Of a DNA stretch of 39,418 nt, positions 1-39,418 are shown piece by piece. The notes beneath the pieces are model-generated. The model had not been told where the DNA came from, ran no database searches, and saw nothing but the letters and a program-made list of their open reading frames with translations. The stretch lies in NCBI GenBank assembly GCA_007693765.1, contig RECZ01000115.1, positions 1 through 39,418 of the forward strand, read 5' to 3'. Position 1 is the stretch's first letter. Each line of letters begins with the position of its first letter. The DNA is from Phycisphaerales bacterium (GTDB taxonomy: Bacteria; Planctomycetota; Phycisphaerae; Phycisphaerales; UBA1924). The position numbers and the translations under genes are program-made.

Positions 1-2
1 CC

Positions 3-89
3 GGTGGGGTGGCCGAGCGGTTGAAGGCGCCGGTCTTGAAAACCGGTAGACCCGTAAGGGTCTCGCGGGTTCGAATCCCGCCCCCACCG
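3..89 (+). tRNA. tRNA-Ser (anticodon UGA)
   Basis: An 87-base serine tRNA. The 7-bp acceptor stem pairs GGTGGGG (3-9) with CCCCACC (82-88), with discriminator G at 89. The anticodon stem is CCGGT/ACCGG around loop CTTGAAA, giving anticodon TGA at 37-39. A long variable arm lies at about 47-64, as expected for a class II tRNA. The T arm is GCGGG-TTCGAAT-CCCGC at 65-81. No CCA is encoded. The start lies at the window edge, so its promoter is not visible. Confidence 0.97.
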
Positions 90-153
90 CTTGCCGACGC
101 CGCGCCGCCGCCCACGGACGGCGCGGCGTCCGCGCTCGGCGCCGCCGCGCGGG

Positions 154-543
154 TCACCGATTCCCCAGCAATATCAACAGGTCGCGGGCGAACACCAGCG
201 CCGCGGCCGTCACCTCCTGCGCGGCCTCGGCGTCGTGCGTCGCATCCACGAGCGCTCGCCGCGCCTCGTTGGCCCCGGCGAAGTCGTACCCGCCCGCCGG
301 CGCCGGCGCCGCCGTCCATGCGCCCAGCGCACGGAGCGACTCTTCGAGCGCCGCGTCGATGCGCGCGCCCGACTCGCGATGGATTGCCAGCAGCCGCCGC
401 AGGCTCACGATCTCGCCCTGCGCCGCGGCCAGTTGCGCCAGGGCGCCCCGCAGCACCGCCCGCTCCTCGCCGGTGATCTCCGTCTCCGCGCCGGGTTCGA
501 GTTTCTCCGCCAGTTCCCGCAACGCCTGATCGTGCATCGTCAT
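154..543 (-). CDS. small helical protein of unknown function
   Basis: A 129-residue soluble, Ala/Glu/Arg-rich protein that should be almost entirely alpha-helical. No signal peptide, membrane segment or recognised family is seen. It is translationally coupled to the upstream lipoprotein gene: the junction reads GTGATGA, so the TGA stop of the lipoprotein overlaps the start. Either GTG at 546 or ATG at 543 could be used. I chose ATG because a GGAGGGG Shine-Dalgarno ends about 7 bases before it. The coupling suggests that this protein and the lipoprotein act together. Function unknown; not identified by homology. Confidence 0.7.
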   Translation of the reverse strand: MTMHDQALRELAEKLEPGAETEITGEERAVLRGALAQLAAAQGEIVSLRRLLAIHRESGARIDAALEESLRALGAWTAAPAPAGGYDFAGANEARRALVDATHDAEAAQEVTAAALVFARDLLILLGNR

Positions 544-1286
544 CACAGCCCCTCCGTGTCGTGCTCGTTGACTGCGCCGCCGATGCGGGCGCCCATCTCC
601 AGCGCCTGTTCCAGCAACCGCTCCGCGGCGGCGCGTCGCTCGTGGTCATCGATACGTTCGAGCACGCCCGTGCGCCACAGCGTCGCCGCTGCGCCCAGCG
701 CGATGCTCCGAGCCTCGCCGCGCGCGCCCGCAAACGTCTCCAGCGCCTCGACCGAGGCGCCGATGTCCACCAGCAGCGCCGCCACATCCCGCGCCCGCTC
801 CGTTGCGGCGTCGAGGAGCGCCGCCGCCGCCGCATCGAACGCGCGCACCGCGGGGTGCCCCTCGATCGCCTCGCGTCGCTCCGACGCGGGCGCCCCGGCG
901 CGCAGCGTCGCCGCGTAGCGAGCGAGCAACGCCTCGCCCTCGTCGAGCGTCATGGCGCCGTCGTTGATCGCCCCCGCGAGCGCACCGGGGCGGCCGAGCG
1001 CGGCGTCCTCCCGCAGGCGGGCGGCGTCGGGCGTCGCGGCGGGGGTGATGTAGCGCGACACGATCTCGTCTTCGATCCGCGTCAGGAGTCGCTCTCTCGC
1101 GACGCCGATCGCGTTCGAGGCCAGCGCCACAGTGATCGCGCTGTCTTCGAGGTGAGCGTGGGCCACGCGCTCGAGCGCTTCCCGCTGCACCGCCACGGTC
1201 TCCGCCGCTTGCCGGGGCGTGGAGCACGCGCCAACGCACGCCGCCACGCCGATCGTCACCGCCATCCGCCACGCTGTTCTTCGCAT
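543..1286 (-). CDS. putative lipoprotein of unknown function
   Basis: A 247-residue protein with a lipoprotein signal peptide: basic start MRRTAWRM, hydrophobic stretch, and lipobox V-G-A-C with the lipidated Cys at residue 21. The mature part is Ala/Glu/Arg-rich and predicted helical, without a recognised domain. The open frame continues upstream to 1397, but the start at 1286 is preferred because a strong GGAGGTG Shine-Dalgarno lies 4 bases upstream of the ATG and the signal peptide then begins at residue 1. It is the first gene of a two-gene minus-strand unit with the small helical protein downstream. Envelope location is inferred from the lipobox; the role is unknown. Confidence 0.75.
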   Translation of the reverse strand: MRRTAWRMAVTIGVAACVGACSTPRQAAETVAVQREALERVAHAHLEDSAITVALASNAIGVARERLLTRIEDEIVSRYITPAATPDAARLREDAALGRPGALAGAINDGAMTLDEGEALLARYAATLRAGAPASERREAIEGHPAVRAFDAAAAALLDAATERARDVAALLVDIGASVEALETFAGARGEARSIALGAAATLWRTGVLERIDDHERRAAAERLLEQALEMGARIGGAVNEHDTEGL

Positions 1287-1290
1287 GATG

Positions 1291-1297
1291 CACCTCC
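1291..1297 (-). promoter_or_regulatory. Shine-Dalgarno fixing the lipoprotein start
   Basis: GGAGGTG on the minus strand, 4 bases before the ATG at 1286. It is one of the few canonical ribosome binding sites in the window, and it decides the start in favour of the form with the signal peptide at its N-terminus. Confidence 0.7.
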
Positions 1298-1481
1298 AGA
1301 ATCGCGGCGACGCCGCATGCGCACCGCACGCGACATCTTCGCACCCGAAGCCCGCGGCACAACCCCTCAGAAGCGCACCGGCGCCGTCTTTGCGCACGTT
1401 TCGCGCAGGCGCACGCGGCGCCGCCCCGATTGTGCGCGCAGCGCGTGTGGTCGCGTGTACGAACGTGTCAATCGATCCGCG

Positions 1482-2660
1482 TCAGGCTCGTTCGACGGCG
1501 TGGACGACGCCCGCCGCGGCCTCGTCCCCCGTCGGGTAGTGCGCATCGAGGGCCCGCATCCACTCCTCGGTGCAGGTCACGCCGATGAACGCGCGCTTCA
1601 CATCCTCCGGGCGCGGGTGGTGCTGGGCGAAGCGGATGCCGAACTTGCGCATCATCTTGCCCGCGGCCTGCTCGCCGTTGACGCTGACGCTCAGTTCAAA
1701 GTGCGCGCGCAGGGCGTCGCGTTGCTCGGCGAGCGTGGGGGGGCGGGGGGGCAGGCCAGCCATCATGTCGCGGGCCTGCCGGAAGACCCAGGGGTTCCCG
1801 ATGCACCCCCGCGCCACGCTCACCGCGTGCACACCCGTGTACGCCAGCATCAGGAAGACGTCCTCCACGCGCCACACGTCGCCCGAGCCGAAGATCAGCC
1901 TGTCGGGGTTGCGCCGCACTAGATCGCGCAGAAACGTCCAGCGCGAGGGGCCGACGTACTTCTGCTCGACGGTGCGCCCGTGGACGGTCGTCCACGCGTA
2001 GCCGAGGTCGTACGCCGCGTCGAAGATGCGCAGGAAGTTGCGCTCCGCCTCGGGCGAATCGTCCGACCCGCGCCGCAGTTTCACGCTCGTGGGGATGTGC
2101 GACGGCACGGCCTCGCGCACGGCGCGCAGGATGTCGATCGCCCCCTCCGGCTCGCGCAGCCAGTGCCCGCCCCGGGCCTTGCGCGCGATCTTGCGCACCG
2201 GGCACGCGAGGTTCACGTCGATGGCCTCGAACCCCGCGTGCTCCTGCGCGTTCCGCTCGATCATCGCCGCTGCGGCGTCAGCCATCGTCTCCGGGTCGCT
2301 GCCCATGATCTGCCCGACGAGGGGGTGGTCCTCGCGCCCGCCGGGCACGTTGTCGTGGATCTCCCCCAGGTCCGCCCGCGCAAAGCCCCGCCCCCCCGAG
2401 AGCAGCGTGCGGTCCAGCAGGGCCTCGGTCACGCACATGGGGCAGCCGTGCCGACGCGCCACGAGCCGCATCGCCGCGTCCGAGTAGCCCGCCAGCCCCG
2501 CCTGGAAGAAGGGCGCATCGAACCCGGGCACGAGCACCGGCAGGCGCGGGTCCACCCCGCGCGCGCCGATCTCCGCCGCGGCCCGGAAGGGGTCGATCGA
2601 CTCCACACCCGGCGCGATCGCCGGGGCGGGGGGCGTCGCGTTGTTGCTCTGGCAGCCCAT
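1482..2660 (-). CDS. dus: tRNA-dihydrouridine synthase family protein
   Basis: A flavin enzyme of the Dus family (TIM barrel), which reduces uridine to dihydrouridine in tRNA using NADPH and FMN. In the 392-residue protein the family landmarks appear in order: a V-T-E-A segment near residue 77, the catalytic-loop motif N-L-A-C-P with Cys153 as the expected proton donor, the phosphate/tRNA segment V-H-G-R-T near 220, and the FMN-binding G-S-G-D and A-R-G-C-I-G-N-P-W near 250-290. The N-terminal ~40 residues are an extra, low-complexity leader. The start was chosen at 2660 although the frame stays open to 3041: upstream lies a divergent gene, and a TATACT box sits 7 bases before this ATG, as at two other genes here. 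The subfamily (DusA, B or C type) is not resolved. Confidence 0.9.
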   Translation of the reverse strand: MGCQSNNATPPAPAIAPGVESIDPFRAAAEIGARGVDPRLPVLVPGFDAPFFQAGLAGYSDAAMRLVARRHGCPMCVTEALLDRTLLSGGRGFARADLGEIHDNVPGGREDHPLVGQIMGSDPETMADAAAAMIERNAQEHAGFEAIDVNLACPVRKIARKARGGHWLREPEGAIDILRAVREAVPSHIPTSVKLRRGSDDSPEAERNFLRIFDAAYDLGYAWTTVHGRTVEQKYVGPSRWTFLRDLVRRNPDRLIFGSGDVWRVEDVFLMLAYTGVHAVSVARGCIGNPWVFRQARDMMAGLPPRPPTLAEQRDALRAHFELSVSVNGEQAAGKMMRKFGIRFAQHHPRPEDVKRAFIGVTCTEEWMRALDAHYPTGDEAAAGVVHAVERA

Positions 2661-2667
2661 CGAGGCG

Positions 2668-2673
2668 AGTATA
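2668..2673 (-). promoter_or_regulatory. -10 box of dus, predicted leaderless start
   Basis: TATACT on the minus strand, ending exactly 7 bases before the dus ATG at 2660. This would place the transcription start at or beside the A of the ATG. No Shine-Dalgarno and no clear -35 are present. pheS and the FAH-family gene have the same TAYACT-C-N6-ATG layout. Confidence 0.5.
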
Positions 2674-2678
2674 GGGGC

Positions 2679-3098
2679 GTGTCCCGAACCTCCATCACGC
2701 TTGTGGCGATCGCCCTCACCGCGGCGCTCTGCGGCTGCGCCGCGACGACAGACGTGCCCTACGCACGCACCTTCCCCGCGCACCTCCCCATCGAGGAGGG
2801 CACGGTGAACATCCAGGTGATCCAGGGCGAGCAGACGCTCCGGTTCACCAACACCAGCGCCACCGACTTCGGGCCCTTCGACCTGTGGATCAACAAGTGG
2901 TACGTCCGCCCCTTCAACGGGCTGGCCATCGGCGAGACACGCACCATCCCGCTGCGCGAGTTCCGCGACGAGTTCTCTCAGCCCATCCGCGCCGGCGGCT
3001 TTTTCGCCACCGAAGCGCCCGAGGCGCTCGTCTCGGCCCATATCGAGCAGGACGGTTCGCTTCGGCGGTTGATCGTGATCCCCCGGCGCGTGCGATGA
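2679..3098 (+). CDS. small lipoprotein of unknown function
   Basis: A 139-residue protein starting at GTG, with a lipoprotein signal peptide ending in L-C-G-C (lipidated Cys20). The mature domain is about 115 residues with alternating hydrophobic strands. It includes 'FTNTSATDFGPFDLWINKWY' and should be a small beta-sandwich of the kind that describes 'asymmetry in unstructured tails', but no named family is claimed. It is divergent from dus with only 18 bases between the two starts, so any promoter must overlap the dus coding region. No Shine-Dalgarno is seen. The start is fixed only by the signal peptide. Confidence 0.7.
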   Translation: MSRTSITLVAIALTAALCGCAATTDVPYARTFPAHLPIEEGTVNIQVIQGEQTLRFTNTSATDFGPFDLWINKWYVRPFNGLAIGETRTIPLREFRDEFSQPIRAGGFFATEAPEALVSAHIEQDGSLRRLIVIPRRVR

Positions 3099-3463
3099 AT
3101 CGCCCCGAGTTTCAGGCCGTCGCGGAACACATGGTCATTCGTCGGCATCGAAAGACGGATCACGCGGCCACCCGCGCCCGCAGGGCGGGGGCTCGCGTCG
3201 AGTCGAGATGCCGTTCGTCGCACAGCGCTGGGCGTTCAGCCAGCGCGGCGGCGAACCAAAAATCCACCGTACTGGGGGAAGTACGGTGGATAGGAGGGAA
3301 GAAACACGTCACCGTAAGTATAGCCAGAAATTCACGAATCGCACGCCCATTGCCGGAATTTCCGATCCTCCAGCCCCCTCTGTTCGTAGCCTGATCGTCC
3401 CCGCGGGCGTTTCTGACGCTCCGTGGGGCGCCCTCCCCTCCCTCCGACCGACGATCCCGGACC
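3099..3463 (+). other. 365-base intergenic region with one strong inverted repeat
   Basis: No convincing gene was found between the small lipoprotein and the secreted TPR protein. Base composition is less GC-rich than the flanks around 3240-3370. The only strong structure is the perfect inverted repeat at 3263-3290, entered separately. The region may hold the end of the lipoprotein transcript and the promoter of the next gene, but no clear -35/-10 pair is visible. Confidence 0.5.
3263..3290. repeat. perfect 11-bp inverted repeat, 6-base spacer
   Basis: TCCACCGTACT (3263-3273), GGGGGA spacer, AGTACGGTGGA (3280-3290); the arms are exactly complementary. It could be an intrinsic-terminator-like hairpin or a dimeric repressor site. 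No T-tract follows on either strand, which argues against a textbook terminator. A GGAGGG follows at 3293-3298 but no start codon lies at the right distance. Confidence 0.7.
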
Positions 3464-4723
3464 ATGCCCCGAAGCCTTCGCGCCACAACCTTTGCTCTAT
3501 GGATCGGCGCCTGCCTGCTGGCGGGCTGGGCCGGGGTTGGCGTCGCCCCGCGCGGCGCCATCGCCACGGATGAGACCTCGCCCCCCGCGGAGAACGCCGA
3601 GGTCGCCCGGCCCGAAGTGATCCTCATCCTCAAGGGTGGGCAGCGGATCACCGGCACGCTCATCTCCCAGGACGACACGACCATCGTGCTGCGGGTCGGC
3701 GCCGTCGACGTGCGTGTTCCCCGGGAAGACGTCGAGCATCTCAACGTGCAGCGCCCCGCGCGAGAGCGTTATCGCGAGTTGCGTTCCCTCATCGACGACG
3801 CCGACAGCGAACGATTGCTGCAACTCGCCGAGTGGCTCCGCGAGCGCGGCCTCTACGACGAGGCGATGGAGGAGATCGCCCACGTACTCTCCATCGAGCC
3901 GGACAACCCCGAGGCGCTCCGTCTCCGGCTCCTCATCAACCGTCTGATCGCCCTGCGCGAGCGAACCGCCAACGACGACGCCCGTGAGCCCCGCGAACGC
4001 GCTGTGCCGCGCCGGGCGCCTGTCGAGACGGATTTCCCGCTGCTCAGCGAGGAGCAGATCAACCTCATCAAGGTGTACGAGCTCGACCTCTCCAACCCGC
4101 CGCGCATCATTATCCCGCGCGCCACCGTCGAGCGCTTCCTCGAGCGTTACAGCGAGCACCCGCTCGTGCCCACGACGCGCGAGGGGCGGACGGCGTTTCA
4201 CCGCAAGCCCGCGGCGGAAATCCTCGACGTGATGTTCCGCGTCCGCGCACGCGACCTCTACGCCGATATACGCGTCATCGGGAACCCCGCATCAATTGAT
4301 CGATTCCGCGACGCCGTGAGCCGCGGCTGGCTGGCCACGGCGTGCGCCTCGACCGCGTGCCACGGCGGGGACGCCGCCGGTTCGTTCCGCCTCTACGCCC
4401 GGCGGCCTCACTCCGACGAGGGCGTCTACACCAACTTCCTCATCATCGATCGCCACCGCATGTCCGGGGACGTGCCCCTGATCAACTACGAGCAGCCGGC
4501 GCTCTCGCCGCTGCTGCAGATGGGTCTGCCGCGGGACGACTCCGCGTACCCGCACCCCAACGTCCGCGGCTGGCGCCCCGCCTTCCGCAACGCCCAGGAC
4601 AGGCGCTTCCGGCAGACCGTGGACTGGATCGAATCGCTCTATAAGCCCCGCCCCGAGCACCCCATCGACTACACGCCCCCCGGCCCGAGTGTCCGCCCCG
4701 CGGAGGGCCCCGTCGAGCGTTGA
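3464..4723 (+). CDS. secreted TPR protein with cytochrome-like CX4CH motif
   Basis: A 419-residue exported protein. Residues 1-35 form a signal peptide. Residues ~50-90 form a small beta-barrel-like segment (LKGGQRITGTLISQDD, then VRVPREDV), of a kind often seen at the front of planctomycete envelope proteins. A TPR-like helical segment spans ~100-165. The C-terminal ~150 residues contain C-A-S-T-A-C-H-G-G at 294-302: a CX4CH rather than the usual CXXCH haem-attachment motif. Downstream 'MGLPRDD' offers a possible Met ligand. It may be a covalently haem-binding periplasmic protein, or the cysteines may form a disulfide. No Shine-Dalgarno is seen; the start is chosen by the signal peptide. Function unknown. 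Confidence 0.75.
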   Translation: MPRSLRATTFALWIGACLLAGWAGVGVAPRGAIATDETSPPAENAEVARPEVILILKGGQRITGTLISQDDTTIVLRVGAVDVRVPREDVEHLNVQRPARERYRELRSLIDDADSERLLQLAEWLRERGLYDEAMEEIAHVLSIEPDNPEALRLRLLINRLIALRERTANDDAREPRERAVPRRAPVETDFPLLSEEQINLIKVYELDLSNPPRIIIPRATVERFLERYSEHPLVPTTREGRTAFHRKPAAEILDVMFRVRARDLYADIRVIGNPASIDRFRDAVSRGWLATACASTACHGGDAAGSFRLYARRPHSDEGVYTNFLIIDRHRMSGDVPLINYEQPALSPLLQMGLPRDDSAYPHPNVRGWRPAFRNAQDRRFRQTVDWIESLYKPRPEHPIDYTPPGPSVRPAEGPVER

Positions 4724-4750
4724 GCCGCCCGTGCGCGCGCCCGCCTCTGC

Positions 4751-4756
4751 TACACT
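4751..4756 (+). promoter_or_regulatory. candidate -10 box (TACACT)
   Basis: TACACT in the 170-base gap before the coiled-coil lipoprotein (ATG at 4894). It matches the TAYACT boxes found at dus, pheS and the FAH gene, but here it would give a leader of about 130 bases. No good -35 was found at 16-18 bases. Confidence 0.35.
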
Positions 4757-4893
4757 CCGCCCCCTCTCTCGGGCGATCCGACGCGACCGGGGCGCCCGAC
4801 GCGGCGTATCGGGGCGTCCCGCCCGCTGTATTCGACCACCGACCAGACACTCCACCAGGCCCACGCCGACCGCAGCCTCGAGGACACGCCGGC

Positions 4894-6396
4894 ATGACCC
4901 AACGCCCCCGCGCCCGCGACGCACACCACGCACGTCTCACTCGCACCCGCTGCGCCGCCGGCGCCGTGGCGCTGATCGTCGGCGTCGCCGGCACGCTGGC
5001 GGGCTGCGGCCGCTCCGACGAGGACACGCAGACCTTCCGCACCGCACGCATCAACATGCAGTCGCTGCACACCGGCGCCCAATCCACCTCGCCCGAGTTC
5101 CGCGAGCGCACCTACCGCGACACGGCGGCCTCGCTCCGCGGCGTGGTCGATCGGCTGCCCGCCGCCGAGAGCGCCTCGGCGCTGCTGCTGCTCGGGCAGG
5201 CCGAAGCGGGGCTCGCCGAGTTGCACGCGGAGCGCAACGCCGGGATCGAGCGCCGTATCTTCAACCGCCTCAGCGACGCGCGCACGGCGCTGGAGGCCTA
5301 CGCGTCACACATCGCCGAATCGCAGGCCCTGCTCGGCTACTCCGCCGATGAAGAGCAGGCCCGGCTCCGCGCGTTGGACCGCGAACTCGAGACGCAGGGC
5401 GCCGAAGCGGCCGAGCGCCGCCGCGACGTCGAGGCACGGGTCGCGAGGCTCGACGCCGAGATCGCCCGGCTCGTGCGCAGCGCCAACGAAGAGCGGACGC
5501 GTGAACGCGAGATCTGGTCGGGCGTCGCCGACGCCAGCGCTCAGGCTCGTGCCGAGGCCGCCGGACGCGCCCGCGTCATCGCCCGGCAAGCCGACGAGCT
5601 CGAACGCGAGGCGTCGGAACTCGAAGCCCGGGCCGCGACCCTGCGCCCACAGATCGCGCTCTACGAGACCGATATCACCCGCGTCCGCCGTCAGCGCGAG
5701 CTCACCGACACCGCCCGCCGAGACCTCGAAGCCCGCGTCGGCGCGCTCCGGGCGGAATCCACCCAGATGCGGACCCGCGCCAACGAAGCGGCCGAGCGGC
5801 TCGACCGAGCCCTGCGCGAGATCATGACGATGCGCGAGGGCGATCTCGCCGCCGCGCACAGCGCCGCGGTCTCTGGGTTCACCGCGGCGAACGGCTCCTT
5901 CCGTCGCGCATCGAACGCCATGCCCAGAGCCGAGTCGCGCCCGCCCGTCGCCCTCGCCCTCGCCGCCTCGCAGCAGACGCTGGCGCACGTCCACGCGTCG
6001 CGCAGCGCGCTCGAGCAGGCGATCGTGGAGTTTCTCGACTGGGCGGCGAACGTCCGCCCCGCACCGCCGCAGGCCGAGGCGATGCGAACGCTCCGTGCCG
6101 ACGCCGACACCCGCGCCCATGAGGCCCGACGCGCCGCCATTGATGCGTACCAGGCCGCACGATCCACGCTTCAGACCGTCTCGGCCCGCGGCGAGGTGGG
6201 GGAGCGGCTTGAGCGGCTGCGCACGCAGGTCGACGAGGCGATGGCGCGTCTGGGCCTCGAGCAGACCCCCGCTGAGACCGGCGACGCCGAGGATTGGATT
6301 GATCACGTCCCGCCCGTCCAGAACGACACGGGATGGGACGACGCTCAGGATTACGATCATGGCGCGGCCGGCGACCCCGACGCCCTCAATCCCTAA
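4894..6396 (+). CDS. coiled-coil lipoprotein of unknown function
   Basis: A 500-residue protein with an unusually long basic n-region, then a hydrophobic stretch and lipobox L-A-G-C (Cys38). The mature protein is dominated by Ala/Arg/Glu heptad-like helices, strongest at about residues 150-310, and is predicted to be an elongated periplasmic coiled coil. The C-terminal ~50 residues are acidic (Asp-rich) and likely disordered. The frame is open back to 4720, but the start at 4894 puts the signal peptide near the N-terminus; no Shine-Dalgarno supports either. It may be a structural envelope protein or a spacer lipoprotein. No named family is recognised. Confidence 0.75.
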   Translation: MTQRPRARDAHHARLTRTRCAAGAVALIVGVAGTLAGCGRSDEDTQTFRTARINMQSLHTGAQSTSPEFRERTYRDTAASLRGVVDRLPAAESASALLLLGQAEAGLAELHAERNAGIERRIFNRLSDARTALEAYASHIAESQALLGYSADEEQARLRALDRELETQGAEAAERRRDVEARVARLDAEIARLVRSANEERTREREIWSGVADASAQARAEAAGRARVIARQADELEREASELEARAATLRPQIALYETDITRVRRQRELTDTARRDLEARVGALRAESTQMRTRANEAAERLDRALREIMTMREGDLAAAHSAAVSGFTAANGSFRRASNAMPRAESRPPVALALAASQQTLAHVHASRSALEQAIVEFLDWAANVRPAPPQAEAMRTLRADADTRAHEARRAAIDAYQAARSTLQTVSARGEVGERLERLRTQVDEAMARLGLEQTPAETGDAEDWIDHVPPVQNDTGWDDAQDYDHGAAGDPDALNP

Positions 6397-6444
6397 TCCC
6401 CACCCCCCGACAACCAAGCAGTGATCGTGACACCCGAGCCCGTC

Positions 6445-6465
6445 CCGGCGCGAAGCGGGCGCCGG
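6445..6465. terminator. hairpin between convergent genes
   Basis: CCGGCGC (6445-6451), 7-base loop, GCGCCGG (6459-6465): a perfect 7-bp GC stem in the 70-base gap between two convergent genes, abutting the stop codon of the minus-strand gene. There is no T-tract on the minus side and only 'TTCAATT' on the plus side. A bidirectional terminator is the most natural reading but is unproven. Confidence 0.4.
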
Positions 6466-6466
6466 T

Positions 6467-7975
6467 TCAATTCGTCGGCAGGCCCTTGGAGCGCCACAGG
6501 TCGCGCAGTCGCTCGACCTCGATGGGCTCCATCGCCGTGCCGTCGGAGAGGTCGACCCGCAGGATCTCGCCGTCCGGGCTCAGCCGTGAGACGCGCTCCG
6601 CGGCCCCCTCGCCCATCCGCGTGCGGAGGGTCCAGCCGGGTTCGTCGTCGGGGGCGGGCGACAGAACGTCGCGCCGAAGGCTGATCTCGCTGGTGCTGGA
6701 GTTGTAGGCGTAGAACCCGAAAATCAGCGGTGCGCCCGAATGCGCCAGCAGCCGCGGCAGGAGGTACGTCTCGACCTGCGTCAGGTACGCCTCGCTGGGC
6801 GTCTGCCACGACTTCTCTGTGGGCTCGCTGCCGGGGGGCGTGACGCGGACCGTCAGACGACCGCCGCGGCGGACGCCCGTCTCCATCCAGACCGCTTCCG
6901 AATCCTGATCGCGGATCGCCATGCGCACCGTCCACGATTCTTCCGGTGTCGGTGTCCCCGGCGGGGTCATGTAGTAGATGGACTCGCTGTCGATGATCCG
7001 ACCGGCGTCGAGGTACCGGGCCGCGATCCGCGCGATCAGGCCCTCGTCGTGATCGCTCACGGCCCACGCGTCGCGCGGCCGGCGGCTGAGCTCGCCGCGG
7101 AAGCCCTCGCGGATCTCGATCCGCTGGTAGGCGATCTCGCGGTCTTCGTCGGGGTTGCCGCTTGCGGCGGGGCGGAAGAGTCGCCGCCACTCAGCCCGCT
7201 CGGGGAGCGCTTCGAGGTAGTCTTCGTATTCGAGCCCTCGGAGGAGCCGCTCGCCGGCGCGGATCGCGGCGGCTCGTTCGGCCGAGACTTCGGACGCATC
7301 GGGGAACGTGGCCGTGTCGACGACGGCCTCGTACGCGGCGCGGCCCTTGGCGTAATGCTCCGGGGACGTTTCGAGCTTGAAGACGATGAAACGCTCCCGT
7401 TCGCTCTGAAAAACGGTGTACCCCTCGACCAGCACGGAGTTGTCCAGAGCGCGTCGGGCGATATAGACGCGGGAGGCGCGGAGCCGGTTGATCTCGAGCC
7501 CGTCGGAGCGTTCCAGCACCTCGACGTTGCCGCCGAGGGGGAGGCCGGTCTCGGGGTCGATGCTGCGGCGGGGGCTCTCGGCGACGATGTTCTCGATGAT
7601 CTGCGTCGTGACCTCGCGGGGGCTCGATCGGATGTTCCGGCCGGATTCGTCGGCGATGATGATGCGCCAGTCCATGCCGATGTCGCTCACGACGACCGAC
7701 TGGCGGGCGCCGCCCATGGAGGCTGTTTCAACGAGCGTGTCCTCCGGCAGGCGGACGGTCAGCCCGAGGGCCTCGAAGAGGACCGGTTGGTCGGAAAGGA
7801 CGGGCGAGGGCGCCGCGGGAGCGTCCTGCAGCAGGGCGTTGTCCTCGGCGACCCCGGGCGAGACGCCGAGGGCGAGCGTCGTGAGGCACGCCAGAGCGAG
7901 GAGGCGGCTCCTGAGGGGCGAAACCGGGTGCGGACGGGACGGATTTGTCGGCCTTCGGGTGCTCATAGGGCTCAT
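6467..7975 (-). CDS. secreted protein of unknown function
   Basis: A 502-residue exported protein. The signal peptide ([16 protein letters not shown], then a VA-E-type cleavage region) follows a Pro/Arg-rich n-region. ATG at 7966 would give a shorter, equally plausible N-terminus, and the frame is open to 8083. The mature part has mixed alpha/beta character with repeated short beta stretches, such as '[10 protein letters not shown]' and '[10 protein letters not shown]'. No membrane segment or recognised family is seen. It is divergent from the ribosomal cluster, whose promoter lies just upstream, and convergent with the coiled-coil lipoprotein. The function is unknown. Confidence 0.7.
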
Positions 7976-8076
7976 GATAGATCGTGGCGGGGCGGCGGTG
8001 GGGGGGCGGATGGGGGGTCGGGGGGCTGCGGCCGAGCACGGGCTGGGGAAAACGTGCGCGGGGACGCTCGACTCGC

Positions 8077-8104
8077 TTGACACTTGCGGGGAAGTTCATA
8101 CGCT
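8077..8104 (+). promoter_or_regulatory. promoter of the ribosomal protein supercluster
   Basis: A perfect -35 box TTGACA (8077-8082), a 16-base spacer and a -10-like TACGCT (8099-8104). It is the best sigma-70-type -35 in the window. It lies in the gap between the divergent secreted protein and rpsJ, and would give a leader of about 220 bases. Confidence 0.6.
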
Positions 8105-8209
8105 ATTCGGCTCGACCCTCGGCGAACTAGGGCGTTCGCTCCCTCCGGGTCGTCCAACCAGGCAGCATGCACGTCGGGCCACGCTCGGTGATCGCCACGC
8201 GAGCGGCTC

Positions 8210-8258
8210 TTGGAATCAGCCCGTCTCCCCTGACCGGGAGACGCGGAGATTTGGAATC
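8210..8258 (+). promoter_or_regulatory. structured leader element upstream of rpsJ
   Basis: The leader contains a perfect 8-bp hairpin: CGTCTCCC (8222-8229), loop CTGACC, GGGAGACG (8236-8243). It is bracketed by two copies of TTGGAATC (8210-8217 and 8251-8258). Leaders of S10 operons in other bacteria bind ribosomal protein L4 for feedback control, so an autoregulatory role is plausible here. No similarity to the E. coli leader is claimed. Confidence 0.4.
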
Positions 8259-8333
8259 CGGCGCGTCCGTAGGTCGGGCGCGCATCACGTAACGCAGTTC
8301 GGCTCCTCGCAGCGCACTGAATCGGGAACTTGC

Positions 8334-8642
<309 letters not shown>

Positions 8643-8739
8643 CGCTCCACCGCCGGTCCCCCAGAGGGCCGGCGTTGTGTTTCACGAAGAAGACCACACC
8701 CGCGGCCAGCCGCGACTAGAAGAAGACGGACGACCCACC

Positions 8740-9432
8740 ATGCCCCTCACCCTCCTCGGCGCCAAGCTAGGCATGACGCGCACCTACACCAGCGATGGTC
8801 TGAGTGTGCCCGTGACCGTCATCCATGCCGGTCCCTGCGTCGTCACGCAGATCCGCACGCCGGAGAAGGACGGGTACGCCGCCGTCCAGATCGGCTACGA
8901 CGACGTCAAGCCCCGCCGCAGCACCATGCCCATGATCGCCCACGACGCCAAGGCCGGCACGGCGCCCAAGCGCCACCACCGCGAGTTCCGCGTCGAAGAG
9001 GCCGACCTGGCCAACTACGAGATCGGCCAGGAGATCACGGTCGAGAAACTCGCCGAGACCCGCTTCGTCGACGTCACCGGCACCAGCAAGGGCAAGGGCT
9101 ACGCTGGCAACATGAAGCGCAACAACTTCAAGGGCATGTCGGCGTCGCACGGCACCGAGCGCATGCACCGCCGCGGCGGCTCGATCGGCGGCCACGGCAC
9201 CAACCGAGGCACCGGCCCCAAGCCCAAGAAGGGCAAGAAGATGACCGGCCGTCTCGGCGGCGACCGCTCCACGGTTCGTTCGCTGGAAATCATCAAGATC
9301 GACCCCGAGCAGAACCTGCTGCTGGTGAAGGGGCCCGTCCCCGGCGCCAACACGGGCATGCTCGAGATCCGTTTCCCCAAGCGTCTGTACAAGTCCAAGG
9401 CCACCAAGCAGGCCGAGCACGCGAAGGGCTGA
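8740..9432 (+). CDS. rplC: 50S ribosomal protein L3
   Basis: 230 residues. The N-terminus has '[10 protein letters not shown]', typical of L3. The internal extension that reaches towards the peptidyl transferase centre spans about residues 125-170 ([10 protein letters not shown], then [21 protein letters not shown]). The loop is basic and somewhat different from the usual proteobacterial version. The C-terminus ([14 protein letters not shown]) is canonical. L3 nucleates large-subunit assembly on 23S rRNA. It lies 97 bases after rpsJ and is followed by an unusually long gap before rplD. Confidence 0.96.
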
Positions 9433-9711
9433 AGCACCATAAAACGCGCCCCGCGCCGCCGCGGGCGTGACATCGAGGATTCACAGTCAGGCAGGTCGGT
9501 CGTCGGCGTTCGACGGTCGCCCGGCCCGGAAGGTCCGAACGCGAGCGTGTGCTCGCCGTGGAAACCGCCGGGCGAAGCCAAACCAAGAAGGCACACGCCG
9601 AGTCAACGCCGGGCGGGCCGCATCAGTACGACGCGTCCCGACCGACCAAGGCGAAACACACCGCCCCGACCACTCCGGTCCGGGCAGAGGCGAAGACGAG
9701 CGAGATTCCCC
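9433..9711 (+). other. 279-base structured gap between rplC and rplD
   Basis: No convincing gene is seen. Two adjacent inverted repeats are present: GCGTTCG (9506-9512) with CGAACGC (9536-9542), and GCGAGC (9541-9546), GTGT loop, GCTCGC (9551-9556). They overlap by two bases and so could be alternatives. This is the longest non-coding interval inside the S10 part of the cluster and lies directly before rplD, the usual autoregulator of S10 operons. An attenuator or protein-binding leader is possible. Confidence 0.4.
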
Positions 9712-10389
9712 ATGGAAGTCCCCGTCCTGAACATCAAAGGCGAGCGCGTCGGGTCGATGCAGATCGACGAGACGACGCTCGGAGGCGAGGTTATCCCCGC
9801 CCTCATCAAGCAGGCCTACGTTCGCTACCACGCGAACAAGCGCCAGGGCTCCGCACGCACCCGCAACCGCGGCAACGTCGAGGGCTCCACCCGCAAGCTG
9901 TACCGCCAGAAGGGCACGGGCAACTCCCGCGTCGGCCCAGCCCGCGTCCCCGGACGCAAGGGCGGCGGCGTGGCGTTCGCCAAAACCAAGACCCGCGAGG
10001 ACTACCGCCTCGACATGCCGGTCAAGATGCGTCGCAAGGCCAACCGCAACGCCCTGCTCGCCAAGCTGATCGACAACGAGGTGCGCGTCATCGACGACCT
10101 GTCCTTCGAGTCGCCCCGCACCAAGGACATGATCGCGTTGCTCGCGGCGTGCAAGATCGACCGCACGTGCCTCATGGCCCTGAACGCCGAGAACGACAAC
10201 GCCCGCCTCGGCGCCCGCAACGTGCCCGGCGTGAGCACCGTCCCCGTCGAGCAGCTCACCTGCTTCGAGATGCTCAACCACCGCTACATGATCATCGCCA
10301 AGTCCGACCTCGAATCGTGGCTCGAGGGCGCATCTTCGAAGATCGGCAAGGACGCCAAGCGTCTCGCCGGCCGGAAGGAGGCCGCGTGA
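9712..10389 (+). CDS. rplD: 50S ribosomal protein L4
   Basis: 225 residues. The extended loop that lines the exit tunnel is recognisable (K-L-Y-R-Q-K-G-T-G-N-S-R, then KGGGVAFAK), though several loop residues differ from the common RQKGTGRAR form. The globular part and 'MLNHRYMIIAKSDLESW' near the C-terminus fit L4. In other bacteria L4 also represses its own operon. The start at ATG 9712 matches the family N-terminus, V-P-V-L-N. A short Lys/Ala tail ends the protein. It overlaps rplW by one base at TGATG. Confidence 0.94.
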   Translation: MEVPVLNIKGERVGSMQIDETTLGGEVIPALIKQAYVRYHANKRQGSARTRNRGNVEGSTRKLYRQKGTGNSRVGPARVPGRKGGGVAFAKTKTREDYRLDMPVKMRRKANRNALLAKLIDNEVRVIDDLSFESPRTKDMIALLAACKIDRTCLMALNAENDNARLGARNVPGVSTVPVEQLTCFEMLNHRYMIIAKSDLESWLEGASSKIGKDAKRLAGRKEAA

Positions 10390-10664
10390 TGGAGGCTATC
10401 CACGTCATCCGCAAGCCCCTGCTCACCGAGAAGGGCGCCGCACAGGCCGAGCACAACCGCTACGTGTTCGAGGTCGACAAGCGGGCCCGCAAGGACGAGA
10501 TCAAGCGCGCCATCCAAGAGATTTACGGCGTGCGCGTCGTCGCGGTGAACACGTCCATTCATCAGGCCGGCCAGCGCCGCACCCGCTGGGGCATCGTCCC
10601 CGGGAAGCTGACGAAGAAGGCCAGCGTCCGTCTGCACGAAGACGACACGATCGAGTTGTTCTAA
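10389..10664 (+). CDS. rplW: 50S ribosomal protein L23
   Basis: 91 residues, normal length. It starts with I-R-K-P-L-L-T-E-K, the conserved N-terminal motif of L23. It contains 'YVFEVDKRARKDEIKRAIQE' followed by YGVRVVAVNT, the docking face near the tunnel exit that also receives trigger factor and SRP. Translation is coupled to rplD: the stop and start share a base in TGATG. A GTG one codon earlier (10386) is an alternative start. Confidence 0.95.
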   Translation: MEAIHVIRKPLLTEKGAAQAEHNRYVFEVDKRARKDEIKRAIQEIYGVRVVAVNTSIHQAGQRRTRWGIVPGKLTKKASVRLHEDDTIELF

Positions 10665-10686
10665 GCGAGCCAGGCGAGGTACCCCA

Positions 10687-11541
10687 ATGCCCATCAGAGT
10701 CTACAAACCAACCAGCGCCGGCCGACGCAACGCCTCCGTCAACGTGAACGCCGAGGTCACGAAGTCGCGCCCAGAGAAGTCGCTGCTGACGCCCAAGACC
10801 AAGACCGGCGGGCGCAACCACCACGGCAAGATCACCGTGCGCGGTCGCGGCGGCGGCCACAAGCAGATGTACCGGCGGATCGACTTCAAGCGCCGCGACC
10901 GCGACAACATCGTCGGCGTCGTCGAGGGCATCGAGTACGACCCCAACCGCACCTGCCACATCGCCCTCGTGAAGTACGAGGACGACGTGAAGCGCTACAT
11001 CCTCGCGCCCCGCGGCGTGAAGGTCGGCGACCGCCTGCTCGCCTCGGATTCGTTCATCGAGCCCAAGAGCGGCAACTGCATGCCGATGCGCCACATCCCC
11101 ACCGGGCTCAACGTCCACTGCGTGGAGATGCTGCCGGGCAAGGGCGGCCAGATGTGCCGCTCCGCCGGGATGTACGCCCGCCTGACCAACAAAGAGGGCA
11201 AGCTGGCCACGCTGGTGCTGCCCTCGGGCGAGATCCGGCAGGTCTCGATCGACTGCCGCGCCACCATCGGCGAGGTCGGCAACGCCGACCACCAGCAGCG
11301 CCGCCTGGGCAAGGCCGGCAAGAGCCGCCACCTCGGGCGTCGCCCCATCACCCGCGGCATCGCCAAGAGCCACCACGCCCACCCCCTCGGCGGCGGCTCC
11401 GGCCGTTCCAAGGGCAACCGCACGCCCTGCGGCCCCACGGGCGTCAACGCCAAGGGCGGCTCGACGCGTAACCGCAAGCAGCACTCCGAGAAACTCATCA
11501 TCCGTCGTCGTCGCACCGTCCGTTTCGGGCAGTTGCGCTGA
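10687..11541 (+). CDS. rplB: 50S ribosomal protein L2
   Basis: 284 residues. The core is unmistakable: SAGRRNASVN, GGGHKQMYR, and GEVGNADHQQ near residue 200. The highly conserved segment that usually reads DHPHGGGEGR is A-H-P-L-G-G-G-S-G-R at 231-240. The key His (E. coli H229, here H232) is kept, but the flanking Asp and second His are changed to Ala and Leu. The preceding MNPV is also replaced (KSHH). L2 supports subunit association and the peptidyl transferase centre. It is preceded by a GAGGT ribosome-binding element. Confidence 0.97.
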   Translation: MPIRVYKPTSAGRRNASVNVNAEVTKSRPEKSLLTPKTKTGGRNHHGKITVRGRGGGHKQMYRRIDFKRRDRDNIVGVVEGIEYDPNRTCHIALVKYEDDVKRYILAPRGVKVGDRLLASDSFIEPKSGNCMPMRHIPTGLNVHCVEMLPGKGGQMCRSAGMYARLTNKEGKLATLVLPSGEIRQVSIDCRATIGEVGNADHQQRRLGKAGKSRHLGRRPITRGIAKSHHAHPLGGGSGRSKGNRTPCGPTGVNAKGGSTRNRKQHSEKLIIRRRRTVRFGQLR

Positions 11542-11579
11542 ACCCGGGTCGGAACGAGAAGGACTGAAGGAACCGCATC

Positions 11580-11864
11580 ATGGCCCGTTCGCTGAAAAAA
11601 GGCCCGTTCGTTGACGAGAAGCTCTACCGCAAGGTGGAGAAGCTCAACCAGCAGAGCAAGCGCGAGCCCATCAAGACGTGGGCGCGTCGCTGCACCATCG
11701 TGCCCGAGTTCATCGGCCACACGTTCAAGGTGCACAACGGGCGCGCGTTCCTCGACGTGTACGTCACCGAGGACATGGTCGGGCACAAGCTCGGCGAGTT
11801 CAGCCACACGCGCATGTTCCGCGGCCACACGAACAAGAAGGAAGGCATCAGGTCCGGCGCCTGA
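11580..11864 (+). CDS. rpsS: 30S ribosomal protein S19
   Basis: 94 residues, normal length. It starts [12 protein letters not shown], the S19 signature, and contains '[18 protein letters not shown]' and '[17 protein letters not shown]'. It forms part of the small-subunit head next to S13. Spacing to rplB is 38 bases, with an AAGGA element upstream. Nothing unusual was seen in the protein itself. Confidence 0.97.
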
Positions 11865-11917
11865 TTCACTCGCGCCGCCACGACCCGCACCGCGTCCCGG
11901 ACGCAGGATCCCCACCC

Positions 11918-12463
11918 GTGAAGATCAACGCCGAAAAGCTCAAGCGGCTCGTCGAACAAGCCGGCGTCACGCGCGAACAGCTCGCCGAGGCGATCGCGCG
12001 CCCGGGCTTCCCGCAGCGTGAAGCGCTCGGGGCCGTCAACAACTGGATGAGCGACCGCGACCACCCGCGCTGCAAACCCGAGCACGCCGACGCCATCGCC
12101 GCCCTGGTCGGCGCCAAGCCGACGGACTTCGTCCGCTTCGTGAGCATGGCCCGCTTCGTCCGCGGCAGCGCCCGCAAGTCGCGCCTCGTGGCCGACATGA
12201 TCCGCGGCATGCCCGTCGACAAGGCCCTCACCACGCTCGACTTCTGCGACAAGCGCGCCGCCGTCTCCATCCGCAAAACACTCAACGCCGCCATCGCCGA
12301 CGCCGAGCAGGCCGAGGCCGACGTCGGCGCCCTCGTCGTCGCCGAGTCGCGCGTCGACGGCGGGCCCATCATCAAACGATTCCAGCCCAAGGACCGCGGC
12401 CGGGCGCACCCCATCCGCAAGCGCACCAGCCACCTCGTCGTCGGTGTGGAGGAGAGGAACTAA
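11918..12463 (+). CDS. rplV: 50S ribosomal protein L22 with N-terminal XRE-like HTH domain
   Basis: 181 residues, against about 110 for usual L22. Residues ~78-181 are a normal L22: ARFVRGSARKSRLVADMIRG at the start, the beta-hairpin that lines the exit tunnel (GGPIIKRFQPKDRGRAHPI), and the final KRTSHLVVGV. Residues 1-76 resemble a Cro/C1-type helix-turn-helix: LKRLVEQAGVTREQLAEAI (8-26), then VNNWMSD and a helix with IAALVGAKPTDF. The start used is GTG at 11918. An internal ATG at 12146 could give a standard-length L22, but the 228 bases before it are open and domain-like. The stop overlaps the rpsC start by one base. The function of the added domain is unknown; it could bind nucleic acid or control the operon. 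Confidence 0.93.
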   Translation: MKINAEKLKRLVEQAGVTREQLAEAIARPGFPQREALGAVNNWMSDRDHPRCKPEHADAIAALVGAKPTDFVRFVSMARFVRGSARKSRLVADMIRGMPVDKALTTLDFCDKRAAVSIRKTLNAAIADAEQAEADVGALVVAESRVDGGPIIKRFQPKDRGRAHPIRKRTSHLVVGVEERN

Positions 12464-13164
12464 TGGGACAGAAAACCCATCCATTCGGCCTTCGCGTCGG
12501 CATCACCGAGGCCCACAAGAGCCGCTGGTACGCCCCCAAGGCGCTCTACGGCGAGCTGCTCGTCGAGGACTACCGAATCCGCGAGTTCTGCGACAAGCGC
12601 CTCAACCGCACCCCGCCCTTCGCGGCCGTCTCCGACATCCACATCGAGCGCACCCGCGAGGAGCTCAAGGTCATCATCAAGACCGCCCGCCCGGGCCTCG
12701 TCATCGGCCCCAAGGGCGCCGAGGTCGAGCGTCTGACGGAGGAGCTCCAGTACATGACGGGCCGCAAGGTCTCGATCAGCATCCTGGAGGTCAAGAGCCC
12801 CGACCTCGAGGCCCAGCTCATCGCCGAGGGCGTCGCCGAGCAGCTCAAGAAGCGCGCCTCGTACCGGCGCGTGGTGAACATGCGGGCGCAGGCCGCCATG
12901 CAGGCGGGCGCCAAGGGCGTGCGCATCCTGATCGGCGGGCGTCTGGGCGGGGCGGAGATGAGCCGCACGCTCGACGTGCGTCTGGGCTCGCTGCCCCTGA
13001 GCACGCTGCAGGCGAACATCGACTACGGCTTCACCGAGGCGCACACCACTTACGGCAGCATCGGCGTGAAGGTCTGGATCTACAAGGGCCTGTACACCGA
13101 CGAGGTCGACGAGACGCAGTCCACCGCCGCCGGCGCCCGCCCGCGTGCCCGCGGCCGCCGCTGA
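12463..13164 (+). CDS. rpsC: 30S ribosomal protein S3
   Basis: 233 residues. It starts M-G-Q-K-T-H-P-F-G-L-R-V-G, the S3 hallmark. The KH domain carries the GXXG loop as V-I-G-P-K-G at about residues 76-81. The C-terminal half includes 'GAKGVRILIGGRLGGAEMSR' and IDYGFTEAHT. S3 lies at the mRNA entry channel. The last ~15 residues are a basic Ala/Arg tail. The start overlaps the rplV stop (TAATG), so the two are translationally coupled. Confidence 0.97.
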   Translation: MGQKTHPFGLRVGITEAHKSRWYAPKALYGELLVEDYRIREFCDKRLNRTPPFAAVSDIHIERTREELKVIIKTARPGLVIGPKGAEVERLTEELQYMTGRKVSISILEVKSPDLEAQLIAEGVAEQLKKRASYRRVVNMRAQAAMQAGAKGVRILIGGRLGGAEMSRTLDVRLGSLPLSTLQANIDYGFTEAHTTYGSIGVKVWIYKGLYTDEVDETQSTAAGARPRARGRR

Positions 13165-13235
13165 ACCGCTTTTTCTCACCAACGATCAACCACGAACGAG
13201 CATCGACCAACGAGCATCACTGAACGAGATACGCC

Positions 13236-13655
13236 ATGCCCCGGATGCCCAAACGAGTCAAGTTCCGCAAAGAGTTCCGCCGCGTGCGCGACCGCAACGC
13301 CACGAAGGGCAACTTCGTCGCGTTCGGCGACTACGGCCTGCAGTCGCTCGAGGGCGTCTGGCTCACGGCGCGTCAGCTCGAGGCGGGGCGCATCGCGGCC
13401 CAGCACTTCCTCAAGCGCGAGGGGCAGCTCTACATCCGCGTGTTCCCGGACAAGCCGATCTCCAAGAAGCCGCTCGAGACCCGAATGGGCAAGGGCAAGG
13501 CCGAGGTGGAGTACTGGGCGGCGCGCGTGCGGCCGGGCACGATGCTCTACGAAGTGGGCGGCGTGCCCGAAGACATCGCCAAGCGCGCCCTGGTGCGCGT
13601 GGCGATGAAGATGCCCGTCCGCTGCCGCTTCGTCGGCCGCCGCGTGACGGCGTAA
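13236..13655 (+). CDS. rplP: 50S ribosomal protein L16
   Basis: 139 residues, normal length. Landmarks: [12 protein letters not shown] at the N-terminus, '[20 protein letters not shown]', [22 protein letters not shown], and the ending [12 protein letters not shown]. The Arg in RMGKG that is hydroxylated in E. coli L16 is present. L16 contacts the elbow of the A- and P-site tRNAs. An unremarkable 71-base gap separates it from rpsC. Confidence 0.97.
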
Positions 13656-13688
13656 GCAAAGCAGAAGACCCCCACGGAACCACCCGCC

Positions 13689-13919
13689 ATGGCGAAGAAG
13701 AAGACCAGCGAGCTCAAGCAGGAAATACACAAGTACAAGGACGAAGAGATCGTTCTCGAGCTCAAGCGCCTCCGCAACACGCTCTTCGACCTGCGCACGC
13801 AGGCCGTGACCGAGAAGATCCAGGACTCCAGCCGCTTCGGGAAGGTGCGTCGCGACATCGCCCGCCTCCTGACCGAGCGACGCGCCCGCGAACTCCGCGA
13901 CCAGAAGGCAACCGCATGA
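13689..13919 (+). CDS. rpmC: 50S ribosomal protein L29
   Basis: 76 residues, slightly longer than usual. The two-helix L29 fold is recognised from ELKRLRNTLFDLRTQ and the C-terminal VRRDIARLLTERR. L29 sits beside L23 at the tunnel exit. The N-terminus carries an extra MAKKKTSE. The stop overlaps the rpsQ start in ATGA. Confidence 0.95.
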   Translation: MAKKKTSELKQEIHKYKDEEIVLELKRLRNTLFDLRTQAVTEKIQDSSRFGKVRRDIARLLTERRARELRDQKATA

Positions 13920-14203
13920 CCACCACCAGCACCGAACAACCCGCCGCCGACGCCATCCGCACCATCAAGGTGGGCGTCGTTGACTCCGACAAGCGCGACA
14001 AGACGCGCAAGGTCGTCGTCAGCTTCTCGGCACGCCACCCCAAGTACGGCAAGTACATGCGGAAGCGCTCCGTGCTGCACGTCCACGACGAGAACAACGA
14101 GTCGCGCAACGGCGACCGCGTCGAGATCGAGCCCTGCCGTCCCATCAGCAAGACCAAACGATGGCGCCTCGTGCGCATCGTCGAGCGCGCCCCCGGCTCG
14201 TGA
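13916..14203 (+). CDS. rpsQ: 30S ribosomal protein S17
   Basis: 95 residues. The OB-fold core is recognised from 'KVGVVDSDKRDKTRKVVV' and 'HPKYGKYMRKRSVLHVHDE', then GDRVEIEPCRPISKTKRWR. S17 is a primary 16S-binding protein. The N-terminal ~12 residues (TTTSTEQPAADA) are an extra disordered leader. The start is fixed by the 4-base ATGA overlap with rpmC. Confidence 0.96.
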   Translation: MTTTSTEQPAADAIRTIKVGVVDSDKRDKTRKVVVSFSARHPKYGKYMRKRSVLHVHDENNESRNGDRVEIEPCRPISKTKRWRLVRIVERAPGS

Positions 14204-14258
14204 CCACCACAGACACCACACCTTCTCGTCCGGGCGAACCCGGAGAGGTCGTTGAGCG

Positions 14259-14645
14259 ATGATCCAACAGGAAACAAGATGCGAGGTCGCCGATAACTCG
14301 GGCGCGAAGATCGCGTACGTGATCCGCGTGCTCGGTGGCTCGACCGGCAAGGGCAAGTTCACCCGGCGCACCGCCGGCGTGGGCGACCGCGTCGTCGTGT
14401 CCATCAAGAAGGCGCTGCCCGGAGCGGACATCAAGGCCGGCGACAAGGCCAAGGCCGTCGTCGTCCGCACGGCGTTCCCCATCCGCCGCGCCGACGGCTC
14501 GTACGTCCGGTTCGACAAGAGCGCCGTCGTGCTCATCAACGACGACGGCAACCCCAAGGGCACGCGCATCTTCGGCGCCGTGGCCCGCGAGCTCCGCGAC
14601 CGGAACTACATGAAGATCGTGTCCCTCGCATCGGAGGTCATCTGA
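14259..14645 (+). CDS. rplN: 50S ribosomal protein L14
   Basis: 128 residues (family about 122). It starts M-I-Q-Q-E-T-R, followed by V-A-D-N-S-G-A-K, the L14 signature. It also has '[22 protein letters not shown]' and the ending [19 protein letters not shown]14 contributes to an intersubunit bridge and is the docking site for RsfS. It lies 2 bases before rplX. Confidence 0.97.
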
Positions 14646-14647
14646 CC

Positions 14648-15205
14648 ATGCCCCGCCACGTCCGCCAAGGCGACACCGTCATGATCACCTCCGGCGCCTT
14701 CAGGGGCGCCGTGGGCGAGATCGCGCGTGTCCTGACAAAGGTCGACCGCGTGGTCGTCCAGTTCCCCGCGTCGGTCTACGATGGCGAGAAGCGCCGGCAG
14801 CTCGTCAAGAACCGCAAGCCCACCCGCATCAACCCGCAGGGCGGGCGCGTCGAGCTCGACCGCTCCTTCCCGCTGAGCAACGTCAGCCCCGTCGCCGACG
14901 GCAAGCCGACCCGCGTCCGCTTCGAGACCCGCGCCGACGGCTCGAAGGTCCGCGTCGCCGCCCGCAACGGCAAGGAGCTGGGCGTCCTCCACGGCCCGCG
15001 CGAGGGGGGCGCCGCCAAGGGCGCCGCCGCCCCGGCGAAGAAGAAGACCACCAAGAAGAAGGCCGCCAAGCCCGCCGCCAAGAAGTCGGCGAAGAAGGCC
15101 TCGACAAAGAAGACGTCCAAGAAGCCCGCCGCGTCCAAGACGACCAAATCGACCAAGAAGGCCCCGGCGCGTCGCACCGCCAAGTCCCCCAGCAGCGAGT
15201 CCTGA
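14648..15205 (+). CDS. rplX: 50S ribosomal protein L24 with histone-H1-like tail
   Basis: 185 residues, against about 105 usually. Residues 1-~118 form the L24 KOW-type core: VRQGDTVMITSGAFRG, then RKPTRINPQGGRVE and 'VSPVADGKPTRVRFETRADG'. From about residue 121 the protein is a Lys/Ala/Ser/Thr tail built from repeated AAKK, TKK and SKKP steps, similar in composition to eukaryotic histone H1 tails and bacterial H1-like proteins. L24 is an early assembly factor at the 23S 5' domain. The tail is likely disordered and could bind rRNA or DNA. Spacing to rplE is 3 bases. Confidence 0.94.
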   Translation: MPRHVRQGDTVMITSGAFRGAVGEIARVLTKVDRVVVQFPASVYDGEKRRQLVKNRKPTRINPQGGRVELDRSFPLSNVSPVADGKPTRVRFETRADGSKVRVAARNGKELGVLHGPREGGAAKGAAAPAKKKTTKKKAAKPAAKKSAKKASTKKTSKKPAASKTTKSTKKAPARRTAKSPSSES

Positions 15206-15208
15206 CCC

Positions 15209-15832
15209 ATGGCCAAAGGCGCCACAAAGCACAACGACGAGGCCGCCGCCCCCACCGGGCCGAAGGTCACGCCGCGCCTCCAGCAGCGGTACCGCGAAGA
15301 GATCGCGCCCAAGACGCTGGAGAAGTTCGGCATGTCCAACCGGATGAGCGCGCCGCGTCTCCAGAAGATCGTCCTCAACGTCAACATGGGCCGGCACATC
15401 GAGGGCACTAAGGTGCCCCCGAACGTCCGCGAGACCGTGATCAGCACGCTCACCGCCGTGTCGGGCCAGAAGCCCATCGTGATCAAGGCCAAGAAGTCCG
15501 TCTCGAACTTCAAGGTCCGCGAGGGGTACGAGTCGTCCGCGATGGTCACGCTGCGGCGCGACCGGATGTGGCACTTCCTCGACCGCCTCATCAACCTGGG
15601 CGCGCCCCGCATCAAGGACTTCCGCGGCCTGCCCGAGACCTCCTTCGACAAGGGCGGCAACTACTCGATGGGCCTCGTCGAGCAGGGCGTCTTCCCCGAG
15701 ATCGACATGACCCGCGTCAACTTCACCCACGGCATGCACATCAACCTCGTGTTCTCGAACTCCGACCCCGAGAAGAGCCGCTTCGTGCTCGAAGAGTTCG
15801 GCTTCCCATTCCGCAAGCCGGAGACCAACTAA
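15209..15832 (+). CDS. rplE: 50S ribosomal protein L5
   Basis: 207 residues, about 25 longer than E. coli L5 because of an N-terminal leader (MAKGATKHNDEAAAPTG). The core is clear: RLQKIVLNVNMG, 'TAVSGQKPIVIKAKKSVSNF', RIKDFRGLPETSFD, then FPEIDMTRVNFTHGM. L5 binds 5S rRNA and contacts P-site tRNA. It is tightly packed between rplX and rpsN with 3-base gaps. Confidence 0.97.
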   Translation: MAKGATKHNDEAAAPTGPKVTPRLQQRYREEIAPKTLEKFGMSNRMSAPRLQKIVLNVNMGRHIEGTKVPPNVRETVISTLTAVSGQKPIVIKAKKSVSNFKVREGYESSAMVTLRRDRMWHFLDRLINLGAPRIKDFRGLPETSFDKGGNYSMGLVEQGVFPEIDMTRVNFTHGMHINLVFSNSDPEKSRFVLEEFGFPFRKPETN

Positions 15833-15835
15833 ACC

Positions 15836-16021
15836 ATGGCCACCAAGGCGCAAATCGCGAAGTCCAAGCGCACCCCGAAGTTCTCCACCCGCAAGGTGCG
15901 CCGGTGCGAGCTCACCGGGCGTCCCCGCGGCGTGTACCGCAAGTTCCGCGTGAGCCGCATCATGCTCCGCAAGCTCGCCCTCGAAGGAAAGATCCCCGGC
16001 ATGCGCAAGGCCAGCTGGTGA
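15836..16021 (+). CDS. rpsN: 30S ribosomal protein S14, short form lacking zinc ligands
   Basis: 61 residues, the length of the zinc-binding (type Z) S14. It has [20 protein letters not shown] and the ending IPGMRKASW. Type Z S14 normally carries two CXXC pairs. Here the first reads C-E-L-T and the second S-R-I-M, so only one of the four cysteines is left and zinc cannot be held in the usual way. The fold may be stabilised otherwise. The reading was checked directly on the DNA; no frameshift is needed. It lies 3 bases after rplE. Confidence 0.95.
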
Positions 16022-16115
16022 ACCACGCCGGCCCTCGCACCAACCACCCTCGCGACGACGAACAACGAATCGACACGGGCACGCACTTCCCGCGGCCCGG
16101 AGACGGAAACGACCA

Positions 16116-16514
16116 ATGGCGCTAAGCGACCCCATCGCAGACATGCTCACCCGCATCCGCAACGCGGCGCGGATCCGCAAGAAGACGGTCACCTGCCTCA
16201 ACAGCAAGGTGTGCCGCGGCATCGCGGACGTCCTGCGCGACGAGGGCTACATCGACGGCTACGACGTCATCGACGACGGCCGTCAGGGCTCCATCCGCGT
16301 GCGGCTAAAGTTCGGTCCCGGCGGCGAGACCGTGATGCACAGCCTCACCCGCGAGTCCAAGCCCGGGCGGCGCGTCTACCGCAAGGCCGAGGATCTCCCC
16401 CGCCCGCTGCAGGGCCTGGGCATCTGCATCGTCAGCACGTCCAAGGGCGTCATGTCCGACCGCAAGTGCCGCACCGAACGCGTCGGCGGCGAAGTCCTCT
16501 GCACCGTCGAGTAA
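16116..16514 (+). CDS. rpsH: 30S ribosomal protein S8
   Basis: 132 residues, normal length. It starts with SDPIADMLTRIRNA, and the C-terminal rRNA-binding motif STSKGVMSDR is present, followed by GGEVLCTVE. S8 binds helix 21 of 16S rRNA and in E. coli represses the spc operon. A 94-base gap after rpsN contains GGAGACGG 13 bases before the ATG, a weak ribosome-binding candidate. Confidence 0.97.
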   Translation: MALSDPIADMLTRIRNAARIRKKTVTCLNSKVCRGIADVLRDEGYIDGYDVIDDGRQGSIRVRLKFGPGGETVMHSLTRESKPGRRVYRKAEDLPRPLQGLGICIVSTSKGVMSDRKCRTERVGGEVLCTVE

Positions 16515-16584
16515 GCCACACCCACCCACACGTCCCGGAGAGCGGACCCGCGAACGCGGCGCACGCCCAGGAGCGAAACGAACT

Positions 16585-17136
16585 ATGTCCCGCATCGGTA
16601 AACAACCAGTCGCAGTGCCCGCCGCCGTCAAGGTGACGATCCAGAACGGGGTCGTCGCCGTCGAGTCCGGCGGCAAGAAGCTCGAGATGAAGCACCGGCC
16701 CGAGGTGCGCGTGGACTGGGACGAGAGCGAGAAGGCCGTCCGCGTCACCATCGACGAGAAGCACGCCGGCAACCGCGAGGTCCGGGCGTACTGGGGCATG
16801 ACGCGATCGATCATCCAGAACATGGTCCAGGGCGTGAGCAAGGGCTTCGAGAAGACGCTCGAGATCAACGGCGTCGGCTGGGGCGCGGTCAACGCCGGCA
16901 AGACGCTTGACCTCAAGCTCGGCTACGCCAACATCATCAAGGTGCCCATCCCCATGGGCGTCGACGTCAACGTCGACCGCAACTTCGTCAAGATCAGCGG
17001 CCCGGACAAGCAGGCCGTGGGCCAGTTCGCCGCGGTCGTGCGCTCCAAGCGCAAGCCCGAGCCCTACAACGGCAAGGGCATCAAGTACTCCGACGAGGTC
17101 ATCCGCCGCAAGCAGGGCAAGGCCTTCGGCAGCTGA
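16585..17136 (+). CDS. rplF: 50S ribosomal protein L6
   Basis: 183 residues, normal length. It starts M-S-R-I-G-K-Q-P-V and shows the duplicated L6 fold: '[19 protein letters not shown]' in the first half and [11 protein letters not shown] plus '[17 protein letters not shown]' in the second. L6 lies near the GTPase-associated centre. An AGGAG sits about 11 bases upstream, a long spacing. Confidence 0.97.
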
Positions 17137-17210
17137 GCGACACGCTCCTTCACACGATTCACGCACCACGCGTCGCCCCGGGCGGCGCACCAAACGGACG
17201 ACGACCCGCG

Positions 17211-17573
17211 ATGGACAAGCAAAAGATCAAGGCAACGCGACGCCGCCGCCGGCGCATGGGCTCCCGCAAGCGGATCACCGGCGCCCCGGACCGCCCGCGC
17301 CTCAACGTCTACCGTTCGCTCAACCACATCTACGCGCAGGTCATCGACGACCTCGCCGGCGTCACCATCGTCTCCGCCTCGTCGCGCGAGGCCGACCTCG
17401 GCCTCGGGTCCACGGGCAACGCCGAGGCCGCCAAGAAGGTGGGCGAGCGCATCGCCCAGCGCGCCAAGGAGAAGGGCGTCGAACGCGTGGTCTTCGACCG
17501 CGGCGGGTTCCGATACCACGGGCGCGTCAAGGCGCTCGCCGAAGCCGCCCGCAGCGGCGGCCTCCAGTTCTGA
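17211..17573 (+). CDS. rplR: 50S ribosomal protein L18
   Basis: 120 residues, normal length. The basic N-terminus ([12 protein letters not shown]) is followed by '[19 protein letters not shown]', then [14 protein letters not shown] and '[18 protein letters not shown]'. L18 binds 5S rRNA together with L5. A 74-base gap separates it from rplF; nothing regulatory was seen there. Confidence 0.97.
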
Positions 17574-17636
17574 CACGATCAACACGCGGGCGCACCGGCG
17601 CGACCCGCCACACTCTCGAACGAACGCGGACCAACC

Positions 17637-18347
17637 ATGGCTGAGATGCTCGACGAAACCAGTCAACTCGAAAGCACCACTGTCGGCGTGTTCCGCACGT
17701 CGGCGACCATCAAGGGTGGGCGGCGCTTCTCCTTCAACTCCCTCGTTGTCGTCGGCGATCGCCGCGGCCGCGTCGGCCTCGGCTACGGCAAGGCCAAGGA
17801 AGTCCCCGTGGCCATCGAGAAGGCCCAGAAGGAAGCGCGCAAGAAGCTCAACCGCGTCGAGCTCTTCGGCGGCACCATCCCGCACCAGGTCAGCGGGCGC
17901 TTCGGCGCCGCCACCGTGCGTCTGATCCCCGCCAGCCCCGGCACCGGCGTCGTCGCCGGCGCCACGGTCCGCGCGGTGCTCGAGATGGCCGGCGTCACCG
18001 ACTGCCTGACCAAGTGCTACGGCTCCACCAACAAGCAGAACACCGTCAAGGCCACCTTCGACGCCCTCGACAAGCTCCGCACCCGCGAGCAGATCCAGTC
18101 CCTCCGAGGCTTCGAGCTCGAACGCTCCACCGTGGAGGACATGGTCGAGCGCGGCCAGAAGTTCATGCCCGCCGTCACCGGCGAGAAGCAGATCAAGGCC
18201 CCCGTCAGCACCGTCGGCAACCCCCGCGGCGGCGGTCGCGGCGGCCCCCGAGGCGGCGGCGGCCGCGGCGGCCCGCGCGGCGGCCGCGGACGCGACCAGC
18301 AGCAAGACGCCCCGACGCCCACCACCGACCCCAAGCCCACCGAATAA
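17637..18347 (+). CDS. rpsE: 30S ribosomal protein S5 with Gly/Arg-rich tail
   Basis: 236 residues, against about 166 usually. The S5 core runs to about residue 185 with 'GGRRFSFNSLVVVGDRRG', VGLGYGKAKEVPVAIEKA and ASPGTGVVAGATVRAVLE. Residues ~190-236 are a tail of RGG/GGRGG repeats followed by Gln/Asp/Pro/Thr residues, resembling RGG-box RNA-binding regions. S5 shapes the mRNA entry channel. rpmD (L30), which usually follows, is absent; rplO comes next after 104 bases. Confidence 0.96.
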   Translation: MAEMLDETSQLESTTVGVFRTSATIKGGRRFSFNSLVVVGDRRGRVGLGYGKAKEVPVAIEKAQKEARKKLNRVELFGGTIPHQVSGRFGAATVRLIPASPGTGVVAGATVRAVLEMAGVTDCLTKCYGSTNKQNTVKATFDALDKLRTREQIQSLRGFELERSTVEDMVERGQKFMPAVTGEKQIKAPVSTVGNPRGGGRGGPRGGGGRGGPRGGRGRDQQQDAPTPTTDPKPTE

Positions 18348-18451
18348 TCCGCGAGCACCCCCGGAATCAACCCCCGGCTCCCCCCGGAGCCGACCCGGGA
18401 CGCCCCGCGACGCCTCATCCAGATTCACCCTCACGTTGTGAGTGCTCAGCC

Positions 18452-19060
18452 ATGATGATCCACGAGATCACCGAGAAAGTCGGAAAGTACAAGGCGCGGA
18501 AGCGCATCGGTCGAGGCCGCGGCAGCGGCCACGGCAAGACCTCGGGCCGCGGCCACAAGGGCGCGGGCTCGCGCTCCGGCTACAGCCGTCGCGCGTCCTC
18601 CGAGGGCGGCCAGATGCCCTACTTCCGGCGCATCCCCAAGTCCGGCTTCACCAACGCCAACTTCAAGGTGCGCTATTGGATCGCCAACCTCGGCGACATC
18701 ATCGCGCACCCCGATTTCGCCAAGGGCGGCGAGGTCAACGCCGAGACGCTCGTCAAGGCCGGCCTCATCCGCGACACCAAGCGCCCCCTCAAGGTGCTCG
18801 GCGACACCGGCGAGAGCGACACGATCAAGGTCAAGCTGACGGTCACCGCGGCCCGCGTCACCGACAAGGCGCGCGCGCTCATCACCGACGCCGGCGGCAG
18901 CGTCCACGAAGACGGCACCCGGCGCGACCGCGTTCGCGGCGTCGACCGCAACAGCGACGACCGCTCGCCCAAGAACCTCACCAAGAAGCTCAAGCGCAGC
19001 CGCCCCAAGAAGGCCGCACCCGCCGCCGAAGAGGCCGCCGCTCCGGCCGAGCCCTCCTGA
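18452..19060 (+). CDS. rplO: 50S ribosomal protein L15 with charged tail
   Basis: 202 residues (usual about 145). The glycine-rich N-terminal extension (RKRIGRGRGSGHGKTSGRG) is diagnostic, followed by EGGQMPYFRRIPKSGF. The C-terminal ~50 residues are an extension: basic first (KKLKRSRPKK), then Ala/Glu-rich. L15 is a late-assembly scaffold protein. Two adjacent ATGs (18452, 18455) are possible starts. It lies 91 bases before secY. Confidence 0.95.
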   Translation: MMIHEITEKVGKYKARKRIGRGRGSGHGKTSGRGHKGAGSRSGYSRRASSEGGQMPYFRRIPKSGFTNANFKVRYWIANLGDIIAHPDFAKGGEVNAETLVKAGLIRDTKRPLKVLGDTGESDTIKVKLTVTAARVTDKARALITDAGGSVHEDGTRRDRVRGVDRNSDDRSPKNLTKKLKRSRPKKAAPAAEEAAAPAEPS

Positions 19061-19151
19061 GGCCGGCACGAATCACTCCGCACGCTGACGCACATTCCCA
19101 CGACGCCCGACGCAAGAACCACCCCGGCCCTCCCGGAAACCCCACAGCACG

Positions 19152-20549
<1,398 letters not shown>

Positions 20550-20563
20550 CCCGCTCTCTCCCC

Positions 20564-20599
20564 CCCGGGCTTTGCCCCAACGCCCGGGACGGGTACACT
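20564..20599 (+). promoter_or_regulatory. hairpin and candidate promoter between secY and infA
   Basis: A 7-bp inverted repeat CCCGGGC (20564-20570) / GCCCGGG (20582-20588) overlaps a candidate promoter with TTGCCC (20572-20577), a 16-base spacer and TACACT (20594-20599). The -10 box matches those found elsewhere in the window. This would give infA-rpmJ-rpsM-rpsK-rpoA their own promoter after a 254-base gap. Confidence 0.4.
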
Positions 20600-20803
20600 T
20601 GGCGATTCGTGTCGAAGCCACCGCGCGACCCCTCCCCCCACGGGGAGCCCTGGCTCACCCCGGGACGCACGGCCCCAGACGCATCGCCCATCCGACTCTG
20701 ACGACCCCGCGCGGGCGTCGCCGGCCGAGCCGGCCGCACCGCGCAGCAACATCCCCGCGACGACGCACCGACCACGCACAACAGGCAGGACAACCCCCGC
20801 TCG

Positions 20804-21022
20804 ATGCCCAAACAAGACGACAAGCTGACCCTCGAAGCCACGGTGGTGGATGCGCTCCCGAACGCCATGTTCAAGGTGCGTCTCCCCAACGACGTCGAGG
20901 TCCTGGCCTACGTCTCCGGCAAAATGCGAAAGCACTACATCCGCATCCTGCCCGGCGACCGCGTCACCGTCGACCTGAGCCCCTACGACCTCTCCCGAGC
21001 CCGCATCACGTACCGTCACTGA
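20804..21022 (+). CDS. infA: translation initiation factor IF-1
   Basis: 72 residues, normal length. The OB-fold is near-canonical: [36 protein letters not shown], then [16 protein letters not shown]-1 binds the A site of the 30S subunit during initiation. It is the first gene after the 254-base gap following secY and lies 37 bases before rpmJ, the classical order. Confidence 0.97.
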
Positions 21023-21059
21023 TCCATCCACCGCCCGGCCACCCGGGAGGACCGACCCC

Positions 21060-21176
21060 ATGAAAGTCAAATCAAGCGTCAAGCGCATCTGCAGTTCGTG
21101 CAAAGTCATCCGACGCAAGGGGAAGGTGCGCGTGATCTGCGCCGCCGACCCGAAGCACAAGCAAGTCCAAGGCTAA
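21060..21176 (+). CDS. rpmJ: 50S ribosomal protein L36
   Basis: A 38-residue protein: [16 protein letters not shown] at the start and [13 protein letters not shown] at the end. The zinc ligands C11, C14, C27 and H33 are all present, so this is the zinc-binding form, in contrast to the S14 of this cluster, which has lost its ligands. GGGAGG lies about 10 bases upstream. Length and sequence match the family closely. Confidence 0.97.
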
Positions 21177-21203
21177 CCCCGAGCGTATTGGAGACCATTC
21201 ACT

Positions 21204-21578
21204 ATGCCCCGTATCGCAGGCGTCGACGTTCCCGAGCGCAAGGCCATCCGCTATGCGCTGCGCTACATCCACGGCATCGGCCCCAAGTACGCCGACGACA
21301 TCATCGCCGAGGCCGGCGTCGATCCGAAGAAGCGCGCCAACGATCTTTCGGAGCAGGAGATCTCCACGATCGCCGGCATCATCGACACGAACTATCTGGT
21401 CGAGGGCGGCCTGCGACGCAACGTCGCCCAGGCCATCCAGCGGCTCCGCGACACCCGCTCCTACCGGGGCGAGCGTCACCGCCGCGGCCTGCCCGTCCGG
21501 GGCCAACGCACCCGCACCAACGCGCGAACCCGCAAGGGACGCAAGAAGACCGTCGCCGGCAAGAAGAGCGTCAAGTAA
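21204..21578 (+). CDS. rpsM: 30S ribosomal protein S13
   Basis: 124 residues, normal length. It starts M-P-R-I-A-G-V-D and contains '[12 protein letters not shown]' (helix-two-turn-helix region) and '[19 protein letters not shown]', then [10 protein letters not shown]13 sits in the 30S head and contacts S19 and the P-site tRNA. It ends in a Lys-rich tail. It lies 27 bases after rpmJ. Confidence 0.97.
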
Positions 21579-21602
21579 TCACGCGCGAAGGACCAGCACA
21601 CC

Positions 21603-21980
21603 ATGGCCAAGAAGACCAAAAAAGTCCGTCGCAACGTCGTCCGCGGCGTGGCGCACATCAAGGCGACCTTCAACAACACGATGGTCACCGTCACCGACGT
21701 CAACGGCGAGACCCTCTGCTGGGACTCCGCCGGCACCATCGGCTTCAAGGGCGCCCGCAAGAGCACGCCCTTCGCCGCCACCCGCGCCGGTGAGTCCGCC
21801 GGGCAGAAGGCGCGCAAGATGGGCGTGTCCGAGCTCGAGGTCCGCGTCCGCGGCATCGGCTCGGGGCGCGAGTCCGCCGTCAACGGCCTCGCCAGCACGG
21901 GCATCAAGATAACCGCCATCGAAGACCACACCCCGGTGCCCCACAACGGCTGCCGGCCCCGCAAGAAGCGCCGCGTCTGA
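21603..21980 (+). CDS. rpsK: 30S ribosomal protein S11
   Basis: 125 residues, normal length. Landmarks: [18 protein letters not shown], '[16 protein letters not shown]' and the C-terminal '[19 protein letters not shown]'. S11 forms part of the platform with S7. rpsD (S4), which often follows, is missing; a 141-base gap and rpoA come next. Confidence 0.97.
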
Positions 21981-21985
21981 TCGCG

Positions 21986-22056
21986 GCCGACCGTTCTCAC
22001 GTCCGCACATCCCGCGCGTTACAGAAGGCGCCCGCCCGTCCCGGCAGACGGTCGGC
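21986..22056 (+). promoter_or_regulatory. long-range 9-bp stem in the rpsK-rpoA gap
   Basis: GCCGACCGT (21986-21994) is exactly complementary to ACGGTCGGC (22048-22056), with a 53-base loop. The pair occupies the 141-base non-coding gap where rpsD would usually be. It could form the base of a folded leader in front of rpoA. Whether it has a role in regulation is unknown. Confidence 0.35.
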
Positions 22057-22121
22057 GCGACCGGTACCTCGCGCGGCGTCGTTCACGACACCCTGCCGGA
22101 ACCTCCGTCGGAGATCCTCAC

Positions 22122-23129
22122 ATGCGCATCCGCTGGCGTGGGCTCGAATTGCCCAGCAAAGTCTCGTCTGATCCCAAGTTCTCCAGCAACGTCTTCGGGC
22201 GGTTCGTGATCGAGCCCTTCGAGCGCGGCTTCGGCACCACCGTGGGCAACAGCCTCCGGCGCGTGCTGCTCTCCAGCCTCGAGGGCGCCGCCGTCACGTC
22301 CATCAAGATCAAGGGCGCCGAGCACGAATTCACCTCCCTCAAGGGCGTGCAGGAAGACGTCTGCGACATCGTCCTCAACGTCAAGAACATGGTCGTCGAG
22401 CTCGAGGGCGACACGCCCCGCACCATGACCCTCGCCGCCTCCGGCCCCGGCGACGTCACCGCCGACCTCATCGAGGCCGACACCGCCGTCACCATCCACA
22501 ACAAGGACCTCATCCTCGCCACCCTCACCGACGAGATCGACTTCGAGATGGAGTTCACCGTCGAGAAGGGCCGCGGCTACGTGCCCGCCAGCGAGCAGTA
22601 CAAGTCCGACGAGGATCAGGAGATCGGGCGCATCCCCGTGGACGCCATCTTCAGCCCCGTCCAGCGCGTCCGCTACAAGGTCGAAGACACCCGCGTCGGC
22701 CAGCGCACCAACTACGACAAGCTCGTCCTCGAGGTCTGGACCAACGGCACGGTCACCCCCGAGATGGCGCTCGTCGAGGCCGCCAAGATCCTGCGCAAGC
22801 ACCTCAACCCCTTCGTGCAGTACTTCGACGTCGGCCAGGACCGCGTCTCCGACGCCGCCGCCGCCGCCGCGGGCGTGGACGACGAGCTCGTCCGCAAGCT
22901 CATGATGCCCATCAACGAGATGGACCTCTCCGTCCGCGCCAGCAACTGCCTCGAATCCGCCAAGATCCTCACCGTGGGCGAACTCGTCTCCCACTCCGAG
23001 GCCGATCTGCTAAAGGTCCGTTCCTTCGGCAAGACCTCCCTCCGCGAGGTCAAGCGCAAGCTCACCGAGATGAACCTCGACCTGGGCATGACCCTCCCCG
23101 AGGGCGTCGTCGTCGGCTCCGGTTCCTGA
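22122..23129 (+). CDS. rpoA: DNA-directed RNA polymerase subunit alpha
   Basis: 335 residues, normal length. The N-terminal assembly domain has FVIEPFERGFGTTVGNSLRR, then LLSSLEGAAVTSI, and spans about residues 1-235. A flexible Ala-rich linker (~245-258) leads to the C-terminal domain at ~259-325 with LSVRASNCLESAKI. R272 and N275 correspond to E. coli R265 and N268, which contact UP-element DNA, so upstream promoter recognition is likely kept. The C-terminus ends GMTLPEGVVVGSGS. GGAGATCC lies a suitable distance upstream of the start. Confidence 0.98.
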   Translation: MRIRWRGLELPSKVSSDPKFSSNVFGRFVIEPFERGFGTTVGNSLRRVLLSSLEGAAVTSIKIKGAEHEFTSLKGVQEDVCDIVLNVKNMVVELEGDTPRTMTLAASGPGDVTADLIEADTAVTIHNKDLILATLTDEIDFEMEFTVEKGRGYVPASEQYKSDEDQEIGRIPVDAIFSPVQRVRYKVEDTRVGQRTNYDKLVLEVWTNGTVTPEMALVEAAKILRKHLNPFVQYFDVGQDRVSDAAAAAAGVDDELVRKLMMPINEMDLSVRASNCLESAKILTVGELVSHSEADLLKVRSFGKTSLREVKRKLTEMNLDLGMTLPEGVVVGSGS

Positions 23130-23134
23130 CCCGC

Positions 23135-23140
23135 TATACT
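23135..23140 (+). promoter_or_regulatory. candidate internal -10 box before rplQ
   Basis: TATACT six bases after the rpoA stop and 54 bases before the rplQ ATG. It is the best match to the -10 consensus in the window, but no good -35 is seen. It may allow extra transcription of rplQ. Confidence 0.35.
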
Positions 23141-23194
23141 CTTCCCCCCCGGCCCGCCAGACGCGGCCCGGGGCTCTGATCGGAGTTTTCAGTC

Positions 23195-23776
23195 ATGCGT
23201 CACCGCAAAGCGGGCTACAAGCTGGGCCGGACAACCGCGCACCGTCGTTCGACGCTGCGCAACCTCGCCGCCGGCCTCTTCGAGCACGGGCAGATCACCA
23301 CAACGATCCCCCGCGCCAAGGCCATGCAGCCCTACGTCGAGAAGATCATCACCCTCGCCAAGCGCGGCGACATCCACTCGCGCCGCCTCGTCGCCGCACG
23401 CCTGCGCGACCGCGTCATGGCCGACGACGAAGACAAGGTCGAGCGCAACCGCTACGGCGAGCTCAAGCGCGGCCCCAAGCTCGTCAAGCACATCTTCGAA
23501 GAGGTCGCCCCGCGCTTCCAGGACCGCGCCGGAGGCTACACCCGCATCGTCAAGCTGGGCGTCAAGCGCCTCGGCGACAAGGGCGAACTGTGCGTCATCC
23601 AGTTCGTCGGCGATGAAGACGGCCCCGAGATCGGCGGCCGCCCCTCTACGCGCCGCCGCACCGCCGACCGCCGCACCGCGTACTACGCCAAGGTCCGCAA
23701 GGCCGGAGAGTCCAAGGCCAAGCCCAAGGCCGAGGCCGCGCCCGCCGAGCCCGAAACGCCCGCCTCGGGCGAGTAA
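23195..23776 (+). CDS. rplQ: 50S ribosomal protein L17, extended
   Basis: 193 residues, against about 120-130 usually. It starts M-R-H-R-K-A-G-Y-K-L-G-R, with 'RRSTLRNLAAGLFEHGQI' and 'YVEKIITLAKRGDIHSRR', all typical of L17. An insertion of about 20 residues rich in Asp/Lys follows (DDEDKVERNRYGELKRG), and the C-terminal ~50 residues are an Arg- then Lys/Ala/Glu/Pro-rich tail. The tail is probably disordered. It is the last gene of the cluster, followed by a strong hairpin. Confidence 0.95.
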   Translation: MRHRKAGYKLGRTTAHRRSTLRNLAAGLFEHGQITTTIPRAKAMQPYVEKIITLAKRGDIHSRRLVAARLRDRVMADDEDKVERNRYGELKRGPKLVKHIFEEVAPRFQDRAGGYTRIVKLGVKRLGDKGELCVIQFVGDEDGPEIGGRPSTRRRTADRRTAYYAKVRKAGESKAKPKAEAAPAEPETPASGE

Positions 23777-23812
23777 ACGCCCCGCGCCACCCGACACAAC
23801 ACGACCAATTAC

Positions 23813-23847
23813 CAAGAGCCCCGCGACACACCGTCGCGGGGCTCTTG
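23813..23847 (+). terminator. terminator of the ribosomal supercluster
   Basis: A perfect 15-bp stem (CAAGAGCCCCGCGAC, 23813-23827, and its complement at 23833-23847) with loop ACACC. It lies 36 bases after rplQ. The following bases (TGCTTCAT) are only weakly T-rich, but the stem is the most stable hairpin seen in the window. It probably ends the ribosomal transcript. Confidence 0.8.
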
Positions 23848-23893
23848 TGCTTCATCGAATCTTCACATTGTTCTGCGGAGGTCCGCGAATCCA

Positions 23894-23915
23894 CCTATTC
23901 CGGGGTGCGAATAGG
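23894..23915. repeat. 7-bp inverted repeat upstream of the DUF4397 gene
   Basis: CCTATTC (23894-23900), 8-base spacer, GAATAGG (23909-23915). It lies in the 178-base gap between the cluster terminator and the DUF4397 protein. It could be an operator; no promoter pair was identified around it with confidence. Confidence 0.35.
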
Positions 23916-24025
23916 CAAGCAGCACACGGGGTCTGCGGGGGCCTCTCATATCCACTGTCCGCCACCGGACCATGCGCACGCCGGTCAACACTGTCCTGCG
24001 CATGCACACAAGAGGAGAGTTCATC

Positions 24026-24733
24026 ATGAACACCATCAAGACCTGCGCCGCCCTCGCGGCGCTCGTGCCCTCCGCCCTCGCGATGGCCACCGCCGACGTG
24101 CGTGTGGTGCACGCCTCACCCGATGCGCCCAACGTCGACGTGCTCGTCAACGGCGGGATCGCGTTCTCCAACCTGCCCTTCACCGGCGTCACCGGCTACG
24201 CCACCCTTCCCTCCGACAACTACAACTTCCAGGTCGTCCCCGCCGGCGCCGCGGCCCCGGTCGTCATCGACGCCGATGCGTTTCTCGAGTCGGGCCTCAC
24301 CTACACCGTCGCCGCGGTGAACACGCTCGACAGCATCGCGCCGCTGATCCTTGTCGATGACAACACCATCAACCCCAACGCCCGCGTGCGCTTCGCGCAC
24401 CTCTCGCCCAACGCCCCGGCGGTCGACATCGCCGTCGCCGGCGGGCCCGTGCTCTTCGGCAACATCTCCTACCTCGGCGTGGGCGACTACCTCGGCGTCG
24501 CGCCGGGCGTCTACGACCTCGAGGTCCGTCTCGCCGGCACCGACACCGTCGTGCTCAGCGTCGACGGCGTCGAGCTCAGCGGCCGCACCGTGTACAGCGT
24601 CTTCGCGATGGGCCTCGTCGGCGACGAAAACGCGCCGCTCCAGGCCGTGCTGAGCGTCGACGCCGTGCCCACGCCCGGGGCCGCGGCCCTCATCGGTCTG
24701 GGCGCCCTCGCCCTCGGCCGCCGGCGCCGCTGA
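24026..24733 (+). CDS. secreted DUF4397 protein with PEP-CTERM-like anchor
   Basis: 235 residues. The signal peptide spans residues 1-~23 (MNTIKTCAALAALVPSALA, then MATA). The mature protein opens with VRVVHASPDAPNVDVLVNGG, the DUF4397 signature, and a second, related repeat begins near residue 118 with VRFAHLSPNAPAVDIAVAGG. Each is a beta-sandwich of the surface-protein type. The C-terminus (VPTPGAAALIGLGALALG then RRRR) is a Pro-motif, hydrophobic helix and Arg cluster, like PEP-CTERM sorting signals and their planctomycete variants. The start at 24026 has a strong GAGGAG 8-12 bases upstream. It is likely an extracellular or outer-envelope protein; the ligand is unknown. Confidence 0.88.
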   Translation: MNTIKTCAALAALVPSALAMATADVRVVHASPDAPNVDVLVNGGIAFSNLPFTGVTGYATLPSDNYNFQVVPAGAAAPVVIDADAFLESGLTYTVAAVNTLDSIAPLILVDDNTINPNARVRFAHLSPNAPAVDIAVAGGPVLFGNISYLGVGDYLGVAPGVYDLEVRLAGTDTVVLSVDGVELSGRTVYSVFAMGLVGDENAPLQAVLSVDAVPTPGAAALIGLGALALGRRRR

Positions 24734-24799
24734 ACCCCGGCAAACACCCGTGTGCACACCGGGCGATCCCGCCCAGCCCCCGCGGTTTTTCCTTTCAGT

Positions 24800-24834
24800 A
24801 GCCCGCCCCTCGGTCTTCGATCGCGGGGCGGGCT
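24800..24834. terminator. hairpin terminator after the DUF4397 gene
   Basis: AGCCCGCCCC (24800-24809) pairs with GGGGCGGGCT (24825-24834). An inner 5-bp stem CGGTC/GATCG around TTC extends it after one mismatch. It lies 67 bases after the DUF4397 stop and 58 bases before the pheS promoter. A TTTTT run precedes rather than follows the stem, so the mechanism may not be textbook intrinsic termination. Confidence 0.6.
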
Positions 24835-24891
24835 GCTTACGCAGTGATGGCTCCTCCCCGGGCGCGGCGCCGCCGAGGGCGCACTCGTCGG

Positions 24892-24897
24892 TACACT
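24892..24897 (+). promoter_or_regulatory. -10 box of pheS, predicted leaderless start
   Basis: TACACT ending exactly 7 bases before the pheS ATG at 24905, with no Shine-Dalgarno in between. A transcription start at the ATG itself would follow. It shares the layout TAYACTC-N6-ATG with dus and the FAH-family gene. Confidence 0.5.
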
Positions 24898-24904
24898 CGG
24901 TGGC

Positions 24905-25927
24905 ATGCTCGAAGAACTCAACGCGATCGAACGTGAAGGCATCGAAGCGCTGCAGCAGGCGGGCGACACCGAAGCGCTCGAGGCGTGGCGGATCGTCTAC
25001 TTCGGATCCAAGGGCCGCCTCAAGCAGGCCATGTCTCTTTTTCGCGACGTGCCGCGGGAAGAGAAGCCCGCCGTGGGCGCCCGCCTCAACGCGGTGCAGG
25101 CGAACCTGCTGCTCGCCTTCGAGCAGCGCCGGGAGGCGATCGGCGCCGGCGGTGGGGGGGCGGCGCGTACCGCGGGCCCCGTGCTCGACCTGACCGAGCC
25201 GGGCATCACGCCGGCGCTGGGGCGCCGCCACATCATCAGCCGCGTGCGTGAGGAACTGTGCGAGGTCTTCGCCCGCATGGGCTTCGAGAGCGTCAGCGGG
25301 CCCGAGCTCGAGGACGACGAGCACAACTTCGTCAAGCTCAACATCCCCGAAGACCACCCCGCCCGCGATCCCATCGACAACTTCTACGTCGATGATCCCG
25401 CGACCACCAAGCGCCCGCGCATGCTCCGCTCGCAGACGAGCACCGTGCAGATCCGCATGATGGAGACGCGCGAGCCCCCGCTCAAGATCGTCGCCCCCGG
25501 GCGCGTCTACCGCCCCGACACCGTCGACGCCACGCACTCGTTCATGTTCCATCAGATCGAGGGCCTCTACGTCGACCGGCGCGTGACCATGGCGGACCTG
25601 AAGACCACGCTCTTCCAGTTCGCCCGCGCCTACTTCGGCGAGGGCGCCGAGGTCCGCCTGCGCCCATCCTTCTTCCCCTTCACCGAGCCCAGCGCCGAGT
25701 TCGACATGAAGATCGCCCTCCGCCCCGGCGACCCCCCGAAGTGGATCGAGCTGGGCGGCTGCGGCATGGTCGACCCCGCCGTCTTCGAAAGCGTGGGCAT
25801 CGATCCCGAAGAATGGACGGGCTTCGCCTTCGGCTTCGGCGTCGAGCGGCTGGCCATGGGCAAGTACGGCATCCCCGACATCCGCATGCTCTTCGAGAAC
25901 GACCTGCGGTTCCTGAACCAGATCTGA
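24905..25927 (+). CDS. pheS: phenylalanyl-tRNA synthetase alpha subunit
   Basis: 340 residues, normal for bacterial PheS. It charges tRNA-Phe as an alpha2-beta2 enzyme with PheT. The N-terminal ~90 residues are the coiled-coil tRNA-binding arm. The class II catalytic core follows: GPELEDDEHNFVKLNIPEDH (region of motif 1), motif 2 at about 199-220 (GRVYRPDTVDATHSF then MFHQIEG), and motif 3 at about 305-321 (GFAFGFGVERLAMGKYG). In most bacteria pheT follows directly; here the next gene is an unrelated membrane protein, so pheT must be elsewhere. Confidence 0.97.
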   Translation: MLEELNAIEREGIEALQQAGDTEALEAWRIVYFGSKGRLKQAMSLFRDVPREEKPAVGARLNAVQANLLLAFEQRREAIGAGGGGAARTAGPVLDLTEPGITPALGRRHIISRVREELCEVFARMGFESVSGPELEDDEHNFVKLNIPEDHPARDPIDNFYVDDPATTKRPRMLRSQTSTVQIRMMETREPPLKIVAPGRVYRPDTVDATHSFMFHQIEGLYVDRRVTMADLKTTLFQFARAYFGEGAEVRLRPSFFPFTEPSAEFDMKIALRPGDPPKWIELGGCGMVDPAVFESVGIDPEEWTGFAFGFGVERLAMGKYGIPDIRMLFENDLRFLNQI

Positions 25928-25948
25928 ACCTTTCGTGAGGCAACACTG

Positions 25949-26554
25949 ATGAACGATCTCGATCCCGCCGCGCCGCCCACCACGCACAACGCCGACGATC
26001 TGAATTTCGACGAGCCCGCCAAGTGGCCCAAGATCGTCGGCATCATCAGCATCGTCCTCGCCGGCGTGGGCTTTGTCTGCGGCGGCATCGGCACCGGGTT
26101 CATGTTCCTCACGCCCGGCATCATGCGCACCGTGGAGTCCGACCTCACCGGCGGCGTCCCGCCACAGGTGTTGACGATCGACCCCGCGCTCACCGCGATC
26201 ATGGTCTTCGGGACGCTCTGGGCCGTCGTGCTCTTCGTCGCGGGCGTCTCGCTGCTCGGTCGCAAGCCCGCGGCGCGGATGATGCACATCGTCTACGCCG
26301 CCGTCGCGGTGCTCCTGACGTTCGTTTCGACGTACCTCAGCATGCAGCAGCAGCAGGCGATCAGCGACTGGGTCGCGCAGAACCCGGACTCCGAATACGC
26401 CCAGACCATGCACTCCGAGATGGGCGCCATGATCGGGGTCGCCTTCGGGCTCGCCCTCGGCCTCCTGTGGCCGGTGTTTCTGCTGTTCTGGTTCCTGATT
26501 GTGAAGCGCGACGCCGCCGAGATCAGCCGCGGCGTGCAGGAGGTGGTCGCCTGA
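25949..26554 (+). CDS. small membrane protein of unknown function
   Basis: 201 residues. A ~28-residue hydrophilic N-terminus is followed by four predicted membrane helices at about 30-55, 85-105, 112-132 and 160-185. The loop between helices 1 and 2 is about 30 residues. It has no recognised family; the layout resembles many small uncharacterised planctomycete membrane proteins. It starts 21 bases after pheS and may be co-transcribed with it, though no functional link is evident. It is convergent with the VOC gene, 12 bases away. Confidence 0.7.
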   Translation: MNDLDPAAPPTTHNADDLNFDEPAKWPKIVGIISIVLAGVGFVCGGIGTGFMFLTPGIMRTVESDLTGGVPPQVLTIDPALTAIMVFGTLWAVVLFVAGVSLLGRKPAARMMHIVYAAVAVLLTFVSTYLSMQQQQAISDWVAQNPDSEYAQTMHSEMGAMIGVAFGLALGLLWPVFLLFWFLIVKRDAAEISRGVQEVVA

Positions 26555-26566
26555 GCAGCCGCGGCC

Positions 26567-26968
26567 TCAGTCCGGCAGGCCGCCCGTGAAGGCCGTCGAG
26601 CTGTCCACGAAGCAGATCGGGTTGCCAAAGGGGTCGTGCGCGTAGAACAACCGTTCGCCCCACGGCGTCGCCGCGACGCCCGCGTCGACGCGCCGCGCCC
26701 CGGCGCTGCGCACCAGCGCGTGCGCGGCCTCGAGATCGTCCACCGCGAAGTACACGAAGTCCTGATTGGGGCGGGCGTCGTAGCCGTCCCCCTCGGCGCG
26801 GGGATCGACAAGCGCGAGGATCACCCCGCCGCACGCGATGTAGTGCCGCCCCGGCGAGACGCGCTCGCCCGCCGCCGCGAGAACCGCCTCGTAAAACGCC
26901 TGGGCACGATCGATGTCCGCCACGGGCAGGATCACCCGGAACAGCCGCGCGCCTGCGCCGGCGCCCAT
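26567..26968 (-). CDS. VOC (glyoxalase/bleomycin-resistance) family protein
   Basis: 133 residues, the size of a single VOC domain protein with two beta-alpha-beta-beta-beta modules. Landmarks: LFRVILPVADIDRAQAFYEA at the start, FVYFAVDDLEAAHALV in the middle, and FYAHDPFGNPICFVD near the end. Members bind metals or small hydrophobic ligands; the substrate cannot be told from sequence. It follows the ABC-2 permease with a one-base TGATG overlap, so it is coupled to that gene. GAGG lies 7 bases before the ATG chosen; GTG at 26971 is an alternative. Confidence 0.88.
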   Translation of the reverse strand: MGAGAGARLFRVILPVADIDRAQAFYEAVLAAAGERVSPGRHYIACGGVILALVDPRAEGDGYDARPNQDFVYFAVDDLEAAHALVRSAGARRVDAGVAATPWGERLFYAHDPFGNPICFVDSSTAFTGGLPD

Positions 26969-28320
26969 CACCCCACCTCACGCCGCTGGAAGAGGATGAC
27001 CGCCAGCGCCAGCAGCGCCGCGATCTGCGCCGCGCCGTAACCGGTCATCATCAGCATGTAGCGCGGCGGGATGGGGTGGGCCTGCGTCACGGCGTCCACC
27101 AGCCAGAAGAACTGCATGTTGGGCGTGACGGACCACGCCACCCGCGCCGCCGCGTTGGTGCGGGTCGGGGCGGTGAAGATGTAGTCCTCCGCACGCGGCG
27201 GGCGGCGCACGTTCGCGCCGCCGACGTTCACGATGGTGAGCTCGCGAGCGCTGGGCGTCGCCAGCACCACCACGGCCGGGCCGGACTCGGGTGAGAAGAC
27301 GTCGCGCTCCCGCGTGGGGTCGCCCTCGAGCGAGCGCTGCGTCGGCGTCAGCATGGCGATGCCGCCCGGGTTGGTCGCGTAGTGCAGGGCGTCGCCGGGC
27401 GAGAGCTCGTCGCGCAGCTCGCCGCGGAGGGTGAGGCGCCACGTGTCGCCGGCGTCGCGGAAGTCCCCGTCGCGGTCGCTGACGGCCTCGGCCTCGGCGA
27501 TCTGCTGCACGGGGTAGTTCACGAACGCGTGCCGCCCCACGAAGTGGTTGGAGAGCAGGCCGAACAAGAACACGCCCATGCACACGAGGATGGTCATCAC
27601 CTGGCCCAGACGCGTGGACGCCGCCACCGCCACCGCCGTCAGCACCAGCATGGCCATCGCCACGCCGGCGCAGGCCATGAGCACCTGCGGCGTGAGGTCG
27701 GTCGTCGGGGGCTGCATCCGCCAGTTGTGCGTGAGGAACAGCGACGCGACATACCCCACCGCCAGCAGCGGCAGCAGGATGGTGATCGCCGTCGACGAGA
27801 ACACCCATCCATAGAAGAAGTTGCCCCACACCGCGACGCCCGTCGCGATGGCCAGCGAGCCGAAGACGAAGACGATCACGGGGATGTGCGGGTCGTCGAA
27901 CGCGCGGCTCATCACGCCGTGCCGGATGGCGAAGAGGAAGAAGAGCAGCATCACCGCCGTCGCCGTCAGCATCGCCCCGGCCACGCCGAGGTACTTGGAC
28001 AGCACGAACAGGGGGCGCCCCACGGGCTTGCTGATGACGGTGAGGGCCGTCTTGTCCTCGATCTCGCGCGAGAGCACCGCCGTCGCGATGAACGCCGCCA
28101 GCAGCGTAGCGCAGAGCAGCACCGTCGCCAGCCCGATGTCCAGCAGCAGCTTGTCGTCCCCCGAAACCTCCGCCGAGTCGCCGAAGCCCATGCTGTACAT
28201 CGACAGGAAGACGTTGAAGAGCTGCAGCAGCCCGCTCGCCATCACGAGGATGTACAGGATCGGTTGGCGCACGCTCTCCACGAAGGTGTTGCGGGCGATA
28301 GCGAGGAGCTGCGTGATCAT
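26968..28320 (-). CDS. ABC-2-type transporter permease
   Basis: 450 residues with about six N-terminal and central membrane helices, an extracytoplasmic segment of ~130-150 residues (about 270-420), and a final helix ending FQRREVG. 'ARNTFVESVRQPILYILVMA' and the motif REIEDKTALTVISKPVGRP (Glu/Asp-rich coupling loop followed by T-x-x-S-K-P-V) are typical of ABC-2 proteins that work with an ABC ATPase. No ATPase gene lies in this unit; the closest is on the opposite strand at 33170. The frame is open to 28545, but the start at 28320 matches the family N-terminus and follows the promoter at 28369-28397. Confidence 0.88.
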   Translation of the reverse strand: MITQLLAIARNTFVESVRQPILYILVMASGLLQLFNVFLSMYSMGFGDSAEVSGDDKLLLDIGLATVLLCATLLAAFIATAVLSREIEDKTALTVISKPVGRPLFVLSKYLGVAGAMLTATAVMLLFFLFAIRHGVMSRAFDDPHIPVIVFVFGSLAIATGVAVWGNFFYGWVFSSTAITILLPLLAVGYVASLFLTHNWRMQPPTTDLTPQVLMACAGVAMAMLVLTAVAVAASTRLGQVMTILVCMGVFLFGLLSNHFVGRHAFVNYPVQQIAEAEAVSDRDGDFRDAGDTWRLTLRGELRDELSPGDALHYATNPGGIAMLTPTQRSLEGDPTRERDVFSPESGPAVVVLATPSARELTIVNVGGANVRRPPRAEDYIFTAPTRTNAAARVAWSVTPNMQFFWLVDAVTQAHPIPPRYMLMMTGYGAAQIAALLALAVILFQRREVG

Positions 28321-28368
28321 GGTTGTGGCGAGGCCCCGGGCGTGGCCGGGAATCCGGAGAGACGGGTG

Positions 28369-28397
28369 AACATAGGGCTGGACGGTGCGTACATCAA
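28369..28397 (-). promoter_or_regulatory. promoter of the ABC-2 permease-VOC unit
   Basis: On the minus strand: TTGATG (28397-28392), exactly 17 bases, TATGTT (28374-28369), each matching the sigma-70 consensus at 4 of 6 positions. It lies 49 bases before the permease ATG in the 268-base divergent gap. The rest of the gap, up to the SPFH start at 28589, shows no clear plus-strand promoter. Confidence 0.55.
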
Positions 28398-28588
28398 TCA
28401 CACGCCCCTCCGCGCCCGCCTCGTGATGCGTCCGGACGCACAGGTCCACGCTCGCGGCGGGTGGACAGCCGACGATCCGGGCGGGAGAATCACCGCCCCT
28501 CCCTCCACGAACCCGTCCCGGGGTCCGCCGCGACCGGCGCCGCACCCTTTCATCCCGACGCCCGCACCCCGGGCCTCACGGAGCGCGA

Positions 28589-30601
28589 ATGAGAGCCGAC
28601 CATCTGACCTTCAGACGGGCGACATCCATCAGCCTGGTCGGGCTGTTTATTCAGGGCGCCCTCGCCCTGTTGCTGCTGACGTACGCGTTCTTCGCCGCCG
28701 ACCACGCCGCGATGACCGGCGCGATGTACACCGGCATCGGCCTACTGCTCTGGCTCTCGCTCGCCCTCGTCTTCCACCAGCACACGCTCGAGCGCCTCGA
28801 AGCGATCGAGACCGAGGCGTACGAGTCCTCCGCCGCGGGGCAGGCCTCCGCGTTCGAGGCCGCGGCCGACGAACTCCGCGTCGCCGCCCGGCGCCTCGCG
28901 TGGATGCACCGCATCCTGCTGCCCATCCTCAGCGTCGTCATCGGCGCCCTGCTCATCGGTGTGGGCATCGCTCGGTTCATCCCGGGTCGTGACGTTCTGG
29001 CGATCGACGGCTTCCGCGCCCCCGGCCTCGTCGGGTGGGCCATCGCGGTGGGGCTGGGCGTCTCCGTCATCGGCTTCATCTTCGCCCGCTTCGTCGCCGG
29101 CATGGCCCAGCAGCGCGAGTGGATCAACCTCCGCGCCGGCGCCGCGTACAGCGTGGGCGCCGCCCTCGTCGGCCTCGCCATCGCCATCGCGCACTTCGTC
29201 TCGTTCCTCGGCAACGACCTGCTGCTGCGGTACCTGCACGTCGCGCTGCCCGTGTACATGATGACGCTGGGCGCCGAGATCTTCGTCAACTTCGTCCTCA
29301 ATGTGTACCGCCCCCGGCGCGCCGGCGAGGTGCCGCGGCCGGCCTTCGACTCGCGCATCCTCGGCTTCATCGCCGCCCCGGACAGGCTGGCCGAGTCGCT
29401 GGGCGACGCCATCAGCTACCAGTTCGGATTCGACGTCACCAAGACATGGTTCTACCGCCTGCTCAGCCGCACGGTCGCGCTGCTGGTGCTGCTGGCGCTG
29501 GGGCTCCTTTGGGCGCTCTCGTCGCTGGCGATCGTGCAGCCCAACGAGCGCGGCCTGGTGGTGCGGTTCGGCCAACTCCGCGCCGAGATCGAATCGGGCC
29601 TGCACCTGAAGTGGCCGTGGCCCATCGAGCGCGTGGAGACGTACCCCGCCCTCGCCGTCAACGAACTGCAGGTCGGCTCGCCGCGCCCCCACACCGACGG
29701 CCCCATCCTCTGGACGAACCCCCACGGGCGCGCCGGGGCCGAGGTGTTCATGATCGTCCAGCCCGAGGCCGCGGGGCGCGAGGGGGCGGCGCGCGACTTC
29801 GCGCTGCTCGCCGTCGAGATCCCCATCCACTACACGGTGAGCGACCTGACGAAGTACCACATGCTCGCTCCCGCGGGCATGCGAGAAGAGCTGCTGCACG
29901 CGGTCGCCTCGCGCGTGGTGATCGAGTACATCGCGACGCGCGGCGTCGAGGACGTGCTCGGGCGCGGCCGCGCCGAGATCAACAGCGCGCTTCGTCGGCT
30001 CGTCGATGAGCGATTCCGCGAGCTCGACGCCGGCGTCGAGCTGCTCTTCGTGGGCATCGCGGGCGCGCACCCGCCCCGCGAGGAGGACGTCGCCAAGGAG
30101 TTCGAGTCCGCGGTGGCCTCCGAGATGCGCCGTGAGACGCTCATCGAGCGCGCCCGCGCCGATCAGGTGCGTCGCCTCACCAAGGTTGTCGGCAGCGTGG
30201 AGCTCTCGCGTTCGATCCTGCGAGAGCTCGACGCGTACGAGCGCATGGTCGACGCCGGCGCCGAGGAGCGCGCCATCATCGAGCAGGAACTCAAGATCGA
30301 GGCCCTCCTCGCCGAGGCCGGCGGCGAAGCCAAGGACATGATCGTCCGCGCCCGCGCCCAGCGTTGGATGCTGCACATGGGTGAGCGCGGGCGGGCAAAC
30401 CGCCACGCGGGCCTCGTCGCCTCCTACCGGGCCTCGCCCGCCGTCTTCCGCGCTAAGCAATACCTCGATGCGCTCCGCGCCATGGCCGGCGATGCGCGCG
30501 TGTACATCGTCGCCCACGACCAACCCCGGATCAGGATCGATCTCGACGAAATCCCCGACATCGGCTCGGTCCCCACGACCGTCACGCCCAGGGAGAACTG
30601 A
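28589..30601 (+). CDS. SPFH-domain protein with seven-helix membrane module (HflK-like)
   Basis: 670 residues. Seven hydrophobic helices precede the SPFH part, at about 11-36, 41-62, 109-131, 146-171, 185-208, 216-241 and 294-316. The SPFH/Band 7 domain starts near 305 (IVQPNERGLVVRFGQLR, then GLHLKWPWPIERVE) and reaches about 500. A helical, charged coil follows to about 600. HflK-type proteins usually have one N-terminal helix, so this is a fused or expanded form. SPFH proteins form large rings or cages that organise membrane proteins, and HflK/C restrain FtsH. No ftsH is nearby. GGAG lies 5 bases before the ATG. First gene of a six-gene operon; the next start is 5 bases away. Confidence 0.87.
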   Translation: MRADHLTFRRATSISLVGLFIQGALALLLLTYAFFAADHAAMTGAMYTGIGLLLWLSLALVFHQHTLERLEAIETEAYESSAAGQASAFEAAADELRVAARRLAWMHRILLPILSVVIGALLIGVGIARFIPGRDVLAIDGFRAPGLVGWAIAVGLGVSVIGFIFARFVAGMAQQREWINLRAGAAYSVGAALVGLAIAIAHFVSFLGNDLLLRYLHVALPVYMMTLGAEIFVNFVLNVYRPRRAGEVPRPAFDSRILGFIAAPDRLAESLGDAISYQFGFDVTKTWFYRLLSRTVALLVLLALGLLWALSSLAIVQPNERGLVVRFGQLRAEIESGLHLKWPWPIERVETYPALAVNELQVGSPRPHTDGPILWTNPHGRAGAEVFMIVQPEAAGREGAARDFALLAVEIPIHYTVSDLTKYHMLAPAGMREELLHAVASRVVIEYIATRGVEDVLGRGRAEINSALRRLVDERFRELDAGVELLFVGIAGAHPPREEDVAKEFESAVASEMRRETLIERARADQVRRLTKVVGSVELSRSILRELDAYERMVDAGAEERAIIEQELKIEALLAEAGGEAKDMIVRARAQRWMLHMGERGRANRHAGLVASYRASPAVFRAKQYLDALRAMAGDARVYIVAHDQPRIRIDLDEIPDIGSVPTTVTPREN

Positions 30602-30606
30602 GACGC

Positions 30607-31611
30607 ATGCGTTCTTCATTCATGATGGCGCTCACCGCGCTGATCGTCCTCGGCTTCATCGCCTACTGGTGCACCTTCACGGTGCGCTTCACCGAACAGG
30701 CTGTCGTCTCCACCTTCGGGAAGGCGACCGAGGCCTCTGTGCGCGACGACCCGCGCCTCTATCCCAAGTGGCCCTACCCCATCCAGCGCGTCACCAAGTA
30801 CGACACGCGCCGGCGTCTCCTCCAGATCCAGAGCGAGACCCAGATGACCGCCGACGACCGGCAGATCATCGTCGAGGCCTTCCTCGCCTGGCGCGTAGAC
30901 GATCCACTCAAGTTCTACCAGCGCTACAACAACGCCGGCCCCGATGCGCGCGACCACTTCATCGCCGCCAACGCCAACCTCGAATCGCTCATGCGCAGCG
31001 CGATGGCCTCCGTGAGCAACTTCGAGCTCCGCGAGCTCTTCGACCCCACCCCCGGCGCCTCCCGCCTTAGCGACCTCGAGCGCGCCATCCTTGACCGGCT
31101 CACCCGCACCGACGACGCCGGCCTCCGCATGGCCGAGTACGGCGTCGAGCCCGTGCTCGTCGGCATCAACCGCATCCTCCTCCCGCAGGACACCACACGC
31201 GAGGTCTTCGAGCGCATGCGCGCCACCCGCCAGACTATCGCCGTCGAGGCGCAGACGCAGGGCGAGTCGCTCGCCACCACCATCCGCAACGAGGCCGACG
31301 CCGCCGCCGACCGCATCCTCTCCTTCGCCAGCCGTCGCGCCGAGGCCATCCGCGTCACCGGTGACAGCGAGGCCGCCCGCTGGCTCGTCGAGTTCAACGA
31401 GGAGCCAGAGCTCGCCGTCTTCCTCAAGCAGCTCGAGTTCATGCGCCAGGGCCTCGGGCGCAACCTCACCCTCATGCTCCCCACCTCCCTGCCCGGCATG
31501 AGCGTCTTCGACCCCCGCCTCGTCCACGACGGCGGCGCCATCCCGCCCTTCGATCCCAACGCCCAACCCGCCGCCGCGGCCCAGTCGCGTGAGGAGAGCG
31601 CTGATCGATGA
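30607..31611 (+). CDS. SPFH-domain protein (HflC-like)
   Basis: 334 residues. One N-terminal membrane helix (residues 5-25) is followed by the SPFH domain: VRFTEQAVVSTFGKATE, then 'PKWPYPIQRVTKYDTRRRLL' and DDRQIIVEAFLAWRV. The helix-rich C-terminal part (about 200-280) contains TIRNEADAAADRILSFASRR, as in HflC. The final 30 residues are Pro/Ala/Asp-rich. It would pair with the gene upstream or with the next SPFH gene, as HflK and HflC do. The last four bases overlap the next start (ATGA). Confidence 0.87.
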   Translation: MRSSFMMALTALIVLGFIAYWCTFTVRFTEQAVVSTFGKATEASVRDDPRLYPKWPYPIQRVTKYDTRRRLLQIQSETQMTADDRQIIVEAFLAWRVDDPLKFYQRYNNAGPDARDHFIAANANLESLMRSAMASVSNFELRELFDPTPGASRLSDLERAILDRLTRTDDAGLRMAEYGVEPVLVGINRILLPQDTTREVFERMRATRQTIAVEAQTQGESLATTIRNEADAAADRILSFASRRAEAIRVTGDSEAARWLVEFNEEPELAVFLKQLEFMRQGLGRNLTLMLPTSLPGMSVFDPRLVHDGGAIPPFDPNAQPAAAAQSREESADR

Positions 31612-33173
31612 GCCAGCTCCCTCCCGATGACAACCCCCTCGGTCCCCTCGGCGACAGCGCCGACGACGCCCCCGTCAGACGCGCCGCCTCCGTCACGCTC
31701 CGCGGCGAGTCGGGCCGCGCCGAGCAGGCCGCCTCGATGGACCCGGCCCACCAGTCCCTCGCCGAGGCGTTGCGCATCTCGTTCTTCCTGCTGCAGATCG
31801 GCATGGGCGTGCTGATCGTGCTCTTCCTGCTCTCCGGCGCCCGCCAGGTGAAGGAGGCCGAGAGCGGCATCCGCCTCACTTTCGGCGCCGTGGTGAAGCA
31901 GGACCTCCCGCCCGGTCTGCACTTCTCGTGGCCCTACCCCGTGGGCGAGTTCCTCACCATCGACACCGGCGCGCGCCTGCTCGATGTGGACACCGCCTTC
32001 TGGCCCAACCTCTCCCCCGCCCAGCGACGGCGCTCGCCCGATGAGCTGAACCTCGTCTCGCAGATGGGCCTCGAGCCCGGCGTCGACGGCTCGCTCATCA
32101 CCGGCGACGGCTACCTCGTCCATACCCAGTGGCGCATCATCTACCGGCGCGTCCGCCCGGACGACTACGTCCGCAACATCTTCTCGCAGGACGAAGACCG
32201 CCTGGTGCGCGCCCTCGTCGAACGCGCCGTCGTGCGCACCATCGCCGAACTCCCCATCGAGACACTCCTCAAGCAGGGCGTCTCCGCCGTCGCGGTCCCC
32301 GCAGCGCCCGCGGCGCCCGCGACAGACGCCGAGCCCGATCCCAACGCCGCCCCGGCCCCCGCAGAAGCCCCCCTGAACGGCGCGGACACGCCCGCGCCGA
32401 CCCCAGGCGCCCCCACCCGCATCGACCGCGGCCTCGAGACAACCATCACCGCCAGTGTGCGCCGGCTCGCGCAGGAAGCGCTCGACGAGATCGGCGCCGG
32501 CATCCGCATCGAAGAGGCCGCGCTCGTCAGCCGCTCTCCGCCATTCCCAGTGCGGGCGGCCTTCAACGCGGTGCAGTCCGCGCAGTCCTCCGCCGAGACC
32601 AAACGCGAAGAGGCCGAGACGTACCGTCGCCAGACGCTCAACGGCGTCGCCGGCGCCGCGGCCCGCCCGCTCATCGCGCTCATCGACGAGTACGAGCGCA
32701 CACTCGAACTCGGCGACACCGACGACGCCGAAGCCATCCTCGCCCGCATCGACGCGATCCTCGACGGCGGCGAGATCGACGTCCCAGGCCAACGCGGCGC
32801 CCAGAAAATCTCCGGACTCGCCGCCACGCTTATCAACGAGGCGGGGCAGTACCGCACGGGCATCGTCGGCCGCAGCCGCACCGAGGTCGAGATCTTCAAG
32901 GCCAAGCTCGAGCAGTACCGGGCCAACCCCGCGGTGCTCATCAGCCGCGAATGGGCCGACGCCTACACCGTGCTCATGGGACGATCCGGCGTGCAGCTCA
33001 TGATGCTCCCTGATGACGCGCTCCTCGAGGTGTGGATGAACCGCGACCCCGAGATCGCGCGTCGTCTCGAGCGCGCCCGCAACATCCAGGACGTGCGGTC
33101 CGGCATCGAGGCCGCAGAGGAGCGCTTCAGGCGCGAGCGCGCCCGCCCCGACCGACCCGAGGGCCCCAGATGA
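31608..33173 (+). CDS. third SPFH-domain protein with Pro/Ala insertion
   Basis: 521 residues. A ~50-residue disordered cytoplasmic N-terminus is followed by one membrane helix (about 57-77) and an SPFH domain with VKEAESGIRLTFGAVVKQ, then 'LPPGLHFSWPYPVGEFL' and GYLVHTQWRIIYRR. The domain is interrupted at about 227-274 by a Pro/Ala/Asp-rich linker, an unusual insertion. The C-terminal ~170 residues are helical (QSAQSSAETKREEAETYRRQ), as in HflK. It is coupled by ATGA overlaps to both the second SPFH gene and the ABC ATPase gene. Confidence 0.85.
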   Translation: MSQLPPDDNPLGPLGDSADDAPVRRAASVTLRGESGRAEQAASMDPAHQSLAEALRISFFLLQIGMGVLIVLFLLSGARQVKEAESGIRLTFGAVVKQDLPPGLHFSWPYPVGEFLTIDTGARLLDVDTAFWPNLSPAQRRRSPDELNLVSQMGLEPGVDGSLITGDGYLVHTQWRIIYRRVRPDDYVRNIFSQDEDRLVRALVERAVVRTIAELPIETLLKQGVSAVAVPAAPAAPATDAEPDPNAAPAPAEAPLNGADTPAPTPGAPTRIDRGLETTITASVRRLAQEALDEIGAGIRIEEAALVSRSPPFPVRAAFNAVQSAQSSAETKREEAETYRRQTLNGVAGAAARPLIALIDEYERTLELGDTDDAEAILARIDAILDGGEIDVPGQRGAQKISGLAATLINEAGQYRTGIVGRSRTEVEIFKAKLEQYRANPAVLISREWADAYTVLMGRSGVQLMMLPDDALLEVWMNRDPEIARRLERARNIQDVRSGIEAAEERFRRERARPDRPEGPR

Positions 33174-34447
33174 GCCGCGCGACCTCCAGCGCCCAGTTCG
33201 CCCGCGCCGGCTCCAGAGACGATCAGCCCATCGTCGCCGCCCAGGCCCTCACCAAGGTCTTCAAGGACTTCTGGATGCGCAGCCGCGCCCGCGCGGTGGA
33301 CAACGTCACCTTCGAGGTGCGCCGGGGCGAGATCTTCGGCCTCCTCGGCCCCAACGGCTCGGGCAAGTCCACCACCATCAAGCTCATGCTCGGCCTGCTG
33401 CGCAAGACCAGCGGCAGACTCGTCGTCTTCGGCAAGCTGCCCAGCGACGTCGCGGTCAAGAAGCGCATCGGCTACCTCCCCGAGGAGTCGTACCTCTACC
33501 CCTTCCTCAACGCTCGCGAGACGCTCGACTACTACGCCAAGCTCTTCGAGCTCGACGCCAAGGTCCGCAAGCGCCGCATCGACGAGCTCCTCGAGATGGT
33601 CGGCCTCGACGCCGTGCAGCACCGGCAGGTGCGCGAATACTCCAAGGGCATGCAGCGCCGCATCGGCATCGCCCAGGCGCTCATCAACGACCCCGAGTTC
33701 CTCATCCTCGACGAGCCCACCACCGGCCTCGACCCCATCGGCGCCCGACAGATCAAGGACCTCATCCTCGAACTTGGCGCCCGCGGCAAGACCGTCCTCC
33801 TCTCCAGCCACCAGCTCTCCGACGTCGAAGACTGCGTCCACCGCATGGTCATCCTCTACGGCGGCAAGATCCGCGCCGAGGGAACCTGCGACGACCTCCT
33901 GACCGCCAACTCCCGCACCATCATCGAGACCGACGCCCTCGACGATCAGACCATCGCCGAGATCGACCGCGTGCTCCGCGAACGCGACCGCGGCGCCATC
34001 AGCCGCGTCTCCAAGCCCCGCCAGCGCCTCGAAGAACTCTTCCTCGACATCGTCGAACGCGCCCGCGCCGACCGCATCGAGACCAGCGGCGCCAAGCACG
34101 GCGGCGCCACCGCGGCCTTCCTCCGCGCCGAGGACGCCGACGAGGGCGAGGCGCTCATCCATCGCCTCATCCGCGGTGAGGAGCCGCCCGCGCCCGACGC
34201 GGCGCTGCCCCCGACCGACGAGCGCACGCAGATGCCCGACGCCGAGCAGCCCGAGGCCGGCCCCGACAGCGGCGTCATCGGCGACCTGCTCGACGCCGAC
34301 GAACCGACGCCCGACGCCGCCCGTCCCGGCCCGCGCCCAGGCGCCGACGTCCCCAAGCCCCCGAAAGAGAAGGACGTCGACCGCTCCGTGATCGACGCGC
34401 TCACCGAGGAGAACGACGGGCGTGACCAAGACGGGGGCCGCAAGTGA
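33170..34447 (+). CDS. ABC transporter ATP-binding protein with acidic C-terminal extension
   Basis: 425 residues. All nucleotide-binding motifs are present: Walker A GPNGSGKST at about 60-68, signature YSKGMQRR near 157, Walker B FLILDEP near 178, the D-loop GLDP, and the H-loop SSHQ near 212. The family is that of ABC-2-type exporters such as the CcmA/NatA/DrrA groups. After about residue 330 comes a ~95-residue extension rich in Asp, Glu, Pro and Ala with no recognised fold. It would energise the permease encoded next, with which it shares a GTGA overlap, and perhaps the divergent permease at 26968-28320. Confidence 0.95.
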   Translation: MSRATSSAQFARAGSRDDQPIVAAQALTKVFKDFWMRSRARAVDNVTFEVRRGEIFGLLGPNGSGKSTTIKLMLGLLRKTSGRLVVFGKLPSDVAVKKRIGYLPEESYLYPFLNARETLDYYAKLFELDAKVRKRRIDELLEMVGLDAVQHRQVREYSKGMQRRIGIAQALINDPEFLILDEPTTGLDPIGARQIKDLILELGARGKTVLLSSHQLSDVEDCVHRMVILYGGKIRAEGTCDDLLTANSRTIIETDALDDQTIAEIDRVLRERDRGAISRVSKPRQRLEELFLDIVERARADRIETSGAKHGGATAAFLRAEDADEGEALIHRLIRGEEPPAPDAALPPTDERTQMPDAEQPEAGPDSGVIGDLLDADEPTPDAARPGPRPGADVPKPPKEKDVDRSVIDALTEENDGRDQDGGRK

Positions 34448-36420
34448 ACCTCTGGGCGCTCATCGCCCGCCTCGACCGACTCCAGAAGGCGCGCACGTTC
34501 AAGATCGTCGCCAGCGTCGTCGTGGTGGCGCTGATCGTGAGCGCGGGCGCCGTGCTCGCCGCCTTCTACTACGCCCCCAGCACCGCCGAGGCCACCCGCG
34601 CCGGCTTCGAGTCCGCCGCGGCCGCGCAGGAATCGTTGCGCACCCTCCGCGCCGAGGCGCGGGGCCATCACGAGGGGGCGTCGCTCTTCCGCGCCGGCGC
34701 GGGGTCGGTGCTGGTGTTCGGAATCGTCACGGCGTGCGCGGTCGCGCTGCTCATCGTGTGGCTCGGGCTGGCCCTGACATATCTCGGCATCGGCGCCGCG
34801 GCGCTGATCGTCGCTGGCCCCTTCGCCCTGTTCGAGTCGACCCGCCCCTTCGCGCTGCTGCTGCTGGGCGCGCTCACGCTCAGCGCGGCGTTCACCGCGC
34901 TGCTGCGGGCCCTGCACGGGGTGCTCTCCGCGGGCAGCCCCATCGCGGCCGTCGCCAAGAACACGCTCAGCGAGGCCGTGCGGCTGCGCATCAGCGTCGT
35001 GTTCATCGTGATGCTGGTCTTCCTCGTCTCGTCGCTGCCCATGCTGCTCGACGACAACCAGCCCCTCCGCTACCGCGTGCAGCTCTTCCTGACGTACGGC
35101 GCCGGCGGCGCCTTCTGGGTGCTGGCCTTCCTGACGGTCTTCTTCTCCATCGCCAGCGTCGCGTTCGAGCAGCGCGACCGCATCATCTGGCAGACGATGA
35201 CCAAGCCCGTCTCGCACCTCCAGTACGTGCTGGGCAAGTGGCTGGGCGTGGTCGCGCTCAACGGGGCGCTCCTGCTGGTCAGCGCCATGGGCGTCTTCCT
35301 CTTCACCGAGCACCTGCGCAACCAGCCGGCGATGGGCGAGGCCATCGCCTACGTCAACGCCGACGGCACGCGGGCGCCGACCTCCGACCGACGACTGCTC
35401 GAGCGACAGGTGCTCGTCGCGCGCTCCGGCTCGCGTGCGCTGCCGCCCGTCATCGACCCCGACGCCGTCGAGCGCGCCGTCGAAGACGAGGTTCAGCGCC
35501 TGCTGCGCAGCGACTCAACGCTCATCATCACCCGTGAGCTCCGCGAGTTCCTGCGCAGCGAGTTCATCGCCGCGCAGACCATCCAATACCGCACGCTCGA
35601 CCGCGGCGAGGGGCAGGTCTTTGTCTTCGACGGTCTCCGCCCCGTCGCCCGCGCCAACCTGCCCTTCACGCTCCGCTTCCGCGTCAGCTCCGGGAGCGAC
35701 AACCCCAGCAACCTCTATCGCATGCTCTTCTACATCCCCGGCCTCGAGCCGCTGGCGCAGGACGTGCCCCTCGGCGTCCCCCAGACCATCGACGTGCCGG
35801 ATGATTTCCTGCCCCGCGGCCTCACCCTCGAGCAGCGCCAGCAGGCGCGCGCCGAGATCCTTCAGGGCATCATCGACGAGGACGGCCGCTTCGCCGTCCA
35901 GATCTTCAACGGCGACCCCCGCACCGGGCACGTGAACATGCTGGCCACGACGTTCGAGCCCGGCGCCCTCGAAGTGCTCTACGTCGCCGGCGGCTACGAG
36001 TCGAACTTCCTCCGCGTCATGCTCATCATGTGGGCCAAGCTGGCCTTCTTCGCCGCCGTGGCCATCCTCACCGCCACGTTCCTCAACTTCCCCGTCGCCT
36101 GCCTCGTGGCGCTGAGCGTGCTCTTCATCGCCGAGACCTCCGGCTACCTTCAGGAAGCCCTCCACGCCTACACGCCCGACACCACCGTGGGCTACGACTA
36201 CGTCGCCGCGGTCTCTCGCGTCGTCGCCGTGCCCGTGGCCTACCTGTTCCAGTGGTACGGCGACCTCCGCGCCGCCACGAACCTCGCCGACGGGCGGCTC
36301 GTAGCATGGCCACAGGCCTTCCGCGCCGTGGCCACGCTCGTGCTCGCCAGCGCCGGCGTGCTCCTCGTCGCGTGGCGCGTCTTCGCCCGGCGCGAGCTGG
36401 CGATGTATTCCGGCAGGTGA
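34444..36420 (+). CDS. large ABC-2-type permease
   Basis: 658 residues starting at GTG within the ATPase stop (GTGA). Membrane helices cluster at about 19-42, 85-125, 140-160, 180-205, 215-240 and 268-290. A large extracytoplasmic domain of about 200 residues spans 305-505, then more helices follow to the end, which finishes ARRELAMYSGR. 'KNTLSEAVRLRISVVFIVML' and FEQRDRIIWQTMTKPVSHLQ parallel the divergent permease (NTFVESVRQP; TVISKPVGRP), so the two are probably distant relatives. The exported or inserted substrate is unknown. Confidence 0.85.
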   Translation: MNLWALIARLDRLQKARTFKIVASVVVVALIVSAGAVLAAFYYAPSTAEATRAGFESAAAAQESLRTLRAEARGHHEGASLFRAGAGSVLVFGIVTACAVALLIVWLGLALTYLGIGAAALIVAGPFALFESTRPFALLLLGALTLSAAFTALLRALHGVLSAGSPIAAVAKNTLSEAVRLRISVVFIVMLVFLVSSLPMLLDDNQPLRYRVQLFLTYGAGGAFWVLAFLTVFFSIASVAFEQRDRIIWQTMTKPVSHLQYVLGKWLGVVALNGALLLVSAMGVFLFTEHLRNQPAMGEAIAYVNADGTRAPTSDRRLLERQVLVARSGSRALPPVIDPDAVERAVEDEVQRLLRSDSTLIITRELREFLRSEFIAAQTIQYRTLDRGEGQVFVFDGLRPVARANLPFTLRFRVSSGSDNPSNLYRMLFYIPGLEPLAQDVPLGVPQTIDVPDDFLPRGLTLEQRQQARAEILQGIIDEDGRFAVQIFNGDPRTGHVNMLATTFEPGALEVLYVAGGYESNFLRVMLIMWAKLAFFAAVAILTATFLNFPVACLVALSVLFIAETSGYLQEALHAYTPDTTVGYDYVAAVSRVVAVPVAYLFQWYGDLRAATNLADGRLVAWPQAFRAVATLVLASAGVLLVAWRVFARRELAMYSGR

Positions 36421-36440
36421 ACCCAGACCGAGCCCCGCCC

Positions 36441-38396
36441 ATGCACAAAGACACAAAGATCCAGCTCCTCGCCGCCGGCGTGCTCGCGATCGCGCTGGGC
36501 GTCTCCGCGCTGCTCACCACCGCCGTCAGCGCCGAGGCGGGGCGCGCACAGCTGGGCTACGCCGACCGCATCGAAGACAGCGACCCGCCCGAGGTCGCCG
36601 TGGGCATCGCGCTCGGCGCGTTCCGCGGCCTCTTCGTCAACATGCTCTGGATGCGCGCCAACAGCCTCAAGGAAGAGGGCAAGTTCTACGAATCCATCGA
36701 ACTCGCCCGCACCATCACGCGCCTCCAGCCGCACTTCCCGCGCGTCTGGGCCTTCCAGGCTTGGAACATGGCCTACAACATCTCCGTCGCCACCAAAACC
36801 GCGGAGGAGCGCTGGATGTGGGTCAAGGCGGGCGTCGACCTGCTCCGGCGCGAGGGCATCCCCCGCAACCCCAACGACATGCAGCTCCACCGCGAGCTGG
36901 CGTGGATCTTCAACCACAAGATCCAGGGCTACGCCGACGACGCCAACATGTACTACAAGCGCCGCCACGCCGAGGAGTGGACGGTCGCGCTCGGCGCCCC
37001 GCCCCCCCGCGCCGCCACCACCGAGGCCAGCACCGAGCGCTACGTCCGCTGGCTGCGCAACATCGCCGCCTCGCCCGACACGCTCGCCGAGGCCATCCGG
37101 CGCGAGCCCGGCGTTGAGACGCTCGTCCGACGCATCCGCGACGAGGTCCGCCTCCCCCTCGACGCCAACCTCCTCCGCGCCGTCGAGATCCACCTCGCGC
37201 TCACCGACTCGTGGGCCGCACGCGAGGGTCTCGTCACGCTCTCCGAAGAGACCCGCAACGACGCCCTCATGCGCCTCCTCACCGACGACGACCTCACCGA
37301 GGCGTGGCGCATGCTCCTGGGACACCTCCGCAAGCGACTCGTCATCGATGAGTACAAGATGGAGTTCCCCCGCATGATCCGCTACACGCGGAAGTACGGG
37401 CCCCTCGACTGGCGGCATCCCTCGTCTCACGCCCTCTACTGGACACTCCGCGGCGTGGAGGAGGGCCTCGCCCGAATCAACATCTCCGACTGGGACCAGA
37501 CCAACACCGACCGCCTCGCCCTCCAGTCCGTGCAGGAACTCGCCCGCTTCGGCGACCTCCAGTACAGCATCCTCGACGACACCTACAGCGCCATGCCCAG
37601 CTCCGACTTCATCCCCGTCTACGGCGAACTGCTCGAAGAGCTCCTCGAACGCGCCGCGTTCTTCGAGCGTCAGGACCGCGCATTCACTCTCTACGCCCTC
37701 GGTTACCAGAACTTCCTGCGCGACACCGTCCGCTTCTACTACCGCTCCGGCGACTACGAGCTCGCCGAGCAGTACTACGAACGCCTCCGCACCTGGCACG
37801 GGCGCAACATCGACGATCCCGATTTCGATCTCGAACAGTTCACCAAGCCCATCGCCCAGTTCATCCAGGACGACCTCGAAGACCGCCTCATCTCGCCCAA
37901 CGTCGCCCTCCAGGAGTTCGACGGCGCCATGCGGGCCGGCTTCCAGCGCGGCCTCCTCCGCGGCCGGCGCGACGTCTTCGACGCCAACGCCCGCCACGCC
38001 CGCGCCGTGCACGAGTACTACATGGCAGAGCAGCTCCGCCGAACGACCATCGACCCCGACGCTGAACGCATGGAGCTCTTCCCCCGCGTCTTCGAGGACG
38101 CCGCGGCCCGCAGCCTCGTCTCCCTCGCCCTCGGCGGCCAGCTCGGCCCCGAGGCCGTCGCCACCATCTACCGGCGTGCGCCGCTCTGGCTCCAGCAGCC
38201 CGCATATGACGCCCTCGTCGGCGCCCTCGCGGGTGTGAGCCCCGCCGAGCTCGACGATTCCGACCCGCAAGGCGCCGCCATCGCCCGGCTCTTCCCCGAG
38301 CCGCCCAACATGGCCGAGTACCGCCAGCTCCGGCGCGCCCAGCGCGACACCGACGACCGCTCCCGCCAGGAAGGCGTCCGCACAGAGCAGCAGTAG
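36441..38396 (+). CDS. membrane-anchored TPR-like protein
   Basis: 651 residues. One N-terminal helix at about 8-30 anchors the protein, so the rest should be extracytoplasmic. The remainder is helical repeat: FRGLFVNMLWMRANSLKEEG, then KFYESIELARTITRLQPHFP, 'AWNMAYNISVATKTAEERW' and RELAWIFNHKIQGYADDANM. These are TPR/SEL1-type helix pairs with strong resemblance to an uncharacterised planctomycete family. More repeats appear near 480-500 (YYRSGDYELAEQYYERLRTW). The frame is open upstream to 36030, but the start at 36441 puts the anchor first. It lies 20 bases after the permease and is the likely last gene of the SPFH-ABC operon. Confidence 0.85.
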   Translation: MHKDTKIQLLAAGVLAIALGVSALLTTAVSAEAGRAQLGYADRIEDSDPPEVAVGIALGAFRGLFVNMLWMRANSLKEEGKFYESIELARTITRLQPHFPRVWAFQAWNMAYNISVATKTAEERWMWVKAGVDLLRREGIPRNPNDMQLHRELAWIFNHKIQGYADDANMYYKRRHAEEWTVALGAPPPRAATTEASTERYVRWLRNIAASPDTLAEAIRREPGVETLVRRIRDEVRLPLDANLLRAVEIHLALTDSWAAREGLVTLSEETRNDALMRLLTDDDLTEAWRMLLGHLRKRLVIDEYKMEFPRMIRYTRKYGPLDWRHPSSHALYWTLRGVEEGLARINISDWDQTNTDRLALQSVQELARFGDLQYSILDDTYSAMPSSDFIPVYGELLEELLERAAFFERQDRAFTLYALGYQNFLRDTVRFYYRSGDYELAEQYYERLRTWHGRNIDDPDFDLEQFTKPIAQFIQDDLEDRLISPNVALQEFDGAMRAGFQRGLLRGRRDVFDANARHARAVHEYYMAEQLRRTTIDPDAERMELFPRVFEDAAARSLVSLALGGQLGPEAVATIYRRAPLWLQQPAYDALVGALAGVSPAELDDSDPQGAAIARLFPEPPNMAEYRQLRRAQRDTDDRSRQEGVRTEQQ

Positions 38397-38467
38397 GGCG
38401 GCGCCGCACACAGCGCCAGACCAGCCCGACGAATCGCACCCGCTACGTATCTTCCGGGGGTGGTCGC

Positions 38468-38473
38468 TACACT
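38468..38473 (+). promoter_or_regulatory. -10 box of the FAH-family gene, predicted leaderless start
   Basis: TACACT ending exactly 7 bases before ATG 38481. No Shine-Dalgarno and no clear -35 are seen. Same arrangement as at dus and pheS, so this gene is probably transcribed on its own rather than from the SPFH operon. Confidence 0.5.
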
Positions 38474-38480
38474 CACGGCT

Positions 38481-39230
38481 ATGCGATTCATACGCCACGA
38501 AGGCCTCTTCGCCATCGAACGCGTCGCCGGTGCGCCCCTCGTCATCCCGCACGTGCTGGCCATCGGGCGCAACTACGCCGAGCACGCCAAGGAGATGGGC
38601 GGCGCCCCCCCGGAGCGCCCCGTCGTCTTCACAAAAAACCCCGCCTCGCTCTGCTTCGGCGCCGCCCTTGGCACGCACGACGGCGACATCCCCGAGGGCG
38701 GCGACGACATCGTCATCCCCAAAGTCTGCCAGGACCGCCCGCAGGTCGACTACGAGGGCGAACTCTGCATCGTCATCGGCGAGCGCTGCAAGGACGTCCC
38801 CGAGGCCGCGGCGTTGAGCGTCGTCATGGGGTGCTGCGTCGCCAACGACGTCTCCGCCCGCTGGTGGCAGAAGGAGGGCAGCGGGGGCCAGTTCCACCGC
38901 GGCAAGTCCTTCGACACCTTCTGCCCCGTCGGCCCCCACATCACGCCCATGCGCGACATCCCCGACGTTCAAAGCCTCACACTCACCACCACCCTCAACG
39001 GCGAGACCGTGCAGCGCGCCACCACCGCCGACATGCTCTTCCCCGTCGCCCGCCTCATCAGCGAGCTCTCGATGGGAACCACGCTCCTCCCCGGCACGCT
39101 CATCCTCACCGGCACCCCCGAGGGCGTCGGCGCCGGCCGCACGCCCCAACGGTTCCTCAAGGACGGCGACACCGTCACCATCAAGATCGACCCCCTCGGC
39201 GCCATCACCAACAAAGTGCGCGCCGAATAG
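38481..39230 (+). CDS. fumarylacetoacetate hydrolase (FAH) family protein
   Basis: 249 residues, the size of the YcgM/FAHD1 branch. Landmarks: AIGRNYAEHAKEMG near residue 30, the metal-site segment VDYEGELCIVIGERC near 90-105, the catalytic-site region VANDVSARWW near 120, GKSFDTFCPVGP near 140, and LILTGTPEGVG near 215. The family hydrolyses or decarboxylates beta-diketo acids with a divalent metal; typical substrates are acylpyruvates or oxaloacetate. The exact substrate is not resolved. An in-frame upstream ATG at 38460 exists, but the family N-terminus and the -10 box favour 38481. Confidence 0.92.
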   Translation: MRFIRHEGLFAIERVAGAPLVIPHVLAIGRNYAEHAKEMGGAPPERPVVFTKNPASLCFGAALGTHDGDIPEGGDDIVIPKVCQDRPQVDYEGELCIVIGERCKDVPEAAALSVVMGCCVANDVSARWWQKEGSGGQFHRGKSFDTFCPVGPHITPMRDIPDVQSLTLTTTLNGETVQRATTADMLFPVARLISELSMGTTLLPGTLILTGTPEGVGAGRTPQRFLKDGDTVTIKIDPLGAITNKVRAE

Positions 39231-39273
39231 CCCACAAACGCAGTCTCCCGCTCCGACCTACCCCACCTAGTGG

Positions 39274-39292
39274 GACGGGCGTCCCGCCCGTC
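39274..39292. repeat. 8-bp GC inverted repeat (REP-like)
   Basis: GACGGGCG (39274-39281), TCC loop, CGCCCGTC (39285-39292), 43 bases after the FAH-family stop. It may terminate that transcript. The compact sequence looks like a small dispersed repeat found between genes, but only one copy was noticed in this window. Confidence 0.5.
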
Positions 39293-39316
39293 TCCTCCCA
39301 ACCTACTCTTCCTCCC

Positions 39317-39348
39317 CCTCGATGCCTCGATGCCTTGATCCCTCGATG
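39317..39348 (+). repeat. tandem 8-bp repeat, four units, before alaS
   Basis: Four contiguous 8-base units: CCTCGATG, CCTCGATG, CCTTGATC, CCTCGATG. Three are identical and the third differs at two positions. They end 18 bases before the predicted alaS ATG, so they lie in its promoter or leader. Copy-number change by slippage is possible. Confidence 0.8.
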
Positions 39349-39366
39349 CCTTCTCCCGAGCCTTCC

Positions 39367-39418
39367 ATGCCTCCCACCGCCGCCCAGGTCCGCCAGCAGT
39401 TCATCGACTTCTTCGTCG
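39367..39418 (+). CDS. alaS: alanyl-tRNA synthetase, N-terminal fragment
   Basis: Only 17 codons are inside the window; the gene runs off the end. The translation reads M-P-P-T-A-A-Q-V-R-Q-Q-F-I-D-F-F-V. The pattern 'R-x-x-F-I/L-D-F-F' is the well-conserved opening of AlaRS, which starts the class II catalytic domain. No Shine-Dalgarno is seen. The identity rests on this short motif alone, so confidence is moderate. Confidence 0.7.
   Translation, partial: MPPTAAQVRQQFIDFFV

Follow-up and report, generated by a model that had tools for sequence, protein, structure and literature searches.

The fusion of a Cro/C1 fold with a universal ribosomal protein is real and conserved, and one subtype of it occurs in two distant groups of planctomycetes. 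It was recognized in a 39,418-nucleotide stretch of DNA from a Phycisphaerales bacterium (contig RECZ01000115.1), referred to here as the window, in which an open reading frame of 181 residues at 11918-12463 of the forward strand, starting with GTG, encodes ribosomal protein uL22 with an extra N-terminal domain. The features of the gene and its neighbors are collected in Table 1.

Table 1. Features of the rplV gene of the window and its surroundings
Feature	Coordinates	Strand	Basis
rplV, uL22 with N-terminal Cro/C1-type domain	11918..12463	+	GTG 11918, TAA 12461-12463; homologues align end to end
AGGA, Shine-Dalgarno-like, 9 bases before the GTG	11905..11908	+	Sequence
rpsS (S19), upstream neighbor	11580..11864	+	Open reading frame; relatives' equivalents matched as S19
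rpsC (S3), downstream neighbor, 1-base overlap with the L22 stop	12463..13164	+	Open reading frame
N-terminal domain, residues 1-74, Cro/C1 (XRE) fold (predicted)	11918..12139	+	AlphaFold2 of residues 1-75; VIA-align
Helix 1, residues 5-15	11930..11962	+	AlphaFold2
Helix 2, residues 19-26; L22-A23 nearly invariant	11972..11995	+	AlphaFold2, alignment
H2-H3 turn, residues 27-32; length differs between members	11996..12013	+	A23-W43 spacing
Helix 3, residues 33-44, recognition-helix equivalent; N42 nearly invariant, W43 invariant	12014..12049	+	AlphaFold2, alignment
Residues 41-53, end of helix 3 and H3-H4 loop; proposed rRNA-contact face (inferred)	12038..12076	+	Conservation, charge
Helix 4, residues 54-64	12077..12109	+	AlphaFold2
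Junction, strand 72-82, from domain into L22 fold without a loose linker	12131..12163	+	DSSP, pLDDT of full-length model
uL22 core, residues 77-181	12146..12460	+	PF00237 9.8e-33; Foldseek to solved bacterial L22, best E 5.8e-11
Internal ATG, codon 77, candidate start of the preliminary description	12146..12148	+	No Shine-Dalgarno-like motif, not conserved

The PF00237 match covers residues 77 to 177 with 112.9 bits against a cut-off of 28, and TIGR01044 is matched with an E value of 1.3e-30 (105.7 bits against a cut-off of 73.65). The best 50 solved-structure matches of the core in a Foldseek search are ribosomal L22 chains. Within the S10 operon the gene is flanked by rpsS and rpsC, as is usual for uL22, and a search of the genome of the window found a single place encoding L22. 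In its core, its gene order, and its single place in the genome, the protein is the same as an ordinary uL22. Ordinary uL22 of related families, however, has about 110 residues, whereas the L22 of the window adds a folded N-terminal domain of 74 residues. A permissive Shine-Dalgarno-like motif is present 5′ of the start in 33 of 36 loci of the window's own family (f1). Because the genome has only one place for L22, incorporation of the protein with its helix-turn-helix (HTH) domain into the 50S subunit is to be expected from the sequence. Other proteins of the window also differ in length: uL24 (14648-15205) is 185 residues long and ends in an extended tail rich in Lys and Ala, a long uL24 being found also in two genomes of family f4 (164 residues in G039 and 163 in G055) and lengths of 109 to 128 in the other 17 genomes compared, and uL5 (15209-15832) has an apparent N-terminal extension of about 25 residues as judged by eye.

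AlphaFold2 predicts four helices for the domain alone (residues 1 to 75, with 63 domain sequences; pLDDT 96.6, pTM 0.83), and it models the whole protein (40 sequences) with a pLDDT of 93.6 and a pTM of 0.84. The top structural match identified by VIA-align is C.Csp231I (3lfp; Z 9.7, rmsd 2.5 over 68 residues), and SinR (3qq6; Z 8.8), P22 c2 (3jxb; Z 8.7), and CylR2 share the same fold, the four matches extending over 62 to 68 aligned residues with Z scores of 8.2 to 9.7, a size that according to VIA-align's own note can stem from a common helical arrangement. Foldseek returned no match of the domain at an E value below 0.001 (best, 0.014). With these modest E values and the caveat on Z, the Pfam HTH matches of the relatives provide independent support for the fold: at E values of 0.01 or lower, the 63 homologous domains match HTH_31 (30), HTH_26 (16), HTH_3 (11), and HTH_19 (6), and the best HTH_31 match among them reaches 2.7e-8. 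The window's own N-terminal stretch matches HTH_31 at an E value of 0.0015 and 19.2 bits, below the curated cut-off of 27, so one sequence would not settle the HTH identity and it is the relatives that do so. By these models, the N-terminal domain of L22 is a Cro/C1 (XRE) fold. The preliminary description had claimed that an intact L22 is preceded, in the same frame, by an XRE-like HTH domain, and the AlphaFold2 models, the VIA-align matches, and the relatives' Pfam matches bear this out; structure prediction of the N-terminal segment returned an HTH fold, so the fusion reading stands, and the helices that had been named lie close to the predicted ones.

The closest folds also include XRE-like domains of metabolic, nonribosomal enzymes, namely, PhpD (3g7d; E 0.014, Z 9.2), HEPD (3rzz; Z 9.3), HppE (1zz6; Z 8.7), and cyanase (6xgt; Z 7.8). 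The XRE-fold domains of these enzymes are not known to bind DNA. Their place among the closest folds therefore indicates that the fold has been reused outside repressors. Two ribosome-bound chains are further fold matches: 7o81_AU of a collided 80S ribosome (Z 7.7), which we take to be EDF1, and 9f9s_CN of a structure that is by its title a yeast disome with Mbf1, presumably Mbf1 itself. EDF1/Mbf1 and archaeal MBF1 have a Cro/C1 HTH domain that acts on the ribosome through rRNA, and one study places that of EDF1/Mbf1 between h33 and h16 of the 18S rRNA and states that EDF1 is not found in bacteria (PMC7486125). EDF1/Mbf1 is, however, a separate small-subunit factor with an N-terminal MBF1 domain of its own, whereas the L22 domain is covalently part of a large-subunit protein. 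No MBF1 family is among the Pfam and NCBIfam matches of the window's protein, and its residues 1 to 74 are the HTH itself.

The distribution of the domain was surveyed in the order of the window (families f1 to f6) and beyond, where a second group of carriers was found outside this order but in the same class (f7, f8, f9, f115, f116, f118, and f119), whose cultured members are presumably Sedimentisphaera and relatives. L22 was found in 59 of the 61 genomes of the window's order that were searched. The domain is present in 35 of 37 f1 genomes, with matches that start at residue 1 to 3 and run to at least residue 179, and the remaining two (82 and 86% complete) have no L22 match at all. One f1 genome (G026) encodes an additional divergent L22 without the domain on a small contig, perhaps a contamination. 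All six f4 genomes have the domain, one of them (G051) with a gene split by a frameshift in the assembly; in this locus (L042, C1 2799679-2803125) the domain and the L22 core lie in two different frames, probably owing to an assembly error. The other 18 genomes drawn from the order (f2, f3, f5, and f6) encode L22 without the domain, including the single genome of f3, the sister family of f1. The broken L042, the second L22 of G026 (L060), and a wrong frame from G050 of f2 (L059) were left out of the protein sets, and L042 also out of the spacing counts.

In a class-wide scan of 397 genomes, at least 378 of which gave a match at 1e-10, the full-length form was seen in all 44 f1 genomes drawn and also in f4. 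The second group has the domain in at least 90 genomes of its seven families (at least 89 in the class-wide scan, plus G625 of f7). A phylum-wide scan of 392 genomes, at least 371 of them with a match, gave 22 full-length forms among the matches listed, all from this class (10 of f1, 2 of f4, and 10 of 10 of f7 to f9). In 13 genomes of f102, f104 to f113, and f117 and in 10 outgroups from the phylum, the frames are 111 to 167 residues long and the matches begin at residue 44 or later, and representatives of f103, f109, f114, and f120 have an ordinary L22. Matches extended upstream beyond the core in two noncarriers, G057 (f6, from residue 20) and G604 (f103, from residue 24), and both were rejected as carriers: as judged by eye, their proteins (L054 and L082) start with ATG at the core, and the upstream frame of L082 is unlike the domain. 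A pattern modeled on the known fusions, which would miss different XRE-L22 fusions in other phyla, found at least 118 stretches in a scan over contig records; L22 is matched in each of the 118, in 113 from one of the first 12 residues onward, and the remaining 5 are truncated where the locus ends. The titles of these records name planctomycetes except for L140, L192, L106 ("bacterium"), and L212 ("uncultured bacterium"). Records L140 (RHKP01000006.1, "Cyanobacteria bacterium CYA") and L192 (QWIH01000025.1, "Leptolyngbya sp. PLA1") contain a planctomycete HTH-L22 and look misnamed.

Phylogenetic analysis of L2, S19, S3, and L16 from 118 loci (745 columns) placed the 67 carriers in two separate parts of the tree. 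One comprises f1 and f4, with f3 as the sister of f1 (support, 0.995), and the other comprises the seven families of the second group (support, 0.999), while the deep nodes between the two are weakly supported. The domains of both groups are nevertheless one subtype by profile comparison. A profile of the f1 domains matched 22 of 22 second-group domains with 33 to 69 bits (median, 55), the reverse profile matched 36 of 36 f1 domains (median, 54.8 bits), and hhalign of the two gave an E value of 2.4e-24; no PDB chain scored more than 21.4 bits against the combined profile or more than 19.2 against one built from 30 f1 sequences. At E values up to 0.1 in 25 whole genomes, the domain profile matched at L22 only, in all 11 carriers and in none of the 14 noncarriers. 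In all 22 second-group members the L22 core is longer by three residues between K87 and K158, the addition lying immediately ahead of the KDRGRA region.

On the cross-group profile scores and the occurrence at L22 only in the 25 genomes, we reject independent fusion of unrelated XRE genes, although two closely related XRE genes may each have fused to L22 before their free-standing copies disappeared. Transfer of the whole gene between the groups was also rejected: the L22-core tree places f1, f3, and f4 with Phycisphaerales families and the second group elsewhere, which fits vertical descent of the core and leaves no visible exchange of it, but transfer of the 5′ part of the gene only would be compatible with this tree. 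Unweighted parsimony requires 3 changes, while one gain with vertical descent requires 7 losses (3 if nodes with support under 0.9 are collapsed), so vertical descent from one origin is not the most economical scenario. We infer either one fusion followed by losses or a transfer of the 5′ part between the groups, with no preference between the two.

The way in which the domain is attached to the core is more constant than the HTH turn. In all 63 members, of both groups, W43 in helix 3 and K87 in the core are 44 residues apart, and in the full-length model strand 72-82 passes from the domain directly into L22. The A23-W43 spacing across the HTH turn, in contrast, is 17, 18, 20, 22, 23, or 27 residues. 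DNA-reading XRE regulators have a short HTH turn of conserved length, the canonical spacing of this type being about 13. A protein outside this set, L223 (G625, f7), lacks P50 and, as counted by eye, departs from the 44-residue spacing because its H3-H4 loop is longer by 6 residues. Since the attachment to the core is fixed in length and the HTH turn is variable, a rigid docked structural module would fit the alignment and the model better than a sequence-reading repressor.

The best conserved surface of the domain is formed by residues 41 to 53 and is mostly basic in the relatives; the window itself has N41 and D46. Conserved residues among the 63 members are W43 and P50 (63 each), N42 (62), and G46 (55). 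Position 41 is R or K in 24 of 36 f1 members, 20 of 22 of the second group, and 5 of 5 of f4, and the 36 f1 members have R51 in 32, K or R53 in 30, and an acidic D48 in 31. Mean net charge of the domain is +3.1 to +6.0 across the groups, with some negative domains in the second group (range, −4 to +9).

We propose that a regulator fold joined L22 in a single fusion event and was turned into a building block of the ribosome. The domain would be located, like uL22 itself, next to the port through which the polypeptide leaves, and the conserved, mostly basic end of helix 3 together with the H3-H4 loop would clamp 23S rRNA or a neighboring protein. Any effect would be on how the exit rim assembles, on how stable it is, or on the factors that dock at it, rather than on DNA. 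By analogy, this proposal draws on the Cro/C1 domain of EDF1/Mbf1, which is held by rRNA, and on the position of uL22, which borders the tunnel exit; in one structural study, uL22 is at the tunnel exit site, a docking place of biogenesis factors (PMC5071890). We give such a clamp at the exit rim an even chance, and within it the binding of rRNA is possible and is the reading that we prefer. Against the clamp are the faster evolution of the domain than of the core, its absence from f3 and many related families, the acidic D48 in the proposed face, and the negative net charge of some second-group domains.

A simple replacement, in which the domain stands in for an rRNA element or is compensated by a neighbor, was not borne out. 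An alignment of 23S rRNAs of 9 carriers and 11 noncarriers with that of E. coli contained no column or length bin that fully separates them, and three columns (E. coli 1209, 2019, and 2233) nearly do. Five uniform, disjoint columns had appeared in a smaller set of 4 against 6 sequences (rank 17 of 210 equal splits), and none was left with the 20 sequences. This 23S set excludes G726 (fragments), G055 and G044 (pieces), and the second copies in G470, G360, and G184, and no 23S match was obtained in G036, G093, G735, and G746. When the window was compared with 19 other genomes, in 3 of which no L23 was located, the lengths of L23, L24, and L29 likewise did not follow the domain; the S17 and L22 lengths of this comparison are unreliable. 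Since neither the 23S columns and bins nor these lengths follow the domain, no compensating partner was found, and these empty tests weaken the simple replacement reading. In L255 (G490, f114), about 450 bases flanked by end repeats are inserted into helix 45 of the 23S rRNA near E. coli position 1170; judged by eye, they resemble a classic intervening sequence that contains a reading frame of the four-helix-bundle (S23) type.

Four other explanations of the domain bear on the same evidence. It could be a docking platform for a protein of the exit port, such as a nascent-chain enzyme, a chaperone, a targeting factor, or a collision or stress sensor, with rRNA contact being secondary. The location of uL22 where biogenesis factors dock, as given in PMC5071890, is consistent with this, as are the differences between f1 and the second group at several of positions 47 to 53 while N42, W43, and P50 are kept, which would be expected if the partners differ. 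No partner, however, was identified among L23, L24, and L29, and we regard a docking platform as unlikely, though a genuine contender. Neutral or near-neutral accretion, by which a chance fusion was tolerated on the ribosome surface and kept as a stable fold, would agree with the absence of the domain in f3 and many related families, and the domain is also the faster part in all 32 within-genus pairs (dN/dS of the core, 0 to 0.19). The dN/dS of the domain is nevertheless 0.05 to 0.40 in these 32 pairs, well below 1, by which purifying selection on the domain is shown at the sequence level. The invariance of the 44-residue spacing and of W43 and P50 in all 63 members and the retention of the domain by each of the 35 f1 genomes in which L22 was matched also speak against neutrality, which makes it a rather improbable account.

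The preliminary description had further suggested that the added domain could make L22 an autoregulator of its operon, in that free HTH-L22 would bind its own operon DNA or mRNA through the domain and repress the operon. Cro/C1 folds are those of classic repressors, as the structural matches illustrate, and L22 starts with GTG in 34 of 36 f1 loci while ATG is used by S19 (35 of 35), S3 (36 of 36), and L16 (36 of 36). Non-AUG starts occur in other autoregulated translation genes, and the retention of GTG in f1 is a hint of tuned initiation or translational control. Mutational bias, however, explains part of it: at the fourfold sites of these genes, the share of G in A+G+T is 0.78, and GTG in 34 of 36 has a P value of 0.007 with relatedness ignored, just moderately above the mutational expectation; moreover, L22 of f4 and of the second group starts with ATG (the six f4 genes counted include L042, with a wrong ATG). 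In the regions 5′ of S10 from 21 genomes, the 60 commonest words of 9 bases rise above the shuffled level only where they come from the S10 start codons, and any given 5-base gapped palindrome occurs in 2 of the 21 at most, so that no conserved operator is seen in these regions. Rfam at gathering scores found one tRNA and no regulatory RNA in the window. These empty operator and Rfam searches weaken the autoregulator reading, and the HTH turn, which varies by 10 residues, is a further point against it; the suggestion found no support, and we now consider it quite improbable. There is a slim chance that the built-in Cro/C1 domain still binds nucleic acid in trans, as an EDF1-like sensor on the large subunit or as a tether to nucleoid DNA or specific RNAs; the Planctomycetes are a phylum with unusual nucleoids and cell plans.

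That only a short L22 is made from the in-frame ATG of codon 77, with the upstream frame untranslated, can hardly be credited, as the domain/core boundary of the 63 members has no start codon in 23, ATG in just 11, and GTG or TTG only in the rest, and the upstream frame is under purifying selection. A short form from this ATG in addition to the long one, raised in the preliminary description, finds no more favor with a candidate start that is not conserved and has no Shine-Dalgarno-like motif. Because no conserved start is present at the boundary, the long form of L22 is the expected product. There is one L22 per ribosome, and since the gene is single copy and a conserved internal start is absent, all ribosomes of the organism of the window should carry the domain.

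Enlarged L22 proteins have been described elsewhere. Both the L22 of Mycoplasma pneumoniae (PMC9534751) and uL22c of the spinach chloroplast (PMC5071890) exceed the E. coli length, and in the available parts of these sources the enlargements are not described as a Cro/C1 domain. The former source surveys bacterial ribosomal protein extensions of more than 20 residues and builds that of Mycoplasma L22; most M. pneumoniae extensions are predicted to be disordered, and a few, including that of L22, form secondary structure. The NCBIfam entry PRK12279 is by name a fusion of L22 with an unknown domain, and it matches here through the L22 part only. In the excerpts consulted, uL22 is among the early assembly proteins with no extraribosomal role given (PMC10931766), uL22 is treated as part of the tunnel with no occurrence of "planctomycet" (PMC13338714), and L22 does not occur (PMC7203096). 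Literature searches on L22/HTH fusions, planctomycete ribosomal protein extensions, and Phycisphaerae L22 gave no such fusion in the titles and the beginnings of abstracts of the papers listed, a negative limited by the survey tables of PMC9534751, which may list a long planctomycete L22 with the domain unnamed.

Ribosomal protein extensions are common in bacteria, and in kind the present one is familiar; new here is a complete and recognizable regulator fold that is fixed on one of the universal ribosomal proteins, at the rim of the exit tunnel, and that two distant groups have in one subtype. A fold of regulators would thus have been taken into the structure of the ribosome. Because f3, the sister of f1, is without the domain, natural controls exist with which the accretion of domains by bacterial ribosomes is testable. 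The fusion is also a caution against inferring the exit port of Planctomycetota from that of E. coli.
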